Part shown: positions 1 to 64,000 of the stretch, piece after piece
How the letters are laid out: each line of letters starts with the position of its first letter
Numbering within the stretch: position 1 is the first letter of the stretch
Virus record (IMG/VR): IMGVR_UViG_3300034072_000758
Coordinates: 1-64,000 of that record
DNA from: a virus
Strand: one strand, 5' to 3'
DNA length: 64,000 nucleotides
Notes under the pieces: generated by a model
What the model was told of the DNA's origin: nothing
Database searches by the model: none
What the model saw: only the letters and a program-made list of their open reading frames with translations
Translations under genes and position numbers: made by a program

Positions 1-1
1 C

Positions 2-127
2 GATGAAGCCAAGGATAAGATCATCGAAGAACTCCGTGATCAGGACTGGTATCAGGTCGTGGAATATACGACCAAGGAAGACGGAACTTCGACCTCGGAA
101 ATTGTCTATAAGCGCGGTCGTTTATAA
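2..127 (+). CDS. 3' end of an unknown gene (partial)
   Basis: The window opens inside a reading frame whose last 41 codons are present, ending in residues YKRGRL and TAA. The fragment is charged (many D, E, K) and resembles no family I recognise. A strong intrinsic terminator follows directly, so this is the last gene of its transcription unit. The real start lies outside the window. Confidence 0.7.
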   Translation, partial: DEAKDKIIEELRDQDWYQVVEYTTKEDGTSTSEIVYKRGRL

Positions 128-149
128 GCCTTCTTCGGAAGGCTTTTTT
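128..149 (+). terminator. Rho-independent terminator
   Basis: GCCTTC-TTCG-GAAGGC forms a 6-bp stem with a UUCG tetraloop, followed by six T. It directly follows the TAA of the partial first gene. Confidence 0.9.
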
Positions 150-208
150 CTTGCCTGTCTAATTTCTCTGTGATAGCTTTTACTTTCATCAAAAAAAGTA
201 GGCGAAAT

Positions 209-592
209 ATGGACCGGACACTTATCATTCTGAGCGAAATGGGTGACATCGAACTCAATTGGGATTCCAAGCACGACGATGAAATCAAAACGCTGATCGA
301 AAAGAAAATGGCCGCTGGGATGATCTTCTTCGTGATTAAGCCGGTGCTCGGTTTCATTCCGATGAAAAAGAAACTCACCGCGAACTGGTCGGACGGTCAA
401 GTCAACCCGGACGATCTCAAGACCCGCCGTATCTCCGTCAAAGACGAACATATCGAAGAACTCTTCTCGGCTGGGAAACTGAAACTGTCTCGTAGCGAAG
501 AGACGAAGTTCGAGACTGTCCGCAAAGCCAAGGATGCTGCTGACGTAGTGGCTAACCGCTGTATGGGAACCAGAGCGCTCGCTGGCGGCTAA
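209..592 (+). CDS. Unknown phage protein
   Basis: This is a 127-residue protein from the ATG at 209. A GTG at 170 would extend it, but that sits just after the upstream terminator, and AGTAGGCG before 209 is a plausible ribosome-binding site. The N-terminal half alternates hydrophobic and acidic residues with a beta-rich MIFFVIKP segment. The C-terminal part is basic and helical. I recognise no family. It shares one base (TAATG) with the next gene, so the two are probably translationally coupled. Confidence 0.6.
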   Translation: MDRTLIILSEMGDIELNWDSKHDDEIKTLIEKKMAAGMIFFVIKPVLGFIPMKKKLTANWSDGQVNPDDLKTRRISVKDEHIEELFSAGKLKLSRSEETKFETVRKAKDAADVVANRCMGTRALAGG

Positions 593-1203
593 TGTCAAAT
601 ATTACGGTTCACCAAAATCAATTCAAAAAGCTATTTGACAGATCGTTCGTTATTGACGATCTAACAGATGGTGGCGAATACGCGAATTATGAGATCGCTA
701 AGAAAGGTGCTCACGGGTCTTTGCTGTCGGCATTTAGTAAGAAGCATGAAAATCTTCATTTGTGCGACATTTGTATTTACACACCAAATGTTCCTCTAGC
801 GGATCATATCGCATCCATAGTGATGCATATCCGCGCCGGGGAAGAAGAATCGGTTCTTCGAATTGGTAATTTCTTCAACATAACGTCTCTTGAGCCGTGG
901 ATGTATAAATTCGAGGCCCCGGAGCATTTAAATCGTGTTGCGGCTCGACTGAATGGTCAAGAAATCGTGACGGTACGTGATATTCAACCTTCGTTTGTTA
1001 CGCGATTGATTGCCGATATTAAAGAAAACAATCCACCCCGCCTCATGAAGAAGCGCGCCCGATTGAAAAACAAAGCACGTTCAATTGTCAAAAAAGAAAT
1101 TCTCGGTCTGATTTTCAAAGATAATTCTCCCGGTCTATTGTATAGGCATAATAACAAACCGAAAACTATTTCGCTTCATATCGACCGTATGGAAATCGCA
1201 TGA
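592..1203 (+). CDS. Unknown phage protein
   Basis: This is a 203-residue soluble protein with a strongly basic C-terminal third (residues about 145-175, rich in K and R), which could contact nucleic acid. No domain is recognised. It lies between an unknown gene and peptide deformylase with one- to four-base overlaps on both sides, suggesting a three-gene cotranscript. Confidence 0.65.
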   Translation: MSNITVHQNQFKKLFDRSFVIDDLTDGGEYANYEIAKKGAHGSLLSAFSKKHENLHLCDICIYTPNVPLADHIASIVMHIRAGEEESVLRIGNFFNITSLEPWMYKFEAPEHLNRVAARLNGQEIVTVRDIQPSFVTRLIADIKENNPPRLMKKRARLKNKARSIVKKEILGLIFKDNSPGLLYRHNNKPKTISLHIDRMEIA

Positions 1204-1742
1204 TCCTACCTATTCTGTCTCACCCCAATCCAATCTTGGATTCGTATTCGGTTTATGTGCCGAAGAATGAGCCTGTGGGTGAACTAATCGACAACATGTT
1301 CGAGACCATGTACGCAGCCAATGGTATAGGTTTGGCTGCTGTTCAAGTCGGCGTCCGTTGGCGCATTATCGTGATCGATCTACAAGATGGCTCCGACCCC
1401 CTTCATTTGATCAACCCGGAGTTCGACAAGATTTCGGGCATTCTGTCAGAAGGGATTGTTGAAGGCTGTTTGTCGGTCCCAGACGAATTGTTACAAGTTC
1501 CTCGCTTCACTTGGTCCGAGATCAAATATTTCGACCGATATTGGAAGCCTCGGACTTTGCGGGCTGAGGGCATCCTTCAAATTTGCCTATCACATGAGAT
1601 CGATCATTTAAACGGAAAGACGTTGGCTTCTCGTAAAACGTGGTACGAGCGCGAAGCTTCGCGCCGCTGGGAAGAAACACAAGAGACGTATCCATATCAA
1701 AGCTATGTCGATCTGATGAAATCATCCATACCGCATGACTAA
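1200..1742 (+). CDS. def: Peptide deformylase
   Basis: It removes the N-formyl group from nascent polypeptides in the cytoplasm, the first step of N-terminal maturation. All three family motifs are present: GIGLAAVQ (residues 42-49), EGCLSVP with metal-ligand Cys90, and HEIDH (132-136) with two metal-ligand His and catalytic Glu133. At 180 residues it is near full bacterial length and has a short charged C-terminal tail. The ATG overlaps the previous stop (ATGA). Deformylases are known in marine phages, where they are thought to sustain host protein synthesis. Here it accompanies IF-1, TrpRS, SmpB, ClpS and ClpP in the same window. The 3' end overlaps the convergent next gene by about 20 bases. 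Confidence 0.95.
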   Translation: MILPILSHPNPILDSYSVYVPKNEPVGELIDNMFETMYAANGIGLAAVQVGVRWRIIVIDLQDGSDPLHLINPEFDKISGILSEGIVEGCLSVPDELLQVPRFTWSEIKYFDRYWKPRTLRAEGILQICLSHEIDHLNGKTLASRKTWYEREASRRWEETQETYPYQSYVDLMKSSIPHD

Positions 1743-2084
1743 TTCTGCGAAGATCGTTTCCAATCGCTCGTAATCAATAGGAACTTCTGGATTATCTTGT
1801 TCCATTGTCATGTCGTGGAGGACTTTCGAATCACCGTTTATCAAAAAGAAATAGAACAACGCACCGCAAAAGCGAAACTCAATTCGCGTTATGTTGTTAT
1901 CGTTTCGTTTTATACTACGACCATGAACGACTTCATCACCCATATCGGTCAAAACATACATAACGTCTCTTGTATTTACTACCACATTACCCAACCGTTC
2001 GTCAAAATCTCGGTATGGGCCTGTACGGTAATTCTCAATTATGGCAAGCCATATGAATTTTTGCTTCCAAATTTCAGTCTTCAT
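1722..2084 (-). CDS. Unknown phage protein
   Basis: This 120-residue protein is convergent with deformylase. It contains an aromatic beta-rich core (FRFCGALFYFFLI, about residues 70-82) and an acidic C-terminus. The opposite strand also has an open frame here, but that one lacks a ribosome-binding site and has unlikely composition. No homologous family is recognised, and no clear promoter was found. Confidence 0.5.
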   Translation of the reverse strand: MKTEIWKQKFIWLAIIENYRTGPYRDFDERLGNVVVNTRDVMYVLTDMGDEVVHGRSIKRNDNNITRIEFRFCGALFYFFLINGDSKVLHDMTMEQDNPEVPIDYERLETIFAELVMRYG

Positions 2085-2108
2085 ATGGCGATTATCTCAT
2101 AATTTAGG

Positions 2109-2136
2109 TTGACCTTCAATCATCATTTAGTTTAAA
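2109..2136 (+). promoter_or_regulatory. Weak early-type promoter
   Basis: TTGACC, a 16-bp spacer and TTTAAA lie about 30 bp upstream of the YqeY-like gene. The spacing matches the promoter class seen throughout this window, but the -10 is poor. Confidence 0.35.
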
Positions 2137-2168
2137 AGAGAAGTCTTATATTTTAAAGGAACGAGACA

Positions 2169-2750
2169 ATGTTGATCGCTCGCATCAAATCTGACTATAT
2201 CGCCGCTCGCAAATTCAAGTCGGAAGACGCTCAAGAGACCGCCACCAACGCGGTCAGGAAGACGCTTCTGTCTACGCTCGTGGGCGAAATCGATATGATC
2301 GGTAAGAACGCCACAGCGGTCGAACTGGCCGAACACATCAAAGTGGGTGGTAAGTGGGTGCTTGGCTATACGGTCAATGATCCGTCACCCGATGCAGAAC
2401 GTTCTATGATCAAGGCAGAAATCAGTAAGCCTCGTGAAACTACCGATGAAGAAGCCCTCGACAAAGTGACTAAGTTCGCCAAGTCGCTGCGTAGCAACAT
2501 CGAAGTGTTTGCGAAAGCTCAAAAGCTGGAAGACGCCAAGAAGGCGGCTTTGGAGCTTGAAATTCTGTCGGCTTATTTGCCTAAGCAAATGAGCGACGAA
2601 GCCGTTCAAGACATCATCATGGACGCTCTCGCGTCTGGTGCGGCTGAGCGAAACATTGGTTCAGTGATGAAGTTTCTGAAAGCCAATTATGACGGACTGT
2701 ACGACTCGAAGAAAACTTCGGGCCTTATAAACGATATTCTCAAGAGCTAA
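2169..2750 (+). CDS. YqeY/GatB-tail-like protein
   Basis: This is a 193-residue helical protein. Its C-terminal ~70 residues match the YqeY family pattern: LEILSAYLPKQMS, then a helix, then GSVMKFLKANYDG and a final helix. This fold is shared by the tail of the amidotransferase subunit GatB and by free-standing YqeY, where it is linked to tRNA recognition. The N-terminal half also resembles YqeY (Ala- and Lys-rich helices). A role in tRNA-related metabolism is inference from the family and from the translation genes nearby. It is followed after 14 bp by the RING/TerD-like gene, with an AAAGGGGG ribosome-binding site between them. Confidence 0.75.
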   Translation: MLIARIKSDYIAARKFKSEDAQETATNAVRKTLLSTLVGEIDMIGKNATAVELAEHIKVGGKWVLGYTVNDPSPDAERSMIKAEISKPRETTDEEALDKVTKFAKSLRSNIEVFAKAQKLEDAKKAALELEILSAYLPKQMSDEAVQDIIMDALASGAAERNIGSVMKFLKANYDGLYDSKKTSGLINDILKS

Positions 2751-2764
2751 CAAAGGGGGCTACC

Positions 2765-4984
2765 ATGAAAGAACTTATTGATCTCTACAAGCTGATCTAT
2801 GTCGATACGACCGAAACTCGTATCGTAGATCGCCAGAAGGTATTCGCTTTCAACGCCGAACTGGCGTTGTCTGGTTACTCTCTCACGGAACGCGCTATCA
2901 GCGTTCTTCAAGCGACTTCGGATGAATCCTTCATGAATATTCGTTCGGAGGTTCTTTCGGCGCTGGAAAATCCGTCTTACACGGACAGAACCCTTTTCAG
3001 CAAGTTTCCATACGAGACGCCTGATCAATGGGCCTATCTGAACAAGCGCATTCTGTCGCATCAGCACAATGATGAACTTCTGCGTCGTAATAACGTGACC
3101 ATTCTATCGTGTGGTCACGCCATCCATGATGCTCTATTCGACCTGAACGACTTCGGTGCTTGCCCGGTCTGTCAAGAAAACGTGCCGGAACTGACTGGTA
3201 AGTCCAGCAAGCTTCTGGATTTCGAATCGGTAACTCCTCTTAAGCCTCTCGGTGTGGTGACTGAACAGGGTGTCAGCAAGATCGTGCGCGGTCTCCTGTC
3301 GCGCAATTCTTCCCTATCCCCGGCTGAAAAGGCTCTTATCCTGAAATACGGCAAGACCGAAGATTTCGACGTGGACGAAGTGTTTAAAGAAACGCTTCCG
3401 TTCCTGTTCGTTCATTCGGCTGATCCGATGTCGGTTCAGAAGCATATCTCTGGTCTGTCGGATATTCTGCGCATCGCGTCATATGTGAGCAACGAAAGCG
3501 CGGACCTGTCCTTGAAAGACAATACGAAATTCAAGCTCTCGACGGCTCGCAAGAAGCAAATCCTGCGCCTCATGGAAAACTCGATCAATGATCAGTCGAA
3601 TGAAGACCTGATGCGATACCGCGAACGCTGGTTGAAGCTGGGTAAGCTTCTGGCTATTGGATCGGAAGAAAATCGCCGTAAATACCCGAAGACGTTTGCG
3701 GCTTTCGACACCCTGCGTAACGATCCCAAGAGCATCGATACGTACAATCGCTTTGCAGAGCGTTTGGTACGCGCTAAGGTCAAGAAAGCCTCCAAGGGCG
3801 CTCTGGCTGATGCGCTGGCTGGTCTCGCTGCGCCTGTGGACGGTTTCACTACCGCTGATCTTGAACGTCTGGCGACCCGCCCTGCGGAGTTCGCCCGCCG
3901 CCTCGATTTCCTCCTGCGTAATGTAGAAAATGGTTCGGAAATTCTGAACCTGTTCGGAAAGTCGGTGGTCAAGAAGATCACCAAAAAGATGCTGTTCGAA
4001 CTGATCAGTGCTTTCCGTTATCGTATGAAGAACCTTGGAGTTCCGCTTAACCGTGCCTTCTTCCCGAAGGGGAATACGAACAATGTGAAGGTCATCCCTG
4101 ATCGTCGCACGAGCATCAATTCGAACCTGAGTTCCGATCTGTTCAAAGCCATCGACATCATGTCGGAGGAACTATTCAATCGTAACCAAGCTGAAACGCC
4201 GCTGGGTAAGGTATTCATCGATGGTGCGCTGGACGATGTTCTTGTGCCATTCAATCGCCGTGGCGATTCGGATGTTTCCGACAAAATGCTCAAGGGGTCT
4301 CGCTACCACTTTGATCATTCGGGGATCATTCGCGCGTTCCTCTTCTGGAATGATCCATCGGATGTTGACTTGTCGGTCGTGTGTTATGACGAGCATTTTG
4401 TCCAGACGGAACAGGTATCGTTCAGAAATTTGAGCGGTTCGGGTATGGTTCACTCCGGGGACATCACCAACGGTCAGGGCGGCGCAGCGGAATATATCGA
4501 CATCGATGTTTCCAAGCTGAAAAAGAACGTCCGATACGTGGCAATGATGGTGTACCTGTATTCGTATAACGGCGGCGGCGACCGCGCCAAGGCATTTGAG
4601 AACTTCGAATGTTATGCCGGGGTCATGCGCCGCGACAAACTGGCTTCGGGTGAGAAATTCGAACCAGCTTCGGTCGAGTTCAAGTTCAACGTCAACGCTC
4701 GCAAGACGCAAGCTATGCCGGTGCTGATCGATGTTCGTGAGGACAAGATCATTTATCTGGACATGGCCGTAGGTAACAACTACGGGGCTTGTGTCGAAGG
4801 CGAGAACATGACCGATCTGATCCGGGTGTTCGCGGACATGAAGGTGTCCAAGCCTACTCTCAAGGACGTTCTGACTGTCACCGCTTCGGCGCGCGGTGAG
4901 ATCGTGGATAATCGAGAAGACGCGGATGTGATCTATGATCTCACCACGGACATCGATACAATCCTTTCGGATTGTGGTATTTAA
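2765..4984 (+). CDS. RING-finger / TerD-like protein (MXAN_6230/SCO0854-like)
   Basis: This 739-residue protein has an N-terminal zinc-binding module of RING/zinc-ribbon type (Cys116, His118, Cys133, Cys136 in CGH...CPVC). A long helical middle follows, then a C-terminal region (about 490-740) resembling TerD/TerF beta-sandwich domains: FLFWNDPSDVDLSV, then GDITNG, then a Tyr-rich strand and an NARKTQAMPVLIDV segment. The arrangement matches the uncharacterised bacterial family named MXAN_6230/SCO0854. TerD domains bind calcium and belong to tellurite-resistance and stress/phage-defence gene clusters. What a phage does with it is unknown. Options are interference with host Ter-type defence or a structural role. 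It is followed by a strong terminator. Confidence 0.7.
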   Translation: MKELIDLYKLIYVDTTETRIVDRQKVFAFNAELALSGYSLTERAISVLQATSDESFMNIRSEVLSALENPSYTDRTLFSKFPYETPDQWAYLNKRILSHQHNDELLRRNNVTILSCGHAIHDALFDLNDFGACPVCQENVPELTGKSSKLLDFESVTPLKPLGVVTEQGVSKIVRGLLSRNSSLSPAEKALILKYGKTEDFDVDEVFKETLPFLFVHSADPMSVQKHISGLSDILRIASYVSNESADLSLKDNTKFKLSTARKKQILRLMENSINDQSNEDLMRYRERWLKLGKLLAIGSEENRRKYPKTFAAFDTLRNDPKSIDTYNRFAERLVRAKVKKASKGALADALAGLAAPVDGFTTADLERLATRPAEFARRLDFLLRNVENGSEILNLFGKSVVKKITKKMLFELISAFRYRMKNLGVPLNRAFFPKGNTNNVKVIPDRRTSINSNLSSDLFKAIDIMSEELFNRNQAETPLGKVFIDGALDDVLVPFNRRGDSDVSDKMLKGSRYHFDHSGIIRAFLFWNDPSDVDLSVVCYDEHFVQTEQVSFRNLSGSGMVHSGDITNGQGGAAEYIDIDVSKLKKNVRYVAMMVYLYSYNGGGDRAKAFENFECYAGVMRRDKLASGEKFEPASVEFKFNVNARKTQAMPVLIDVREDKIIYLDMAVGNNYGACVEGENMTDLIRVFADMKVSKPTLKDVLTVTASARGEIVDNREDADVIYDLTTDIDTILSDCGI

Positions 4985-4990
4985 TATAAG

Positions 4991-5014
4991 CCCCACCTTC
5001 GGGTGGGGTTTTTT
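4991..5014 (+). terminator. Rho-independent terminator
   Basis: CCCCACC-TTCG-GGTGGGG stem-loop followed by TTTTTT, seven bases after the RING/TerD-like gene. Confidence 0.93.
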
Positions 5015-5027
5015 CTGAGTAAAGCGT

Positions 5028-5501
5028 ATGTGTAAGCACAATAAATGGGATGCTCGATGGATGGGTATGTGTAATCATATCGCGTCATGGAGCATCGATG
5101 AATCGCGCAAGATCGGTGCGGTGATTGTGGATGACCGCAATGACGTGATCTCTATGGGGTGGAACGGGCCTCCTAGAGGGATCGATGATACACAAGAGCG
5201 CATTCACATTCGTCCCGAAAAATACAAATGGTACGAACACGCTGAACGCAATGCCCTCTATAACGCCGCTGCGAATGGTCGTAAGCTGGTAGGGTGTAAG
5301 ATTTACCAGAACATGTACCCCTGCGCCGATTGCGCCCGTGGGATCGTTCAGAGTGGAATTGTAAAGGTCATTACAGTCGAACCCAATTGGGATGATGCTA
5401 CCTACCGGGATGACTTTGCTGTGACTAGGTTGATGCTGGAACAGGCTGGGGTAAGCGTCCAGTTCATCGAAGGCGAACATTTGGAGAGAAAAGATGACTA
5501 A
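5028..5501 (+). CDS. Deoxycytidylate (dCMP) deaminase
   Basis: It converts dCMP to dUMP, feeding thymidylate synthesis for phage DNA. The zinc-dependent deaminase signature is complete: HAERN (zinc-ligand His71, proton-shuttle Glu73) and PCADC (Cys99, Cys102). The substrate loop GWNGPPRG follows an early strand. At 157 residues it is typical of short dCMP deaminases. It pairs functionally with the dUTPase at 19.8 kb, which also yields dUMP. It starts just after a terminator and overlaps the next gene by 8 bases. Confidence 0.92.
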   Translation: MCKHNKWDARWMGMCNHIASWSIDESRKIGAVIVDDRNDVISMGWNGPPRGIDDTQERIHIRPEKYKWYEHAERNALYNAAANGRKLVGCKIYQNMYPCADCARGIVQSGIVKVITVEPNWDDATYRDDFAVTRLMLEQAGVSVQFIEGEHLERKDD

Positions 5502-5967
5502 AGACGAGTTCAATTCTGGCTTTGTTTTTCAACCGCATTTGGTTTCTATCTTTGATTTTCATGTGCTGGTCGCAACACCGGGCTATTCCGGCGTAAAAAT
5601 CGAAGGTCTCGTTAATAAAATGATTCCCTCGGAAGAGTTCAATGATAAAACTCTGAGAGAAATTTATACCTCGGAATTGATGTCGTGGATTAATTCTTTG
5701 ATTTTCGCTAATACGAATATCATATGGGTGAATGACTCCCTGACCGTCAATAAAAAGGTGGTAGCCACCGTATACCCGATGGGGAATGTCATTGGGATGG
5801 GGAATGGGGCTATCTGGTATAGTTTATATATTGAAGGTAAAAAATTCGGGAAGTTTGAATCCAAGATATTAGCCAGATCAGCGGCCAGAGAGTTTATTAT
5901 TGATTGGGCCACCAAACTACGATCCATACACATCACAATAAATGGCGATCTAAATTATACCGAGTAA
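5494..5967 (+). CDS. Unknown phage protein
   Basis: This is a 157-residue protein with an aromatic and beta-rich middle and a helical end. It overlaps the dCMP deaminase gene and has a good GGAGAG ribosome-binding site inside that gene's end. Base composition is AT-richer than the deaminase. No family is recognised. It abuts the convergent next gene. Confidence 0.6.
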   Translation: MTKDEFNSGFVFQPHLVSIFDFHVLVATPGYSGVKIEGLVNKMIPSEEFNDKTLREIYTSELMSWINSLIFANTNIIWVNDSLTVNKKVVATVYPMGNVIGMGNGAIWYSLYIEGKKFGKFESKILARSAAREFIIDWATKLRSIHITINGDLNYTE

Positions 5968-6465
5968 CTAGATCAGTCTCATAATGAGTGATAATAGGAA
6001 CTCATCTGGTTCACGTATGGAATACGAAAAAGCTTCGTATACAACTGGCCTAGATGGGTTCTTGCGCCGCCAGTCCTGTTGGACTTCAATAATCCATTCG
6101 TCTGTCGATAGATACGCTATATCGAACGTGCGATCATTGTTGATGTTTATTTTTGCGTACAGGTCATTCGGGGTAATTTCAAAATGAATGTCGGCGTCCC
6201 AGCCGTGATTACCAACAGCATATTGCTTTCTTACCCAATTACGAACGATATTATCGAACCGCCGCGATTCGGTCTTTGTGTACTGGTGGCTGAACTTAAA
6301 CTTTTCGTCTTCCGAAAGCGTAGCTTCATACGCCTCAATACGCTTCCGGCTTTGTTCCCGAAGCGCAGCCATTTCGGTCTCGAAATCGAAATCGGGATCG
6401 TCAAATGACTTGGGGGTCCGTTGAGACCCCCTTATCTTATTGTATGTGGTGGTGAAGACCTTCAT
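5968..6465 (-). CDS. Unknown phage protein
   Basis: This 165-residue protein has a charged coiled-coil-like stretch (about residues 28-60, EMAALREQSRKRIEAYEATL) and a beta-rich C-terminal half. It starts directly at the stop of the upstream NYN-like gene, so it is its downstream operon partner. A GGGGGTC/GACCCCC inverted repeat lies inside its first 20 codons and could damp its translation. Function unknown. Confidence 0.6.
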   Translation of the reverse strand: MKVFTTTYNKIRGSQRTPKSFDDPDFDFETEMAALREQSRKRIEAYEATLSEDEKFKFSHQYTKTESRRFDNIVRNWVRKQYAVGNHGWDADIHFEITPNDLYAKININNDRTFDIAYLSTDEWIIEVQQDWRRKNPSRPVVYEAFSYSIREPDEFLLSLIMRLI

Positions 6466-7223
6466 CAGGCGCGGGTCTTGACGGTCGTGATGCCAGCCTT
6501 GGCCTCGGCTGGCTTGTGGAACGGCGGCTTCGGGAGTTCCTTATGGAAGACCGGAAGGTCGAACAGTTCCAGAAAGCCGGTCGCAACCTTGGTCAGACGC
6601 TCGTTGGTGAACGTGGCCTGTTCGGGAACGACTGCTGCCCCGGCATCGATGCGATCATCGATGTCATCTTCGGAGATATTCGACGCGATCAGCGTGATTT
6701 CCAAGTCCTTGAAGCTGGACTTGAGACGATGAAGCGTGTGCGAAACGTCCGCGTTAGTGGTCAGGATGACGATGTGGCGACCGCCCGAAACGACATACTT
6801 GGTCAGTTCGATGGTCAGGTCGTTGTACATGAAGTGACGCGCATTTTCGTGAGCGAAGGTGTCGTCTTGCTTGATGCCGCGCGAATTGTAGGTGGTGGTC
6901 ACCACGTCGAAGCCGTTGGCTTGGAGCCAGTCGAGAGTGCGAACGAACGGATTGTAGCCGTTGTTTTCCTTCTTTTCCAGAACGGAGAAGAACTGGTGCG
7001 TGGCGATCTGGAAGCTTTCGACCGCCCACTTGCGAAGCGCGGCGAAGTCGGGCTTGGTTTCACCCACGTATTGATTGGTTTCGGGGTCGAGGTTGGCCTT
7101 TCGCAAAAGGCCACCGAGCGAAGCATAGTCGATGAAAAGCTGCGCCGGGATGTCCTTCTTGGTGAGAAGGGCTTTCACAGCCAGAATTTCGGACAGGACT
7201 TCGGCGTTCGATGGGTTTGACAT
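6465..7223 (-). CDS. Possible NYN/PIN-like ribonuclease domain protein
   Basis: This 252-residue protein has an architecture suggesting the NYN (LabA/DUF88-like) branch of PIN-fold nucleases. Visible pieces are LFIDYASLGG (Asp32) as first strand, LDWLQANGFDVVTTTY, a NDLTIELTKYVV helix (Asp135), and then IVILTTNADVSHTL (Asp159) and LEITLIA. The spaced acidic residues fit a metal-dependent RNase centre, but the similarity is distant. The ATG has an AGGAGA site. A promoter and a 5' leader hairpin lie upstream. The tail after residue 215 is Pro/Lys rich. Alternatively it is an unrelated Rossmann-like protein. Confidence 0.5.
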   Translation of the reverse strand: MSNPSNAEVLSEILAVKALLTKKDIPAQLFIDYASLGGLLRKANLDPETNQYVGETKPDFAALRKWAVESFQIATHQFFSVLEKKENNGYNPFVRTLDWLQANGFDVVTTTYNSRGIKQDDTFAHENARHFMYNDLTIELTKYVVSGGRHIVILTTNADVSHTLHRLKSSFKDLEITLIASNISEDDIDDRIDAGAAVVPEQATFTNERLTKVATGFLELFDLPVFHKELPKPPFHKPAEAKAGITTVKTRA

Positions 7224-7269
7224 ATTTTGTTCTCCTAAGAGAGTTGAAGATAATTAAACAAATCATAAG

Positions 7270-7286
7270 CCAGCTATTACGGCTGG
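7270..7286 (-). promoter_or_regulatory. 5'-leader hairpin
   Basis: CCAGC...GCTGG stem-loop near the 5' end of the mRNA predicted from the promoter at 7295-7322. It could stabilise the transcript of the NYN-like gene. Confidence 0.35.
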
Positions 7287-7294
7287 ATTTTCCA

Positions 7295-7322
7295 ACCGTA
7301 CCACAGGAAATAGATTAGTCAA
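7295..7322 (-). promoter_or_regulatory. Early-type promoter for the NYN-like gene
   Basis: TTGACT, 16-bp spacer, TACGGT on the minus strand, with transcription start near 7288 and about 65 nt of leader before the ATG at 7223. Confidence 0.65.
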
Positions 7323-7337
7323 TAGACTTTGTTAAAT

Positions 7338-7631
7338 TTATTTGTGAAGCGTGTAAGAAATAACCGACCCACTTGTGAAGCGTGGATCATATTGACTAAA
7401 AGAATGCGTAATGTGCGATTCACCATCAGCACTTACAACACTATACGGGGCGAGAGACGCAACCCACTTATCAGCCAATTCAATTTCTTCTGGGTCCATG
7501 TCTGAATCATCACCGTTGATCAGATACGAAGCCCAAGCTTCTGGACCATCTATAGTCTCGACTTCGATTTCTTCATTGAGGTTATCTTCGTTCAAAAGAC
7601 TTTCGTTAACAATATTCATGAAATCGCGCAT
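7338..7631 (-). CDS. Unknown protein with capsid-targeting-like leader
   Basis: This is a 97-residue acidic protein. It begins MRDFMNIVNE followed by SLLNE, close to the T4 capsid-targeting leader MKTYQEFIAE, which prohead protease removes after Glu. The rest has an acidic D/E-rich centre (DGDDSDMDPEEIE type) and ends in an aromatic beta segment. A late promoter motif lies upstream. It may be an internal head protein delivered with the DNA. Function otherwise unknown. Confidence 0.6.
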   Translation of the reverse strand: MRDFMNIVNESLLNEDNLNEEIEVETIDGPEAWASYLINGDDSDMDPEEIELADKWVASLAPYSVVSADGESHITHSFSQYDPRFTSGSVISYTLHK

Positions 7632-7663
7632 AGTAAATAACCTTTTTAATTGATAAGTATATT

Positions 7664-7672
7664 CTATTTATA
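7664..7672 (-). promoter_or_regulatory. Late promoter, TATAAATAG
   Basis: A near-perfect T4-type late -10 element on the minus strand, about 32 bp before the start of the leader-bearing 97-residue gene, so this transcript has a short leader. Confidence 0.6.
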
Positions 7673-7707
7673 GTATATTGTTTAAATCGAAGAGAGAATA
7701 GAGTAAG

Positions 7708-8424
7708 ATGAAAGTAGCAATTATCTCAGCTTATTACAATGAAAGCCTAGATGTGCTACGGCGTTGTCACGATAGTGTTAAGACCCAAACACATACTGAC
7801 GTTACACATTACTTTGTGTCGGACGGAAACCCAAACACAGCACTCGATACTTGGGATTGCGTTCATATAAAATTACCTAATCATAATGATTACGGTGACA
7901 CGCCACGAGCGGTAGGAAGTTTGTCGGCAGTTGCCTTGAACTACGATGCCGTAGTTTTCTTGGATGCTGACAACTTCCTTACCCCGGACCACATCGAAAA
8001 AATGGTCTCTTATTCGAAGTTTACAGGGGCCGACATCGTTACAGCCACCCGCTTTCTTGTCGATATTGACGGGAAGACCTTGGGTGTCTGTAACGAGTCG
8101 GATGGGAATAACTTCAACGATACGAACTGCTATTTCATCACAAGTAAAGCGTTTGATGTTTTCCGTTATCTCGGCTTCAAGAGTAATAAACACGGGATAG
8201 TAGGAGATCGTATGTTCTGGAATGCTGTCAAACAGATGCCATTCTCCCGGTCCCATTTCTCTACACCAACGGTCTATTACACCACCACATTCGCATTCCA
8301 CTATCAAGTTCTCGGCCTGACGCCTCCCGACCACACTAAGGTCATTGTGCGCTTCTCAGACGAAGAACATCACCGCATGATCAGCTATCCAGAATATGTG
8401 AAGCTCACCAAGGGACAAAAATGA
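7708..8424 (+). CDS. Family 2-like glycosyltransferase
   Basis: This is a 238-residue GT-A fold glycosyltransferase. The N-terminus VAIISAYYNE and the segment YDAVVFLDADNFLTPDHI carry the nucleotide-sugar strand and the DxD motif (Asp86-x-Asp88) that holds the metal-bound nucleotide sugar. The acceptor-side residues GDRMFW follow near residue 170. It overlaps the next glycosyltransferase gene (ATGA), so the two act together, plausibly glycosylating phage DNA, virion protein or a host surface polymer. Substrate cannot be told from sequence. Confidence 0.82.
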   Translation: MKVAIISAYYNESLDVLRRCHDSVKTQTHTDVTHYFVSDGNPNTALDTWDCVHIKLPNHNDYGDTPRAVGSLSAVALNYDAVVFLDADNFLTPDHIEKMVSYSKFTGADIVTATRFLVDIDGKTLGVCNESDGNNFNDTNCYFITSKAFDVFRYLGFKSNKHGIVGDRMFWNAVKQMPFSRSHFSTPTVYYTTTFAFHYQVLGLTPPDHTKVIVRFSDEEHHRMISYPEYVKLTKGQK

Positions 8425-9290
8425 AATCCAATCTCATTATCGGCGTAATCAAAGGCTATGACTGGTCCAAGGTAAGCCTATGGGCCTTGAGCATCATTAC
8501 TAGCGGTTTCAAAGGCACAGCGGCAGTCATTCAATACTATGACCCCGATGGTATCGAGCGCGATGAAGAAGTAGCTAAGAATCTAAAATCTCTTGGTATC
8601 CAAGTCATCAATATGAGATTGGAAGGTCAAATCTTTTCCAGACGTTTCTATGACATTCATTCAGTATTGCGATCCAGACTGGACTCGTTCGATCATGTGA
8701 TTGCTACCGATGTTCGTGACGTTATGTTCCAGAGCGACCCTGCGGCATGGCTCTCTCAGAACCTCAAGAAGGGCATCTACGCAGCTACGGAAGGGCTTCG
8801 TTATCGAGACGAAGATTGGGGTAGAAGCAATCTCGCTCAATCTTTCGGCGCAGATGGTATGCGGATCATGGATGAATTGATTTACAACGCTGGGGTAATC
8901 AGCGGTAAAGCCGAAAGCATTTCTGATTTGTTCTACAACATTTATGTATTGTCGGAAATTGCCAATATGCCTTCGGGTGGTGGTGGTCCAGATCAGGCGG
9001 CGTACAACATGCTTCTCAACATGAAAGCATACCAGTCCGAAGCTCAATTCGGCAACCACGAGGATGGTTACGCCGCTCAATTGGGGACCACAGCCGATCC
9101 GTCCAAAATCGACCGCTTCCGTCCATTCTTAGTTGAACCGGAACCGATCATGGAAGATGGCGTGGTGAAAACAAGTACAGGTATTCCGTTCTGCGTTGTT
9201 CACCAATATGATCGTCACCCGGAATGGGATAAGATAATCAGAGAGAGGGTAAACAATGAATTACGCGATCTACGTGCTCGAAATAGCTAA
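8421..9290 (+). CDS. Putative glycosyltransferase (GT-A-like)
   Basis: This 289-residue protein is coupled to the preceding glycosyltransferase by a 4-base overlap. The segment DHVIATDVRDVMFQSDP (residues about 91-107) is the DxD-containing element typical of nucleotide-sugar transferases that begin with a Rossmann-like sheet. GGGGPDQAAYN (about 192) resembles the acceptor/catalytic loop DQ motif, and VVHQYDRHPEW near the end supplies a conserved-looking His. No exact family assigned. A 43-residue membrane peptide gene starts inside its 3' end. Confidence 0.68.
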   Translation: MKSNLIIGVIKGYDWSKVSLWALSIITSGFKGTAAVIQYYDPDGIERDEEVAKNLKSLGIQVINMRLEGQIFSRRFYDIHSVLRSRLDSFDHVIATDVRDVMFQSDPAAWLSQNLKKGIYAATEGLRYRDEDWGRSNLAQSFGADGMRIMDELIYNAGVISGKAESISDLFYNIYVLSEIANMPSGGGGPDQAAYNMLLNMKAYQSEAQFGNHEDGYAAQLGTTADPSKIDRFRPFLVEPEPIMEDGVVKTSTGIPFCVVHQYDRHPEWDKIIRERVNNELRDLRARNS

Positions 9291-9387
9291 GGTTGCATTT
9301 ATTGGAATGGCCGCTTTTATGGTCATCATCGGTGTATTATATTCACTCATGTGCGCGGCTAAAGTCATAGTCAAGCACAAAGAATGA
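9256..9387 (+). CDS. Small single-span membrane protein
   Basis: 43 residues, read in another frame over the last 35 bases of the glycosyltransferase gene. GAGAGGG precedes the ATG at 9256. Residues about 10-34 are continuously hydrophobic (AFIGMAAFMVIIGVLYS) and the end is basic (KVIVKHKE), fitting one transmembrane helix with a cytoplasmic C-terminus. Overlap, ribosome-binding site and membrane character support a real gene. Role unknown. It might anchor the two glycosyltransferases. Confidence 0.6.
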   Translation: MNYAIYVLEIAKVAFIGMAAFMVIIGVLYSLMCAAKVIVKHKE

Positions 9388-10707
9388 TTACATCACGAAT
9401 ATTTTGCCTTCGCATTCATTTAAAGCCGCATTGAAATTATCTTCGAGTTCTTCCGCCATGTCGGTAAGAGCATTGTTGTAATATTCATAATCGTGCTCGT
9501 TACCACGAAAGCTATAATAACCATTTTGACCGGCCTTAAAATGCTTCGGAAGTGGATTGAATTTGATCTTACCAGTCAACATATATTGGGCTAATAGCTC
9601 AAGAGTAAATTCAAATTCATTTCTGAGCGCAGCTTCTCTTGCCGATCTCATAGTCCCAATGTTCTGAAAGAAGTATTTTAGGATTTTGTCAGTATTAGCT
9701 TTTTTCTGATGCTCACCATATCGTCCGCTATTGTTGTGTCTTTCTTCGCTATTACCTACCTTTACGCCATAGTTTTCTAAAATATTATTCATATATCGGA
9801 ATATTATGTTTCTAACTTCCGTGAAATGATAAACTTGTCTTTGGCTTTGACCGGTAGTGAAATTGTATTTGCCGTAGCGTGAAATTGCGTGACCGAAACG
9901 GTGAGCGATAATCCAAGCTGTCATAGGAACCTTTTCATCGCCCTTGTTGCTGTTGAACAAGATGTTGATAGCATTTGGTTGATACTGGAACTCGGACAAA
10001 GCTTTCGGCATGTTTTGTTCCAGCCACTCTTGATCGACCATACCAATTTCGCTATTTCGATTAGCTTCCGGCGAATTGACGAAATACATGTTGTAGTTAT
10101 GTGGTGTTTTAGCCCACTTCGCCTTGATCTTCTCAACGGCTTTTGGGTTATTCAAGAGCTTGCGTTCATTATCCTTATAAGAACTGTTCTTATCCCAATT
10201 ACCTACCTTCTGGAAATTGGCAATTGGCATTTCTTCAAGGGTCTCTTCACCTTCGGTCAATGAGGCCATCAGTTCCTTTACAGTAGGTTCATCCATATAC
10301 CCAAAGTGCGGCATTTTCAGTCCACGAATTTTAGTCTTCTCGGTGGCACCGTTGCTCATGAAAGCCTTGATACACTGGAAAGCGTCATCTGATTTTGGAC
10401 CCATACCATCAATCGGCGGAGCGAAATGAATCACGCCATTTCGGTATCGCCCACCAACACCTACCCAACCTCTGATCCAGCTATCATACCCGGCATTCGA
10501 TCCTGTTACTTCAAAATATTCCTCAGCATGAGACGCGCTAAGGGTCTTTGTACCGGCAGTACCTTCGTCGCCCAAAATGAAGCGTCCAGTCTTAGCATTG
10601 AACATAAAGCGACGATTTTTGATTTGTTTAAAATCAAAGCGACGAGTCTGGTGGGCCTTGTCAGATAGGCTGGTTTCGTTTTCATTAAGAATTTCAAAGT
10701 AACGCAT
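9388..10707 (-). CDS. Large protein with capsid leader and degenerate zincin-like motif
   Basis: This 439-residue late protein starts MRYFEILNE, very like the T4 capsid-targeting sequence, with a second processing-like site at LTEGEETLEE near residue 150-160. The mid-protein segment AWIIAHRFGHAIS (265-277) has the layout of a zinc-protease HExxH helix but carries Arg in place of the catalytic Glu. A helical region NEFEFTLELLAQYM follows. I infer a packaged protein with a metallopeptidase-like, perhaps inactive, fold. The start codon is set by a late promoter 4 nt upstream, so the mRNA is expected to be leaderless. Confidence 0.7.
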   Translation of the reverse strand: MRYFEILNENETSLSDKAHQTRRFDFKQIKNRRFMFNAKTGRFILGDEGTAGTKTLSASHAEEYFEVTGSNAGYDSWIRGWVGVGGRYRNGVIHFAPPIDGMGPKSDDAFQCIKAFMSNGATEKTKIRGLKMPHFGYMDEPTVKELMASLTEGEETLEEMPIANFQKVGNWDKNSSYKDNERKLLNNPKAVEKIKAKWAKTPHNYNMYFVNSPEANRNSEIGMVDQEWLEQNMPKALSEFQYQPNAINILFNSNKGDEKVPMTAWIIAHRFGHAISRYGKYNFTTGQSQRQVYHFTEVRNIIFRYMNNILENYGVKVGNSEERHNNSGRYGEHQKKANTDKILKYFFQNIGTMRSAREAALRNEFEFTLELLAQYMLTGKIKFNPLPKHFKAGQNGYYSFRGNEHDYEYYNNALTDMAEELEDNFNAALNECEGKIFVM

Positions 10708-10711
10708 AAGA

Positions 10712-10720
10712 TTATTTATT
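10712..10720 (-). promoter_or_regulatory. Leaderless late promoter AATAAATAA
   Basis: Minus-strand late element with exactly 4 nt between it and the ATG at 10707. It sits back-to-back with the plus-strand element at 10721-10729. Confidence 0.75.
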
Positions 10721-10729
10721 ACTAAATAC
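10721..10729 (+). promoter_or_regulatory. Leaderless late promoter ACTAAATAC
   Basis: Plus-strand late element with exactly 4 nt before the ATG at 10734. Transcription should begin at or next to the start codon. Confidence 0.75.
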
Positions 10730-10733
10730 GTGT

Positions 10734-11306
10734 ATGAAGTTTAGAGAATTGTTAGAACCTAAGAAGAGAATTTATATTGCTCGAAAACTACTTAATGGTG
10801 AAGACATCATTGCTTGGGCTAAGGAAAACGGTCTAACATATTGTTTAAAACCGGAAGATTTTCACACAACAATTTTCTATACAAAGAACGCTATTGACTG
10901 GTATGATGTAGAACGCCAGAATGATACGGTGGTATGTAATACCGATGGGACAGATCGTCACATTACTTTGCTAGGTAAAACTGCGTTGTGTTTAGTATTC
11001 AAAAATGAAATACTTGATAATCGTCATTTCCAACTTCGACATGATGGCTTAATTTCAACGTATAACGACCATATTTTACACGTGACTCTCTCATACCGGG
11101 AGTATGATCAGCCCCTCAACATCATGACTGTTCCGGTATATAGTGGGCCTCTAATCTTTGGTCCTGAGTATGTTGATAATCCCGACGAAGATAACGTTGA
11201 ATTTGAAGAAATGTGTCTCGATGAAAGTGAAACACAGGATTGTGAACTTGGTCCCTATTATCAAAGCGACGAAGAATTAGAAGCTCAAGGTGTAAAAAAG
11301 CTCTAA
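10734..11306 (+). CDS. acb1: Acb1-like anti-CBASS 2H phosphoesterase
   Basis: This 190-residue protein carries the two HxT motifs of 2H phosphoesterases: FHTTIFY (His44-Thr46) and LHVTLSY (His116-Thr118). The surrounding pattern RIYIARKLLN..IIAWAKENG..L.PEDFH, then IDW, then the second motif, matches the Acb1 family. T4 Acb1 cleaves the cyclic oligonucleotide messengers of CBASS immunity. The first residues, MKFRELLE, resemble the capsid-targeting leader, so the protein could be packaged and act on entry. It has a late leaderless promoter, where an early one would be expected for a purely intracellular anti-immune factor. After residue 130 a D/E-rich tail follows that is not part of the core. 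Confidence 0.78.
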   Translation: MKFRELLEPKKRIYIARKLLNGEDIIAWAKENGLTYCLKPEDFHTTIFYTKNAIDWYDVERQNDTVVCNTDGTDRHITLLGKTALCLVFKNEILDNRHFQLRHDGLISTYNDHILHVTLSYREYDQPLNIMTVPVYSGPLIFGPEYVDNPDEDNVEFEEMCLDESETQDCELGPYYQSDEELEAQGVKKL

Positions 11307-11312
11307 TATAGA

Positions 11313-11340
11313 TTGACAATATACCGTCATATGTTATCGT
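11313..11340 (+). promoter_or_regulatory. Early promoter
   Basis: TTGACA, 16-bp spacer, TATCGT, then a 30-nt leader ending in GGAGACAAAATATG. One of the best matches to the promoter class in this window. Confidence 0.75.
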
Positions 11341-11370
11341 GAAATATATCAATATTCACGGAGACAAAAT

Positions 11371-11721
11371 ATGACCGGTCTGACTATTCTCGCTAAAACC
11401 ATCGTTGTAGCTTTCAAGGAAGGCCGCAAGCGTTATGAAGTAGCCCGCCCGGTCACGGCGACGGTCGCGGATGATGCCTCACTTCGCGCATCCACCATCA
11501 GCCTGATCTCGGCTGGACAAAACGGCAGCATGGTCAACTGGAACGTCCGCGAAGCTACTCTGGCCGAAGTTCTGGCCCTTGCCGCGCAGTCGGCTCGCAA
11601 TTTTCTACTGACGCTCGGCGAAGAAAACGGAAAGTTCACGGTCGAAGACGATGGTGAAGTGCTATTCATCACCGACACCGAAACCACCCGATCCGAGGTA
11701 TTGGCTAAGGTATTCAAGTAA
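11371..11721 (+). CDS. Unknown early protein
   Basis: 116 residues, Ala/Thr rich, with a helical centre and GC-rich host-like codons unlike the AT-rich late genes next door. A strong early promoter and a perfect GGAG site precede it. Its promoter/leader layout is shared with the genes starting at 19624, 48225, 53776 and 62742, so it may belong to a set of early host-takeover proteins. No domain recognised. It overlaps the convergent next gene by 8 bases. Confidence 0.7.
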   Translation: MTGLTILAKTIVVAFKEGRKRYEVARPVTATVADDASLRASTISLISAGQNGSMVNWNVREATLAEVLALAAQSARNFLLTLGEENGKFTVEDDGEVLFITDTETTRSEVLAKVFK

Positions 11722-12157
11722 GCAATAACCGCATCATCATCGTGGCATTGGTGATTTCTTCCCAAGATGCGTTGATCCTAGCGGTATATCCGGTCATAGA
11801 TTCTATTTTGACCCATCGTTTGTAAGGGAGAACACCACCGCGTTCTCCCTTTATTTCGTAATACCCCTCCCCCATTTCTTGAATTGAAAAACTAGACACG
11901 AGGTCAAATTTGATCTCGAACTTTACATGTTGGAACACAACGCTCAAATAGGCGTCTGAAACCGTGGCCTTACCCTTGTCGTCGTTCACAAATCTGTTTC
12001 CGCGCCCGTGTATCAAAGAAAACACGACCGTTTTACCGGCTTCATATTCCAATGATATAATATCATCGCATCGTGCTTCTGCCTGATTGTACAGAATAAA
12101 CCAGTCGAGCAACGGTAACCCACATTCTAATATTTGCTCAGTCCGGTCGTCGCTCAT
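11714..12157 (-). CDS. Unknown phage protein
   Basis: 147 residues from the ATG at 12157, which has GGAGAATT ahead of it. A TTG five codons earlier is less likely. A mixed alpha/beta protein with a C-terminal Met/Leu-rich end (MMMRLLLT). Function unknown. A perfect inverted repeat with a plus-strand T-rich tract (11826-11856) is embedded in the coding sequence and may end the convergent transcript. Confidence 0.6.
   Translation of the reverse strand: MSDDRTEQILECGLPLLDWFILYNQAEARCDDIISLEYEAGKTVVFSLIHGRGNRFVNDDKGKATVSDAYLSVVFQHVKFEIKFDLVSSFSIQEMGEGYYEIKGERGGVLPYKRWVKIESMTGYTARINASWEEITNATMMMRLLLT
11826..11856 (+). terminator. Possible terminator embedded in an antisense gene
   Basis: GGGAGAAC...GTTCTCCC is a perfect 8-bp stem followed by TTTATTT on the plus strand, about 105 bp after the stop of the early gene at 11371-11721, but lying within the opposing gene. 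Confidence 0.4.
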
Positions 12158-12250
12158 AGCATAATTCTCCAAGAAAATAGATTTTACGACCAGAAAAGAA
12201 TCTGGTCAACACCTCAACATTAATTTCGACTCTCGCATCTTTGGTATGTT

Positions 12251-13354
12251 ATGGTTAACGCTATGATGCTAGATATTAACTACGTTTGGAATGTCTTGGT
12301 TGCCAATCTACCGAAATCCCGGTCAGGTGGCTTCATCAAGATTTGCTGTCCGATGTGTCCAACTATGGGTGAAACACCGGATACCAGATTCCGTTGCGGT
12401 ATTACCAGAAACACCGATGGTGGCTTTGGTATAAACTGTTTCAACTGTGGTTTCAAAGCAAAATATGTCATGGGTAACGGTCTTTCCAAGAATGTGAAAG
12501 ACTTCATGTACGCCATCAACATCCCCGACCGGGTGATGATGGAAGTGGGTTATATGGTCCTTCTCGCCCAACGCCATTACAATAAGGCGGATGGTATAGT
12601 CGCTGAAATAGGCAGCGTTGCTACAGAGTTTGCGAGTCTACCTAAGAACTCGTTACCTATTAAAGAGTGGAAGGCTGAGGGATGTGATGATCCTAATTTC
12701 TTGGCCGTCTGTAAATATCTGGAAGGACGGGGTGATTATATAGCTAACAGCTATAATTATCACTGGTCCCCAGAAACCTCGGCCAAAATCAATCGTCGTG
12801 TGATTATACCATTTTATGATTATGGAGATCGCGTGGCTGGTTGGACTGGACGACTGATTGATCCTTCAAAAACTGATCGATACCTAACCAAAGGATCGAA
12901 AGCGCACTTGTTCAACAATCATCTTCTCTATGACAAGGAGATCGAAACGCTCATTGTCAATGAAGGCCCGTTTGACGCGATTGCTACTAATGGGGTGGCT
13001 CTACACGGTTCATCTATCAACGACTTTATTGTCAGCATCTTGAACGACTGCGGTAAGCGCATTGTCATTGTCCCTGATGGCGATAAGGCCGGTAGCAAGC
13101 TGATCCCGGTCGCGCTTGAGAATGGTTGGTCAGTGGCCTTCCCTAAGCTCCAAGGCATCTACAAGAAGGATAACTGGTGGGAAGATGACGTAGATGACCC
13201 GGCCAAAGCATGTGCCAAATACGGGCATCTTTTCACGGTTAGATCGATCATCGAAACAGCTACGGATAGCTCGTTCACGATACACATGAAGAGTAAGTTT
13301 TTGGTCGAAAAAGAAGAACCAAAACCAACTAAAAAAGTAAGCGAAGTAAGGTAA
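12251..13354 (+). CDS. DNA primase (T4 gp61 / DnaG type)
   Basis: It synthesises RNA primers for lagging-strand replication together with the adjacent helicase. The N-terminus holds a zinc finger (CPMC at about 33-36, then CFNCGFK at about 63-69). A helical linker follows, and a Toprim domain contains NEGPFDAIA (about 237, catalytic Glu) and VPDGDKAG (about 274, metal-binding Asp-x-Asp). At 367 residues the length suits T4-type primases. The C-terminal ~40 residues are basic. It is followed 65 bp later by the replicative helicase gene, the usual primosome pair. Confidence 0.9.
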   Translation: MVNAMMLDINYVWNVLVANLPKSRSGGFIKICCPMCPTMGETPDTRFRCGITRNTDGGFGINCFNCGFKAKYVMGNGLSKNVKDFMYAINIPDRVMMEVGYMVLLAQRHYNKADGIVAEIGSVATEFASLPKNSLPIKEWKAEGCDDPNFLAVCKYLEGRGDYIANSYNYHWSPETSAKINRRVIIPFYDYGDRVAGWTGRLIDPSKTDRYLTKGSKAHLFNNHLLYDKEIETLIVNEGPFDAIATNGVALHGSSINDFIVSILNDCGKRIVIVPDGDKAGSKLIPVALENGWSVAFPKLQGIYKKDNWWEDDVDDPAKACAKYGHLFTVRSIIETATDSSFTIHMKSKFLVEKEEPKPTKKVSEVR

Positions 13355-13419
13355 TTCAGGACTTTTTACCTTCTAAATATGAGTCCTCAAAAATAAGAAA
13401 GTATAGGAAAGAGTATAAT

Positions 13420-14733
13420 ATGGATGTTTTCAATGTAGAGTTACAGAAGCAGTTGGTGGCCTTTATGATGGCGGACTCGGAATCGTTCGCTATTTCACGG
13501 GACATCATTCGCCCTGAACTTTTCGACCGATCTTTAGAACCAGCCGTAGCCTTTATTTTGGACTACGCTAACCAACACAGCAATCTACCGCCAGTAGGTG
13601 TTCTATCGGCTTCTACGGGCTTTGACGTGCCGGATTTCCCCGACGCTAAAAGTCATCGGGACTGGTACACCCAAACCATTGAAAAATTCATTCAGAAGAG
13701 AACGCTCACCGATGTTATTCTGAACTATGCCGAAAAAATTCAGGAAAACAAAGAGCACCAAGTAGACATCGTAAAAGCATGTCAAGATGCTATGGCTATT
13801 TCTCTGATCAAGGATTTAGGTACGAATATCTTCAAGGATGCTGATCGCATTATTGAAAACTTCAAGGCCAACCAAGTTCTTGTTCCGACCGGCTTCAATG
13901 ACATAGACGGGAAGCTTTATGGTGGGCTGGCCGAAGAATCTTTGACGATTTTCGTCGGTCGTTCGGGTGAAGGTAAATCTCTCATTCTCCAAAATATAGG
14001 CATAAATTGGGCCGCAATGGGGAAAAATATCATTTATATCAGTCTCGAACTCTCCGAAGAATTGATTGGTCGTCGCTTGATTTCAATGGTCTCTGACTTG
14101 TCTACAACGGATGTTCTTAAAAACACTAAAGAAGCCTGTACCCGTATCAAGATTTTCGATAAGCGAAAACAAGCAGGTAACTACATCATCAAAGCCCTTC
14201 CGAATGGAAGTACGACAAATACAATCCGCGCGTTCATTAAAGAATACACGATTAAAACTGGTATCGAACCAGATGCGATCATTGTTGACTATCTGGACAT
14301 CATGTATCCAAACGAGAAGAATGTAGATATATCCAATCTCTTCACGAAGGATAAGTTCGTGTCGGAACAGCTTCGCGGTTTGTCCTTCGATCTCAAGGTT
14401 CCGGTCGTCACCGCGTCTCAGTTCAACCGATCTGCGACGGATACGGAAGAATTTGATCACTCACACATCGCGGGTGGTATCTCGAAGATCAACACAGCGG
14501 ATAACCTTATCTATCTCAATGCACCGAAGTCCAAGAAAGAAAAAGGCGAGTTTGAGATTATTTTTGGTAAGACACGTTCATCCGGCGCTGTCGGCGACAG
14601 ACTGAAACTCAAGTACAATAATCAGACCATGCGGTTACTTGATTGGGAAGGTCTACCCGATGTCGATCTCGACTTTGGTGACCTTGATGATGATAACGAT
14701 GCCAAGAACCAATTGATGAATCTGAATTTATAA
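13420..14733 (+). CDS. Replicative DNA helicase (T4 gp41 / DnaB family)
   Basis: This ring helicase drives the replication fork and recruits primase. The RecA-like core shows Walker A GRSGEGKS (about 183-190), IIYISLELSEE (motif H1a), Walker B-like IIVDYLDIM (about 287), and VPVVTASQFNRSA (motif H3 with the sensor Gln). The N-terminal ~150 residues form the helical hexamerisation region, and the C-terminus is acidic. 437 residues is near the size of T4 gp41. A terminator follows at once. Confidence 0.92.
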   Translation: MDVFNVELQKQLVAFMMADSESFAISRDIIRPELFDRSLEPAVAFILDYANQHSNLPPVGVLSASTGFDVPDFPDAKSHRDWYTQTIEKFIQKRTLTDVILNYAEKIQENKEHQVDIVKACQDAMAISLIKDLGTNIFKDADRIIENFKANQVLVPTGFNDIDGKLYGGLAEESLTIFVGRSGEGKSLILQNIGINWAAMGKNIIYISLELSEELIGRRLISMVSDLSTTDVLKNTKEACTRIKIFDKRKQAGNYIIKALPNGSTTNTIRAFIKEYTIKTGIEPDAIIVDYLDIMYPNEKNVDISNLFTKDKFVSEQLRGLSFDLKVPVVTASQFNRSATDTEEFDHSHIAGGISKINTADNLIYLNAPKSKKEKGEFEIIFGKTRSSGAVGDRLKLKYNNQTMRLLDWEGLPDVDLDFGDLDDDNDAKNQLMNLNL

Positions 14734-14738
14734 ATCAA

Positions 14739-14766
14739 GGGGGTTTTAAAACCCCCTTCTTCTTTT
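14739..14766 (+). terminator. Rho-independent terminator
   Basis: GGGGG-TTTTAAAA-CCCCC stem-loop followed by a T-rich run, directly after the helicase stop and immediately before the next late promoter. Confidence 0.85.
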
Positions 14767-14775
14767 GCTAAATAT
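14767..14775 (+). promoter_or_regulatory. Leaderless late promoter GCTAAATAT
   Basis: Late element with exactly 4 nt before the ATG at 14780. It fixes that ATG as the start and opens the 14.8-19 kb operon. Confidence 0.72.
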
Positions 14776-14779
14776 TAAC

Positions 14780-15088
14780 ATGGAATTTAATAGCGAAATG
14801 CGCGATTATATGGCTATCGCGCAGTTATATTCTTGGGATTATATGGATGCTGTTCATTTTGAAAAAGAACAGTTGACTGAATCTGCGCAAGTGGAGACGG
14901 AAAACCCATCAGTAATCGGAGAATACGCTGTTGGTGAATTGAAGGATTTGGTTTTTAAACTCAGAGCATTTCAAGAATCTCAAAGTGGTGACTATGGCTA
15001 TGGCTTTGAAATGGGGATGCAACGAGCGGCTGATATGGTTGAAAATTTAATTCTAAGATTAAGTGAAGAGAACGATGGACAGAAGTAA
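14780..15088 (+). CDS. Unknown late protein
   Basis: 102 residues from the ATG 4 nt after the late promoter. An in-frame TTG at 14765 lies inside the promoter and is rejected. Acidic and helical (MRDYMAIAQLYSWDYMDAVHF early, then KDLVFKLRAF). It heads a run of six closely spaced or overlapping unknown genes that look like virion components. Function unknown. Confidence 0.65.
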   Translation: MEFNSEMRDYMAIAQLYSWDYMDAVHFEKEQLTESAQVETENPSVIGEYAVGELKDLVFKLRAFQESQSGDYGYGFEMGMQRAADMVENLILRLSEENDGQK

Positions 15089-15329
15089 AAAATTCAGAAG
15101 TATTCTTGAGGAAATCGGTGGTATCGAAGAAACCGATAAGGACTTGTTCTTGGAATCAAAGGCCAAGCATCTTATTGCCTCAAGTTCGCATTTGATAAAA
15201 TATATCACCGAGAACTACGACGAAGAAACTAGCGCCGATCTAGTGAAGCGCCTAATTAACTCAATCCGTACCGGTGACGAGAAGAAGTTTATTCGCGGTA
15301 TTCGCAATGTCGGGAACAATGACGAATGA
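15075..15329 (+). CDS. Unknown late protein
   Basis: 84 residues from ATG 15075, which has GAAGAG ahead and overlaps the previous gene by 14 bases. The N-terminus MDRSKKFRSILEEIGGIEE includes a leader-like FRSILEE followed by Gly-Gly-Ile, compatible with prohead-protease processing after Glu. The rest is helical and basic. Function unknown. Confidence 0.6.
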   Translation: MDRSKKFRSILEEIGGIEETDKDLFLESKAKHLIASSSHLIKYITENYDEETSADLVKRLINSIRTGDEKKFIRGIRNVGNNDE

Positions 15330-16312
15330 CCATTGTAAACGAAGCTGGCTTTATGGATCGTATGAAGAAAGTGGTAGGCGACCGTCTTACCAGTGTGAAG
15401 GATCGCGCGCTGTATGCGACTGGTGATCATAAAGCTCTCGGTCGTTTAAATTTCAATCTGGCAAAAAAGAAGGTCATGAAAGATTGGCATGAATATCAGG
15501 GTGTGAAGTCCCAGACCACCGATGCCACCCCAACCTTCGGAATGTTTTTAGATTTTCTGAAATATGAATACAACATTCAGGTCAATTCGGATCAATATGA
15601 TGCCGTCAAGGACAAGCCGTTCGATGATGAAGCTCACCTTCCAAAATTTATTGATCATTTGATCCAAAACGGAAACATCGTCGTGAACCGTGGACAAACA
15701 GTTCACAAGTCGGCGTACAAGCCTGATCCAAAAAAGCAAGCCCCGTCTAAGGACACCGATAAAGAAGGCACGGACCTACCAGACGCTCCGACCGATGATA
15801 GTGAAACTCCAACAGATGCGGAAACGACAGAAGAACCATCAACCGAGACAGCGGAAGTAGATGAATACAGCATTTTCCCGAATGAAAATGTGTATATCAA
15901 TCTCGGTAAGTTCAAAACAGAGATAAAGCAAAATGCTCGAACCTCCGAGCTTATTGAACTGTCCGAGTTTCTTTCTAAGCAAGATAATGCCGACAATATA
16001 GACATGTCCAGTGATCATGTAAAACTGATGGGTGTTATCGTATACGCTTTCCTTTCTGCTACATCTACTGATCAGGCCATCATTTCTAAAGAAAAAGATG
16101 ACGCTAATATCTCAAGATTGTACAAGAAGATAAACAATCTCATGATTAAAACGAAATTCAAGAGTGAATACTATAGCGAAATCGCCAAGAAGGCCGGTGA
16201 CACCAAGCATGAAGCAATTTCATACGTTAGAAACTCTGGTAGTAATTTTAAGTATGTCGTTGCTCTCGTGTTAATTTTACTCGATTATATGAAGCTCCGT
16301 AATACGAAATGA
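15326..16312 (+). CDS. Unknown late protein, leader-like N-terminus
   Basis: 328 residues. The N-terminus MTIVNE followed by AGF fits the cleavage pattern (I/L)-x-E before Ala/Gly/Ser used by T4-type prohead proteases. The N-terminal domain (to about 130) is globular. Residues about 130-185 are a Thr/Glu/Pro/Asp-rich disordered linker, and the C-terminal domain ends in a hydrophobic stretch (FKYVVALVLILLDYM). It overlaps both neighbours by 4 bases. Candidate internal head or core protein. Confidence 0.62.
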   Translation: MTIVNEAGFMDRMKKVVGDRLTSVKDRALYATGDHKALGRLNFNLAKKKVMKDWHEYQGVKSQTTDATPTFGMFLDFLKYEYNIQVNSDQYDAVKDKPFDDEAHLPKFIDHLIQNGNIVVNRGQTVHKSAYKPDPKKQAPSKDTDKEGTDLPDAPTDDSETPTDAETTEEPSTETAEVDEYSIFPNENVYINLGKFKTEIKQNARTSELIELSEFLSKQDNADNIDMSSDHVKLMGVIVYAFLSATSTDQAIISKEKDDANISRLYKKINNLMIKTKFKSEYYSEIAKKAGDTKHEAISYVRNSGSNFKYVVALVLILLDYMKLRNTK

Positions 16313-17142
16313 GTATCATAAAGACACTTTCCGAATCTAAATCATTCCCATCGATAAAACATCTTGAACGTATCGATCTCGATACTCTGTGTGAACTCGC
16401 GGTATTAAATTTTTGTACTCTTTATATATTACACAATATTCCAGAAACAAAAGCTTTCGCAAACAAGTACATTTCAGTTTTGATCTCGGCTAATCACACG
16501 CATTTTAAGCGTTGGGCTACCGGAGGGAATGATCAATATGCTGTGTTGTACGGAATTTGTAACGACGAAAAAGAAAAGAAGAAAGTCATCCCGGTTGGTC
16601 TCAACGCTATGGACACATGGCTTACTCAGTTGAAGCGGGATTCGCTGACCAAAATTGCTCACACAACATTCTTCACTCGATTGGATTATAATTTCCAAAT
16701 CAAGAATGCTTCTCTGAAAGCGGTTCGCAGACTTGTTTCTGACTGGACAAATTTGAACCACGAAGAGAAGCAATTTGCGACCACTCGTTTGTTACAAATG
16801 ATTCGTTCCAGAAACCCAAAGAACGATCTTCTTCACTATCTCGAACAAGCGGCACACCACCATGATCTTGAGCTTCATGACGTGTGTAATAAAGACACTG
16901 GCGACGGCTGTGGACATACCGAATATGGTGGCGCTCAACAATACAAACAAAAGCCTGAAAAGAATACAAATTGGGTTGCTGGCGCGGCTGCTATGGCTGC
17001 TGGCTATGGTTTAGCTCGCTGGGCGCATGGCCGCAAGGTTACCGAAGACGATGCTGGTGGTGCGGCCCTTTCTACAACTAGCTCAAGTAATATCGCAACA
17101 CATGTAAAGCCATTAGGAAATACCGTAATAAAAAGAACCTGA
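16309..17142 (+). CDS. Unknown late protein, leader-like N-terminus
   Basis: 277 residues, beginning MSIIKTLSE then SKSF, again like a removable capsid-targeting leader. A helical body follows, then a His-rich patch (EQAAHHHDLELHDVC, about 184-198), a short Ala/Gly hydrophobic segment (WVAGAAAMAAGYGLARW) that could pass a membrane, and a Ser/Thr-rich tail. This might be an injected or membrane-active internal protein. No family recognised. Confidence 0.6.
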   Translation: MSIIKTLSESKSFPSIKHLERIDLDTLCELAVLNFCTLYILHNIPETKAFANKYISVLISANHTHFKRWATGGNDQYAVLYGICNDEKEKKKVIPVGLNAMDTWLTQLKRDSLTKIAHTTFFTRLDYNFQIKNASLKAVRRLVSDWTNLNHEEKQFATTRLLQMIRSRNPKNDLLHYLEQAAHHHDLELHDVCNKDTGDGCGHTEYGGAQQYKQKPEKNTNWVAGAAAMAAGYGLARWAHGRKVTEDDAGGAALSTTSSSNIATHVKPLGNTVIKRT

Positions 17143-17146
17143 TTTG

Positions 17147-17155
17147 AATAAATAT
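17147..17155 (+). promoter_or_regulatory. Late promoter AATAAATAT
   Basis: Late-type element 28 bp before the next ATG. Unlike the leaderless promoters, it leaves room for a leader with a GAGGGT site. Confidence 0.5.
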
Positions 17156-17183
17156 TATACAAACAAATAAGAGGGTTACTTTT

Positions 17184-17495
17184 ATGGGTCACGCCATTAT
17201 TTCTAATATGGATAGCTATGATTATTTCATCGTGAATACAAACGTTGATATTACTAATACTACGGTTGTTTCCAACGGCAAGACTAACTTTGACCGAATG
17301 GTTGAAATTATCAACATTCATAGCCAACCAGTTTTGATGTCGGCCATAACCGGTTCTGGTCCGTATACGTTCAAGTTCGCGGTCGAACACAAAGGCTTCC
17401 ACAAACCATCTGATATTCAGAACTCGTTCGTTCTTCACGGCGCGTCTTTTGGCTTCAACACAAACACGGTGGTTACACAAGCTTCGGGGCTGTAA
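17184..17495 (+). CDS. Unknown late protein
   Basis: 103 residues, Asn/Thr/Val rich and beta-strand-like throughout, with no leader. GAGGGT precedes the ATG. Composition resembles small virion surface or decoration proteins, but no family match is recognised. Confidence 0.6.
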   Translation: MGHAIISNMDSYDYFIVNTNVDITNTTVVSNGKTNFDRMVEIINIHSQPVLMSAITGSGPYTFKFAVEHKGFHKPSDIQNSFVLHGASFGFNTNTVVTQASGL

Positions 17496-17497
17496 TA

Positions 17498-17632
17498 ATG
17501 ACTTTACGTGAGCTTTTTGAAGACAGTAAAAATATTTGGGTTAAGAAGAACAACAAGATTGTCAAAAAAAGACAGTCTACGTTGGACTTTTCCAAACCCT
17601 TAAACAAAGTGGAAGTTAAAACCAATGAGTAA
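17498..17632 (+). CDS. Tiny basic protein with leader-like start
   Basis: 44 residues, starting two bases after the previous stop. It begins MTLRELFED then SKNIW, resembling a capsid-targeting leader, and the mature part is very basic (KKNNKIVKKRQ). Basic peptides of this size are packaged as T4 internal proteins, so DNA association inside the head is a reasonable guess. It overlaps the next gene by 8 bases. Confidence 0.55.
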   Translation: MTLRELFEDSKNIWVKKNNKIVKKRQSTLDFSKPLNKVEVKTNE

Positions 17633-19010
17633 TTTCTCGAAGAAAATCTCTGAAATCACAAAGCTTTCCACGGAAGAAGTCGATAAAAAGATCGCGTTGC
17701 TGGATATACCAGCGATGTTGAAACTACAGCGCGCTGTTAGTGCGGGTAAGAAAGACGAAATTAATGACATACTCAAGATTTCGTCCAAATTGACCAAGAA
17801 TGACATTTCCCCGGAAGATAAGAAAACTCCAAATATCCATAAATATAATATCGGCGATGAAATTGAAGTGAATGGTGAAACGGCAATCGTGAAGATTCCA
17901 TCCGCACCACATCAAACAGTTGGCGCATTGATTGACGGAGAATTACAAATGATTGACAAAAATACTCGCCAAGATCGCAGCATCCGCGACCAACTCAAGG
18001 AAGCCCTTGGAATAAACGAACTCGAAGATGCGCCTATGAGAGCGCTCAAGACAGACGACGCGGTTGATATGACTGGCGCTGATGACTATTTCGATGCTGG
18101 TGGTGAAGATGGAACAGACGCCGATGCTGGCGATATGGGCTTCGATCTGGACCGCATGAAATCATTGGCCGGTTTAAGCACCGATGTTCCGGCCCTCCCG
18201 GCTCCCGATGCTATGGACTCCCCAGCAACCGACCCAACGGCTTCATCGTTGAGCGACCCGGCTGCTATTCCTCTCGCTTCTGATCAAATTACCGATGTTG
18301 AAGAAATCATTCGCGCTATTGACGATATTGAACAAAAAATTCTTGATGTTCGTTTGGGCGACTTCAAGCCTGTTCACCAGCGTCTTGAAACAATGATCGA
18401 TAACGTCCTCACAACAGGCCAACAATCGGTCAGTGATGATCAGGCACCGGGCACACTGGCTCCTGAGCCAATGGCCGCTCCTATGGCTCCTGTAGAGCCT
18501 GTTGATGCGGTTGTCACACCGGTTGACGACACAGAAGAAGAAACCGATTATAGCGTAGAAGACATGGACGAGAATAAGCATATATTCGAAGGCAAACAAT
18601 ATGTCTTACAAGGTATGAACGCTGACTTCAATGGCTTGGACGAGTTTACCCAAGGATACATCAAGAGTATGTTCTGGGCTGATGTTAACGAAGATTCTTT
18701 AGGCGGCGAAGGTACAGAGAATATCAATTGGGATGATATTGGTTTTGAAAATCTCGATCATCACAGTCTGTTAAAGATTATTGAAGATTGTAAGAAATTC
18801 CAAAAGAAGGCTGGCGCAGAAGCCATTGAAGCTTATGGCGCTGAACAAGCCGGTCATGACTTTTATATGACCCGTAATGGTCACGGCGTTGGTTTCTGGG
18901 AAGAAGATCATGCCACACCAGAAATATGTCAAGCATTGGACAAGCTGGCAAAAGCCACTGGTCAGACTTGGGTTTACATCGGAGACGATGAACAGGTTCA
19001 CGTAGGATAA
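17625..19010 (+). CDS. Unknown late protein with conserved C-terminal phage domain
   Basis: 461 residues in three parts. Residues 1-115 are helical and charged, with a beta segment around KYNIGDEIEVNGE. Residues about 145-310 are an Ala/Asp/Pro low-complexity linker. Residues about 315-461 form a domain seen in many unrelated phages, recognisable by QGYIKSMFW and AGHDFYMTRNGHGVGFW. The function of that domain is not known to me. The acidic low-complexity centre would suit a scaffold/core or internal head protein. It ends the late operon at a terminator. Confidence 0.65.
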   Translation: MSNFSKKISEITKLSTEEVDKKIALLDIPAMLKLQRAVSAGKKDEINDILKISSKLTKNDISPEDKKTPNIHKYNIGDEIEVNGETAIVKIPSAPHQTVGALIDGELQMIDKNTRQDRSIRDQLKEALGINELEDAPMRALKTDDAVDMTGADDYFDAGGEDGTDADAGDMGFDLDRMKSLAGLSTDVPALPAPDAMDSPATDPTASSLSDPAAIPLASDQITDVEEIIRAIDDIEQKILDVRLGDFKPVHQRLETMIDNVLTTGQQSVSDDQAPGTLAPEPMAAPMAPVEPVDAVVTPVDDTEEETDYSVEDMDENKHIFEGKQYVLQGMNADFNGLDEFTQGYIKSMFWADVNEDSLGGEGTENINWDDIGFENLDHHSLLKIIEDCKKFQKKAGAEAIEAYGAEQAGHDFYMTRNGHGVGFWEEDHATPEICQALDKLAKATGQTWVYIGDDEQVHVG

Positions 19011-19013
19011 AAG

Positions 19014-19037
19014 AAAAGGCCCCTTTCGGGGCCTTTT
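19014..19037. terminator. Bidirectional terminator
   Basis: AAAAGGCCCC-TTTC-GGGGCCTTTT has T runs on both strands and lies exactly between two convergent genes. Confidence 0.88.
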
Positions 19038-19266
19038 AATTGTCTTCGACCATCAGGAGGTCCGCTTTTATAGCGGAAAGCTGAGTGAACAGATCGAGAT
19101 TGGCATCCACGAAATCACACATCGCTGTGTATTTTTCGATACGAACGAGCTTGTGGGCGATACTGGATAGAAGTTCGCCATAGATGCGTTCTACGTGGTT
19201 CTTGGCGTCGTATTCCGTTTCATGAAGCTGACCGTCGAAGGTTTGGATACGAGTCACAGCCTTCAT
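19036..19266 (-). CDS. Unknown early protein
   Basis: 76-residue helical protein, directly downstream of the 118-residue early gene and sharing its promoter. Codon use is GC-rich like other early genes. No family recognised. Confidence 0.6.
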   Translation of the reverse strand: MKAVTRIQTFDGQLHETEYDAKNHVERIYGELLSSIAHKLVRIEKYTAMCDFVDANLDLFTQLSAIKADLLMVEDN

Positions 19267-19267
19267 T

Positions 19268-19624
19268 TTACGCCACCGCTTTCAGGTAGCCGAAACGAGT
19301 GCCATATTCGTATTCGAGGCATTCTTCATCCTGCCCGCCGATAGACTGGATCAGAAGACGGATGGCGTCGTCCCGCGAAGCCTTTGGCATGGTTGCCAGA
19401 AGATTGGCGATGTCTGCCTCAAGGCGTTCAGCACCCTTGGCTTCTTCGGCCTTTTCCTGTGCCGACATGGCGGCGAAGTCGGCGTCATAGGTCAGCCAGA
19501 ATTGGATCAGTTCTTCGCGTGACGGCATACCGCGCGGATTGACGTTGTGAAGCGACTTGTAGCATTCGCGGTAGCTGTCAAGAAGAGATTCGGTCGAGCG
19601 AGCTTCGAGTTCGGCGAGGGTCAT
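19268..19624 (-). CDS. Unknown early protein
   Basis: 118 residues, mainly helical and acidic (repeated EAEE/AEEAKGAERLEADI type stretches). ACGGAGATACAAAATATG gives an excellent start, under an early promoter at 19667-19694. GC-rich codons. It probably belongs to the early takeover set. Function unknown. Confidence 0.65.
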   Translation of the reverse strand: MTLAELEARSTESLLDSYRECYKSLHNVNPRGMPSREELIQFWLTYDADFAAMSAQEKAEEAKGAERLEADIANLLATMPKASRDDAIRLLIQSIGGQDEECLEYEYGTRFGYLKAVA

Positions 19625-19666
19625 ATTTTGTATCTCCGTAAAATATAATGTGTAGTAGTTGGATTT

Positions 19667-19694
19667 AATCTATCATAATTTGAGTATTCGTCAA
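19667..19694 (-). promoter_or_regulatory. Early promoter
   Basis: TTGACG, 16-bp spacer, TAGATT on the minus strand. It drives the two unknown early genes and is divergent from the dUTPase promoter. Confidence 0.65.
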
Positions 19695-19723
19695 CAGATA
19701 ATCCCCAAATAAATTCAAAATAA

Positions 19724-19751
19724 TTGACTTTTTCAGGATAACTAATATAGA
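19724..19751 (+). promoter_or_regulatory. Early promoter for dUTPase
   Basis: TTGACT, 16-bp spacer, TATAGA, start of transcription about 30 nt before the dUTPase ATG. Confidence 0.75.
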
Positions 19752-19787
19752 ATTAACCATAATCACCAATGAATGTTAGTCGAGTAA

Positions 19788-20231
19788 ATGGTACAAATTA
19801 ATGTCGTTCAACTGGAAAAGGCTGCGGGTCTGCCTCTTCCGAAGTATGAAACATCCGGCGCAGCGGGTATGGATTTGGTAGCAGCAGTCGAAGAAACTGT
19901 TGAAATTCAACCAAATGAAGTGAAGTTGATCCCCACCGGTATCAAGGTTCAATTACCAATAGGGTATGAACTTCAAGTGCGGCCAAGATCGGGCTTGGCG
20001 CTCAAACATGGCATTACTTGCCTCAACTCTCCCGGTACAGTCGATAGTGATTATCGCGGTGAAGTCGGCGTTATTCTTATCAATCATTCAACAAAGCCAT
20101 TCGTAATCAATCGCGGTGATCGCGTAGCACAAGCTGTTATTGCGAAATACGAAACGGCTGAATTTATTCCCGTAGAAACTCTGGACGAAACCGACAGAGG
20201 AACGGGTGGATTTGGGTCAACAGGAAAGTAA
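19788..20231 (+). CDS. dut: dUTPase
   Basis: It hydrolyses dUTP to dUMP and pyrophosphate, keeping uracil out of DNA and supplying dTMP precursor. All five motifs of the trimeric family are visible: [40 protein letters not shown], and the C-terminal [11 protein letters not shown] that closes over the active site. 147 residues, standard length. It follows its own early promoter. The downstream glycosyltransferase starts 2 bp after its stop. Confidence 0.96.
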
Positions 20232-20233
20232 AC

Positions 20234-21241
20234 ATGACACAACAACCTCAACAAAAAGCTCCACATATCTGTATCGCTACGCCGTGCTATGGTGGAAAAG
20301 TATTTCAAAACTATTTTCTGTCTATCCTGAACTTGGTCTATGCCACGGTAAGACAGCAAAACATGAATTTATCGTTCATCATCCGTGGTGGTGACAGTTT
20401 GATCACTCGTGCCAGAAACTCTATCGTCGCAGAGTTCTTGTCGAATGATCAATATACTCACCTTCTCTGGATCGACGCTGACATTGGCTTTACGCCAGAA
20501 TCGGTTTTCCGTCTGGTTAGTGCCAATAAAGACATCGCTGCGGGTATTTACCCGTTGAAGGCGTACACCTTCCCCGATGTTCTTCCAGCGGAAATGACCA
20601 AGCAAGAGTTTGCGAACAGATACACCAAGTATCCGTTCAACCCAATCGGCGCTTCGTTCACCGTTGAAAACGGCTTTGCGGAAGTTAAGGACGCCCCAAC
20701 CGGTATGATGCTGATCAAAAGAGAAGTGTTCTACAAGATGATTGAGGCGTATCCAGAACTCAAATATTATCCCGATCACATGGTTGGTCTGGAAGGCATC
20801 GCACAAAAAATCAACGACTATTACTACAACTTCTTCGACACGTTTATCGATGACGAAGGCCGATACCTCTCTGAGGACTATGCGTTCTGTCGTCTGTGGC
20901 AAAAAATGGGTGGTAAGGTTTATGCCGACATCACATCTAAATTGTCGCACAACGGCTCGCATATGTTCCAAGGCGATCTGGCCGCTACGCTCTCTTACAA
21001 CTACAAGACTGAACAAACGCAAAAGCCAGCCGTCACGCCCCAACCGGTAACAGAAGTCGCCCTGTCCACTGATCCAGTATCTATTGATATTTCTGGTCTG
21101 GCGGAATTAGGTATTCAACTGGAACCGCCTACCGAAGATTTGACCGATGCTGGTATCGATCTGGCTCCGACCTCGGAAGTCGCCGAAGTCGCCCTTGAAT
21201 CGGAAACACCAGCCGAACCATTGGATGAAAAGCCAGAATGA
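20234..21241 (+). CDS. Glycosyltransferase (GT-A fold) with acidic tail
   Basis: 335 residues. The N-terminal ICIATPCYGG strand and HLLWIDADIGFTPES (DxD at about 78-80) mark a GT2-like nucleotide-sugar transferase, with a further acidic SEDYAFC motif near residue 215 typical of the catalytic ED box. Residues after about 260 form a Pro/Glu/Thr-rich disordered tail not needed for the fold. It is coupled to the hub gene by an ATGA overlap. Substrate unknown. It is the third such enzyme in the window. Confidence 0.8.
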   Translation: MTQQPQQKAPHICIATPCYGGKVFQNYFLSILNLVYATVRQQNMNLSFIIRGGDSLITRARNSIVAEFLSNDQYTHLLWIDADIGFTPESVFRLVSANKDIAAGIYPLKAYTFPDVLPAEMTKQEFANRYTKYPFNPIGASFTVENGFAEVKDAPTGMMLIKREVFYKMIEAYPELKYYPDHMVGLEGIAQKINDYYYNFFDTFIDDEGRYLSEDYAFCRLWQKMGGKVYADITSKLSHNGSHMFQGDLAATLSYNYKTEQTQKPAVTPQPVTEVALSTDPVSIDISGLAELGIQLEPPTEDLTDAGIDLAPTSEVAEVALESETPAEPLDEKPE

Positions 21242-22134
21242 CAGTAGAACCAGATGATTACAATGAGGCGGAAATGTTTACCGCTCCACCAAAGCCGAAA
21301 AAGGCCGGACGTGTTAATCCGTTGGATCGTTATAAAGTCGGGGGCGTAGAAGTACGCCTTCCGACTAATGGTCGTTTTTATAAGGATTTTCATCCGAATT
21401 TGGGAGGTAAGATTGATGTCTTACCAATGCGCCCGCACGAACAAATTTTGATGAAGTCCCCGGATCATTTGTACAGCGGTAGTGCGGTCGAAAGTCTGAT
21501 CGCAGCCAGCGTACCGGCGATCACTAATCCGAAAGAAGTTTCCATCCCCGATTTGGATGTTCTGTTCTTGGCAGTTAAACTTGCTGGTGGTGATTCCAAT
21601 CTCGAATTGGAACTTACATGTCCAAATACCCAATGTAATAAGACAGAGAAGCACGTTGTTTCAATTCGTGAAGCTCTGGGTGTAGCTACCAATTGCGACG
21701 AAGACAATAGTGTTCGTTTGACGGATGAACTCGTAGCGTTCGTCCGTCCTCAGAACTTGGCCACGGCAACAAAAGTTTCTATCGCTCAATACGAAGAAGC
21801 CGTTAAATTTGAGGGATTGAACGTAGAGTCTCTTCCGGCAACCGAATTGTCGATCATGAAACAAGAAATGTTTACTCGACTGACCGAAGTAGCCATTGAA
21901 GCTGTGGTTGATTGTGTTCTGTATATTCAAACACCGGATGGTATCGTGGACGATCCTGAGTTCATCGGTGATTTCGTTCGCTCTAATAAAGCTTTCTATG
22001 AAGTATTGGATGAAAAAATTGTCGAGCTTGGTAAGTGCGGCGTCTTCCCAGAAGGCTATCACGCCACTTGTCCACACTGTAAACATGAATGGGATACTGC
22101 GGTAACGATAGACCCTTCAAGTTTTTTCGGATAA
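21238..22134 (+). CDS. T4 gp26-like baseplate hub protein
   Basis: 298 residues. The segment VRLPTNGRFYKDFHPNLGG followed by a DVLPMRPHEQ motif and a CPNTQC...CPHC zinc-binding pair matches the T4 baseplate/hub family that includes gp26. Such proteins help assemble the central hub of the contractile tail baseplate. The Cys pairs (about residues 129-134 and 278-281) are widely spaced and may bind zinc together. The following 70-residue gene is the usual small companion. Assignment rests on motif layout, not on close identity. Confidence 0.6.
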   Translation: MTVEPDDYNEAEMFTAPPKPKKAGRVNPLDRYKVGGVEVRLPTNGRFYKDFHPNLGGKIDVLPMRPHEQILMKSPDHLYSGSAVESLIAASVPAITNPKEVSIPDLDVLFLAVKLAGGDSNLELELTCPNTQCNKTEKHVVSIREALGVATNCDEDNSVRLTDELVAFVRPQNLATATKVSIAQYEEAVKFEGLNVESLPATELSIMKQEMFTRLTEVAIEAVVDCVLYIQTPDGIVDDPEFIGDFVRSNKAFYEVLDEKIVELGKCGVFPEGYHATCPHCKHEWDTAVTIDPSSFFG

Positions 22135-22139
22135 GGCTC

Positions 22140-22352
22140 TTGTCCCTCTCTCATGAAGAGGTTCAGGAGCTTCTTGCTGAAATGAGGCATGAGCAAAAAG
22201 CTGTTATTGACGAGATTTACATGATCGTTGTCAAATCGGAAGGCTCGTTATCAAGAGACGATGTGATGAACATGTCGCCCCAAGAAATCATGTCAGCTAT
22301 GAAGAACTTCAAACTTCGTGACGAAGCTCGTGCTAAAATGATGGGACAGTAA
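22140..22352 (+). CDS. Small companion of the gp26-like protein
   Basis: 70 residues if started at the TTG at 22140, which follows AAGG. An in-frame ATG at 22089 would overlap the hub gene by 46 bases and is less likely. The protein is all helical: SHEEVQELLAEMRHEQ, then MIVVKSEGSLSRDDVMNMS. T4-like phages often have such a short protein after the hub subunit, possibly a tail assembly chaperone. Function inferred from position only. Confidence 0.5.
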   Translation: MSLSHEEVQELLAEMRHEQKAVIDEIYMIVVKSEGSLSRDDVMNMSPQEIMSAMKNFKLRDEARAKMMGQ

Positions 22353-22380
22353 TTGACATATTTTCAGATATGATTTAGAA
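22353..22380 (+). promoter_or_regulatory. Possible promoter for smpB
   Basis: TTGACA followed after 16 bp by TTAGAA, with a 24-nt leader including AAGAGG. The -35 is perfect and the -10 weak. Confidence 0.45.
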
Positions 22381-22404
22381 GAACAATTCAATAAGAGGTT
22401 TGTT

Positions 22405-22851
22405 ATGAAAATCATATCTGAGAATAGAAGGTCGCGTTACGATTACGCCATTGAGAAAAAATATGAAGCTGGTATCATTCTGACTGGCTCTGAGGTCAAA
22501 TCTCTCCGTAACAACGGCGTTCAGGGTTTGGCTGAGTCTTACATATTCTTTGATAACGGCGTTCCGACTATCACGAATATGTCAATCTCTCCTTACAGCC
22601 ATAGCGGCACTCACTTCAATCACGTACCCACCCGCAATCGCGTTTTGCTATTGTCTCGCCGTGAAATCGGTCAACTGACCGCCGCTGTTGCTAAGGACGG
22701 TATGACCATCGTTCCTGTGCGAATGTACTTTGATGACAATCGCCGGGTGAAGATCGAAATTGCTCTGGCAAAGGGTAAGACGAACTACGATAAACGCCAA
22801 GCCACGGCTGAACGCGACTGGCAGCGCCGTAAGCAACGGGGAGAAGATTAA
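22405..22851 (+). CDS. smpB: SmpB, tmRNA-binding protein
   Basis: SmpB binds tmRNA and loads it into the A site of stalled ribosomes for trans-translation. The 148-residue sequence matches the family along its length: NRRSRYDYAIEKKYEAGI, LTGSEVKSLRN, FNHVPTRNRVLLLSRREI, VKIEIALAKGKTNYDKR, and the basic DWQRRKQ tail that reads the empty mRNA channel. The core is intact, so it is likely functional. No tmRNA gene was found in the window, so it would use host tmRNA or one elsewhere in the genome. ClpS follows, and ClpP is 6 kb away. Confidence 0.95.
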   Translation: MKIISENRRSRYDYAIEKKYEAGIILTGSEVKSLRNNGVQGLAESYIFFDNGVPTITNMSISPYSHSGTHFNHVPTRNRVLLLSRREIGQLTAAVAKDGMTIVPVRMYFDDNRRVKIEIALAKGKTNYDKRQATAERDWQRRKQRGED

Positions 22852-22863
22852 TTTCGAATTAAA

Positions 22864-22891
22864 TTGACTTATTTTATCACCTTGATTAAAT
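22864..22891 (+). promoter_or_regulatory. Promoter for clpS
   Basis: TTGACT, 16-bp spacer, TTAAAT, about 32 bp before the ClpS start codon. Confidence 0.55.
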
Positions 22892-22922
22892 AGGTCATCG
22901 AAATTTTATTTTCTGTGAGCCA

Positions 22923-23225
22923 ATGACCGACACGTCCGTAATAGAAAAAACTGATACCAAAGTGAAAATCACCCGTCCGAAAATGTGGACCGTGGTATTT
23001 CACAATGATGACCATACCCCAATGCAATTTGTGGTACAGGTTCTTACTCAGTTATTCGGACTTAATAATGATGATGCGAATAACATCATGATGAAAATTC
23101 ACAACGAAGGTAAGGCCAACGTTGGGATTTATTCTAAAGATGTAGCGGAAACCAAGTCATTTGAAGTGAATGAAGTCGCCAAGACTTATGGCTTCCCGCT
23201 CAAGACGACTATTGATCAGCTTTGA
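22923..23225 (+). CDS. clpS: ClpS, Clp protease adaptor
   Basis: ClpS captures proteins with bulky N-terminal residues (N-degrons) and delivers them to ClpAP. The 100-residue protein has the signature FHNDDHTPM (residues 26-34), which forms the N-degron pocket. Also present are VVQVLTQLFG, MMKIHNEGKA with the conserved His, and an AETKSFEVNEVAKTYGFPL ending. The N-terminal ~18 residues form the usual flexible extension needed to engage ClpA. It has its own promoter between smpB and a convergent gene. Together with phage ClpP it could redirect host proteolysis. Confidence 0.95.
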   Translation: MTDTSVIEKTDTKVKITRPKMWTVVFHNDDHTPMQFVVQVLTQLFGLNNDDANNIMMKIHNEGKANVGIYSKDVAETKSFEVNEVAKTYGFPLKTTIDQL

Positions 23226-23516
23226 TCATTCTTCTTCGTTTACGACTTCAAAAGCCGTAAATTTCACCACGGTGAATTTATCGGTTTTGAAAATCTTGTT
23301 AAGGCGGTCACGTAGATTAAATGCGTGGCCGCTATTTGCGAAAGAAACCTTCTTATACTTCGGACCCGGATAGTCGTACAAGCTGTGGAGAGTCCTCAAA
23401 TTAATTGGCTTCCCGTCATGGTATACCGCATAAATAGACTCGGCCTTAAGCACTTGCTCAGACTTATACGTCTTTGTGTCTGTAAAGTTTAGGATAATTT
23501 CGGGCTTCGGTCTCAT
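23226..23516 (-). CDS. Unknown late protein
   Basis: 96 residues from the ATG at 23516, chosen because the late element GATAAATAT lies exactly 4 nt upstream. A TTG five codons earlier lies inside that element. The protein is basic and beta-rich (PEIILNFTDTKTYKS) with a Lys-rich C-terminal half. Convergent with clpS. No family recognised. Confidence 0.6.
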   Translation of the reverse strand: MRPKPEIILNFTDTKTYKSEQVLKAESIYAVYHDGKPINLRTLHSLYDYPGPKYKKVSFANSGHAFNLRDRLNKIFKTDKFTVVKFTAFEVVNEEE

Positions 23517-23520
23517 ACAA

Positions 23521-23529
23521 ATATTTATC
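23521..23529 (-). promoter_or_regulatory. Leaderless late promoter GATAAATAT
   Basis: Minus-strand late element 4 nt before the ATG at 23516. Confidence 0.65.
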
Positions 23530-23536
23530 AATTTAC

Positions 23537-23564
23537 TTGACTTTACACCCTAATTAAAGTAGGT
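23537..23564 (+). promoter_or_regulatory. Possible promoter for the Thg1-like gene
   Basis: TTGACT with GTAGGT 16 bp downstream, just before the Thg1-like start. The -10 is poor. Confidence 0.35.
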
Positions 23565-23576
23565 GTTTATAAATCT

Positions 23577-24347
23577 ATGTTTAAGGCAAATGTTATGTCC
23601 AGCGAATCCAAAGACAAACTCGGTGACCGAATGAAGGAATATGAGCGTATTGAAACCGCTCGTAAGTTCCACCCTTCTATGCCGATTTATGCTCGGATCG
23701 ATGGAAAGAACTTTTCCAATTTCACACGAGGTCTTAAACGACCCTTCGACATGACCATGACGCGGACCATGATCGAAACTACCAAGTTTCTTGTGGAAGA
23801 AACTCATGCTCTTTGTGGCTATGTCCAGTCCGACGAAATCAGCTTGGCTTGGCGTAAATGCTCAGATGTTTCGAGTTTCCTGTTCGATGGTAAAAGTCAC
23901 AAACTCCATAGCGTTTTGGCGTCGATGGCTGCGGGTAAATTCAACAAGCTTACGAATAGCTGGGCTGCGCCTTGGTGTGATCGCGTAGCTGCGTTCGATG
24001 CCCGTGTATGCCAGATGCCTTTTGACTTCGAGATCACAAACATGTTTCTGTGGCGCGCTCAGGATGCGACCAAAAATGCGGTCAGCATGGCAACCCGCGC
24101 CGAATTTTCAGCCAAGCAAATGCATGGCAAGAACCAGCCTCAAATGATTGAAATGCTGACTAACATGGGTATCGATTTTTACGATCACCCTGCGGAGTTT
24201 AGGAACGGAACATTTATTGTTCGTGAAAAGGTTGAAGTGGGGGACACAACCCGGTCGATCATCAAGGAAGTGCCTTTGGATACCCCATTCTCGGCATTGC
24301 CACATAATGAACGCCATGCGTTCATCTTCGGTTCAGTTTCAACATAA
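23577..24347 (+). CDS. Thg1-like 3'-5' polymerase (tRNA-His guanylyltransferase family)
   Basis: Thg1 family enzymes add nucleotides in the 3'-5' direction to the 5' end of tRNA, either giving tRNA-His its G-1 or repairing truncated 5' ends. The catalytic palm motifs are intact: YARIDGKNFSNFTRG (metal Asp42 and the GKNF/F loop) and YVQSDEISL (Asp86, Glu87). The basic RGLKRPFD segment follows, as in the family. 256 residues, close to full length. It differs at the C-terminus from eukaryotic Thg1 and is better called a Thg1-like protein. Substrate is unknown. A CCA-adding enzyme 11 kb away handles the other tRNA end. Confidence 0.9.
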   Translation: MFKANVMSSESKDKLGDRMKEYERIETARKFHPSMPIYARIDGKNFSNFTRGLKRPFDMTMTRTMIETTKFLVEETHALCGYVQSDEISLAWRKCSDVSSFLFDGKSHKLHSVLASMAAGKFNKLTNSWAAPWCDRVAAFDARVCQMPFDFEITNMFLWRAQDATKNAVSMATRAEFSAKQMHGKNQPQMIEMLTNMGIDFYDHPAEFRNGTFIVREKVEVGDTTRSIIKEVPLDTPFSALPHNERHAFIFGSVST

Positions 24348-24402
24348 TAAGGTGCTGAGACTGATCGTCTATAAGAAATATAAAAATATGGTAAACGACC
24401 CG

Positions 24403-24430
24403 TTGACAATCTAAGTGGGTGTGGCACTAT
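24403..24430 (+). promoter_or_regulatory. Early promoter
   Basis: TTGACA, 16-bp spacer, CACTAT. Transcription start near 24437 rules out the upstream GTG at 24419 as the start of the next gene. Confidence 0.65.
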
Positions 24431-24457
24431 GATGCTTATAAAGGGGAGTTGCGAAGC

Positions 24458-24805
24458 GTGATAACCGAGATAGATGATTATATCCGAAGCGTAGTCAAGG
24501 TTATAGACGCCGTTGATAAAACCCGTCGAGATAGGACCGGTAAACATCGGACTGAGATTGCGGGTATATCTCTGTACACACAAGCAATTGAACAAAAAGA
24601 CAGAACCACGCGCCTATCATTGGGTGGTGACGGCTGGCTATTAATCTTGTCTATCCGCAAGAGACTTCCAAAAAACCCCACAGAAAATCGTGTTCAGCTA
24701 AAACATTCGTTTTTATACAGTGGGGAAATGTGGATAACTAATTATACAATACTATCCCCGGAAAAGTTTGAGGATGATCTTACGATTCTTAAACTTCTAA
24801 CATAA
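24458..24805 (+). CDS. Unknown protein, GTG start
   Basis: 115 residues from the GTG at 24458, preceded by AAGGGGAG at good distance and lying downstream of the promoter. Mixed alpha/beta, basic in the middle (KTRRDRTGKHRTE). Coupled to the next gene by TAATG. Function unknown. Confidence 0.6.
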   Translation: MITEIDDYIRSVVKVIDAVDKTRRDRTGKHRTEIAGISLYTQAIEQKDRTTRLSLGGDGWLLILSIRKRLPKNPTENRVQLKHSFLYSGEMWITNYTILSPEKFEDDLTILKLLT

Positions 24806-25173
24806 TGGAAATTCATAGAAAAATACTTGAGGAAGTTCGAAATCACCCATCCGTCAGTACCGATTTTAAGGCACTGACGGACGAACAGCTTTTGAAATAT
24901 ATCTTCAAAAATTTTCGTGGGAAAGTACCCAATACTAAGGGTCTCCAACTATCCATAGGTGGCTTCGAGTTAATTAAGCCAATTTTCACTTACTACGAGA
25001 TACCGGTCTCAGACGATGTGGATGCTCGTGATCTTATAAAATTTAATCGAAACGTTCGTTTTCCTTTCTTTGTAGATAAGAAAAAATGGCGAGTGTTCGA
25101 TTCCGACTTGGCGACAATGTTAAAAATGGTAGACGGCTCATTAAAAAAAATTGTCGAAATGGAAATTTTTTGA
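24805..25173 (+). CDS. Unknown phage protein
   Basis: 122 residues. The central pattern TKGLQLSIGGFELIKPIF is reminiscent of a small protein found in several large phages, but I cannot name it. Second gene of a two-gene operon. AT-rich codons. Helical with a basic C-terminus. Confidence 0.62.
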   Translation: MEIHRKILEEVRNHPSVSTDFKALTDEQLLKYIFKNFRGKVPNTKGLQLSIGGFELIKPIFTYYEIPVSDDVDARDLIKFNRNVRFPFFVDKKKWRVFDSDLATMLKMVDGSLKKIVEMEIF

Positions 25174-25259
25174 TTGATCTTTCTTAGCAGGTCAATTATC
25201 GTCCAAACAAAGATTAACTACCGGTCTTTTGCTTTCATATTTCATTTAGAGGTGTACTC

Positions 25260-26693
25260 GTGGCCCCACGTCAGTCCCAAGGTGCTGTAGAATCCCCATC
25301 CATCGTCACACCGAAGGAGTTGACCAAAATGGTCGAACTCGTCGGTCGCGCCAAGCGCTATCGCGGTCGTTCCCTGTTCATCTGGGGGCCTCCCGGTATC
25401 GGTAAGTCGGCTCTCGTTCAAGCCGCTGCCAAAAAGTCGGGCCGCGCGTTCTTCGATCTCCGTCTTTCACAAATGGCCCCAGAAGACATTCGTGGTGTTC
25501 CGTTCAAGACCAAGATTCACAATCGTGATTTCGTTCTGTATTCGGAACCTTCGGCTCTGCCCCACGACATCGACTACGAAGTCGAAATGGACATCAAAGC
25601 GCGTCAAACGCGCGTGAAGTTCGAAAACCCGCACGGCTTCACCTTCCGCACGGGTCGCCATGAAAGCGGCAAGCCGATCTATTCTGACCTTCCGAAAATC
25701 ACGGTCGAATCGCTGACCGAAGGCGCTACGGCATCGGTCTCCGAAATCACCACCAACAGCTTCGAAGTCGTCCTGATCAACGACACGACCGGTCAACCGA
25801 CTGCCGGTGAAGTTCGCTGGAAGGCCGAAGCTCATGCGTTCGGTATTCTGGCTCTGGAAGAGTTCAACTCGGCGGCTCCCACCGTTCAGACGGCTTCGTA
25901 CCAACTGGTTCTGGACCGCAAGGTTGGTGACTATGTGGTTCCCGAAGACATTCAGATCATCGCTCTGGGTAACCGCGAAACCGACCGTGGCGTGACCTTT
26001 AAGCAACCACTGCCTATCGCCAACCGTTTCATTCACGTTGAATTGACTTCGAACGGTGCTGACCTTTATAAGGATTGGTTCGATTGGGCCATCGAAGAAA
26101 AGGTCCACCCCTATGTCGTCGGCTATCTGGAACACTACAAGGCGTCGATCTTCAAGTTCGATCCGACCACCGCATCGCGCGGCTTCCCGACCCCTCGTTC
26201 GTGGGAAATGGTTTCCGATCTGCTGCTGGCCGCGAATAAGATTTCGGATGCTCGTCCGCTGATCTATGGTTCCATCGGTGACGCGGAAGCTGGTCAATTC
26301 GTTACTTACTGCGACATGGCCGATGTTCTGCCGAAACCAGAAGGCATTCTGAACGGTACGGTCACCGATCTGTCGGCTGATGCCAAGCGTTCGGGTGTGG
26401 CTCTGACCTATTCCGTCGCCGTCTCGTTGTGCTATGAAATGCAAGCTCGTCAGCAAGCGTTCCAGAAGCTTGAAGACAAGACGCAAGCTGAAAAGCTCAA
26501 GAAGGAATGGTTTAAGGAAACCAACAACGCCTTGAAGTTCATGCTCGATAACTTCCAAGAAGAAGTCATCGTCGTGGCCATCAAAATGGCGCTCCAAAAG
26601 TACGATCTCAAGCTGAACGCCAAGGAACAGCCTGTTTTCGCCGACTTCACGAAGCGCTTCAAGCCGTATATTCTCGGCGGATCGCTTTCGTAA
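25260..26693 (+). CDS. MoxR-like AAA+ ATPase
   Basis: 477 residues, GTG start with GAGGTG ahead. AAA+ motifs: Walker A WGPPGIGKS (42-50), the RLSQMAPEDIRGVP segment after it that is typical of the MoxR/chelatase branch, a Walker B region around ILALEEFNSA (residues about 198-207), and sensor 1 around IIALGNRETD. MoxR ATPases act as chaperones with a von Willebrand A partner, here the next gene. The GC-rich, host-like codon use resembles the early genes. The pair would remodel an unknown protein or complex. Confidence 0.85.
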   Translation: MAPRQSQGAVESPSIVTPKELTKMVELVGRAKRYRGRSLFIWGPPGIGKSALVQAAAKKSGRAFFDLRLSQMAPEDIRGVPFKTKIHNRDFVLYSEPSALPHDIDYEVEMDIKARQTRVKFENPHGFTFRTGRHESGKPIYSDLPKITVESLTEGATASVSEITTNSFEVVLINDTTGQPTAGEVRWKAEAHAFGILALEEFNSAAPTVQTASYQLVLDRKVGDYVVPEDIQIIALGNRETDRGVTFKQPLPIANRFIHVELTSNGADLYKDWFDWAIEEKVHPYVVGYLEHYKASIFKFDPTTASRGFPTPRSWEMVSDLLLAANKISDARPLIYGSIGDAEAGQFVTYCDMADVLPKPEGILNGTVTDLSADAKRSGVALTYSVAVSLCYEMQARQQAFQKLEDKTQAEKLKKEWFKETNNALKFMLDNFQEEVIVVAIKMALQKYDLKLNAKEQPVFADFTKRFKPYILGGSLS

Positions 26694-26761
26694 TAAGGGC
26701 GGGGGTGGTGAAATACCCACCCTCTCTCACAATTCCAGTATTCAGTATTCGGAGATTATAA

Positions 26762-28168
26762 ATGAGTGAGCATGATGATCCAGTAAGACGCGCAATTGTT
26801 GGTGCGAGAATCCAACTGTTGCTCCATAAGCCGTTCTTCGGCCAAATGGCTATGCGTCTCGATCTGGTCGATGCGACAAAGTGGTGTCAGACTGCCGCAA
26901 CCGATGGTCGCCGCCTATACTATAATCGTGAGTTTATCAAGAAGCTCACGCCACCTGAACTGGAATTTCTGGTTTGTCACGAAATTCTTCACTGTATCTA
27001 TATGCACATGACACGGCGTGGGAATCGTGATCCCAAGCTGTATAATATGGCCTGTGACTACATCGTCAACTGGACAATCAAGAACGAAAACATCGGCTCT
27101 ATGCCGAAGGGCGGTCTGTGGAAGTCCGAATACAACGACGATCTAACTTCCGAAGAACTTTACGAAATTCTTCTCAAGAATTGCGTTACCGTCGAAATGA
27201 CGATGGACGAGCACCTTGATTATGCTGGTTCCAACGACGACGATGATGACGAAGACGGCGAGAAGAAGCGCGGTAAAAACGGCAATCAATCCGGCGAAGA
27301 CGGTGATGAAGACGGTGAAGGCGGCGGTTCTGGCGGCGAGGACGGCGAAGAAGATGGCGAAGGCAAGGGTAAGGGCAAGGGCAACGGTAAGTCCAAGGTC
27401 CGAGTCTACGGCGAAGATGGTCCTCCTGAACTGACCAAGGAAGACATCGACAAGATAAAAGACAGCATGATTCAAGCGCTCCAAGAGACCGCTCAGAGCG
27501 TCGGTGCTGGCAATGTTCCGAAGGGCGTTCAACGCCTGATCAACAAGCTCACGGCCCCTAAGATGGACTGGCGGGAGCTTCTGGATGCCTCCATTCGTTC
27601 GCTGATCCGCGATGACTATACTTACGCTCAACCGAACCGTCGCAATTATGCCGGTGGCTTTGACGACATCATTTTCGCTGGTCAAGACTTCCTGAACACG
27701 ATCAAGATTGGTATCGCCATTGATACCTCTGGATCGATGACTGATCAGATGCTCCAAGACTTCTTGTCCGAAGTCAAGGGTATTATGGAAGAGTTCCGGG
27801 ACTTCGAACTTTGGCTGTGGACCTTCGATACACAGTGCTACGGTCTCAAGAAGTTCACGGGTGCCAACCTGAATGACATCTTCGAGTACCAGATGATCGG
27901 TCGAGGCGGCACAATGTTCGAATGTAATTGGGAGTTCATGATGAACCCACCCGAAACAGATGTTGACGGTGAAAGCATCAGTGGACCTATCGATGTCGAA
28001 CGCTTCATCATGTTTACGGACGGTTATCCGTGCGGAACATGGGGCGAAGCCTATGAAAACTTCGTGGATACCTTGTTCGTTATTCACGGCTCTGAAACCA
28101 TCGTTGCTCCGTTCGGTATGACGGCCTACTACGATGATCACCGTCGCAAGGCTCGCAAAGCCGCCTAA
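26762..28168 (+). CDS. VWA-domain protein with metallopeptidase-like N-terminus
   Basis: 468 residues, partner of the preceding MoxR-type ATPase. The N-terminal domain carries the zincin motif VCHEILHCIY (His73, Glu74, His77) of the putative metallopeptidase/DUF2201 family. Residues about 155-220 are a Gly/Asp/Glu/Lys-rich disordered linker. The C-terminal von Willebrand A domain has the metal-ion adhesion site DTSGSM (about 320-325) with GRGGTMF and MFTDGYP completing it. Bacterial MoxR-VWA pairs insert metals or disassemble complexes. A phage role is unknown. Terminator follows. Confidence 0.83.
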   Translation: MSEHDDPVRRAIVGARIQLLLHKPFFGQMAMRLDLVDATKWCQTAATDGRRLYYNREFIKKLTPPELEFLVCHEILHCIYMHMTRRGNRDPKLYNMACDYIVNWTIKNENIGSMPKGGLWKSEYNDDLTSEELYEILLKNCVTVEMTMDEHLDYAGSNDDDDDEDGEKKRGKNGNQSGEDGDEDGEGGGSGGEDGEEDGEGKGKGKGNGKSKVRVYGEDGPPELTKEDIDKIKDSMIQALQETAQSVGAGNVPKGVQRLINKLTAPKMDWRELLDASIRSLIRDDYTYAQPNRRNYAGGFDDIIFAGQDFLNTIKIGIAIDTSGSMTDQMLQDFLSEVKGIMEEFRDFELWLWTFDTQCYGLKKFTGANLNDIFEYQMIGRGGTMFECNWEFMMNPPETDVDGESISGPIDVERFIMFTDGYPCGTWGEAYENFVDTLFVIHGSETIVAPFGMTAYYDDHRRKARKAA

Positions 28169-28174
28169 GACGAA

Positions 28175-28206
28175 AGCCCCGGATTTCTCCGGGGCTTTTT
28201 CTTTTA
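28175..28206 (+). terminator. Rho-independent terminator
   Basis: AGCCCCGGA-TTTC-TCCGGGGCT stem-loop followed by TTTTTCTTTT, seven bases after the VWA gene. Confidence 0.92.
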
Positions 28207-28398
28207 TAACCCTCTGTGAAGGCGTAGAGCCTCCTTCCAGTCATATGGTTTAGGAACCGGACGTACCGGAACAGGAACCCCGCGCTTGCGAAGCTCAAAC
28301 GCCGCCGCCTCGCTGGACAGCGACTTAGCCATCCAGAAATCGAGAAGTTCTTTTGTAGACTTTGTGGCCATCTTTGTGGCGCGTTTTGAAATAGACAT
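28204..28398 (-). CDS. Small unknown basic protein
   Basis: 64 residues from the ATG at 28398 with GGGAGAA ahead. A longer frame to 28452 has no ribosome-binding site. Basic N-terminus (SISKRATKMATKSTKE), helical middle, and a Pro/Val-rich PVPVRPVPKPYDW end. Its mRNA seems to begin at a late promoter about 100 bp upstream with a tiny open frame between. Function unknown. Confidence 0.55.
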   Translation of the reverse strand: MSISKRATKMATKSTKELLDFWMAKSLSSEAAAFELRKRGVPVPVRPVPKPYDWKEALRLHRGL

Positions 28399-28471
28399 AA
28401 CTATTCTCCCATGAACGGACAAATTTCCACGGGATTGTGAATTTAAATTCATCCGTCCAAGTTTGACGGAG

Positions 28472-28498
28472 TTAAGCTGTGTCTGCTGCCTTAGCCAT
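28472..28498 (-). CDS. Possible 8-codon leader peptide
   Basis: ATG with reading MAKAADTA then stop, placed exactly 4 nt after a TATAAATAA late element, the same arrangement as real leaderless genes here. It may be a leader peptide controlling the 64-residue gene downstream, since a CCGTC/GACGG hairpin lies between them. It could equally be the decayed start of an older gene. Confidence 0.3.
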   Translation of the reverse strand: MAKAADTA

Positions 28499-28502
28499 GC
28501 TT

Positions 28503-28511
28503 TTATTTATA
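28503..28511 (-). promoter_or_regulatory. Late promoter TATAAATAA
   Basis: Best T4-like late element in this area, minus strand, 4 nt before the mini-ORF start at 28498. Confidence 0.6.
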
Positions 28512-28576
28512 TATCCAAGTCCATTATAACCCGATTTAAATTGATTTTATCACCCATGATTAACTATATTGAATAA

Positions 28577-28915
28577 ATGATACCTAGTAGCGTAACCATT
28601 TCGGGATATGAGGTCAACTACCGTGATGTGGTTGGGAATCTCGTAATTCTTCCCAAGATACCCCGATCTTGGGAAACGGTTGTCGAAGAAACTCAGTATC
28701 AAAACTACACGCTCTCGAAGATGCTTTCAGAGTGGATACAGGCCACGGTTTGCTTAGAGGGCCGCTACTGTATTCACGTCGAAAATATACCCAGAACAAA
28801 CAAAGTCGGCGCTCAACAAGGCTGGCGACAAAGGGTGTACGTCAGCTTCGAGTCGGATAACGACGCCATGTCATTCGTCTTGCTAGATGGCAAGAAATTC
28901 ATTTCGGAGAAATAA
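28577..28915 (+). CDS. Unknown protein ending in the SD-DA-F motif
   Basis: 112 residues. The C-terminal [18 protein letters not shown] matches a motif repeated at the ends of proteins starting at 35367 and 55465. The 5' region may hold a weak promoter (TTGATT at 28541). It lies 5 bp upstream of clpP and may be cotranscribed with it. Function unknown. Confidence 0.6.
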
Positions 28916-28920
28916 AAAAA

Positions 28921-29511
28921 ATGAACCTAGTTCCTATGGTGCTGGAACAAACCGCCACGGGTGAACGTTCCTACGACATTTACAGCTTGATGTTGAAGCA
29001 CCGTCAAGTGTTTGTCGGCGGACCAGTCAACGATACGATGGCGCAAACCATCGTCGCTCAACTTCTCTATTTGGAAAATGAAAATCCCAAGAAAGAGATC
29101 ACCATGTACGTCAACAGCCCCGGTGGTGTCGTGACGGCTGGTATGAGCATCATTGATACCATGAATTTCATCAAACCAGACGTTCATGTTATCGTTATGG
29201 GGCAAGCCTGTTCTATGGGTGCCATGATCACGACCTTTGGTGCCAAAGGTCATCGTCATATTCTCCCAAACGCCCGTATGATGTTTCACCAACCTTCGGG
29301 GGGTGCTCAGGGCATGGCTTCGGACATCGAAATCCAAGCCCGTGAGATTAGCTATTTGAAAAAGAAGCTGAATCAAATGGTAGCAGACAATACCGGCCAA
29401 CCGCTTGAATATGTGGAGCGTATCATGGATCGTGATACTTTCATGAGCGCTGAGGAAGCGGTCGCGTTTGGGGCTGTCGATCACATTATTCAGTCGAGAA
29501 ATCAAATATAG
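28921..29511 (+). CDS. clpP: ClpP, ATP-dependent Clp protease proteolytic subunit
   Basis: ClpP forms the 14-subunit chamber that degrades substrates fed by ClpA or ClpX. The catalytic triad is intact: Ser98 in GQACSMGA (most bacteria have GQAASMGA), His123 in MFHQPSGG, Asp172 in [12 protein letters not shown]. Also conserved are the [13 protein letters not shown] oxyanion segment and the C-terminal FGAVDHI. 196 residues, standard mature length with a short N-terminus, so no propeptide is needed. A phage ClpA or ClpX is not visible, so it would have to pair with host ATPases or mix into host ClpP rings. ClpS and SmpB are encoded 6 kb upstream. Confidence 0.96.
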
Positions 29512-29516
29512 ATAGC

Positions 29517-29544
29517 TTGACAATATATATTCTCATGATACTCT
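29517..29544 (+). promoter_or_regulatory. Early promoter
   Basis: TTGACA, 16-bp spacer, TACTCT, then a leader with AGTAGGAG before the ATG at 29578. Confidence 0.75.
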
Positions 29545-29577
29545 GAAATTTGGTAATATTCAGAAAGTAGGAGTACC

Positions 29578-29817
29578 ATGAGACCTGACTACCCACAAAA
29601 CGAATATACAGTTGTTCTTCTGAACAAGTTCACGCAAGATGATCTCAATCCAGTCCTATCTTTACTGGATCGTATGAGCATCAAGCTCGCTGGATACGGT
29701 CTGTGTGGTTTGGGTATTGTATTGGAATTTCAGCGCGCAAAAGCCGCGTTCGACATGATGAACTTCGGGATCACCGTCGATTTCCCAATCCAATTTAATA
29801 TAGTGGACCGAGGATAA
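29578..29817 (+). CDS. Unknown early protein
   Basis: 79 residues. It has an early promoter and a strong AGGAG site. The pattern VVLLNKFTQDDLNPVLSLL then LEFQRAKAAFDMMNFG suggests a small ferredoxin-like alpha/beta fold. The second motif faintly recalls the SD-DA-F family. It overlaps the convergent next gene by 23 bases. Function unknown. Confidence 0.62.
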   Translation: MRPDYPQNEYTVVLLNKFTQDDLNPVLSLLDRMSIKLAGYGLCGLGIVLEFQRAKAAFDMMNFGITVDFPIQFNIVDRG

Positions 29818-29992
29818 ACAACACTTCGTCATCCTCTTCATCGAAGAAGATTTTAACTTGGAAGTCGGGACCGGTATCTGTTCTTATGGTATAGCTGCCC
29901 GAACAGTTACTCATACACCAATCTTCTAGTATTGCTTCGGATAAGCAATACAAATCCTCTCTAATGAAGCGTTTATGATCAAACACAACCAT
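29795..29992 (-). CDS. Unknown late protein
   Basis: 65 residues from the ATG at 29992, chosen since the late element AATAAATAT stands 4 nt upstream. Longer frames reaching back to 30169 would cover that promoter and the divergent gene. Contains two Cys (CMSNC) and an acidic FFDEEDDEV stretch. Function unknown. Confidence 0.55.
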   Translation of the reverse strand: MVVFDHKRFIREDLYCLSEAILEDWCMSNCSGSYTIRTDTGPDFQVKIFFDEEDDEVLFILGPLY

Positions 29993-29996
29993 GCTA

Positions 29997-30005
29997 ATAT
30001 TTATT
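29997..30005 (-). promoter_or_regulatory. Leaderless late promoter AATAAATAT
   Basis: Minus-strand late element 4 nt before the ATG at 29992. It overlaps by two bases the -35 of the divergent early promoter. Confidence 0.65.
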
Positions 30006-30031
30006 GACATGAGTGTGAAACATGGTACAAC
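30004..30031 (+). promoter_or_regulatory. Early promoter, probably leaderless transcript
   Basis: TTGACA, 16-bp spacer, TACAAC. Only 6 nt separate the -10 from the ATG at 30038, so the mRNA should begin at the start codon. Confidence 0.62.
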
Positions 30032-30037
30032 GGCCTC

Positions 30038-30358
30038 ATGACCAAAGCTCTCGCATATTTTATCACCAATGACGGGATCATTACCCACGTAACGGGTGAT
30101 ATTGACACGGCCTTGCTTAACGAATGGTTCACCCATTATAAAATCGCGGGCGGTTTCATGAAATTTCACGATAAGGATGCTTCGGATATTCTCGAAGAGA
30201 TCGCTCGTTTATATGGTAATTTTGAAATTTCTTATCGCTCTACCGATACTCTTAAGACATTTTCAAGTCTCAGTGGTAAAAACACCGTTGATTTTTTTAG
30301 AGCCGTAACAACAGGCTGTTCGAAAAATCAATCGGCTAAACTTCGTCTGTACATTTAA
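30038..30358 (+). CDS. Unknown protein, probably leaderless
   Basis: 106 residues. No ribosome-binding site; the promoter -10 is 6 nt from the ATG. Mixed alpha/beta N-terminal half (TKALAYFITNDGIITHVTG), polar C-terminal half with several Ser, Thr and Lys. It converges on the IF-1 gene with a 4-base overlap. Function unknown. Confidence 0.58.
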   Translation: MTKALAYFITNDGIITHVTGDIDTALLNEWFTHYKIAGGFMKFHDKDASDILEEIARLYGNFEISYRSTDTLKTFSSLSGKNTVDFFRAVTTGCSKNQSAKLRLYI

Positions 30359-30567
30359 CGGTGGCGATAAACAATCCGCCCCTTGGTAAAATCGTGGATA
30401 CTCATTTCGATGTCTACCACATCACCCTGAGATACCCGAATATTATTTCGTTTTATTTTTCCACTTAGATGGCACATGACTTCGTGGCCATTTTCAAGCT
30501 TTACGCGGAACAGGCTAGGTAATAGCTCTGAGACCGTCCCTTTTATTTTTATGATGTCCTTTTCCAA
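30355..30567 (-). CDS. infA: Translation initiation factor IF-1
   Basis: IF-1 sits in the ribosomal A site during initiation and works with IF-2 and IF-3. The 70-residue protein aligns with bacterial IF-1 (about 72 residues) across its length: KIKGTVSELLPSLFRVKLEN, GHEVMCHLSGKIKRNNIRV, GDVVDIEMS, and DFTKGRIVYRH. It is a complete OB-fold with the basic surface kept. The start is a TTG at 30567, with AGAGGAAC seven bases upstream. No ATG exists before residue 31. A late-type element lies 25 bp further up. I know of no well-characterised phage IF-1, which makes this gene unusual. Confidence 0.93.
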   Translation of the reverse strand: MEKDIIKIKGTVSELLPSLFRVKLENGHEVMCHLSGKIKRNNIRVSQGDVVDIEMSIHDFTKGRIVYRHR

Positions 30568-30592
30568 AAAGTTCCTCTGATTGGTTTACGAG

Positions 30593-30601
30593 ATATTTAT
30601 T
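30593..30601 (-). promoter_or_regulatory. Late promoter AATAAATAT for infA
   Basis: Minus-strand late-type element 25 nt before the TTG start, leaving a short leader that contains AGAGGA. Confidence 0.5.
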
Positions 30602-30617
30602 TTATCTCAGTTTTAAA

Positions 30618-30645
30618 TTGACTTTGACGCGAAGTTATCGCTATG
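30618..30645 (+). promoter_or_regulatory. Possible promoter for rIIA
   Basis: TTGACT, 16-bp spacer, GCTATG. An overlapping TTGACG starts at 30624. About 38 nt to the rIIA ATG. Confidence 0.4.
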
Positions 30646-30683
30646 GTCATGTTAACCATGTCACCTAGCGTTAGAGTAAGCGT

Positions 30684-32633
30684 ATGATCGTTGAGTCCAA
30701 AGTCCGCGAGATCGAAACATCCGACAATGTAAAGACCAAAGGTTTTAGCATTAAGGCAAGCGGTAAGGCATTCAAGTTGCTGTCGTCCGGTCTGTATAAG
30801 GACAAGATCAAAGCAATTATCCGCGAGATTTCGTGTAACGCTTATGACTCTCATAAGGCGGCGGGTAATCCAAATCCGTTCGATGTTCACCTTCCCAATC
30901 AATTCGATCCAACTTTCACGGTGAGAGACTATGGTACTGGCTTGTCCGATGAAGACATGCTGAACCTGTTCACCACATACTTTGAAAGCACCAAAACGAA
31001 CACCAACGATCAAATTGGTGCGTTCGGCCTTGGATCGAAATCTCCGTTCTCGTACACTACCCAATTTACAGCAACCAGCTTCTTCCCGATCAATGAAACA
31101 ACCCGGATGAAGTCGGTCTACCAAGTGTTCCTGAACAGCTACGATGAACCGTCGATTTCTTTGCTTCACCAAGAAGAAACAGATGAACCGTCTGGTTTAG
31201 AAATCAGCTTGTCCATCGAGCCACGAGACTTCAATACGTTCCAGCGCTCGGCGGTTGAGGTCTATCGATATTTCGACCTGAAACCCAATGTTACGCCGAC
31301 ACTAACATACCCGGAGTCACAAGTGTTCTTGGAAGGTGAGAAATATCGTGTTCTCAAGTATGGTAACGCTGTGGCAATTATGGGTGTTGTCGCGTATCCC
31401 ATAGACACCAGCATTATCAGCCACAAAGCCGCCAGATGGGCCGTAGAGCTTAAGTTTGATATTGGTGATGTAGACATCACCGCTGGTCGTGAAGAACTCT
31501 CATACGACCCCCAGACCATTGCTGCCGTTAACAAGGCTCTGGATGGTGTTGTGAATGACTATTACGCACAGGCATCGACCGAGATCAAGAAATGTAAAAC
31601 GATGAAGGAGGCGTATGAGTTTTATGGCAAATACTCAGAATACATGTCTGACCCTCTGCTGTTCCGTGGTCATAAAATTTCGACCGATGTGGTGAAATAT
31701 TGGAACGATACTACCGATAATGTTTCGGTCCAGAGAGTCGAGAACACTGGTCCGATCAAGGACTTTAATAAAAGTTTTGACATTGCCACAACGGACGCCA
31801 TCATTTTGGATGACGGGACGCCATGTCGCACAACCAAGCTTCGATATTGGAAGAACAGCCGCCGTGGCCGCGCGTGGGTATTTTCTCGCATCCCAGAAGT
31901 TCTTAAGAAGTCACTCGAAGGCTGGGAAATTATCAATCTCGCCGATCTTCCAAAACCACCCCCTCGTCCGCGCGCCAATTATTCATACGTTCGTCAAAAG
32001 CCAATTATGTCGGTTTTGAATGTTGCTACTGGCGCGCGCGAAGAAGAAACCGTCCGTCCTCTGGTCGAAGGGGAAGTATACATCCGTCACGGAACCGCCA
32101 ACTATTTGTATGGCGATCATATGATTTCGATGAATGATAGTGGCGTAAATTTCCTCGCGCTATGTAAGCTCTTGGGTTTGGATAAACTCTACTTTGTCAC
32201 CACTACCACCAACAAGAAGCATCTGGTCAACGCTGTTGACTTGAAGACATATGTTTCCAACCGAATGAATCATCCAGAAGTCCTCAGCATTCTTCGCTAT
32301 AATGAGATCGAAGATTCATCAACCATATCGGTTTTGAGGTCTCTGGTCACCATTATGGAAGAAAAGAACCCGGACCATGTTGTCCTCCCGGTCATCAAGC
32401 GAAAAGTTGAAGTTTACAGCATGGTCAACTATGACCTGAGACGCAAGTTCAAGCTTTATCCGCCGCATACCTATAATCGCCAGAAGAGTGAATTTGAACT
32501 CCAATGGGACGAATTGGTCATGCAATATCCGCTTCTCACCTCAGCATTGAACGGTAGAGAAAAACACACCTACATCACCCTCGTGGACGAACTCAATTCG
32601 TTGCGTGAAGCCCAGCAGAAAGTATCCGCGTAA
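30684..32633 (+). CDS. rIIA: rIIA-like protector protein (GHKL ATPase)
   Basis: 649 residues. The N-terminal third is a GHKL/Hsp90-type ATPase: AIIREISCNAYDSHKAAG (N box), VRDYGTGLSDEDM (G1), and IGAFGLGSKSPFSYT (G2/lid). T4 rIIA, a membrane-associated protein, guards infected cells against the lambda Rex exclusion system and affects lysis inhibition. The C-terminal two thirds are less conserved. It is joined to rIIB by TAATG as in T4. Confidence 0.9.
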   Translation: MIVESKVREIETSDNVKTKGFSIKASGKAFKLLSSGLYKDKIKAIIREISCNAYDSHKAAGNPNPFDVHLPNQFDPTFTVRDYGTGLSDEDMLNLFTTYFESTKTNTNDQIGAFGLGSKSPFSYTTQFTATSFFPINETTRMKSVYQVFLNSYDEPSISLLHQEETDEPSGLEISLSIEPRDFNTFQRSAVEVYRYFDLKPNVTPTLTYPESQVFLEGEKYRVLKYGNAVAIMGVVAYPIDTSIISHKAARWAVELKFDIGDVDITAGREELSYDPQTIAAVNKALDGVVNDYYAQASTEIKKCKTMKEAYEFYGKYSEYMSDPLLFRGHKISTDVVKYWNDTTDNVSVQRVENTGPIKDFNKSFDIATTDAIILDDGTPCRTTKLRYWKNSRRGRAWVFSRIPEVLKKSLEGWEIINLADLPKPPPRPRANYSYVRQKPIMSVLNVATGAREEETVRPLVEGEVYIRHGTANYLYGDHMISMNDSGVNFLALCKLLGLDKLYFVTTTTNKKHLVNAVDLKTYVSNRMNHPEVLSILRYNEIEDSSTISVLRSLVTIMEEKNPDHVVLPVIKRKVEVYSMVNYDLRRKFKLYPPHTYNRQKSEFELQWDELVMQYPLLTSALNGREKHTYITLVDELNSLREAQQKVSA

Positions 32634-33835
32634 TGTCCATCCCATTTTCCTATATCCACAACAAGGGCGTGGCCCTGTCGTTCATGTCTCGTTCGGGTAA
32701 AGTCATCACCTATGTTGATGCCGAATTTTACGAACCCGGTTTGGAACTCGTTCGGGAAATATTAAAGACACCGAAAGACACCCCCGAATACGACGCTCTG
32801 CGCGAAAAGCTAGAAAATTTGAACAAACTCGCCGAAAAAGTGATCAAGTCGATGAACGGCCACATCGAAATTCGCGGCGATCAAGTTCTATATGACGGCG
32901 AGCCGGTTCATAATACCATCGTGGATCGCATCATCGAAGGTGCTAAGGAAGATATGGATATGACATCTTATATCAACTTCCTCGAAAACCTCATGCTGAA
33001 CCCGTCGAACCAGACTGTTAACGAGGTCTATGATTTCATGGAGGCTAACTCTATGGGGATCACTGACGATGGTTATCTGTTGGCTTACAAGCGCGTTCGC
33101 GGGGATTTTAAAGACATCTACACCGGCAAGATGGATAACAGCCCCGGTACAGTCGTGCGGATGCCGCGCAACCGTGTGAACGATGATCGAACCCAAACCT
33201 GTTCACATGGCCTCCACGCCTGTTCCATGAATTATCTTCCGCATTACGGGACTTCGCCGGAAAACACGGTCGTAATTGTGAAGATTCACCCCAAGGACGT
33301 GGTGAGCATTCCTATTGACTACAAGAACGCTAAGATGCGTTGCTGTGAGTATCTGGTTTTGGCCGAATACACCGACCCGGATAAAGAAGACATTCTCGCC
33401 ACCCGCTTCATTTGGAGCGAAGAAGACCTCGAAGACGAGTTCGGCTCCGAAGACGATCATGATAATTTCGATAACGACGATTTCGATAACGATGATTGGT
33501 ATAAAAACCACGACGAACAGCCTTCTACCGAATATGAGAAAAATGATGAAGGTGTATACGACTGGAAGGGCGAGGGTGAGCCGAACTACCCCGCGTCCGA
33601 TCCATACGAAGTCGCCAAGTTCTATTCAACCACCGCTAATAGCGAAGTCCCAGAAGATGCCACCGACATCGACACAGAGCGCGCCAAGACTTATGGTGAT
33701 GTGCGCGAAGATGTTTTGCGCCAAGCGACTGGTCAAACGTTCGTTCCCAGCGCCTCGCTATTCTATAATAACGGACGTATTCAGGTTTCTCCGACACCTA
33801 AATATGATTCCAATAATGATGACAAGGAAGTATAA
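32633..33835 (+). CDS. rIIB: rIIB-like protector protein
   Basis: 400 residues. The conserved block YDFMEANSMGITDDGYLLAY followed by KRVRGDFKDIYTG and CSHGLHACSMNYLPHYG is diagnostic of rIIB. The first ~100 residues include a small YXDxEFYEPG-like DNA/protein-binding segment. After residue 260 the protein has an acidic DNDDFDNDDW repeat and a disordered tail absent from T4 rIIB. Works with rIIA. Overlaps the glutaredoxin start by one base. Confidence 0.88.
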   Translation: MSIPFSYIHNKGVALSFMSRSGKVITYVDAEFYEPGLELVREILKTPKDTPEYDALREKLENLNKLAEKVIKSMNGHIEIRGDQVLYDGEPVHNTIVDRIIEGAKEDMDMTSYINFLENLMLNPSNQTVNEVYDFMEANSMGITDDGYLLAYKRVRGDFKDIYTGKMDNSPGTVVRMPRNRVNDDRTQTCSHGLHACSMNYLPHYGTSPENTVVIVKIHPKDVVSIPIDYKNAKMRCCEYLVLAEYTDPDKEDILATRFIWSEEDLEDEFGSEDDHDNFDNDDFDNDDWYKNHDEQPSTEYEKNDEGVYDWKGEGEPNYPASDPYEVAKFYSTTANSEVPEDATDIDTERAKTYGDVREDVLRQATGQTFVPSASLFYNNGRIQVSPTPKYDSNNDDKEV

Positions 33836-34146
33836 TGAATATCGTAATTCATACGAAAACAGGTTGCCCGTACTGCGACAAGGCTAAGGAATTTCTTACC
33901 CAAAAGGGCATCAAGTACGACGCTATTCTTCATGACGATCTGTCCGACCGACAAGCGATGTATGATTCTTTTGGTTTGGAAGGGAACAAAAGAACTGTTC
34001 CTCAGATCGTTATCGACGGCATCCGTATCGGAGGCTATAACGAACTGGTATCGATGTCTGCGTTCCAAAACGATGACGCCGAACCCGGTTCGGATGGATG
34101 CTCCGAAGACGGTTTCTGCGCCATCAATTTCAGTGACGATTTCTAA
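33835..34146 (+). CDS. Glutaredoxin
   Basis: 103 residues. The redox site CPYC (11-14), the cis-Pro loop TVPQIVIDG, and IGGYNELV identify a classical dithiol glutaredoxin, which reduces ribonucleotide reductase for dNTP synthesis. A C-terminal extension after about residue 80 carries two further Cys six residues apart (GCSEDGFC) and ends in DDF. Such a tail is not part of the glutaredoxin fold and could be a relay. It overlaps the convergent CCA-adding gene by 4 bases. Confidence 0.9.
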   Translation: MNIVIHTKTGCPYCDKAKEFLTQKGIKYDAILHDDLSDRQAMYDSFGLEGNKRTVPQIVIDGIRIGGYNELVSMSAFQNDDAEPGSDGCSEDGFCAINFSDDF

Positions 34147-35285
34147 GCGAATTTCAACAAATCGTCTTTAGTTGCCTTAAAGTCGCTGTCGATCCAGATG
34201 GATTTCAGCGACTTTATTTTTGCCCCCATTTCGGGGCCGGGTTTGTATTTCCCGGTAGCCAGCAGATCATTCCCGTTGACCGGGAAATTCGGCACTTGAA
34301 AATCCGCGTAAGCAATATTGTCTCGGTGATAGATCAGAAATGCCTTTACGGCTTCCCTGCTGTAACCCCAAGCCAACATTTCTTTGACGAACTCTTCGCC
34401 GTACTTTCGATGTCCTTGCGATTGACTAATCAGCTTTTCCAAATCTTCGATCAGCTTGGCATCGTCTCGGCTCAGTTTCCATTCAGTAGGCAGACGGCGA
34501 GCCGACAAACGCCCGACAACCATAATCAGAACAGTGAATGGGTCGTTAGTCAGTTTATTGGCATGGGTGGCATGGGTTGGATGATTGAAATCCGTTCCGA
34601 TAGCCTTATCTACTCCCAATGTTTCCATCAGCGTCAGAACTTCATCGGCACGGTCCAGCATGACGATCTTGGACATTTCCTGCCAGATACGCTCGCGCGA
34701 AATCTTGCTCAAATTCGGAGCCAGAGTTCGGATGGCATTGATCGCATCCGAAGGATATTCGATCTTGCCGCCGAAACGACCATAGAAGCGGAACCATCGC
34801 AGGATGCGCAGATAGTCTTCGTCCAACCGCTCATAAGCGTTGCCGACGAAAACACATCGCCCAGCTTTCAGGTCCGACAGACCGTTGAACGGATCGATCA
34901 GTTCGCCTTCAAATGTCATAGACATCGCATTGAACGTCAGGTCACGGCGCGACAGGTCTTCGATCCAGTCACGAGTAAAAGAAACGTCAGCATGACGACC
35001 ATCGTGATTTTGCTCTGTGCGCAGGGAAGTGATCTCGTAGATTTCACCATCCAGAAGCACGCTGATGGTCCCGTGATCAATACCAGTCGGAATAGAATGA
35101 TACCCGTACTTCGTATAGATGCTGATCTGTTCTTGCGGATTTGCGTCCGTACAGAAATCGGTATCCTTCGGCTTGATACCTAATTGGTAATCACGAACAC
35201 ACCCGCCGACGAAACGAATATCAAAACCTTCCGCAACAAAATTATTTCTCAGTTTGATCAACGAAGGCTTAATAAAATCTTTCAT
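34143..35285 (-). CDS. cca: CCA-adding enzyme / tRNA nucleotidyltransferase
   Basis: It adds or repairs the 3' CCA of tRNA. 380 residues from the ATG at 35285, which has AAAAGGAGA ahead. A longer frame would run through the promoter. Class II nucleotidyltransferase motifs: FVGGCVRD (25-32), KPKDTDFC with the metal Asp41 and Asp43, RRDLTFNAM, and ERLDEDYLRILRWFRF for nucleotide recognition. The head and neck domains are intact. The C-terminal tail is shorter than in bacterial PcnB, which favours CCA addition over poly(A) synthesis, though that is not certain. It pairs conceptually with the Thg1-like enzyme. Confidence 0.92.
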   Translation of the reverse strand: MKDFIKPSLIKLRNNFVAEGFDIRFVGGCVRDYQLGIKPKDTDFCTDANPQEQISIYTKYGYHSIPTGIDHGTISVLLDGEIYEITSLRTEQNHDGRHADVSFTRDWIEDLSRRDLTFNAMSMTFEGELIDPFNGLSDLKAGRCVFVGNAYERLDEDYLRILRWFRFYGRFGGKIEYPSDAINAIRTLAPNLSKISRERIWQEMSKIVMLDRADEVLTLMETLGVDKAIGTDFNHPTHATHANKLTNDPFTVLIMVVGRLSARRLPTEWKLSRDDAKLIEDLEKLISQSQGHRKYGEEFVKEMLAWGYSREAVKAFLIYHRDNIAYADFQVPNFPVNGNDLLATGKYKPGPEMGAKIKSLKSIWIDSDFKATKDDLLKFA

Positions 35286-35317
35286 ATACGGGTCTCCTTT
35301 TAATCGATTTAAATTGA

Positions 35318-35345
35318 ATTGTATCACAGGTATTGTTATTGTCAA
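35318..35345 (-). promoter_or_regulatory. Early promoter for cca
   Basis: TTGACA, 16-bp spacer, TACAAT on the minus strand, about 33 nt before the ATG at 35285. Confidence 0.77.
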
Positions 35346-35366
35346 GTAGTACCAAGGACTAAGTAA

Positions 35367-36032
35367 ATGTCAAATACAAATCAAGCAAGTTATTTTACCG
35401 GACCACAAGGAGCACATGGTTCAGTTAATGTTTTAGGTTCTATGTTGGGTATTAGCACAAGTGCTGTAATAAAAACCCCACCGCTACGTGATCCTACTAT
35501 CAAAGCCTCTACGTTTTTCAAATCCGATGTAGTATACTCAACAGTTATTGATTTTCACGTCTCCATTTTCCAAGAAGTATACCCGGAATTTAGTGATGAT
35601 ATTGGTTCCGTAAATATCTCAAACTTTAATTTGGGGTCAAATGACAGCTTTTTGGCTTTCTCTACAATTGAAGTGAAAGATGCGTATGATAAGTGGTTCT
35701 CAAACTATTCCAAAATGTTTGGTTCGGAAAATCTTGCGAAGGCGAATTACTTTCCAACATTGACGCAACAAACTGATCTTTCGATAATAGCTGCCAAGCA
35801 TGACAAAACCGCAATTGACACTTCGTATATCACCGTACCAAACACTAGCATAACCAGTGATTCCGGCTATATCAATTTTCCTAGACAGTTCTATACTGAG
35901 CTTAAGGATGAATGGGCTTGGATTGTAACTAATTGTGAAAATCCAGTAAGCGTCTTAAAGGGACCGTATACCTATTATTGGGTTTTCACGAACAGCGACG
36001 ACGCCGTAAGATTCAAACTTTCACAAAAATAG
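35367..36032 (+). CDS. Unknown protein ending in the SD-DA-F motif
   Basis: 221 residues, Ser/Thr/Asn-rich and beta-like, with AT-rich codons. The end YYWVFTNSDDAVRFKLSQ matches the C-termini of the proteins starting at 28577 and 55465. Promoter unclear; ACTAAGTAA directly before the ATG may be a degenerate late element. Function unknown. Confidence 0.6.
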   Translation: MSNTNQASYFTGPQGAHGSVNVLGSMLGISTSAVIKTPPLRDPTIKASTFFKSDVVYSTVIDFHVSIFQEVYPEFSDDIGSVNISNFNLGSNDSFLAFSTIEVKDAYDKWFSNYSKMFGSENLAKANYFPTLTQQTDLSIIAAKHDKTAIDTSYITVPNTSITSDSGYINFPRQFYTELKDEWAWIVTNCENPVSVLKGPYTYYWVFTNSDDAVRFKLSQK

Positions 36033-36089
36033 TTAATTGTAATTTCGTCGCATATGTGCTTTGATGGTAAAATCAAAAGGAAATAGTTC

Positions 36090-36605
36090 ATGGGTAAGCT
36101 GGTAATTTTATCTAAGGAAGAAGCCGCGAAGAACATGTCGCGTTTTGGGGCCATTCAACCATCTGATAAATTCCGAACAATGGATGAATTACATGCGTTC
36201 GTAGAAAGTTTTGCGGGCGATTTTTTCATTGTCGGAAAGCTGGATACCTCAACCAAAGGTAATATGATTGATCGAGTAATTCCACTATCTTCGCTCGATG
36301 AAGTTAACATCGAAAAAGATAGCGTATATTTGGGTGGTTTCGAAACCATGAGCGATCTTCAACGCTGGATGATGATGGAAATCAACACCACTTTCTTCTT
36401 AAAGTCTGGTGCCGACGCCAAAAAAGTAAATGATATATTCGCCGAAATCGTTGCTCCCGAATATGGCTTTGTTACCTGCAACAGCGAATACGCCAAGTAC
36501 GTGATCACCGATGACGATCTCGCCTTGGTTTTTAAACTCAAGGTATCCGAAGACATAATTCAACACGACCCGAACATTAAATTGCCTTTCAAATCAGAAG
36601 CATGA
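36090..36605 (+). CDS. Unknown phage protein
   Basis: 171 residues, mixed alpha/beta. The C-terminal YVITDDDLALVFKLKV is a looser copy of the SD-DA-F motif. TTGTAA with a 16-bp spacer upstream is a weak promoter. Overlaps the hydrolase gene by 4 bases, indicating an operon. Function unknown. Confidence 0.6.
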   Translation: MGKLVILSKEEAAKNMSRFGAIQPSDKFRTMDELHAFVESFAGDFFIVGKLDTSTKGNMIDRVIPLSSLDEVNIEKDSVYLGGFETMSDLQRWMMMEINTTFFLKSGADAKKVNDIFAEIVAPEYGFVTCNSEYAKYVITDDDLALVFKLKVSEDIIQHDPNIKLPFKSEA

Positions 36606-37165
36606 CAAAGCTCGTCTGGTACATACACGGGGCCAACAGCACCCCGAACTCATTCAACTGGATACGAAGCAACCTTCCAGAGCATGATATTGTGCCTATC
36701 AGCTACGATCATTCCGTGTCCATTGATATAGTGATAGAAGACCTTGTTAAGCGCGCCCAAAAAGAAACTCGACCAATTAATATCATTGCTCATAGTCTTG
36801 GCGGTGTTATTGCTGTTCGGCTGGCACAAGAAGTAGCAATTAACAAGATCGTCACCTTAAGCTCGCCTTTTGGTGGCTCTAATAGTGCCAATATCATCAG
36901 ATGGTTTGCCCCCTCGCACCTGATGAATGACATCACGCCACAAAATAAAAATTACCTTTTGCTCAAAACTAATCGACCGGAGACTCCAATTTTATCCTTC
37001 GTGTCCAGCATTGGTTCTGTTTTAGGTGAAGAAACTGATGGCGTGGTAAGTGTTTCTAGCCAGAAAGCATTGCCTTATGCTACTTACGTCGATGTGAAAA
37101 TTAATCACTTCGAAGTATTGCTTTCTCCTGAAATTCTTGGTAGGGTGGAAGCCTTCTTATTTTAA
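36602..37165 (+). CDS. Alpha/beta hydrolase (lipase/esterase-like)
   Basis: 187 residues. YIHGANSTPNSF holds the oxyanion strand, and AHSLGG gives the nucleophile Ser65 in the elbow. Asp146 in ETDGVVS and His169 in INHFEVL complete a credible triad. The short length, without a lid, resembles PGAP1-like/lipase-class small hydrolases. Possible jobs are removal of host acyl groups, help with lysis, or lipid release. None is shown by the sequence. Confidence 0.82.
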   Translation: MTKLVWYIHGANSTPNSFNWIRSNLPEHDIVPISYDHSVSIDIVIEDLVKRAQKETRPINIIAHSLGGVIAVRLAQEVAINKIVTLSSPFGGSNSANIIRWFAPSHLMNDITPQNKNYLLLKTNRPETPILSFVSSIGSVLGEETDGVVSVSSQKALPYATYVDVKINHFEVLLSPEILGRVEAFLF

Positions 37166-37181
37166 TTGGGTGTCCCGTATC

Positions 37182-38441
37182 ATGCTATATGGTTTCCACG
37201 AAAATCATATCACTTTCAAAACCGCCATCGTGGCGTCGGATGTCGCGGCAGAGTTCGCCGACCTGACCCCTGAAATGTTTGCCGCGAATGATGGTTTTGT
37301 TGCGGCTTCGATCCCCGAAGTCAGTGAAATGCTAACGACCTATCCGGGTCTCTCAGACTTTCCGATTATCGTTGAGTTTCGCACCGAAAAGCAACGCGAA
37401 GCCTTCGATGAAAAACACGGGATCACAATTCTGCCTCTGGGTACGACCGACGAAGGCTTGGTTGATTATTCCAGCGTCATTGAGGTTCAATCCAAAATGA
37501 TTGCCTTGCCGGAAGGCGAGGAAGCCCCCCTCCAAACTATCGAACAGATGTACAATCTCGACATCGATGATCGATGGAGCACCTATACGCCGGAACAACT
37601 GGCGGCTATGGAGGCGATGAAAAAGAAAATACAATCCGACTCCAAGAAGAACTCCAATACCGCTGGTATGAGCGGTGACGGTTCGTTTGACCCTAACCAA
37701 GATCGCTCTGAGAACGGAGTTCGTGTCACGGACGTGCGCGTCAAGGAAGACGAGTCGGGGCGCAGCATCATCGACAACATCTTGGGTATGAAAGATACCC
37801 TTCTCGAACCGACCCACGAGTTTTTCATTGGTAAGGGCGAGAACTATTATCACAAGGTCGAAGTGTATGATAAGACCATCGAAGACATCAAGGATGTTAT
37901 CGAACTTCACCGCGCCAAGGTCTATAAGGACGCCGACTACGGTTGCTGGGTAGCCTTCGTGGCTGAGAAATCCGGTCGTAATGCCAAGAAGGCTTTGGAC
38001 GCCGCTGGTCTGTCCTATAAGCTCTATATCAGCGACGGTGACGGGAACGAATATGTACCGCCTGAGCATCTGGTGGAAGATGTGGAGCATCCGCGTCCGT
38101 GGAATGTCAACCGCGACAAACTTTGGGGCATGTCCGAGGAAGACATCAAGAAGAACAACAAGACCTACAAAGGCAAAGAATTTGCCTATACCGTCAAGGA
38201 ACTCGAATATCCGAAATCAGGCTGTATCGTGTACATCACGCCGTTCGCTTATTTTGAACAACAGAATAAGATGTGGTCTGGTCCGCTGGGTATCTCACAC
38301 ATCCTGCCATCCGATTTCGTGGAAAAAGAACCGGGCGTCTATTACTCGCCGTATAACGAGAACATGACGATGCATAAGCTCTCGGAAAAGGGCTTCATCG
38401 ATAACATGTTCTTGAAGACCTATTTGAACGAACACGCTTAA
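37182..38441 (+). CDS. Unknown phage protein
   Basis: 419 residues from ATG 37182. A TTG 15 codons earlier overlaps the hydrolase gene and is less likely. N-terminal alpha/beta domain, then a Ser/Asn/Asp-rich linker (about residues 165-200), then a globular C-terminal domain with repeated charged helices (DKTIEDIKDVIELHRAKVYK) and a Tyr-rich end. GC-rich codons. A terminator follows. No family recognised. Confidence 0.6.
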   Translation: MLYGFHENHITFKTAIVASDVAAEFADLTPEMFAANDGFVAASIPEVSEMLTTYPGLSDFPIIVEFRTEKQREAFDEKHGITILPLGTTDEGLVDYSSVIEVQSKMIALPEGEEAPLQTIEQMYNLDIDDRWSTYTPEQLAAMEAMKKKIQSDSKKNSNTAGMSGDGSFDPNQDRSENGVRVTDVRVKEDESGRSIIDNILGMKDTLLEPTHEFFIGKGENYYHKVEVYDKTIEDIKDVIELHRAKVYKDADYGCWVAFVAEKSGRNAKKALDAAGLSYKLYISDGDGNEYVPPEHLVEDVEHPRPWNVNRDKLWGMSEEDIKKNNKTYKGKEFAYTVKELEYPKSGCIVYITPFAYFEQQNKMWSGPLGISHILPSDFVEKEPGVYYSPYNENMTMHKLSEKGFIDNMFLKTYLNEHA

Positions 38442-38451
38442 ATTCGTTCAT

Positions 38452-38484
38452 GAGCGCGGTCAATCCAGATCGCGCTCTTATTTT
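38452..38484 (+). terminator. Rho-independent terminator
   Basis: GAGCGCGGTC...GATCGCGCTC stem (one G-U pair) followed by TTATTTT, just after the 419-residue gene. Confidence 0.78.
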
Positions 38485-38501
38485 ACAGTAAAGCGTTAAC
38501 C

Positions 38502-38987
38502 ATGTTTGTAGCAGAGTTCAAAAAATTAGAAGAAGGTGATAAGGTAATTGTCACCAAGGGTGAGCGTAAGGATCAAATCGGAACCGTAACTAAAAAATCA
38601 TATTCTCGTTATGTGACGGTATTGTTTGAAGATGGTTCGGACGAAAGATTCGAGCATTCTGAGTTAAAAATGGAAACACAGAAAGACGATTATCTTTCTG
38701 ACACTCTGGGTAGAAAATTCAAACCTAATCAGCATGTGGTTTACGTCTCCAAACGTTTTGAACGACTAATCATGGGTGTGGGTCGCATCACAAAAGTGAA
38801 CCCTTCTGGTAAGGTCTTTATCGATAAGATTATGGAGGATGGTGAGAATGTCACCACCAAGCAATCCTTCATAACCGATTATACGAAATGCTTCATTATC
38901 CCAATCAATGATGAAGATGTAGTGATCGGCATCCTTCATGAATGGGATAAACAAAAGATGCTTGAGCATTTTAAAGACCGGGATTAA
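38502..38987 (+). CDS. KOW-motif-like protein
   Basis: 161 residues. EEGDKVIVTKGERKDQIGTV near the N-terminus has the shape of a KOW motif (beta hairpin with invariant Gly), found in NusG and ribosomal proteins that bind RNA. Two further SH3-like stretches follow (VTVLFEDGS; NQHVVYVSKRF). It may bind RNA, ribosome or RNA polymerase. The assignment is by short motif only. A bidirectional terminator follows. Confidence 0.5.
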   Translation: MFVAEFKKLEEGDKVIVTKGERKDQIGTVTKKSYSRYVTVLFEDGSDERFEHSELKMETQKDDYLSDTLGRKFKPNQHVVYVSKRFERLIMGVGRITKVNPSGKVFIDKIMEDGENVTTKQSFITDYTKCFIIPINDEDVVIGILHEWDKQKMLEHFKDRD

Positions 38988-39001
38988 TCCCGGTCTTTTT
39001 T
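38974..39001. terminator. Bidirectional terminator
   Basis: AAGACCGGG-ATTAAT-CCCGGTCTT perfect hairpin with T run, between the convergent KOW-like and adhesin genes. Confidence 0.88.
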
Positions 39002-42000
39002 ATGGAATGATAATGACGACCAGACCGTTTGCCGAAACAATACCGTTCCCGTTTCCAGTCACACCCATGTACGCACCACTTGCGGCAGCATTACTAATAT
39101 AGTCCACGTCTGATGTCATTGGTGGAACATAGCCCACACCAATCACGGTTGTTCCATTGCTGAGATATGGCGAGGCTATATAGGACGAGCCACCACCACC
39201 GCCAGAACCAGCCGATACTTGCGAACCAGAGCCAGAACCGCCTCCGCCTCCGCCGAAGTAGCCCCCACCACCGCCTCCGCCAGAACGACTTGAGATATTG
39301 ACGGCACCGTTACCACCATACAGCGCCCCACCCGGCGTTGGCGTAGCCCCAGCAGCCGTAGACGCTGTTCCCCCAGCCAACTGTGTGCCACCACCTCCTT
39401 GAAGTTGCTGACCGTTTCTGAATCCACCGGCAACGCCGGTTAAACCACCACCATTACCACCGTCTACGTCAATAGCACCACCACCACCAGCGGCAATAAT
39501 AATAGCATTAGCCTGTATTGGTGTGGAATTACTTATAAAGATACCAGACAGCCCGCCGCCCGATCCGGCGAAATAACCGGGACCGTAAGATGGGCCGCAG
39601 TATCCCCCACCACCAAAACCACCTTGGCGACCAAGTGAAAATGTGCCGGTGACCCCGCCGCCACCAACCCAAACGGTCATAGCTGTATTAGCAGTAACAG
39701 TCACAGTTCCATTTGCGAAACCGCCAACACCACCATGCCAGCCGCCGCCGCCACCACCCCAGAGCTTTGTTGGGAAGCTGAGGTTTTGATGAGCGCGAAG
39801 CTTCCATTCGCCCGCCGCATTCATGATTATTTTGCTGTTTGCTTTATATGTGGTAACAACACCAGTCGGGGACGTAACCGTCATCATATCAGCGGCAACA
39901 ACATTCGCAGTAAAGGTTCGGGTATTAGCACGACCGTCAATATCTTCAACGCGAGCGGTCAGTGTAAGAACAGTTCCGTTGGCATACAAGCCACTCTGAA
40001 CCGAACCACTAATGACGCCGTTTGAAAGAAGTGTTAGGTTATTAGGCCAAGAACCAACCGTACTATATGTCAATGGGAGGAAAGCCGCATTTGAGGTAGC
40101 CTGAATCTGAATATTTACCGGCTCATTTTCAACTAAATTTCCCAAATGACCAGCCGGTGTGATCCATTGTGGCGCAGGAGTGTAGAGAACTGTGAATGTG
40201 AACTCACGCTCAACCAAATGATAATCATCTAGCGCCCCTATGGTGAAGCTATAGACAGTATCGTTACCAACAAACTGTGTCACACCATCAAACGTGGCTG
40301 TATTTCCCGCAGCAGCATAGTTGGCCGTCAGGAACGGCGGTATGGTTGTTCCGGCTGACGGCGAATAATTGACTTGATGTCCATTAGGATCAGTCGCCAA
40401 CAATGTAAAGTTGACCGCTCTGTTTTCCAAGTATGTTCCGAGATTTGAGCCAGTCTGCCAAACAGGAGGCCAGTTTCTTCTAACCATAATAGTGAACGTC
40501 TGCTTTGTAAACTTAATACCAGTAGAGGCGTTCAATGTTACACTATACACGGTGTCCACAAATACTGGTGGCGAAACCCAAGTAAGCATACCGGAAATTG
40601 CGTCTATATGAACATCAACCATGTCTGTACTATCAATCGAATAATAGACCGGGAGACCGTTCGATGTAGCTACCATCGTTTTCATGAAAGCCGAGCTTTC
40701 CTGAACTTCACCGAGATAGGCGGCATTCTGCCATATTGGGGCCGAATTGAACTTTACTTTAAAAGTATAACGTTCCGATGCGCTTAGTACGCTGTCGTCC
40801 GCCGTAACATCAAGATAGAACTCTGTATCATTTTCTACCGCTGGAAATGTAACATTGGATATATATATTTGTGACAGACCATTCGCGTTGATGACGTTAC
40901 TGATGACAACCCAATCCGGGGAAGCAATATCCAAAGTCATGGTTGTGTTGTTTGGTTCAACGATATTGATTACTATTGGAGAATCGGTATCGCTATCCAA
41001 TTGAATCGTTTGTTCCCACGAATCAAAAATCGTGTATCCCGGTGTTTGGAATACAGGTGGTTGGTTCTGAATGACTTCGATCAAGAACGTGCTATTTACG
41101 ACCGCATTGCCGTCCGTAACCGAAATGATTGGAGAATAATTGGCGGTAACAGCCGAAACCGGGATTGTTCCGCTGATTTGTCCACCAGTAGATACGGTCG
41201 AGTCTGGTGGCCAAGAGCCGCCCGCGTTGGCATATACCAAGGTCTGAGACAGGTTTTGATCTGTGGCTTGAACTGTAGCTGAGAAACTATCACCACCAAA
41301 CACTTGAGCCAAAGTGACCGAGTTCGGGGTCTGCCAAACCGGCACATAATCTTCTTCAACATCAATGAAAAAATCACGTGTGGTGACATGATTACTATCG
41401 TCGGCCTGTACGGTAAACTCATAGCGCGTCAGGGAACCGTTGACCAGAGGTGCGGTTCCGCTGATACCTCCGGTAGTAGTATCGAATGTCAACGACGATG
41501 GGAAGTTACCACCAACAATCGAGTACACGACTGGATAGCGCTCGACATCGCCCGCCGACACTCCCGTAGCAACTGAATAGCGTTCAATCCATTCTCCTAA
41601 ATTCGGATTGGTATTGAAGTATGGATCAACGTCTTTGAGATTAAGCATAGAGAACGTGCGTTCTTCGCTTGTGGCCAAGTGATCGGAAACCGTCGCTTTG
41701 AATGTATAAACTGTATCGTTTTGTTCGAGCGGGAAGAAACCTTTGACTTGTCCTGTGATCAAATCCGAACGAGGATTGTCATACGGCTGGAATGACTTCC
41801 TAAACTTTGATACGCCGTTAGTGATGGTGAATGAATCAACTAACCCAAAAAGTTTATTTGTGCCACCGATGTCCGAACCCAAAGTGAATGAATTGCCGGT
41901 ATAGGTTACACGAGGATTAGTATATATTTCATCCACGATTTGATTGTTAATAACAAGATATGTATTCTTTTCAGACTTCGATAGAACAATCGAATTAGCC

Positions 42001-45000
42001 CCAGCTAATAATACTGGCGCAGATAGCGTAACTACTCCCTTAGATTCGAAAATCAATTCATTATTGACGCGCTTTAACTTAAAGCCATCAGCATCACCAT
42101 ATGTGAACAAGGTACAATCGGTAGCATCGTATGTCCCAACAACGATCTCTATTGTAAACTCTTCTTGAAGAGATACATCCCCAGAAACCCACAGATTGTT
42201 AAAGTTCAAAGCATAATTGCCATTACCTTGAGAAACGTAGCTCACAACCCCATGAGTAGTGAGCGTATTCGCGCCTGTCCCTTGGTTGTTTACATTATTA
42301 TTAAAATCGGCGTGATGTGTTATGTCGTAGAAGAAACGATCAGCCTCAATATTCGGCGGTGTAGATGGCAACATCCAAGTATCGTTTTTGGTGAACACAT
42401 ATTCGTCAATAACGCCGTGGAACGGATTATTACCCGCGACCGATCCAGCACCAATTACGGCGTTTGTTGTGCCACTGAATACTGGATATGTCGATACGAT
42501 TGTGCCGATGTACATACCGTCAATAGCCATGCTATAATTGGTATTCGAACCCGTCGCCCCCGGATTGTGATTGATGATCGAGACATGATACCATTCGCCA
42601 ACACGAATGATATTCGACATGATCTGAGACGGGCCATCGGTTAGAACAAAACGATCATTGGCGTAGAAACATTCCATGTTTCCACACTTGAAAAGGGTTT
42701 GAACTCCGCTATTTGATGTAGGTTTAACGAAACATTCTATACCGTAGTTCTCAAAACCTTGAACTCGCGTGACTTCGTGATAACCCCAAAGAGTTCCGTC
42801 CAAAATCGCCCCATTACCAAATTTACCACTGTCGAAATCAGCAGGAGTCAAAGCGCGCGACGGTGTAAGCGAACCTGTCGTAATCATATTGGCCGCAGGT
42901 AAATTCGGCGCATATACATCGACTTCTACACCGTTAAAATCACCGTCGAATGGGATATACTGATGAATGTATTCACCCTTATAAAGACCGAAAGCAATAT
43001 TCTCCGGGGAACCCGAACGATCTGTAAGAACTATCTTTGGTGTAAAGCCGGAACCATACACGCCATTCAAGTCATTGAATACCACACCAGTTTGAATGAC
43101 GTTGTTACCGTTGTTCTGGTAAAAATTACCCGTGCTTTGATCTATGGTGGTCCATGTTGGTGTGACGTTCTTGTAGACCGTGAACGTGAACTCTCTGTCT
43201 GTATAACGGATTGTGTTCGAAGCACGAATTGTAAATGTATACACAGTGTCTTCGTCAACCGTTTCAGCAATACCACTTAGCTTACCAGTAGACGACAGCG
43301 TGAAATTAGGCGGCAATACTCCACCCACAACGGTATAATTGATGCTTGGAGCATTACCAGCGCCAACCGCTTGAAGCTGTGTGGTGAAATACATATTCTG
43401 GACTCTTCCAAACGAACTCGGTCCCTGCCAGATTGGTGCTTGAAGGAAACGAGCGATCACTCGAAAAGACATAGGCGTCTTATAATAAAAACCCTCAGTG
43501 ATGCTTTCACTATGATCATACGCTTGAAGTGTAAATTCAATGATCTGATCTTGAGCAACTTGCGGGTATGTTCCGTAAATACGCCCAGCACCTTGATCTA
43601 TCATAATTCTGTTGCTATTAGATTCGTAAAGTATACTTGATGACTCTGAATAGAAGTATTCAACGATTTGACCATCAAGGTCCACAGCCTCAACGTATGG
43701 CTCGAATGCTGCGTTAGCGAAGGCGTATCCGATTGGTGTTTGCTCCCAACCGGACGCCAAAACAATTATGTTATCGATATGGTATGTGAATGGCTTTTCG
43801 GCTACGCCAGCCGGGTTTTGCGCTGTAACATAGAACTTATGTTCCGATGTAAAATACTCAGCATCATTGGTTGGATTTTTCTTAACAGACCCGGCTATGA
43901 TCGCCACGTTTGTCATCGGATCATCGAGAAGCATGGTGTAAATCTGATGATAAACCGGGGACTGCGTTGGATCGGCCAGTGTCGCATAATAGTCATCTTG
44001 GTGACCGAAGAAATCCAGACCTGACTTAGCCAATTCCGAAGAGGTATTGCTGTTCAGGAAATAGCTGGTCGCGTTTGACGCATATATCATTAGGGTCACG
44101 TCTTCGGCTAGACCGAAATGTCCAGCGGTAGTTCCCAAAACAGAAGGCGATTGCCACACTGGCGTAGAAACAGGCGATGGTCCCGGCGTAATCGGCGCGG
44201 CAGAATAATCACTACCCAATGTCGTATTATCTATAGTATCGCGCCAAACCGGCGCATTGTTATACTTGTTGGTTATCGAGAATGTTCTTACTACGCGATG
44301 ATTCGGAACTTCCACACCACCATTATCTACATCATAGATACCGATGTCGAATGTATAAGTTTCTTCCCAATTAGGAGAGTTGTTGGCGTCGTTAGGGAAC
44401 TTTCCAGAAATACCATTTCCGGTTAATATAAGCTCACTGAATACCGGAAGATTACCTCTATCTGCTATGTAGTAGACAAGACCTTGGTTAGTGTTCTTTG
44501 ACGTACCCACGAAGGTATGATTGAACTCGACCATACCCAAATGCGTACCCAAATTACCGGCTGGTGTGATCCACTCTGGCATCAAATCTTTTTCAATTGT
44601 GAAGAAATACTCTTGGCTTGTTGATAGAACACCATCGGTCGCATCGACCGTGAAGTAACAAGTTTCAGTATTCGCTCCCGGCGTTGTCAGATACCAAGCT
44701 TCGCCGCTAACAACACCGGAGAACGGATCAATTGTCGTGTTGATAGCCGAATTACTCAGTGTATAGATTATTGGTTTAAACTGAGGATCATGGGCTTCAA
44801 TCGTGAATGTGAAACTAAAGCCTTCTACGACATTACCCAAATTGATCGCTGGTGTATCAAAGATCGGTGGGGTATTGAGCCACGACACGAATTGATAATC
44901 TCGTGAAGACGTATGAACGCCATCAAAAGCTGTTACTGTAACGTTGGTAATGACATCTGCACCGTTATTTGCCGGGGGTAGCTTTCCTACAAACGTGCCG

Positions 45001-46394
45001 TCCGAGTAATCAAAGGTAATCTCGGATGGGAGAGGCGTGACGGTGTAGATCAATGGCTTACCATTCGGGTCTTGTGCGATAGGCTCTGGGATACCGACCA
45101 GCGTTGTGTTTCCCAAATCCTGAAACAAGACGGTGTTGCCATTGAATACTGGTGGTAAATCTTTTTCGTTTGTAATTAGAACAGCGAGGTCCGCCGATTT
45201 TATACCGTTCGTCGCCGAAATCGTAAAATCAATCGGGAAAAATTGTGGTTCTTCGGCATCAACCGGATATGGCGACATCGTGCCACTCAGTTCATTCGTG
45301 ACCGTGTTATAAACAATTTCTGGATAGTCTTCGAGGCCACTAACAGTGTAGGTATATGGGATCGGTGTATATGTAGACGAAACGATTTGTGTAGTCGTTA
45401 GTGTCGTGTTTTCCAGATATGTCCCCAGATCAAGCGCCCCACCGACTACACCATCAAAGGTTGGTATTTGAACATATTCAACTCTGATCTTGAACAGACG
45501 CGGGGTCGTATAGAGATCGGTTCTAGCACCAGCAATGACCGTGTAAGTCGTCGTATCGGGCACCATAGGGGCGATACCCGATGTATACCCGGTGGTGTTT
45601 TCGATTAGAATGCCATCTGGCAAAGAACCCGCCAGAATGACATATTCTATGGGTAGAGAACCCGGATCGGCAGCGAGTAATTGCGCGTCCCAGAAAAGTG
45701 TTTCGATAGCTGTATTACCTAGATTACCAGCCGGGGTAATCCATTTTGGCGCATACTCTGGTGGAACAACGGTGAGATAAAGCGCAAATTGTCTCGTTGC
45801 GGCAGAAGAGAGGTTCGATGCGGAAACGATGAATGTATAAATTTGATCTATTTCGACATTGATAGGAGTACCATAAATCTCTCCGGTATCCGTATTCAGG
45901 AACAAACCGGGTGGGAGACTTCCACCGACTAAGGTGTAAAATACCGGAAGATCGAGTTCATCTTCGGCCAAAAGATTATAGGTGAACGGCATATTGGTAT
46001 AAGCCATCGCATCCAAAATACCCGAAGGCGTGACCCATACAGGTGCGGGGACTTCCCCAACAACCATTCGTAATTGTTTTGTTATGCTGACCGAAGCGCT
46101 TGCGGCTTTAACAACGAACGTGTAAACACCGTCAGCACCAGTGATCGTGCCGGTGATTGTCCCACCCGGATTGACAGTCAAACCAGCCGGAAGAATACCA
46201 CTTTCAAAAGTATAAATGATTGGGAGACCGGTTGTTGTCTCCGCTTTCAGAGCTATATTCACGGTTTTAGACGGACGATACATGGAGCCATATGGCCCAA
46301 GCGTCTTTGTAGGAGATACCCACCAGATAGTTGGCGAACCTGATTTATTGAGTGTCAAGTTGCCACGCAACTTGAGTTCCGACAGTCTAAGCAT
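39000..46394 (-). CDS. Giant multi-domain adhesin / tail fibre protein
   Basis: 2464 residues. Most of it is a chain of cadherin/Ig-like (He_PIG-type) repeats of about 85-100 residues, each with the signature W.TP.G.LG...E, then IYTL.GG.LP.GL..., then TG.I.G. Residues about 1200-1335 and 1375-1530 form two LamG-like jelly-roll domains (GIECFVKPTS..., EFTIEIVVG...) that may bind sugars. The last ~250 residues are glycine-rich (GGGGGGWHGG, repeated G runs), like the polyglycine tips of phage receptor-binding proteins. Together this describes a long flexible fibre with carbohydrate-binding and tip domains, exposed on the virion. A late promoter lies 3 nt upstream. Alternatives are a tail-tip or capsid-surface fibre. 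Confidence 0.85.
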   Translation of the reverse strand: MLRLSELKLRGNLTLNKSGSPTIWWVSPTKTLGPYGSMYRPSKTVNIALKAETTTGLPIIYTFESGILPAGLTVNPGGTITGTITGADGVYTFVVKAASASVSITKQLRMVVGEVPAPVWVTPSGILDAMAYTNMPFTYNLLAEDELDLPVFYTLVGGSLPPGLFLNTDTGEIYGTPINVEIDQIYTFIVSASNLSSAATRQFALYLTVVPPEYAPKWITPAGNLGNTAIETLFWDAQLLAADPGSLPIEYVILAGSLPDGILIENTTGYTSGIAPMVPDTTTYTVIAGARTDLYTTPRLFKIRVEYVQIPTFDGVVGGALDLGTYLENTTLTTTQIVSSTYTPIPYTYTVSGLEDYPEIVYNTVTNELSGTMSPYPVDAEEPQFFPIDFTISATNGIKSADLAVLITNEKDLPPVFNGNTVLFQDLGNTTLVGIPEPIAQDPNGKPLIYTVTPLPSEITFDYSDGTFVGKLPPANNGADVITNVTVTAFDGVHTSSRDYQFVSWLNTPPIFDTPAINLGNVVEGFSFTFTIEAHDPQFKPIIYTLSNSAINTTIDPFSGVVSGEAWYLTTPGANTETCYFTVDATDGVLSTSQEYFFTIEKDLMPEWITPAGNLGTHLGMVEFNHTFVGTSKNTNQGLVYYIADRGNLPVFSELILTGNGISGKFPNDANNSPNWEETYTFDIGIYDVDNGGVEVPNHRVVRTFSITNKYNNAPVWRDTIDNTTLGSDYSAAPITPGPSPVSTPVWQSPSVLGTTAGHFGLAEDVTLMIYASNATSYFLNSNTSSELAKSGLDFFGHQDDYYATLADPTQSPVYHQIYTMLLDDPMTNVAIIAGSVKKNPTNDAEYFTSEHKFYVTAQNPAGVAEKPFTYHIDNIIVLASGWEQTPIGYAFANAAFEPYVEAVDLDGQIVEYFYSESSSILYESNSNRIMIDQGAGRIYGTYPQVAQDQIIEFTLQAYDHSESITEGFYYKTPMSFRVIARFLQAPIWQGPSSFGRVQNMYFTTQLQAVGAGNAPSINYTVVGGVLPPNFTLSSTGKLSGIAETVDEDTVYTFTIRASNTIRYTDREFTFTVYKNVTPTWTTIDQSTGNFYQNNGNNVIQTGVVFNDLNGVYGSGFTPKIVLTDRSGSPENIAFGLYKGEYIHQYIPFDGDFNGVEVDVYAPNLPAANMITTGSLTPSRALTPADFDSGKFGNGAILDGTLWGYHEVTRVQGFENYGIECFVKPTSNSGVQTLFKCGNMECFYANDRFVLTDGPSQIMSNIIRVGEWYHVSIINHNPGATGSNTNYSMAIDGMYIGTIVSTYPVFSGTTNAVIGAGSVAGNNPFHGVIDEYVFTKNDTWMLPSTPPNIEADRFFYDITHHADFNNNVNNQGTGANTLTTHGVVSYVSQGNGNYALNFNNLWVSGDVSLQEEFTIEIVVGTYDATDCTLFTYGDADGFKLKRVNNELIFESKGVVTLSAPVLLAGANSIVLSKSEKNTYLVINNQIVDEIYTNPRVTYTGNSFTLGSDIGGTNKLFGLVDSFTITNGVSKFRKSFQPYDNPRSDLITGQVKGFFPLEQNDTVYTFKATVSDHLATSEERTFSMLNLKDVDPYFNTNPNLGEWIERYSVATGVSAGDVERYPVVYSIVGGNFPSSLTFDTTTGGISGTAPLVNGSLTRYEFTVQADDSNHVTTRDFFIDVEEDYVPVWQTPNSVTLAQVFGGDSFSATVQATDQNLSQTLVYANAGGSWPPDSTVSTGGQISGTIPVSAVTANYSPIISVTDGNAVVNSTFLIEVIQNQPPVFQTPGYTIFDSWEQTIQLDSDTDSPIVINIVEPNNTTMTLDIASPDWVVISNVINANGLSQIYISNVTFPAVENDTEFYLDVTADDSVLSASERYTFKVKFNSAPIWQNAAYLGEVQESSAFMKTMVATSNGLPVYYSIDSTDMVDVHIDAISGMLTWVSPPVFVDTVYSVTLNASTGIKFTKQTFTIMVRRNWPPVWQTGSNLGTYLENRAVNFTLLATDPNGHQVNYSPSAGTTIPPFLTANYAAAGNTATFDGVTQFVGNDTVYSFTIGALDDYHLVEREFTFTVLYTPAPQWITPAGHLGNLVENEPVNIQIQATSNAAFLPLTYSTVGSWPNNLTLLSNGVISGSVQSGLYANGTVLTLTARVEDIDGRANTRTFTANVVAADMMTVTSPTGVVTTYKANSKIIMNAAGEWKLRAHQNLSFPTKLWGGGGGGWHGGVGGFANGTVTVTANTAMTVWVGGGGVTGTFSLGRQGGFGGGGYCGPSYGPGYFAGSGGGLSGIFISNSTPIQANAIIIAAGGGGAIDVDGGNGGGLTGVAGGFRNGQQLQGGGGTQLAGGTASTAAGATPTPGGALYGGNGAVNISSRSGGGGGGGYFGGGGGGSGSGSQVSAGSGGGGGSSYIASPYLSNGTTVIGVGYVPPMTSDVDYISNAAASGAYMGVTGNGNGIVSANGLVVIIIP

Positions 46395-46397
46395 CTA

Positions 46398-46406
46398 GTA
46401 TTTATT
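46398..46406 (-). promoter_or_regulatory. Late promoter AATAAATAC for the adhesin
   Basis: Minus-strand late element only 3 nt before the ATG at 46394, again implying a leaderless mRNA. Confidence 0.72.
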
Positions 46407-46410
46407 AAAC

Positions 46411-46436
46411 AAAAAACCCCACATTTTCATGTGGGG
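46411..46436 (-). terminator. Rho-independent terminator of the candidate RNA
   Basis: CCCCACAT...ATGTGGGG 8-bp stem with TTTTTT after it on the minus strand (also T-rich on the plus strand). No protein gene on either strand needs it, which argues for an RNA gene to the right. Confidence 0.85.
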
Positions 46437-46686
46437 TTTTTAAACTCAACTTTAAAACTCAAACTTCGTCGCTGTGAAACTTTACTACGAAATTAGACAT
46501 TGGCGGCAACTCACAGGCCCCTTGCTTACCAAACCCTTATAAGGCGTTTGTCTAACTCCATTATTCTAATCACCAAAATATGCTTAAAAGTACGCTAAAC
46601 ATATTTATCTTTTAGTGATAAAACACTACTATTTTTCGCTAAGACACCTAACAGGCCATGACCCCTATTTGCGCGCCGTTCCCGAT
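46411..46686 (-). ncRNA. Candidate structured non-coding RNA
   Basis: The 380 bp between the adhesin and the next gene hold no plausible reading frame on either strand. On the minus strand they have a promoter (46695-46722) and a strong terminator at the far end, so a transcript of about 275 nt is expected. Nested pairing is visible: TTAGACA at 46552-46558 with TGTCTAA at 46494-46500 encloses two further hairpins (AAAC-CCTTATAAGG-GTTT and GCAA...TTGC), giving a three-way junction. A TAGTG/CACTA hairpin lies upstream and a TTCGT/ACGAA stem downstream. It has no tRNA-like T arm or 3' CCA and no recognisable tag frame, so I do not call it tmRNA. Confidence 0.5.
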
Positions 46687-46694
46687 ACAAACAG

Positions 46695-46722
46695 CCTATC
46701 ACACCATTTTTTTATGCGTCAA
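46695..46722 (-). promoter_or_regulatory. Promoter of the candidate RNA
   Basis: TTGACG with GATAGG after 16 bp (or TAGGCT after 18 bp) on the minus strand, with start near 46687. Confidence 0.5.
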
Positions 46723-46774
46723 TTTAAATAATAAAATTCTCGCAAAAAATCTGTTAGTAAGTTAGTATTCTCCA

Positions 46775-47329
46775 ATGAAGAAACTTTTCCTTCGCGCTCG
46801 CAAAAATATTTTTGATGCGCCGCCAGATAACCTTGTTCGTGTTTACTCGTATCAGCATGTAAATGCGTATGAAGCTGCTAAAGAAACCGGCTTCTTTACA
46901 GGCAATCATCCGTACAGATATGAAGAGTATAGCGATGCCTATACTTGGATGCGAGATCAGATGTCTGTGCGTATTTCTGATTTCAGTGGCGAATATCCTG
47001 TATGGGCTTACTTAAAAAGGCCAAACTTGAAGGCCGATCCTATACCAAAAGATGAATTATTGATTACCGCTCTTGTGCCACGTAAACGTATGTTACTATC
47101 GGACTATAATAAGTGGCATCATCCTCTGAATGATTGGCCGATCTATAAGGATCAGGCTGAGGAAGATATTCGCAAAGACGAACCACCTAGCAACACTTGG
47201 GACCGTTGTTTTGAAATAACAAACGCCCCATCCGAATGGTGGGGCGCTGGTAATTACGTTCAAGCCTGTCTGGACAGAATTTACTTGTCCGAAATCGTCC
47301 GGGTGAAATCACCAATCCGAAGAAGATGA
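46775..47329 (+). CDS. DUF3841-like protein
   Basis: 184 residues. Landmarks of the DUF3841 family are present: AYTWMRDQMSVRI, YPVWAYLKRPNL, MLLSDYNKWHHPLNDWPIY and WDRCFEI. The family occurs scattered in bacteria and has no known function. The regularly spaced Trp and His may form a pocket. It ends in a very basic VRVKSPIRRR overlapping the convergent membrane-protein gene. Confidence 0.72.
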   Translation: MKKLFLRARKNIFDAPPDNLVRVYSYQHVNAYEAAKETGFFTGNHPYRYEEYSDAYTWMRDQMSVRISDFSGEYPVWAYLKRPNLKADPIPKDELLITALVPRKRMLLSDYNKWHHPLNDWPIYKDQAEEDIRKDEPPSNTWDRCFEITNAPSEWWGAGNYVQACLDRIYLSEIVRVKSPIRRR

Positions 47330-47812
47330 TGACGACCCACTGTCCGAGGACGAACTATAAGAGCTATCGGACGACGAACTATCCGACCAAGACGAACTCG
47401 ATCCACCGCCACCGAAGCTTCCGCCGCCGCCGCGAAAGCTATCATCATCCGATGATGGTGTAGGTGACCAAGAAGAAGAAGGCGTTGCTAGGTTGGCAAA
47501 AGTCACAAGAGCGGCTGCGTCATCATCGGTTTGTTGTCTGCGACGACGTTCTTCTTCAATGTTCTCATTGGTCTTAGAACGTTTGCTATTGGCAACAATT
47601 TGACGACTAGCGGCGTATTCCTCAACCGTGATAGTCTTTCTCTGTTCAGCCTTCTTTTTACGTTCTTGCTCCAAATACAGAGCAACCGTCCGGTCATGTT
47701 CGGCCTGTTGTTCCGCCTTCTTTAGTGCCGCGCTCTTACCCCGGCTTACCAAAAAGAGCACAGATAGCCACACGATCATCCCGACAGCAAAAGCTAAAGC
47801 TAAAAGTTCCAT
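47309..47812 (-). CDS. Membrane protein with serine-rich tail
   Basis: 167 residues with GGAGAAAG before the ATG. Residues about 3-23 are a transmembrane segment (LLALAFAVGMIVWLSVLFLV). A basic, Gln/Lys-rich coiled-coil region follows (about 28-95). The last 60 residues are almost only Ser, Gly and Asp, ending in Trp. N-terminal anchor, coil and low-complexity tail could suit a spanin-like or envelope-spanning protein, but no lysis gene lies nearby. Function unknown. Confidence 0.6.
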   Translation of the reverse strand: MELLALAFAVGMIVWLSVLFLVSRGKSAALKKAEQQAEHDRTVALYLEQERKKKAEQRKTITVEEYAASRQIVANSKRSKTNENIEEERRRRQQTDDDAAALVTFANLATPSSSWSPTPSSDDDSFRGGGGSFGGGGSSSSWSDSSSSDSSYSSSSDSGSSSSSSDW

Positions 47813-47867
47813 TTACTTTCTCCAATATGGTTAATAACACATTAACTATAATGGATGCATAACGCAA

Positions 47868-48143
47868 TTATTTTCTTACGATGATATATTTTACGCGCGG
47901 TTTGTCATCATTATGAAAATATGTATAATTTCCATAGTGATCCAGTGCGCCATATCTGAAATCGTAACATATTTCATTAAGTTCTTTTATGATCTCGAAT
48001 GGAGCATCTATATTAATTTCGACAGTACCGCCTCCCAGAGAATACCAACGGTGTATCTCATAAGGATATTGAGGATACTTGTCTGCCAGCAATTTTTTTA
48101 GCTCGCTGACGACTTCGATAGTTTTATCGATATTTCTGGACAC
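47868..48143 (-). CDS. Unknown late protein, GTG start
   Basis: 91 residues, started from a GTG at 48143. The late element CCTAAATAT stands 3 nt upstream, as for the adhesin gene, which supports this start. A compact alpha/beta protein with GGGTVEINIDAPFEIIKEL in the middle and a Tyr/His-rich C-terminal half. Function unknown. Confidence 0.6.
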   Translation of the reverse strand: MSRNIDKTIEVVSELKKLLADKYPQYPYEIHRWYSLGGGTVEINIDAPFEIIKELNEICYDFRYGALDHYGNYTYFHNDDKPRVKYIIVRK

Positions 48144-48146
48144 AAA

Positions 48147-48155
48147 ATATTTAGG
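48147..48155 (-). promoter_or_regulatory. Leaderless late promoter CCTAAATAT
   Basis: Minus-strand late element 3 nt before a GTG start codon. Confidence 0.55.
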
Positions 48156-48164
48156 CCAGATACA

Positions 48165-48192
48165 TTGACTAAATCCAAGTTTGTGTTAGTAT
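48165..48192 (+). promoter_or_regulatory. Early promoter
   Basis: TTGACT, 16-bp spacer, TAGTAT, followed by a leader containing ATACAAAATAT and GGAGATTGATCT, nearly identical to the leaders at 53.8 and 62.7 kb. Confidence 0.78.
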
Positions 48193-48224
48193 CAATATAC
48201 AAAATATTTAATGGAGATTGATCT

Positions 48225-48557
48225 ATGACCGCTCGCGCGCAATACGTTCAGAAGTCGGCTTGGCTCGGTACAGAGTTTGGCGAGTCGTATGCTCGCCGTC
48301 TGTTTGGCGACGAAGTAATCGATCAAACCCCGCGCTATGTGCGCGGTAAGAATGCCGGTAAGTTCAAAGCCTCGGTCGAATGGATCAAGGTTGAGCGCGG
48401 CGGCTGGGTCAAAACCGGCACATATTACGGTGAACCCGAAGGCACCGTGGAACGCCGTGTTGGTAAGCAAATTGCCGCGCGGTTGATTCTCGTTCCTTTC
48501 GGCGGTGGCGAGCCGAAAATCTTCGCACAAACCGGGGAAACCCATCGGTTCCATTAA
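48225..48557 (+). CDS. Unknown early protein
   Basis: 110 residues, basic (SAWLGTEFGESYARRLFGD, then many R/K), GC-rich codons, strong early promoter and GGAGAT site. First of an operon leading to the RNA ligase. It belongs by promoter and leader to the same set as the genes starting at 53776 and 62742. Function unknown. Confidence 0.68.
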   Translation: MTARAQYVQKSAWLGTEFGESYARRLFGDEVIDQTPRYVRGKNAGKFKASVEWIKVERGGWVKTGTYYGEPEGTVERRVGKQIAARLILVPFGGGEPKIFAQTGETHRFH

Positions 48558-48568
48558 TAGGAGGACAT

Positions 48569-48703
48569 ATGAACAAGTATGACATCAACGGCGAGGCTCT
48601 ACCGTCGAGCCTCGATAATCTCGTCTTCACGGATGGCGACCGGGTTCTGTCGGATGCCGAGGTCGAAGCTCTCCTGCGAACGCTGGAAGGCTCCGATGTC
48701 TAA
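48569..48703 (+). CDS. Small acidic protein
   Basis: 44 residues, with a perfect AGGAGG site before the ATG. Acidic (DGDRVLSDAEVEALLRTLEGSD) and largely helical. Overlaps the next start by 8 bases. Second gene of the early operon. Function unknown. Confidence 0.65.
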   Translation: MNKYDINGEALPSSLDNLVFTDGDRVLSDAEVEALLRTLEGSDV

Positions 48704-48950
48704 AATCGAAACCCGCGACTTTACTCCGTGGACCCGCGATTTTCTGATCGAACTCGAAACCCGCCGCATCAACGCAGAAGCGGCGCAGAACGAGGTTGTC
48801 TGTCGAGAAATTCTCGCCACCGCGCGCGCGGCTATATTGAACGCGCTGGGGAAACACGTGAACAACGAAAGGGTTCTCACTACGATCCTAAATGCGGTCT
48901 ATAACCAAACCCCAATCGAAATCGAATTGGAACCAAGAGGCTTCCGCTAA
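48696..48950 (+). CDS. Unknown helical protein
   Basis: 84 residues from ATG 48696 inside the end of the previous gene. Mostly helical (FLIELETRRINAEAAQNEVV). Third gene of the early operon, two bases before the HNH-ligase gene. Function unknown. Confidence 0.62.
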   Translation: MSKIETRDFTPWTRDFLIELETRRINAEAAQNEVVCREILATARAAILNALGKHVNNERVLTTILNAVYNQTPIEIELEPRGFR

Positions 48951-48952
48951 GT

Positions 48953-49966
48953 ATGCGGCTCGACCGAAAAACATTCGAACAGCATGTGTTCAAGCGTGAT
49001 GGAAATAAGTGCGTCTTTTGCGATAAACCCGCAATCGACGCACACCATATTCTTGAGCGCAAATTGTTCCATGACGGTTCGGGCGGTTATTATCTTGACA
49101 ACGGGGCCTCGGTCTGCGCTGAACACCACTTGCTCTGCGAAACCACGGACATTTCTGTGGAGGACGTTCGCAGAGCATGTGGTATAACTAATGTCGTTCT
49201 TCCGGCACAACTGTCGCCAAATGAACGATATGATAAATGGGGCAACATCATCTTGGAAGATGGATCGCTGGTTAAGGGCGAACTTTTTTATGATACTGGT
49301 GTCCAAAAGATTTTGAGGCGTGAAGCAATGAATGCTGTGACAAATTTGGTCAAGTACCCACGTACTTATCACCTTTCGTTTTCGGAAGGTGCGACCGATG
49401 ATGACAAGATGCTCAAGGACACGTCTTGCTTCGACGGCGAACAAGTGATTATCACTGAGAAAATGGATGGTGAAAATACCTCGCTCTATCCTGACTATTT
49501 CCATGCGCGCAGTTTGGATGGCAATCATCACTGGACCCGCGATTGGGTCAAACAATACTGGTCGAGCTTCGCGCACGATATTCCCGCCGAACATCGTATC
49601 TGTGGTGAGAACCTGTTCGCGCGACATTCCATCGCCTATGACAATCTCAAGTCCTATTTTATGGGCTTTTCCATGTGGCATAATGATCGTTGTTTAAGCT
49701 GGGACGAAACGATCACGTATTTTGAATTGCTCGGTATTGAACCGGTCCCGGTTCTGTATAGGGGTATCTGGGATGAAAAGATCGCAAGGTCTCTTTATAA
49801 TCCCAGCGACGACTCTCTTATCGAAGGGATCGTTGTGCGCAAAGCCGGGTCGTTCATGCTTGCTGATTTCAAAACTTCGGTAGCGAAAGCTGTTCGTAAG
49901 AACCACGTTCAGACCGAAGATCACTGGATGTATGGCGAAATACAAAAGAATGGTCTAATCAGCTAA
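48953..49966 (+). CDS. HNH endonuclease-like / RNA ligase fusion
   Basis: 337 residues, two domains. Residues about 10-62 form an HNH-type treble clef: FKRDGNKCVFC (Cys20, Cys23), AHHILERKLF (His31-His32), LDNGASVC (Asn50, Cys55), and EHH. Residues about 125-330 match T4 Rnl2-like RNA ligases: EKMDGEN (nucleotidyl-accepting Lys170), a HARSLDG strand, ICGENLFARHSI (motif III/IIIa), SLIEGIVVR (motif IV) and KTSVAKAVRKN (motif V). The ligase may reseal RNAs cut by host anticodon nucleases. The HNH part may only bind nucleic acid or may cut. Fourth gene of an early operon. Confidence 0.85.
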   Translation: MRLDRKTFEQHVFKRDGNKCVFCDKPAIDAHHILERKLFHDGSGGYYLDNGASVCAEHHLLCETTDISVEDVRRACGITNVVLPAQLSPNERYDKWGNIILEDGSLVKGELFYDTGVQKILRREAMNAVTNLVKYPRTYHLSFSEGATDDDKMLKDTSCFDGEQVIITEKMDGENTSLYPDYFHARSLDGNHHWTRDWVKQYWSSFAHDIPAEHRICGENLFARHSIAYDNLKSYFMGFSMWHNDRCLSWDETITYFELLGIEPVPVLYRGIWDEKIARSLYNPSDDSLIEGIVVRKAGSFMLADFKTSVAKAVRKNHVQTEDHWMYGEIQKNGLIS

Positions 49967-50022
49967 GCCTTATTGACACAACAAAATAAAAACGCCATAA
50001 GTTTGACTTTCATGGAGGAATC

Positions 50023-50223
50023 ATGAGCTTTGTAATTCGCAGTCAGGTCCGCAAAAAAGATGGCGAAACTGTTGTTGTATTTTTTGAAAATACGAACATG
50101 GTGAAAAGCAAGGCTCAGGATGCTTCTAAATTTCCCACAAAAGGCGAGGCGGACGCTAAAGCCAAATTGTTGAACTCGTATAATTATATGGGTATAAGTG
50201 GCTGGATTTCCCAACCGTGTTGA
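50023..50223 (+). CDS. Unknown small protein
   Basis: 66 residues with ATGGAGGA before the ATG. A TTGACA at 49973 may begin its promoter. Short beta-rich protein (FVIRSQVRKKDGETVVVFFE) ending in a Tyr/Trp-rich tail. Function unknown. Confidence 0.6.
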   Translation: MSFVIRSQVRKKDGETVVVFFENTNMVKSKAQDASKFPTKGEADAKAKLLNSYNYMGISGWISQPC

Positions 50224-50233
50224 GAATGATACT

Positions 50234-50335
50234 ATGAATCAAGATAAAGATTTAATTTCGGGATTTAAGACGGCTATCTGCGTAGGCGGGATAGTCGCTT
50301 TGATAATTTTGATTCTGTCTCTGATTTTGTCGTGA
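50234..50335 (+). CDS. Small membrane peptide
   Basis: 33 residues. Polar start MNQDKDLISGFK then a continuous hydrophobic helix (AICVGGIVALIILILSLIL). It lies 10 bp after one gene and 6 bp before TrpRS, in the same direction. Likely a single-span inner-membrane peptide. Function unknown. Confidence 0.5.
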   Translation: MNQDKDLISGFKTAICVGGIVALIILILSLILS

Positions 50336-50341
50336 GGATTT

Positions 50342-51355
50342 ATGAAAACGATTATGTCTGGTATTCAGCCGACCGGTGATCTCCACTTAGGAAACTATCT
50401 GGGGGCTTTGCGTAATTTCGCCGGGTTTGAAACCAACAGTTCTGATTGTTATTTCTGTATAGCTGATCTTCACGCAATCACCGTAAAGCATGATCCTGCT
50501 ATGCTTCGTCAAAATGTTCGCTTGATCGCTGCGGCAATGTTGGCGACCGGGATTGATCATCGCCGCTCCAAAATATTCGTTCAATCCGCTGTCCCGGCTC
50601 ATGCTGAACTGGCATGGTTATTCAACTGCGTGGCGCGCATGGGTTGGATGGAGCGTATGCCCCAATTCAAGGATAAGGCCGGTCAGGACGCCGAGAGAGC
50701 GTCTGTGGGCCTGTTTACCTACCCAATCCTCCAAGCCGCCGACATCCTCTTGTACAAGGCCACCGAAGTCCCTGTAGGCATCGACCAAGTTCATCACCTT
50801 GAACTGGCCGGGGAGATCGCGCGCAAGTTCAACCACGATTTCAATACCGATCTCTTCCCACACCCAAAGCCCATGATCGTGAAGAACACGAAAATCATGT
50901 CGCTTCTGGATGGGTCGAAGAAAATGTCGAAGTCAGACCCGAACGATAATTCGCGTATCAACATGATGGATGCGCCAGAATTAATCGCTAAAAAGATCAA
51001 GAAGGCCACGGCAGCGACCGAACCCCTCCCGTTCGAGGTCGAAGAAGGCTATCCCAACGCCTCCGTTGAGAACTTGGTCAACATCTATGCTTTGATCGAA
51101 GAATCCTGTCCACAAGCCGTTCTGGACGATTTTGGTGGTAAGGGCTACGGCATCTTCAAAACGGCACTGGCTGACCTTCTAATCGCCAAGCTGACGCCTT
51201 TGGCGACCGATATGAAACAAACCCTCGCCGATCCGGGTTCTCTGGATGCTATTTTGGGTTACGGTAATCTCATGGCCAATAACAAGGCTTACGAGACCTT
51301 GTGTGAAACCAAAGAGGTCTTGGGCCTCTGGAACAAAGAATCGATGCGGAGATAA
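50342..51355 (+). CDS. trpS: Tryptophanyl-tRNA synthetase
   Basis: It charges tRNA-Trp with tryptophan. The class I signatures are intact: HLGNY (15-19, HIGH-type) and KMSKS (about 194-198). Also present are GIQPTGDLHLGN, YPILQAADILLY for tryptophan recognition, and PVGIDQVHHLEL. The 337 residues match bacterial TrpRS length with the anticodon-binding C-terminal helices present, so it appears functional and not a fragment. No tRNA-Trp gene is visible here. A resistant or host-independent TrpRS could offset host enzyme loss or an inhibitor. Phage aminoacyl-tRNA synthetases are rare. Confidence 0.96.
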   Translation: MKTIMSGIQPTGDLHLGNYLGALRNFAGFETNSSDCYFCIADLHAITVKHDPAMLRQNVRLIAAAMLATGIDHRRSKIFVQSAVPAHAELAWLFNCVARMGWMERMPQFKDKAGQDAERASVGLFTYPILQAADILLYKATEVPVGIDQVHHLELAGEIARKFNHDFNTDLFPHPKPMIVKNTKIMSLLDGSKKMSKSDPNDNSRINMMDAPELIAKKIKKATAATEPLPFEVEEGYPNASVENLVNIYALIEESCPQAVLDDFGGKGYGIFKTALADLLIAKLTPLATDMKQTLADPGSLDAILGYGNLMANNKAYETLCETKEVLGLWNKESMRR

Positions 51356-51357
51356 TC

Positions 51358-52071
51358 ATGGGCGGTATGATCAACGTTGCTATTCGTTTCCGCGATGGAC
51401 GAACTGTCTGCCAAGAACGCTGGACAAACAATATACCCTTCTGGTTCAAACACCCTCTGATGTTTGCCGGGGATACTGATTATGTTCAAGCCTACATCAA
51501 TTTGACTCGTTCTAATGAGCATGTCGATTGGAAAAACCCACCTGAGCTATGTTTGACCGGGCGTCCGTCTCCGGTTAGAAATTCAGATTATGGTATTATT
51601 GTTTGGGATTTTGTAACCAATACAATTTTAGATAATAATGTATACAGCGACCCAATAAGCATGACCGAATTGGAAGCTGGTTCCGACAACTTTGGTAAGA
51701 TGGAATTGTTTAACCTTCTGGCCAAAGCTGGACAAATTCATACGCGACAATATATTCGTATCGACTCGGAAGATGATTATGGGAGTCGGGTTGAAATTAG
51801 CGACCCGCTATCATTCGAACAAGCCAGAGCCGTCGCCGACAAGCTTTTTGCTGAACGTCGCATCGATAAAGACACCGGTAAAGATGGCGATGTGATTTGG
51901 CAAGACTTCTATATCAATCCCAAACCAATGACATACCTTAAGTTTCCAGAACGTAGCTGGAAACCGATTAAAGATAAATTGATCGAACTTGATTTTCCGA
52001 TGACGAAGAAAGCCGGTTTGAACAAGCTGATCTACGTAGATTCATCTTATCAAGTCGAAGATGAAGAATAA
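51358..52071 (+). CDS. Unknown protein
   Basis: 237 residues, starting two bases after trpS, so likely cotranscribed. An ATG three codons in is an alternative start. Alpha/beta with an acidic Tyr-rich C-terminus. AT-richer than trpS. No domain recognised. Confidence 0.6.
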   Translation: MGGMINVAIRFRDGRTVCQERWTNNIPFWFKHPLMFAGDTDYVQAYINLTRSNEHVDWKNPPELCLTGRPSPVRNSDYGIIVWDFVTNTILDNNVYSDPISMTELEAGSDNFGKMELFNLLAKAGQIHTRQYIRIDSEDDYGSRVEISDPLSFEQARAVADKLFAERRIDKDTGKDGDVIWQDFYINPKPMTYLKFPERSWKPIKDKLIELDFPMTKKAGLNKLIYVDSSYQVEDEE

Positions 52072-52108
52072 ATTGTAATATCTTCACGGGTCGTTTACCA
52101 TATGATCC

Positions 52109-52891
52109 ATGAAGATTTTGCTGTTGAGTGATCTTCACCGGGAGTTCGGCAAGATACGAATCGACTCAGGTGAAGCCGATGTCGTTGTGCTGGCCGGGGA
52201 TATATCCGTAGGTTCAGAAGGAATCGTATGGGCTGCGAACGAGTTCAAGGTTCCTGTCATTTACGTGGCCGGTAATCATGAGTTCTATAGCAAAAAACGC
52301 ACCCACCAAAAGCATATCGAGAACCTACGCAAACGCGCCGAAGGTACGAATGTCCACTTCTTAGAAAACGATACGATCACCATAGATGATGTGAAATTCA
52401 TCGGTGCTACGTTGTGGACTGATTACGGTCTATTCGGAAAACCATACCTGAGTGGTACTGTCGCCGCGCGCGGCCTCAATGACTTTGAGAACATCACCAT
52501 TGGCGTAAACCAACGATTAACTACCGATTACATAATGGGCGTTAATTCCGACTCCAAGATGTTCATTCAGGAAGAATTGAACAAGCCATTTGACGGAAAA
52601 GTCATAGTCGTTACTCACCATGCTCCGTCGATCCATTCGTGTCTTGATCGCTATAAACACGACGAACTTACCCCAGCCTATGCCTCGCGGCTAGAGCACA
52701 TGATGCTCTACTCGCCACGCAATCCCGACTATTGGTTCCACGGCCACATGCACAACACCAGTGACTATGTGATCGGAGAATGTCGGGTCGTAGTCAATCC
52801 ACGCGGATACCACCCCTTTGCGGTAAATGACGACTTCGAGTATAAGATTATCGATACGAGCAAGCGCCACCCGCAATTCGAAGATCAGTAA
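52109..52891 (+). CDS. Calcineurin-like metallophosphoesterase
   Basis: 260 residues with the full dinuclear metal set: SDLHRE (7-12), VLAGDIS (28-34), VAGNHEF (54-60), VVTHHAP (about 169-175) and FHGHMHN (about 211-217). The substrate is probably a phosphomonoester or cyclic/linear phosphodiester. Similar enzymes act on cyclic nucleotides, RNA 2'-3' ends or dinucleotides. It overlaps the convergent next gene by 7 bases. A role against cyclic-nucleotide immunity is possible but not shown. Confidence 0.9.
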   Translation: MKILLLSDLHREFGKIRIDSGEADVVVLAGDISVGSEGIVWAANEFKVPVIYVAGNHEFYSKKRTHQKHIENLRKRAEGTNVHFLENDTITIDDVKFIGATLWTDYGLFGKPYLSGTVAARGLNDFENITIGVNQRLTTDYIMGVNSDSKMFIQEELNKPFDGKVIVVTHHAPSIHSCLDRYKHDELTPAYASRLEHMMLYSPRNPDYWFHGHMHNTSDYVIGECRVVVNPRGYHPFAVNDDFEYKIIDTSKRHPQFEDQ

Positions 52892-53202
52892 CGGATGTAT
52901 ATCGGAACGTATTCGCCTTCTTTAGCCAATTCATCTTGGATGCGAATAATACTATCCAAAGCTTCCTGTGGCGAGTTCTCATAACCGTATGAACGCTTTT
53001 CTTTACGAATACCATAATAGTCATCGAGATAGTCATGAGACCACAGATTGTGGCTCAGTTCGACCGTGAGATAATGATCCGTGAAATTGGGGATACGTTG
53101 CCCTTCATGCCAGACATGCGGCACACCATCTTCAATCGTCACGGGAGCGAAGCGATGCCACCCATTCGGAAGATTGTCTTTTGGGTACACGAGATCAGTC
53201 AT
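52885..53202 (-). CDS. Unknown protein
   Basis: 105 residues from ATG 53202, which overlaps the preceding early gene's stop. Trp/His/Tyr-rich (NGWHRFAPV, HVWHEGQ, SHNLWSHDYLDDYYG). GC-rich codons like its partner. Second gene of an early operon. Function unknown. Confidence 0.6.
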   Translation of the reverse strand: MTDLVYPKDNLPNGWHRFAPVTIEDGVPHVWHEGQRIPNFTDHYLTVELSHNLWSHDYLDDYYGIRKEKRSYGYENSPQEALDSIIRIQDELAKEGEYVPIYIRY

Positions 53203-53776
53203 TTTCATCAGCCAGAATTTGAGCGACAATTCGGCGGGCCTTATCGCGGCGTTGTTCCATTTCCTCTTCGGTATACGGGCAGAGCTTTGTTTGGAGAGCG
53301 ACCAATTCTTCGGCCAGCGTATTCAGATTGTGACCACGCGCCCTTGAAATAAGCTCAGATAGAAATTTATCACAAGCCTTGCGCCATTCCGGGTCACATT
53401 TTTCCACCGGCAGGTTTTCGAGGCGAGTGCGTTGACCAGACAACCCACCACGATTGGCGAGATCGAAAACGGTGTAAGCGACCGAATAGCCTTGGTTGGA
53501 TTGGAAGTATTGATCGTCGGACGCATACAGGTCGAGATTGTCATAGCGAAGACCATTTTCCAGTTTCTCGATCTCGGAATGCGAATCCGCAATGAATTGC
53601 TCACGGGTGACATTCGGCTTGTCCTTGGTTCCCCAAAAGTTCGTGAGTTCACCATCGCGCCATTCATAGTCACCGCCCGTGGACAGAAGGACATAGGCCA
53701 GAACTTGCCACCGATTCTTATACAGAGTCGGGTAGTTGAGCATAGCTTGCTTTACGAGTTGATCAACTTTGTTCAT
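53195..53776 (-). CDS. Unknown early protein
   Basis: 193 residues, helical and charged, with aromatic residues in LLSTGGDYEWRDGE and a Glu/Arg-rich C-terminus. Strong early promoter, leader ATACAAAATATAGGAGAT shared with other early genes. First gene of a two-gene operon. Function unknown. Confidence 0.65.
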   Translation of the reverse strand: MNKVDQLVKQAMLNYPTLYKNRWQVLAYVLLSTGGDYEWRDGELTNFWGTKDKPNVTREQFIADSHSEIEKLENGLRYDNLDLYASDDQYFQSNQGYSVAYTVFDLANRGGLSGQRTRLENLPVEKCDPEWRKACDKFLSELISRARGHNLNTLAEELVALQTKLCPYTEEEMEQRRDKARRIVAQILADEND

Positions 53777-53802
53777 GACTATCTCCTATATTTTGTATAT
53801 TC

Positions 53803-53830
53803 ATGATAACATAAAAGCTTGATATGTCAA
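53803..53830 (-). promoter_or_regulatory. Early promoter
   Basis: TTGACA, 16-bp spacer, TATCAT, minus strand, followed by an ATACAAAATATAGGAGA leader. Confidence 0.78.
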
Positions 53831-53852
53831 CGTATCCTGATAATATAATCCT

Positions 53853-54206
53853 ATGGCATTTATAGTTCTCAAAGATGAAGTGGCGGAAAAGTTTTGGTTA
53901 AAATGTTGGCGCATTTTAATCGCCGAACGCGATGCTAACCCAGCAGATCATTGGTTTAATCGCGCTTCGTGGGATTTGTTGGGCGGGCGCTCTATATTTG
54001 CTGGCGACGAATATCAAGTGGTTTTAAAAAATATAGACGCCGCCCATCGCAGTATAGGCACCATGACTAGCCACAACACTCGAATAGAATTTGGTCCATA
54101 TAGTAGCGAATACGACATGACTTTTTCCTGTCGAGAAGTAGTCATCTATTCAGAAGAAGTCGATCCCGATGAAATATTCATCAAGATCAGCTTGATGGAC
54201 ACCTAA
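53853..54206 (+). CDS. Unknown protein
   Basis: 117 residues, aromatic-rich N-terminal half (EKFWLKCWRILIAERDANP) and beta-rich acidic C-terminal half. No SD site is obvious. It overlaps the convergent basic-protein gene by 4 bases. Function unknown. Confidence 0.58.
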   Translation: MAFIVLKDEVAEKFWLKCWRILIAERDANPADHWFNRASWDLLGGRSIFAGDEYQVVLKNIDAAHRSIGTMTSHNTRIEFGPYSSEYDMTFSCREVVIYSEEVDPDEIFIKISLMDT

Positions 54207-54439
54207 TATCCGCGAGATTTTAGCCAGTCTTTCATGGCATCATCTATTGGTAATTTTACCCCCGGATTGCTCTTTATCTTGGGAGCTTTATCCTTGAATT
54301 TGCTTTTTTTGGGTTCTGGACAGTTGTTCAACTCATTAAATAGCTTTGCTTCAACTTCCATATAAGATGGTTTTGGCTTAGGTTTAGCCACGGGTGGGAG
54401 CTTCTTGGAGCGCTTCTTTTTCATTTTAAATCTGAACAT
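54203..54439 (-). CDS. Small lysine/proline-rich protein
   Basis: 78 residues, extremely basic in the first 30 (KMKKKRSKKLPPVAKPKPKP) and mostly disordered. Could bind nucleic acid or be an internal head peptide. The start lies about 9 nt from a putative -10, so the mRNA may be leaderless. Function unknown. Confidence 0.55.
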   Translation of the reverse strand: MFRFKMKKKRSKKLPPVAKPKPKPSYMEVEAKLFNELNNCPEPKKSKFKDKAPKIKSNPGVKLPIDDAMKDWLKSRGY

Positions 54440-54448
54440 ACATTCATA

Positions 54449-54475
54449 CTATTATAGATGAATTTCATGAGTCAA
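54449..54475 (-). promoter_or_regulatory. Weak promoter
   Basis: TTGACT with TAATAG after 15 bp, just before the basic-protein gene. Confidence 0.4.
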
Positions 54476-54477
54476 TT

Positions 54478-54512
54478 TAAAAGGCCCGTATTTCTACGGG
54501 CCTTTGTTTTTA
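54478..54512. terminator. Bidirectional terminator
   Basis: AAAGGCCCGTA-TTTC-TACGGGCCTTT hairpin with T runs on both strands, at the 3' end of the phoH-like gene. Confidence 0.88.
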
Positions 54513-55310
54513 TTCTTCGAACTTCTTATAGATGTTCAAGATTTCTTCGATGACCTCATGACGCTCAACGTCTTTAGCCGCGAAGGTAGCGACCGCAAGA
54601 GACTTGCTTCCTGTTCTCAAAAGCTTGTCGGTGAAGTCCTTCAAACCGTTCTTTTCGAAGCCACGGTCGTGCTGAGCCAAGTCACCAGTAACGATCATGC
54701 GCGATCCTTCACCAATACGGGTCAGAACCATTTGCATCTGGTTTGGCGTCGAGTTTTGCATTTCGTCGGCCAGAATGATGGCATTCTTGAATGTACGACC
54801 GCGCATGTAAGCGAGCGGGCAGATGTCGATAATTTCTTCGCGCAACATCTTGTCAACCTGCGCTGGGGTATAGTGTTCCTTGAATACGTCGATGATCGGC
54901 AGAACCCAAGGGGCCATTTTTTCGATCAACGATCCCGGCAGGAAGCCGTGCTGTTCGTCAACGCTTACCGCTGGTCTGGTGATGATGATTTTTTCGATAA
55001 GTCCTTCCTGATAGCACTTGATAGCATACAATGTGGCCAAAAGAGTTTTTCCGCAACCGGCTGGTCCCATAGCAAAAATGATGTGTTTATCGTCATCATT
55101 CAGCAAATCTACATAACGTTCTTGGGCTACATTTCTCGGTACAATATCTACACGCTTCTTGCGGCTTCTAACGTCATCGAACTCAACTACGTTTGAATTT
55201 TGTTGCTGTTGTCGATTACCACGACGATTGGATTTTTGGTAATCTGTGTTGTTACGGTCTTCTCTAGGGTTGGCTTTATTTGCGCGTTTGGCGAATTTGC
55301 TTTGTGCCAC
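54510..55310 (-). CDS. phoH: PhoH-like ATPase
   Basis: 266 residues from the GTG at 55310 preceded by AAGGAGAATCCA. A TTG 11 codons earlier lacks a site. After a disordered, Arg/Asn/Gln-rich N-terminus (to about 60), the PhoH P-loop ATPase domain shows AMGPAGCGKT (80-89), IIITRPAVSVDEQHGFLPG, and the Walker B region AIILADEMQNSTPNQM followed by RMIVTGDLAQ. PhoH is common in large phages. Its role is uncertain and may involve RNA or phosphate stress. Confidence 0.92.
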   Translation of the reverse strand: MAQSKFAKRANKANPREDRNNTDYQKSNRRGNRQQQQNSNVVEFDDVRSRKKRVDIVPRNVAQERYVDLLNDDDKHIIFAMGPAGCGKTLLATLYAIKCYQEGLIEKIIITRPAVSVDEQHGFLPGSLIEKMAPWVLPIIDVFKEHYTPAQVDKMLREEIIDICPLAYMRGRTFKNAIILADEMQNSTPNQMQMVLTRIGEGSRMIVTGDLAQHDRGFEKNGLKDFTDKLLRTGSKSLAVATFAAKDVERHEVIEEILNIYKKFEE

Positions 55311-55431
55311 TGGATTCTCCTTCTGGATAATTGTCGTATCCAAAAGTATTTAGAGGTCCATTTTTCAGCATATTAACATATGTTTTAATATTCGATTTTG
55401 ACCATAAATACATTACTTGATCATCCGCCTC

Positions 55432-55459
55432 TTGACAGAAAACATCATTCTGTTAATTT
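55432..55459 (+). promoter_or_regulatory. Early promoter, nearly leaderless
   Basis: TTGACA, 16-bp spacer, TAATTT. Only 5 nt from the -10 to the ATG at 55465. Confidence 0.6.
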
Positions 55460-55464
55460 GAGGC

Positions 55465-56052
55465 ATGAACTTCTATGACACCAGCCGCCAAAAAGATTGG
55501 GATCATCTTAATTATGTGATCGCCGCCCCCGGCGCGACCAATATTCTATTATTGGATGGCCAGTACGATCCAGATCAATTATGGTTAGACCTCGGACAGG
55601 TTTTTATATACAAACCCCTAATCGAAGAAGTGGTCGAAAAGAAGAGAGTTCGCTACCGCAAGAAGCAGAAATGGGAACCCATTCCCACCACTGAACGCGA
55701 TTACTATATCTATGATTATATTCCCACGCATTTTTATGATTATTTCTTCAATAACACAAAAAGCGAATATGTGAAACAATATAGAATACTGTTCCCCGAA
55801 GGACGATTACTACAAATTAACACAATGTCGGAAAGCGAAACAGCGGCGATATTTGTGTTAGATAAAATGACTGCCGCTCAGGGACGGGATTGGTTAAAAA
55901 ATAATACAATAAGCTTTTGGAGTATCAGTACCAATTCTCGTGGAGAACTGACAGTTCGCTTAGAAAGCGACGATGATGCTATTCGTTTCAAACTGGAATT
56001 TGGAAAATTAGCCGAACCAGCACATTGGTGGAAACGGAGTAAGCCGGATTAA
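55465..56052 (+). CDS. Unknown protein ending in the SD-DA-F motif
   Basis: 195 residues. Tyr/Asp-rich centre (YYIYDYIPTHFYDYFF). The end ELTVRLESDDDAIRFKLEFG is the best copy of a motif found at the C-termini of proteins starting at 28577 and 35367. No SD site; likely leaderless. Function unknown. Confidence 0.62.
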   Translation: MNFYDTSRQKDWDHLNYVIAAPGATNILLLDGQYDPDQLWLDLGQVFIYKPLIEEVVEKKRVRYRKKQKWEPIPTTERDYYIYDYIPTHFYDYFFNNTKSEYVKQYRILFPEGRLLQINTMSESETAAIFVLDKMTAAQGRDWLKNNTISFWSISTNSRGELTVRLESDDDAIRFKLEFGKLAEPAHWWKRSKPD

Positions 56053-56237
56053 CCCCGACCTTTTATTTTCACCACAATACCATTTTTCAGTTCAACGTTG
56101 ATACGCTTCATCTGGACATCGCAAGTCCCGATCTGAGGCTGGCCGTCAACTACCCACGGACGAATAGTGAACCCATTTTCGCGCGCCAATGTGTCGGCGT
56201 CATCTAGCGACAGTCCAAGAAGTTGCTCATCTCTCAT
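56049..56237 (-). CDS. I78/potato-inhibitor-like small protein
   Basis: 62 residues. LGLSLDDADTLARENGFTIR followed by DGQPQIGTCDVQMKRINVEL and a final VVKIKG has the pattern of the I78/potato-inhibitor-I fold: a helix, then an exposed loop, then a parallel strand pair. Such proteins inhibit subtilisin-like proteases, but many bacterial members have no known target. In this phage it might guard against host proteases. Fold match only. Confidence 0.6.
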   Translation of the reverse strand: MRDEQLLGLSLDDADTLARENGFTIRPWVVDGQPQIGTCDVQMKRINVELKNGIVVKIKGRG

Positions 56238-56290
56238 TGTTTAATCCTCGATTTACCAAATTTTAGAGCATTTATCCGTCCGAGTCAATG

Positions 56291-56299
56291 AATAAATAT
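56291..56299 (+). promoter_or_regulatory. Leaderless late promoter AATAAATAT
   Basis: Late element exactly 4 nt before the ATG at 56304. Confidence 0.72.
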
Positions 56300-56303
56300 C
56301 ATT

Positions 56304-57080
56304 ATGACGGCCTCATTAACTCTTTATCAGACACCAAGAGTAGTCACATTGTCTTTAGCGGAAGGTATTCTCATGCATTACCCAATAAATCATACTGCCT
56401 TCAAGATCACAAAAGGAATTACGACTGAAATTCTTTTCTTTATTAAAAACATTGACAATGTTCCGGTGACTACACTTGTCGGTACGCCAAAGATTATCAT
56501 CAATACTCAAAATAATGAGATCGAAATTCTTCAAAAGGACTTCGAACTGGTCAACGCTGAGAAGTCTTTGTGGAAGATCGTGTTCACACCACAAGAAATG
56601 GAATCCATTCCTCTGGGCGGATATATCTATTTTGTCGTGGTTAATAATGCGGGCGTAGAGACCTTCCTGTACACCGACAAGGCATACGGTGCCACTGGAA
56701 CGCTGGAAGCCGTCACAGGGCCTTACGCAGCCCCACAGGGGCCTGTTATCGTCCAGCGCCGCGACATGCTCTGGGACAACGGTATTGTCGTCTCTGGCTC
56801 TTATAAAAGCGCCGAAAATCCATATCAAACCGGCAATCATGTCATCAACACTTCGATCACCGAGTTCACCGGTAATATCTACGTGGAAGCATCAACTTTC
56901 GATCAACCGTCTCAAAATCACGTTGATTGGGAAAAAGTACACACCGTCGAAGTCACCGAAGCTACAAGCAACGCGATTGAAATATCATTACCATCGGCGG
57001 GATATAAGTGGCTACGCTTCTCTGCTAAAGAGAAAACAGGTAACGTAGTTACGTTCTCATACAGTAGATACATGGAATAA
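56304..57080 (+). CDS. Probable virion protein
   Basis: 258 residues, beta-rich: an N-terminal domain (about 30-130) and a C-terminal Ig-like sandwich (about 155-258: NHVINTSITEFTGNIYVEAS and YKWLRFSAKEKTG). Strong leaderless late promoter. The composition matches tail or neck proteins in T4-like phages. The ART gene follows one base later. No precise name can be given. Confidence 0.6.
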   Translation: MTASLTLYQTPRVVTLSLAEGILMHYPINHTAFKITKGITTEILFFIKNIDNVPVTTLVGTPKIIINTQNNEIEILQKDFELVNAEKSLWKIVFTPQEMESIPLGGYIYFVVVNNAGVETFLYTDKAYGATGTLEAVTGPYAAPQGPVIVQRRDMLWDNGIVVSGSYKSAENPYQTGNHVINTSITEFTGNIYVEASTFDQPSQNHVDWEKVHTVEVTEATSNAIEISLPSAGYKWLRFSAKEKTGNVVTFSYSRYME

Positions 57081-57081
57081 T

Positions 57082-57549
57082 ATGCGTTACTATAATATCC
57101 TACAAGAAATGGCGTTAGATCGCGTATTTTATCATGGCACCAATCATGATTTTAACCAATTTGAAAAGACTAGAGGAACTGTGGCTAGTATATTTGGAAG
57201 CGAACAAGTTGATCGTCAAGGTTTCTTTTTTACGGATAATGTGGAGTTCGCCAAAAACTTTGGTAACAAAATCATCAAAGTCAAACTTAGAATGAACAAG
57301 CCATTCGATCTGTCAAACGGATTGAGTTCTACTATGACCGCCGAATTAGAACGCCACGGTATTTCTTTCAAATGGATGTTGAGCAATGAAGATTGGGAAA
57401 AATTCGACGGCGAGGAAGGAGAAATGTTCGTAAACGCCTTGAAAGCTCTTGGCTACGATAGTGCTATTATTCAAGAGCCGGATGATCACGGCCACGATCA
57501 GACCGCATATATAGTGTTCGATCCTTCCCAGATTAAAATCATTGGATGA
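57082..57549 (+). CDS. Putative packaged ADP-ribosyltransferase
   Basis: 155 residues. The first residues MRYYNILQE are very close to the capsid-targeting leader of T4 Alt and internal proteins. The body resembles small ADP-ribosyltransferases of the polyvalent-protein type: RVFYHGTNHDFNQF (H-G-T, NAD-binding), DRQGFFFTDNVEFAKNFG (G-x-F-F-T-D loop), LGYDSAII, and a late acidic stretch (FDGEEGEMFVNAL) that may carry the catalytic Glu. T4 Alt is packaged and modifies RNA polymerase just after injection, and this may be a smaller counterpart. One base separates it from the upstream late gene. Confidence 0.68.
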   Translation: MRYYNILQEMALDRVFYHGTNHDFNQFEKTRGTVASIFGSEQVDRQGFFFTDNVEFAKNFGNKIIKVKLRMNKPFDLSNGLSSTMTAELERHGISFKWMLSNEDWEKFDGEEGEMFVNALKALGYDSAIIQEPDDHGHDQTAYIVFDPSQIKIIG

Positions 57550-57560
57550 TTAAAACCGCA

Positions 57561-57569
57561 TATAAATAT
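57561..57569 (+). promoter_or_regulatory. Leaderless late promoter TATAAATAT
   Basis: Perfect TATAAATA core, 4 nt before the ATG at 57574. The best single example of the late promoter. Confidence 0.8.
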
Positions 57570-57573
57570 CGGT

Positions 57574-58101
57574 ATGGGAAAACGATCCGATTTTGAACGC
57601 AATGAGCGCGACTTCTACGAAACGCCTCTGGAAGGCGTAAAGCCTCTACTGGTCCACTTAGAACCAAACACCAAATTTGTAGAGCCTTGCGGTGGTAAAG
57701 GTAAGCTTATAGACCATCTGGTGTCATTTGGTCATGAGTGTGTCGGAGCTTATGATGTTCATCCGCTGAGAGACGATATTTTGGTTGGTGATGCCACGAC
57801 CGTTCAACATGTCGGGGAAAATTTTGTCTTCATCACTAACCCACCTTGGGATCGCAAGCTTCTTCACCCGATGATCGAGAACCTGTCTGATCAGGCTCCC
57901 ACTTGGTTACTATTTGATGCTGATTGGCTTCACACAAAGCAGTCTATCCCGTTCTTACCACGCCTTAGAAAGGTAGTATCTATAGGACGCTTGAAGTGGA
58001 TACCAGATAGCAAGATGACAGGTAAGGACAATTGCGCTTGGTATCTCTTTGAGAAGCCTTCCTCAGAACATCTTCCCATCTTCTATGGTCGAACCCTCTA
58101 A
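57574..58101 (+). CDS. SAM-dependent methyltransferase-like protein
   Basis: 175 residues. FVEPCGGKGKLIDHL (35-49) resembles the SAM-binding motif I, GAYDVHP motif II, and ITNPPWDRKL (about 87-96) the catalytic NPPW motif of N6-adenine/N4-cytosine methyltransferases. The end WIPDSKMTGKDNCAWYLF recurs in other phage proteins of this type. Expected to modify DNA. RNA or protein substrates are possible given the short form. Leaderless late gene. Confidence 0.82.
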   Translation: MGKRSDFERNERDFYETPLEGVKPLLVHLEPNTKFVEPCGGKGKLIDHLVSFGHECVGAYDVHPLRDDILVGDATTVQHVGENFVFITNPPWDRKLLHPMIENLSDQAPTWLLFDADWLHTKQSIPFLPRLRKVVSIGRLKWIPDSKMTGKDNCAWYLFEKPSSEHLPIFYGRTL

Positions 58102-58383
58102 GTGGACTTCGTGACCAACGATAACCAAATAGGAGTCAATCCCCGGAAAATCGCCAGCGTCTTGCGCACCAGTCTGTAAGTAAACATTATTGATTTGAAT
58201 CAATCGACCGCCGCTGGTGCGAACGAATTTGTTCACCGCAAGCAGTTCCATAGAAAGCCAATCAGCATTCTCGATAAGTGTCTCGAAGAGTGGCTGGCCC
58301 TCTTCGTTTCGGATAGGTCTTTGAACGCGCCCCGCGCCGTTCTTAACACCCTCGGTTTGATATATTTGATACTTCACTCTCAT
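58063..58383 (-). CDS. Unknown protein
   Basis: 106 residues, convergent with the methyltransferase gene and overlapping its last 39 bases, which is more than elsewhere in the window. Beta-rich with charged loops and an acidic end. Function unknown. Confidence 0.55.
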   Translation of the reverse strand: MRVKYQIYQTEGVKNGAGRVQRPIRNEEGQPLFETLIENADWLSMELLAVNKFVRTSGGRLIQINNVYLQTGAQDAGDFPGIDSYLVIVGHEVHLEGSTIEDGKMF

Positions 58384-58405
58384 GAATAAAGTATATCAAA
58401 AACCA

Positions 58406-58807
58406 TTACTGATTTTCAATTAAAAATATATCGCCCATTTCTTTTCTATACTTCTTATAAAAATCCAAATGCTTGGAAATCTTATCATCTAACCCATTCA
58501 AAGGAATATTCATGAGTTTAAGATGATACAAAATATAGAATGTGAAAGCCGCGTAATCCGCCCCACCATGACTACTGGCAGTATTGATCCCAACAAAATG
58601 ATCCACACCAACTAACTTACCCCCAAATGACCAGTCATCATAAAACGTGATGGTTCCGCTTTGACCGGGGAACTTAACCAGATTGAAAGTCAAATTATGC
58701 TGGCTTCCGCTCACCGCTTCTATAGTAAGGTCCGAAAAGATATGCTTCGCGCGCTGCTTGAGCACGGCCAAAATCTTCTTTCCAAAGGCAGGGTATAGCT
58801 TTTTCAT
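58406..58807 (-). CDS. Unknown protein
   Basis: 133 residues, basic N-terminal helix (KILAVLKQRAKHIFSDL), then a Gly-rich beta centre (SGSQHNLTFNLVKFPGQSG) and an aromatic C-terminus. Function unknown. Confidence 0.58.
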   Translation of the reverse strand: MKKLYPAFGKKILAVLKQRAKHIFSDLTIEAVSGSQHNLTFNLVKFPGQSGTITFYDDWSFGGKLVGVDHFVGINTASSHGGADYAAFTFYILYHLKLMNIPLNGLDDKISKHLDFYKKYRKEMGDIFLIENQ

Positions 58808-58876
58808 ATCCCAAAAGTTGCCTATTTTCTCGTATATGTCAATATGTGGATTTTATTAAAATATGTTTTTTAAAAC

Positions 58877-58885
58877 AATAAATAA
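58877..58885 (+). promoter_or_regulatory. Leaderless late promoter AATAAATAA
   Basis: Late element exactly 4 nt before the ATG at 58890, which selects that start over an ATG at 58863 lying upstream of it. Confidence 0.65.
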
Positions 58886-58889
58886 AACT

Positions 58890-59258
58890 ATGGATGATGA
58901 AATAACCAAGATCATTGAAAAGTATCCTTTTTTGAGCTATGGGAAAATGCTCGATGAAGAATACTTGGGGATCATTCAAAATTCAGATAACCAGATGCTC
59001 TCGATGTATTGTCTCAATTACATGCCGGTGGAGTTGCGCAAGCAATTCTTGAAATATGGCGAGGAATGGTGGTGGGAGAGTAATCGATCTGTACCAATTA
59101 ATATTTTCATTAAAGATCGATTCAAAGTATATCGCCCCTATCTGAAACATTTCAATAGAAAAGATTTCGATCTACAATGCGGATACGCACTATCTCTCCA
59201 AGAAGCTATAGCAAAACGTGTGCGCACCAAGCAAGTTATTCTTGTGAAGAACATTTAA
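58890..59258 (+). CDS. Unknown late protein
   Basis: 122 residues from ATG 58890. Mostly helical with a Trp-rich centre (YGEEWWWESN). It overlaps the convergent small gene by 69 bases, so one of the two may be shorter than drawn. Function unknown. Confidence 0.55.
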   Translation: MDDEITKIIEKYPFLSYGKMLDEEYLGIIQNSDNQMLSMYCLNYMPVELRKQFLKYGEEWWWESNRSVPINIFIKDRFKVYRPYLKHFNRKDFDLQCGYALSLQEAIAKRVRTKQVILVKNI

Positions 59259-59399
59259 ATCGAATCGAGCTAAAGCATACGTCAATTCTTCCTCGCGGAA
59301 TTTAGCCAGAGCCGCAACATATCTATAACGTTCCATAAAATCAGGTTCGAATTTGTAAGTGTTATAAAGTAGTTTTTCAAGTATGAGTGATCTGGACAT
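59190..59399 (-). CDS. Small paralogue of the LA[KR]F cluster, copy 3
   Basis: 69 residues from ATG 59399, inside the end of the previous paralogue. RYRYVAALAKFREEELTYAL resembles the matching segments of the two upstream genes. Cys-containing C-terminus (HTFCYSFLER). Last gene of the cluster. Function unknown. Confidence 0.5.
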   Translation of the reverse strand: MSRSLILEKLLYNTYKFEPDFMERYRYVAALAKFREEELTYALARFDLNVLHKNNLLGAHTFCYSFLER

Positions 59400-59592
59400 T
59401 ATCAAAATCAAAAATAAGAGCTAAGTTATCGAATATATTGTTGTGAGTGTCGAGTATCCAAGTAACATCCGCGTCTCTGTCTTGAAACTTAGCCAAATTC
59501 TCTATATAGCTCCGTTCATGCGGATCAAGAAATTTAAGCCGTGACAGCACCCTATTTTTGCTTTGGGTGATATATATTTTATTCATTGACAT
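59377..59592 (-). CDS. Small paralogue of the LA[KR]F cluster, copy 2
   Basis: 71 residues. It starts at ATG 59592, or at 59586, both inside the previous stop. Contains RSYIENLAKFQDRDADVTWI, the same motif as copies 1 and 3. Acidic. Function unknown. Confidence 0.52.
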   Translation of the reverse strand: MSMNKIYITQSKNRVLSRLKFLDPHERSYIENLAKFQDRDADVTWILDTHNNIFDNLALIFDFDNVQITHT

Positions 59593-59779
59593 CACCTTGG
59601 AGTGGTTCAAAAAGTCGATGATGCTGTTTGAGGAAAAACACTCGGTCCATTTCAACATCATTAAAGCGAGCTAGATTTACAATGGATGAATACACATATG
59701 GAAATATATCCCCATAGGCCCCTTCGCAAGCATAAATCACAACACCTGCTAGAAATTCTTCTTCGGTTTCTTGTATCAT
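59579..59779 (-). CDS. Small paralogue of the LA[KR]F cluster, copy 1
   Basis: 66 residues, ATGA overlap with the upstream 261-residue gene. Contains YSSIVNLARFNDVEMDRVFF. An acidic N-terminus and a QHHRLFEPL tail follow the pattern of copy 2. Function unknown. Confidence 0.52.
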   Translation of the reverse strand: MIQETEEEFLAGVVIYACEGAYGDIFPYVYSSIVNLARFNDVEMDRVFFLKQHHRLFEPLQGDVNE

Positions 59780-60561
59780 TGACCCTCATCCGAGTCATAC
59801 GTATCTGGTATCAAATCCATGATCACTAATGTTTCAGCTTCAATCTTGGCGATACCCTCTGGCGTCTTCAAATAATCCATCGCGTCTAAAACAGGCCCGA
59901 AACTGGAAAAATTCTCGTCAGGGACATATACGCTGAAATACACGCGATCCTTCGCTATTGTTCTAGCGCGTTGTTCCTTAGAAGGGAAACAGGACAGCAG
60001 TTCGTCGGGCGATACGTAATGGTGCTCATAATACGGTAGGGTTAGATTGATCTCGAAACCAGTCCCGCCATATGTGCCGTTCGTGTTCGCAAAAATACCG
60101 TTCCATACTCTTTTGCGAGCACTCCATTCTTTTTTAGAAACATTTTCGGGGCAGTCAGTGCTATCCCACCATCCGAACCAAGTAATTTTGTCGGAGGATT
60201 CAATAATGACATTAAGTAAATCCTCTCGTTCAACAATTGGAAACAAATAGAAGTTTCGCTTGTAAGGATAAAGCAAAAGTTTTACTTCGAAATCAATTCG
60301 AGAATCACGATAGCCGGTAACCTTTTGTTCTTTATAATCATTTCGGAACTCGGTTCTGTATTCTGAGCATTCATTTCGAAGAGAACATTCTTCCCCGTCA
60401 ATGAACTTGCGGTCCAATCGGCGTGAGACGGTTTCTGCCATTTGTATGGCGAATAGTTCCTTGGTCTTATCACCGACAACTTTCCGAAGCGCGACCATAT
60501 GATCGTTTAGCTCGAAAATATTCATATCGATTTTGTGGCCTTGGCCCATTCGGATAGACAT
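59776..60561 (-). CDS. Unknown protein
   Basis: 261 residues from ATG 60561. Mixed alpha/beta; Trp-rich middle (KITWFGWWDSTDCPE) and a Tyr/Pro/His-rich stretch (LTLPYYEHHYVSPDELL). It heads the small-paralogue operon. Convergent genes and short spacing suggest it is real. No family recognised. Confidence 0.6.
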   Translation of the reverse strand: MSIRMGQGHKIDMNIFELNDHMVALRKVVGDKTKELFAIQMAETVSRRLDRKFIDGEECSLRNECSEYRTEFRNDYKEQKVTGYRDSRIDFEVKLLLYPYKRNFYLFPIVEREDLLNVIIESSDKITWFGWWDSTDCPENVSKKEWSARKRVWNGIFANTNGTYGGTGFEINLTLPYYEHHYVSPDELLSCFPSKEQRARTIAKDRVYFSVYVPDENFSSFGPVLDAMDYLKTPEGIAKIEAETLVIMDLIPDTYDSDEGQ

Positions 60562-60643
60562 TATCACGCGCTCTTTTTTGATCTCAAAACGCAGTTAATC
60601 AAACTTTCCTTTATAAGTCAAATTATTAAAACCGGCCATTATT

Positions 60644-60652
60644 ACTAAATAA
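60644..60652 (+). promoter_or_regulatory. Leaderless late promoter ACTAAATAA
   Basis: Late element exactly 4 nt before the terminase ATG at 60657. Confidence 0.75.
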
Positions 60653-60656
60653 TATA

Positions 60657-62255
60657 ATGGACAATCCAGAAGTTGTAAAAAAACCGTATCTTAAGACTAA
60701 AATGACATTAGAACAATGTCATGAATTGGTTCGTTGTACGCACGACTATATTCACTTCATTAAGAATTACGTAAAGATTCAGCACCCGACAGACGGTGTT
60801 GTTCCTTTTGAACCATTTCCATTTCAGTATCGTTTATTTGATAGTTTCGCGCAGAATCGATTCACTATTGCGCTTACAGCACGTCAGATGGGCAAGACGA
60901 CTGTGGCCGCTGCGTTCCTTCTTTGGAAAGCTATGTTTGTGCCTAACTTCAAAATCCTAATCGTGGCCAACACTTACAAACAAGCGTTAGAAATTATGGA
61001 CCGCGTTCGCTTCGCTTATGAGAATCTACCAGATTTTATCCGATGCGGAGCGACTGAATACAATAAGGGTACTGTTACGTTCGACAACGGTTCCCAAATT
61101 ACATCCCGCGCCACTGGCCCAAACTCAACCCGTGGTCTTTCGATCTCGATGTTGTATTGTGACGAGTTCGCGTTCGTTAGCCCGCGTATCGCGGATGACT
61201 TCTGGACATCGGCCCGTCCGGTTCTGGCGACCGGGGGTGGTTGCGTAATCACTTCGACGCCAAAGAACGACGAAGATAAATTCGCACAAATCTGGCGTCA
61301 GGCGCTCGACATATACGATGATAACGGCAATCCAAACGATACTGGATTGGGGAAGAACGGTTTCAAGGCCGTGAAGATCACGTGGGATGAACACCCACTA
61401 CGTGATGAAGAATGGGCCAAGAAAGAGCGCGCCGCCATCGGCGAACAGAAGTTTCTACAGGAATATAATTGTGAGTTCGTATCGGACGACGAAACGTTGG
61501 TCAATTCGATTGTGCTATCTCAGCTTCGAGGACGCGAGCCAGAGTTTTATACGACTACGGTTCGGTGGTTCAAGGAGCCTGAGCCTAACAAGACCTACCT
61601 CGTGGCTCTTGACCCTTGTACGGGGTCTGGGGGCGACCACGCGGCTATTGAGGTCTTCGAGGTAGGCGGTAAAACCGTCAACCAGATTGCCGAATGGCAG
61701 CACAATTTGACCCCGGCGCGGGGTCAGGTAGCATTGCTCATGAATATTTTGAAATTCTTATATAGCAGCCTTCACGATCACCCGGACCAAGAAGGTGACC
61801 CGGAAATCTTCTGGACCTTTGAGAACAACAGCATAGGCGATTCCATTCTTCAAGTTATAGAAGATACCGGAGAAGAAAACTTTCCCGGCATACTTTTGAA
61901 CGAAAAGAAGAAGAAGGGTCAAGTGAAACGAAACAAGCGCGGTCTTTTGACAGACAACCGCCGAAAGCTCGCTGGATGTAACCGCTTAAAATCACTGATT
62001 GAGTCGGCACGTATGACCATCAATAGTAAAAAGCTCCTTAAGGAGTTAAAGAACTTTGTAGCATCAGGCGCATCATATAAGGCGAAGCCGGGTGAGCATG
62101 ATGATCTGGTCATGGGGACTGTCCTGATCGCCAGAATGTTGGACTTGGTGGTCAACTATTCGTTGAACAACATGGATGATCTTAAAGAAGCTATCAACGA
62201 GGACGATGAAGAAGATGCGGGCGGCGGGGATGACCTGTTGCCGGTACTGGTGTAA
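60657..62255 (+). CDS. terL: Terminase large subunit (T4 gp17 type)
   Basis: The packaging motor that pumps DNA into the prohead and cuts the concatemer. 532 residues. The ATPase domain has the Walker A variant TARQMGKTT (74-82), Walker B LYCDEFAF (about 166-173) and the C motif TSTPKN. The RNase H-like nuclease carries LDPCTGSGGD (first Asp about residue 317), the FENNSIGD region, and EHDDLVMG (about 479-486). The acidic C-terminal tail is usual. The small subunit is not in the window. Leaderless late promoter. Confidence 0.95.
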   Translation: MDNPEVVKKPYLKTKMTLEQCHELVRCTHDYIHFIKNYVKIQHPTDGVVPFEPFPFQYRLFDSFAQNRFTIALTARQMGKTTVAAAFLLWKAMFVPNFKILIVANTYKQALEIMDRVRFAYENLPDFIRCGATEYNKGTVTFDNGSQITSRATGPNSTRGLSISMLYCDEFAFVSPRIADDFWTSARPVLATGGGCVITSTPKNDEDKFAQIWRQALDIYDDNGNPNDTGLGKNGFKAVKITWDEHPLRDEEWAKKERAAIGEQKFLQEYNCEFVSDDETLVNSIVLSQLRGREPEFYTTTVRWFKEPEPNKTYLVALDPCTGSGGDHAAIEVFEVGGKTVNQIAEWQHNLTPARGQVALLMNILKFLYSSLHDHPDQEGDPEIFWTFENNSIGDSILQVIEDTGEENFPGILLNEKKKKGQVKRNKRGLLTDNRRKLAGCNRLKSLIESARMTINSKKLLKELKNFVASGASYKAKPGEHDDLVMGTVLIARMLDLVVNYSLNNMDDLKEAINEDDEEDAGGGDDLLPVLV

Positions 62256-62257
62256 CA

Positions 62258-62368
62258 ATGAAGCTTTCTGACTTTGAAGAGATCAACACGCATGTAAAGT
62301 GGATACCACCATTCAACGGTAATACCGTGTTGTCAATAGAGACGCGGCCATGTTCCGATCTCCCTTAG
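62258..62368 (+). CDS. Tiny protein after the terminase, leader-like start
   Basis: 36 residues, starting two bases after the terminase stop. It begins MKLSDFEE then INT, again similar to the capsid-targeting leader, and continues Trp/Pro-rich. The whole protein could be a packaged peptide. Ends 4 bases into the convergent early gene. Confidence 0.45.
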   Translation: MKLSDFEEINTHVKWIPPFNGNTVLSIETRPCSDLP

Positions 62369-62742
62369 TTTGCGCGATTACCGAAACGCATGTCGCGGAC
62401 GATACCCGAAATGATTGCGAGCTTTTGAATGTCGTCGCCCGAAGCAACCTTTTGGCCGATCTTCGTACCGCTGGCCAGTTGGACCATCCATGTGAAAAGG
62501 AAGTTGTTGAACTCGTCCTTGGGGACATAGGCGGCTTCACCGCGCTCGAACAGATATTCGATGATGTCCGAATAGACGCTGATCCAGAGATTGTTTTCGG
62601 TAATCTGATCGAACAGACCTTGGCGAGCATCACCCGCATTCTGAGACAGTTGAGCAATAACACGTTCCGAAACCTTCGCGGTGTCGGCTTGGAGAGTAGT
62701 GATGGCGGCTTTGATGTCAGCGAGCGGGATCATAACAGTCAT
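62365..62742 (-). CDS. Unknown early protein
   Basis: 125 residues, helical with an Ala/Gln-rich N-terminal half. Strong early promoter, AAAATATAGGAGATTGATTT leader, GC-rich codons. Belongs to the early set with genes starting at 11371, 19624, 48225 and 53776. Function unknown. Confidence 0.68.
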   Translation of the reverse strand: MTVMIPLADIKAAITTLQADTAKVSERVIAQLSQNAGDARQGLFDQITENNLWISVYSDIIEYLFERGEAAYVPKDEFNNFLFTWMVQLASGTKIGQKVASGDDIQKLAIISGIVRDMRFGNRAN

Positions 62743-62774
62743 AAATCAATCTCCTATATTTTATTCGATGATTT

Positions 62775-62802
62775 ATAGTAACACAGACCGATATATTGTC
62801 AA
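62775..62802 (-). promoter_or_regulatory. Early promoter
   Basis: TTGACA, 16-bp spacer, TACTAT, minus strand. The closest match to consensus in the window. Confidence 0.82.
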
Positions 62803-62814
62803 GCTATCAACAAA

Positions 62815-63165
62815 CTATTCTGGATAAAATTCCCAAAAATCTTCTTCGCTGTCAGTTGTGGTTACGACCTTGGAGTATTTAATGTAGTATGTTGGGTATT
62901 GTTCTTCATCACACCAGAATTTGATCATTTCTGGTATCTTGGCTTTACGTTCTTCTTCCGGTAAAGCTTGTAGGTGTGGCCAGCCAGTGAAATCAGCAGC
63001 TTCAAACCTAGCTTTCATGTTAGAAAGGCGCTGACGAAGCTCCGTAACCGTTTCTACTATGTATTCCTCAGCAGACTTGCGCGTCTGAAAACTACTGACG
63101 AAAATAGGGCCGCAAACATTTGAGTGATACACGTCATACTTTATAACGGTTGTTATTTCATGCAT
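62815..63165 (-). CDS. Unknown protein
   Basis: 116 residues. Overlaps the upstream 57-residue gene by 13 bases (ATG inside its end). Acidic C-terminus (DSEEDFWEFYPE). Last gene of a four-gene minus-strand operon that begins with the exonuclease. Function unknown. Confidence 0.62.
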   Translation of the reverse strand: MHEITTVIKYDVYHSNVCGPIFVSSFQTRKSAEEYIVETVTELRQRLSNMKARFEAADFTGWPHLQALPEEERKAKIPEMIKFWCDEEQYPTYYIKYSKVVTTTDSEEDFWEFYPE

Positions 63166-63326
63166 CTCAACGCAGCCTTTTTCGCTTCTTCAACGGATGA
63201 ATATATCACACCGTTGAAGCTGATACCATAGGGGGAGGACACAACTGCGCGCTGTTCAAAGGCACCGGGATGCGTATAGATGATCGCGTTGCCTTTGCGC
63301 TTTTTAGACCACTCAACTTCGGACAT
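63153..63326 (-). CDS. Small unknown protein
   Basis: 57 residues, ATG directly abutting the stop of the upstream 42-residue frame, with GGAGAA at good distance. Basic start MSEVEWSKKRKGN, then ISFNGVIYSSVEEAKKAA. Third gene of the operon. Function unknown. Confidence 0.55.
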   Translation of the reverse strand: MSEVEWSKKRKGNAIIYTHPGAFEQRAVVSSPYGISFNGVIYSSVEEAKKAALRCMK

Positions 63327-63455
63327 TCATATTCTCCAAAGATGATATTCATCAAAGTGAAAAGTAAGCCCAAAAAGCACGAGGGTGATTCTGACTATAT
63401 CTATGTTGTCTTCCGGGTAAATTATTCGACTGTCGGTCAGTGAGAATAGTTTCAT
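63327..63455 (-). CDS. Small unknown peptide
   Basis: 42 residues. It begins one base after the exonuclease stop and ends exactly where the next gene starts, which argues for a real link in the chain. MKLFSLTDSRIIYPEDN then a hydrophobic ITLVLFGLTFHF. The opposite strand has a 33-codon frame here but without a ribosome-binding site. Function unknown. Confidence 0.45.
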   Translation of the reverse strand: MKLFSLTDSRIIYPEDNIDIVRITLVLFGLTFHFDEYHLWRI

Positions 63456-63456
63456 A

Positions 63457-63984
63457 TCACAGCCCCGGAATTTTCACCCTGTAGGTATCGGCGATATGGA
63501 TCAAGGCTTCGACATTACCCTTAGCATCATCTACCGGATCATGGGTATGCTTCGTCTTGCGGAACTTCTTCCACTTGCTTGAGGCGAACCAATCTTTCTC
63601 CAACCCAGCATAGAAGTTGCCAATACGATGGCCAGAGAACCCGAACGGATTCTTGATGTCGTACAAGGCAAAATAATAGTTGGGCCACATCCAGTCATAA
63701 GCCAGATTGTCCGAGATAAACATCGGACGACCATCGCTGGTATCTTTCAGAAAAGCTTCGAGGTCTCGGATACCGATCTCAGGATCGGGGAACGCCTCAT
63801 GTTCTTCTCTTGTGATGTTTGAAATAGCCAAAGCTTCTGGAACCCATTTATCGGAAATGGGGGCGAAATCTGCGCGGAAGGTTGTTTTCATCTGACGATC
63901 AACTCGGACCAACCCGATGGAAACCATCGAATACAATCCCGGCGCAGGACCATCACCTTCAATATCTACAACATATAAACTCAT
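63457..63984 (-). CDS. DEDD-family 3'-5' exonuclease
   Basis: 175 residues with DnaQ-like exonuclease motifs: VVDIEGDG (Asp7, Glu9) as ExoI, the ISDNLAYDW region as ExoII (Asp within), and KHTHDPVDDAKGNVEA as ExoIII with its His and Asp. Size and layout suit small RNase T/oligoribonuclease-like or T4 DexA-like nucleases. It could degrade host DNA or trim RNA ends such as tRNA, in line with other RNA enzymes here. First gene of a minus-strand chain, its promoter is outside the window. Confidence 0.85.
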   Translation of the reverse strand: MSLYVVDIEGDGPAPGLYSMVSIGLVRVDRQMKTTFRADFAPISDKWVPEALAISNITREEHEAFPDPEIGIRDLEAFLKDTSDGRPMFISDNLAYDWMWPNYYFALYDIKNPFGFSGHRIGNFYAGLEKDWFASSKWKKFRKTKHTHDPVDDAKGNVEALIHIADTYRVKIPGL

Positions 63985-64000
63985 GTGCGTATCTTAGCGC

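Follow-up and report, generated by a model that had tools for sequence, protein, structure and literature searches.

A bacterial-type translation initiation factor IF-1 carried by a huge tailed phage and its probable action at the host 30S A site

Initiation factor IF-1 is commonly regarded as part of the core gene set of cells, and an IF-1-like reading frame in viral DNA raises the questions of whether its product is a genuine IF-1, whether the gene belongs to the virus and what it would do during infection. The stretch analyzed here (the window) comprises the first 64,000 nucleotides of the IMG/VR virus record IMGVR_UViG_3300034072_000758, and the gene in question is defined by two features:

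30355-30567, minus strand: infA, translation initiation factor IF-1, 70 residues, TTG start codon
30573-30578, minus strand: AGAGGA, a Shine–Dalgarno (SD)-like site 5 nt upstream of the TTG

The frame, strand, length, start codon and AGAGGA site were all found in the sequence as the original prediction had described them. Specifically, the TTG is the sole candidate start (ATG, GTG or TTG) from the preceding in-frame stop to the IF-1 core. With respect to family identity, the NCBIfam infA equivalog model TIGR00008 matches the product essentially full length, over profile positions 3-69 of 69, with a score of 85.3 bits (cut-off 61.15), and the Pfam eIF-1a family PF01176 scores 73 bits (E 1.6e-20; cut-off 30.2), this being its single match in the 516,805-bp record. 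The doubt that the product might represent only a generic S1/OB fold is answered by these scores, which lie well above the curated cut-offs, and by the sub-threshold score of the RsgA N-terminal OB domain (22 versus a cut-off of 27 bits). RsgA itself was rejected on the same score and because the 70 residues contain no further (GTPase) domain, and archaeal/eukaryotic (e)IF1A was rejected with TIGR00523 at 22.3 bits against a cut-off of 102.9. Taken together, the profile matches confirm the frame as a genuine bacterial-type IF-1. Among PHROG families, the product matches phrog_30201 (E 7.4e-22), which is listed as of unknown function and can be relabeled as IF-1-like.

In terms of expression signals, the AUU start of infC is the comparison case for start-codon autoregulation. 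An equivalent role for the TTG start of the phage gene was considered and set aside, nothing special about this codon being apparent: non-ATG starts recur among the IF-1 genes compared (13 of 63 distinct viral genes and 12 of 79 distinct bacterial genes), and IF3 does not discriminate among AUG, GUG and UUG (PMC4611024). A promoter scan gave no excess over shuffled sequences and, on the strand of the gene, no site close to its start, and an Rfam scan around the gene returned no match.

Whether the gene belongs to the phage can be judged from its surroundings. The immediate neighborhood is as follows:

30568-30683: 116 bp separating the divergent IF-1 and ATPase genes, in which neither an RNA family nor, on the IF-1 strand, a sigma-70-like site was found
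30684-32633, plus strand: HSP90-like/sacsin-like ATPase, divergent from IF-1, recognized by weak, sub-cut-off domain matches
32633-33835, plus strand: 400-residue protein of unassigned function downstream of the ATPase

Homologues of both the ATPase and the 400-residue protein accompany IF-1, in the same relative orientation to it, in two further phage contigs, L043 (578 kb) and L100 (149 kb). In these contigs a class-3 lipase gene, whose end reaches or overlaps the start of IF-1, intervenes between IF-1 and the ATPase; the lipase homologue of the studied phage is located elsewhere, at record position 442521. The shared divergent arrangement marks IF-1 as a resident phage gene, and its retention shows long residence in a phage lineage. 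The record as a whole contains a portal protein (phrog_213, E 2.3e-95) and a tail sheath (phrog_10581, E 8.6e-244), together with tail fibers, a primase-like protein, DNA ligase and PhoH. On the strength of the portal and sheath matches we assign it to a huge phage whose tail is contractile, and the predicted IF-1 is thus indeed phage encoded.

In a tree of 72 columns, in which many forks are poorly resolved, the studied IF-1 groups with 26 viral rows and Sinorhizobium phage Phosso, with an SH-aLRT value of 86 (usual threshold 95); Lak phages, LR756511 and other viral IF-1 groups are placed elsewhere. These data also bear on whether the gene could be a recent host acquisition, a contaminant or an artefact of chimeric assembly. 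Precedents of this kind do exist in infA-bearing "phage" records that are in fact bacterial contigs, such as Acinetobacter phage MD-2021a with its leuB, leuD and truA. Nonetheless, we regard this explanation as extremely improbable for the present gene, which is flanked by phage genes, shares its divergent ATPase arrangement with two other phage contigs, groups (weakly) with viral IF-1s and matched no bacterial IF-1 at more than 57% identity. Contamination in particular was rejected on account of the phage hallmarks in the record and the synteny with L043 and L100.

A single-sequence search of IMG/VR with the phage IF-1 found no close relative, and selection was for this reason gauged on other viral IF-1 genes. 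Eight close pairs of these gave dN/dS values of 0.05-0.16, which are consistent with a functional product in those viruses.

We next consider the protein itself. An AlphaFold model, built from 69 window and locus sequences in an alignment that took in bacterial IF-1s, has a mean pLDDT of 90.4 and forms a single five-stranded OB barrel (strands 5-15, 20-24, 29-34, 50-56 and 62-68) with a short helix (36-40) between strands 3 and 4 and no added domains. In a Foldseek search of the PDB the first 14 matches are all bacterial IF-1, among them the IF1 chain of the E. coli 30S complex 9h9h (TM 0.92) and that of the T. thermophilus 30S–IF1 crystal structure 1hr0, and a sequence search for relatives of solved structure likewise returned bacterial IF-1 exclusively. 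The fold prediction draws heavily on an unambiguous family alignment, and the model adds little beyond the sequence match.

The residues through which IF1 engages the ribosome bear on function. Structural work places K39, R41, M42 and R46 of IF1 against the 530 loop and A1492/A1493, the β1–β2 loop in the minor groove of h44, and H35, Y60, R64 and R66 facing S12 (PMC10913371). The phage protein is identical at K39, R46, H35 and R66, has K at position 64 as in E. coli, and keeps R70 and R72; R41K and K42R are conservative changes at contact sites, and Y60H is a changed contact site. Four of its substitutions (P59I, Y60H, L62F and R41K) fall at positions where all 72 bacterial IF-1s examined agree, and its β1–β2 loop is one residue shorter, a deletion shared only with contig L058 among the sequences compared. 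These substitutions and the loop deletion could weaken or alter function. Given the combination of kept and changed contacts, we expect the phage protein to bind the A site, possibly with altered kinetics.

Activities as an RNA chaperone and a transcription antiterminator have also been ascribed to IF1. A protein that works mainly away from the 30S A site, in one of these capacities or as a decoy slowing host initiation, would be compatible with the RNA-binding OB fold of IF1 and with the contact residues that differ. We consider such a role very unlikely, as the ribosome-contact residues are largely kept, contrary to what drift toward a non-ribosomal function would produce, and as the phage co-encodes a set of initiation-related genes.

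This gene set forms part of a sizeable translation repertoire. About 58 tRNA genes were detected in the record by ARAGORN, and E. coli queries matched ThrRS, SerRS, LysRS-like, PheS-like, peptide deformylase (PDF), RF1-like, S21 (E 5e-18), ClpA and ClpS proteins; a family search added ClpP, a CCA-adding enzyme and a ClpX-like ATPase. Two of the translation-related genes lie in the window:

1200-1742, plus strand: PDF, 47% identical to E. coli def (3.9e-31)
34143-35345, minus strand: CCA-adding tRNA nucleotidyltransferase (poly(A) polymerase head family; PF01743, E 1.4e-29), near IF-1

Three tRNAs in the record carry a CAT anticodon, and one of these (L020:4671-4748; record 424671-424748, plus strand) is initiator-like, with 55 identities to E. 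coli metY (initiator) versus 42 to metU (elongator), a mismatch at 1:72 and an anticodon stem with three G-C pairs. Judged by these homologies, IF-1 is one among several initiation-related genes of the phage; IF2 and IF3 were searched for in the record and not found. Two further observations concern this repertoire. A tRNA with an amber-reading CUA anticodon is present (L004:17291-17364; record 117291-117364, plus strand); general reassignment of TAG was nonetheless rejected, since TAG terminates 40 of the 368 phage ORFs over 150 residues and few ORFs are TAG-split. The Clp proteins make up a near-complete protease set of ClpP, ClpS, ClpA-like and ClpX-like genes (window 28921-29511 and 22923-23225; record 362089-364362 and 501248-502495).

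The original prediction had further proposed that the phage factor shifts initiation toward leaderless or weak-SD late mRNAs, an idea that finds no support in the sequence. An SD-like motif of at least 4 bases is found before 45% of first-ATG starts, against 22% in shuffled sequences. With a crude choice of start, which inflates absolute values, the proportion is 51% overall, reaching 76% in the 300-350 kb bin, where the portal and sheath genes are located. With enrichment peaking around the structural genes, the late genes do not look SD-poor. In a published review, leaderless initiation is AUG dependent and modulated by IF2 and IF3 rather than IF1 (PMC4611024). Overall, a leaderless or weak-SD bias is conceivable, though nothing in these data speaks for it.

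A broader form of specialization, in which the altered loop and C-terminal barrel residues favor phage over host mRNAs during start-site selection or subunit joining, deserves separate consideration. It would account for the occurrence of Y60H, P59I, L62F and R41K at otherwise conserved sites and for the shortened β1–β2 loop, with this loop and Y60 both situated at the 30S/S12 interface, and would suit a phage with its own S21 and initiator-like tRNA. Set against this are the ordinary SD usage, which is strongest near the structural genes and leaves no evident weak-SD class in need of help, the retention of most contact residues and the lack of a co-encoded IF2 or IF3. We therefore view specialization as possible, though rather unlikely.

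A feature of the record that touches on the other end of translation is an RF1-like gene (L013:13079-13762; record 293079-293762, plus strand) with PPT in the PxT position and GGQ present. Codon 36 of the gene is an in-frame TGA; in more distant relatives from huge phages, this position is mostly occupied by an aromatic or hydrophobic residue. In each of the 80 nearest viral homologues (L199-L278, L293-L372) a TGA falls on precisely the same codon and is the sole internal stop, and a degenerate DNA pattern recovered at least 120 TGA versus 1 TGG from viral stretches among the matches listed. The TGA usually follows GGC or GGT and precedes A, most such genes end in TAA, and TGA terminates 111 of the 368 phage ORFs over 150 residues. 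Whereas RF2 uses a +1 frameshift, the reading frame of the phage gene is the same after the TGA. This pattern looks like conserved programmed UGA readthrough, probably as Trp, that gates the phage release factor. Our searches of the open-access literature gave no report of a release factor of this type, which does not prove that none exists, and it is likely to be more novel than the phage IF-1; IF-1 was found in 6 of 17 records with a TGA-containing release factor. One could envision a partial initiation replacement set (a retuned IF-1 with altered h44/S12 contacts, S21 and the initiator-like tRNA) acting together with the UGA-gated release factor to convert host ribosomes to a phage-preferring state, a scheme that we consider unlikely.

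The explanation that we favor, and think probable, is that the phage protein is a working bacterial-type IF-1, held long term as a phage gene and acting at the host 30S A site. According to this model, IF-1 would be produced during infection and would occupy the A site as host IF-1 does, engaging the 530 loop, h44 and S12 with A1492/A1493 flipped out. Its partners would be the phage S21, initiator-like tRNA, PDF and tRNA set, plus the IF2 and IF3 of the host; IF1 and IF3 jointly control fidelity at 50S docking (PMC4611024). The phage factor could thereby keep the rate and fidelity of initiation high, or retune them slightly, during the shutdown of host expression, and the simplest benefit would be that initiation on phage mRNAs stays supplied and accurate as host expression falls.

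IF1 is an established phage target, given that the T7 kinase phosphorylates host IF1, IF2 and IF3, as cited in PMC6375957. The original prediction knew of no well-studied phage IF-1, yet huge phages carrying IF1 and IF3 were reported in 2020 (Al-Shayeb et al., PMC7162821), and Lak phages and Phosso have the gene. A tblastn search of INPHARED located IF-1 in 15 Lak phage genomes, in LR756511 and in Phosso, where it is annotated, as well as a version extended at the N terminus in Bacteroides phage DAC19 and relatives. The DAC19 "hypothetical protein" QIG63495 (L028:627-932) consists of an IF-1-like domain and an extension of about 30 residues. In IMG/VR, a profile scan found at least 485 stretches encoding an IF-1 relative, part of which may be host flanks (e.g., the isolate-genome contigs L063, L103 and L106). 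Carriage of IF-1 by a phage is thus not novel, and the present gene is a further example of a type common in viral sequence collections. Counts of phage infA genes call for caution on account of contaminated "phage" records: CAKLQH020000005 in INPHARED has infA with the chromosomal genes leuB, leuD and truA, and contamination is also suspected in CAKLQF020000005 and possibly in OR844994 and other OR84xxxx records. That IF-1 is so widespread in phages, apparently over long periods, suggests that phages commonly take over ribosome initiation, a strategy open to testing by standard E. coli assays on a small soluble protein. To this the studied IF-1 contributes two sequence departures at the 30S interface that can be tested, along with an initiator-like tRNA encoded by the same phage.

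Among known systems, the IF1 proteins of huge phages (Al-Shayeb 2020; Lak MK250015-29; LR756511) are likewise single-domain proteins, from genomes of about 540-600 kb, and in the huge phages of PMC7162821 IF1 is accompanied by many translation genes, as in the studied phage. The Lak and LR756511 proteins are just 46-51% identical to the one studied here, and LR756511 also encodes IF3, which our phage lacks. Phosso (PV764938, XYS97333), a cultured 469-kb phage, has an annotated IF-1 that also starts with TTG and is 49% identical, and resembles the studied phage in having distant homologues of PhoH, ClpA and PDF nearby; it too encodes IF3, unlike the studied phage, and its immediate IF-1 neighbors differ. 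IF-1 lies near ClpA-like and PhoH-like genes, as in Phosso, in L050, L051, L055, L073, L080, L096, L104, L105 and L109, with PDF also nearby in L050 and L073, which suggests a second conserved IF-1 neighborhood. Bacterial IF-1s (C. difficile 6c00, E. coli 1ah9/9fco, T. thermophilus 1hr0) have the same full-length OB fold at about 50% identity, and their basic 30S-contact face is mostly retained in the phage protein, which differs from them in its shorter β1–β2 loop, the R41K, P59I, Y60H and L62F substitutions, its TTG start and its residence in a phage genome, outside a ribosomal-protein or other chromosomal context.
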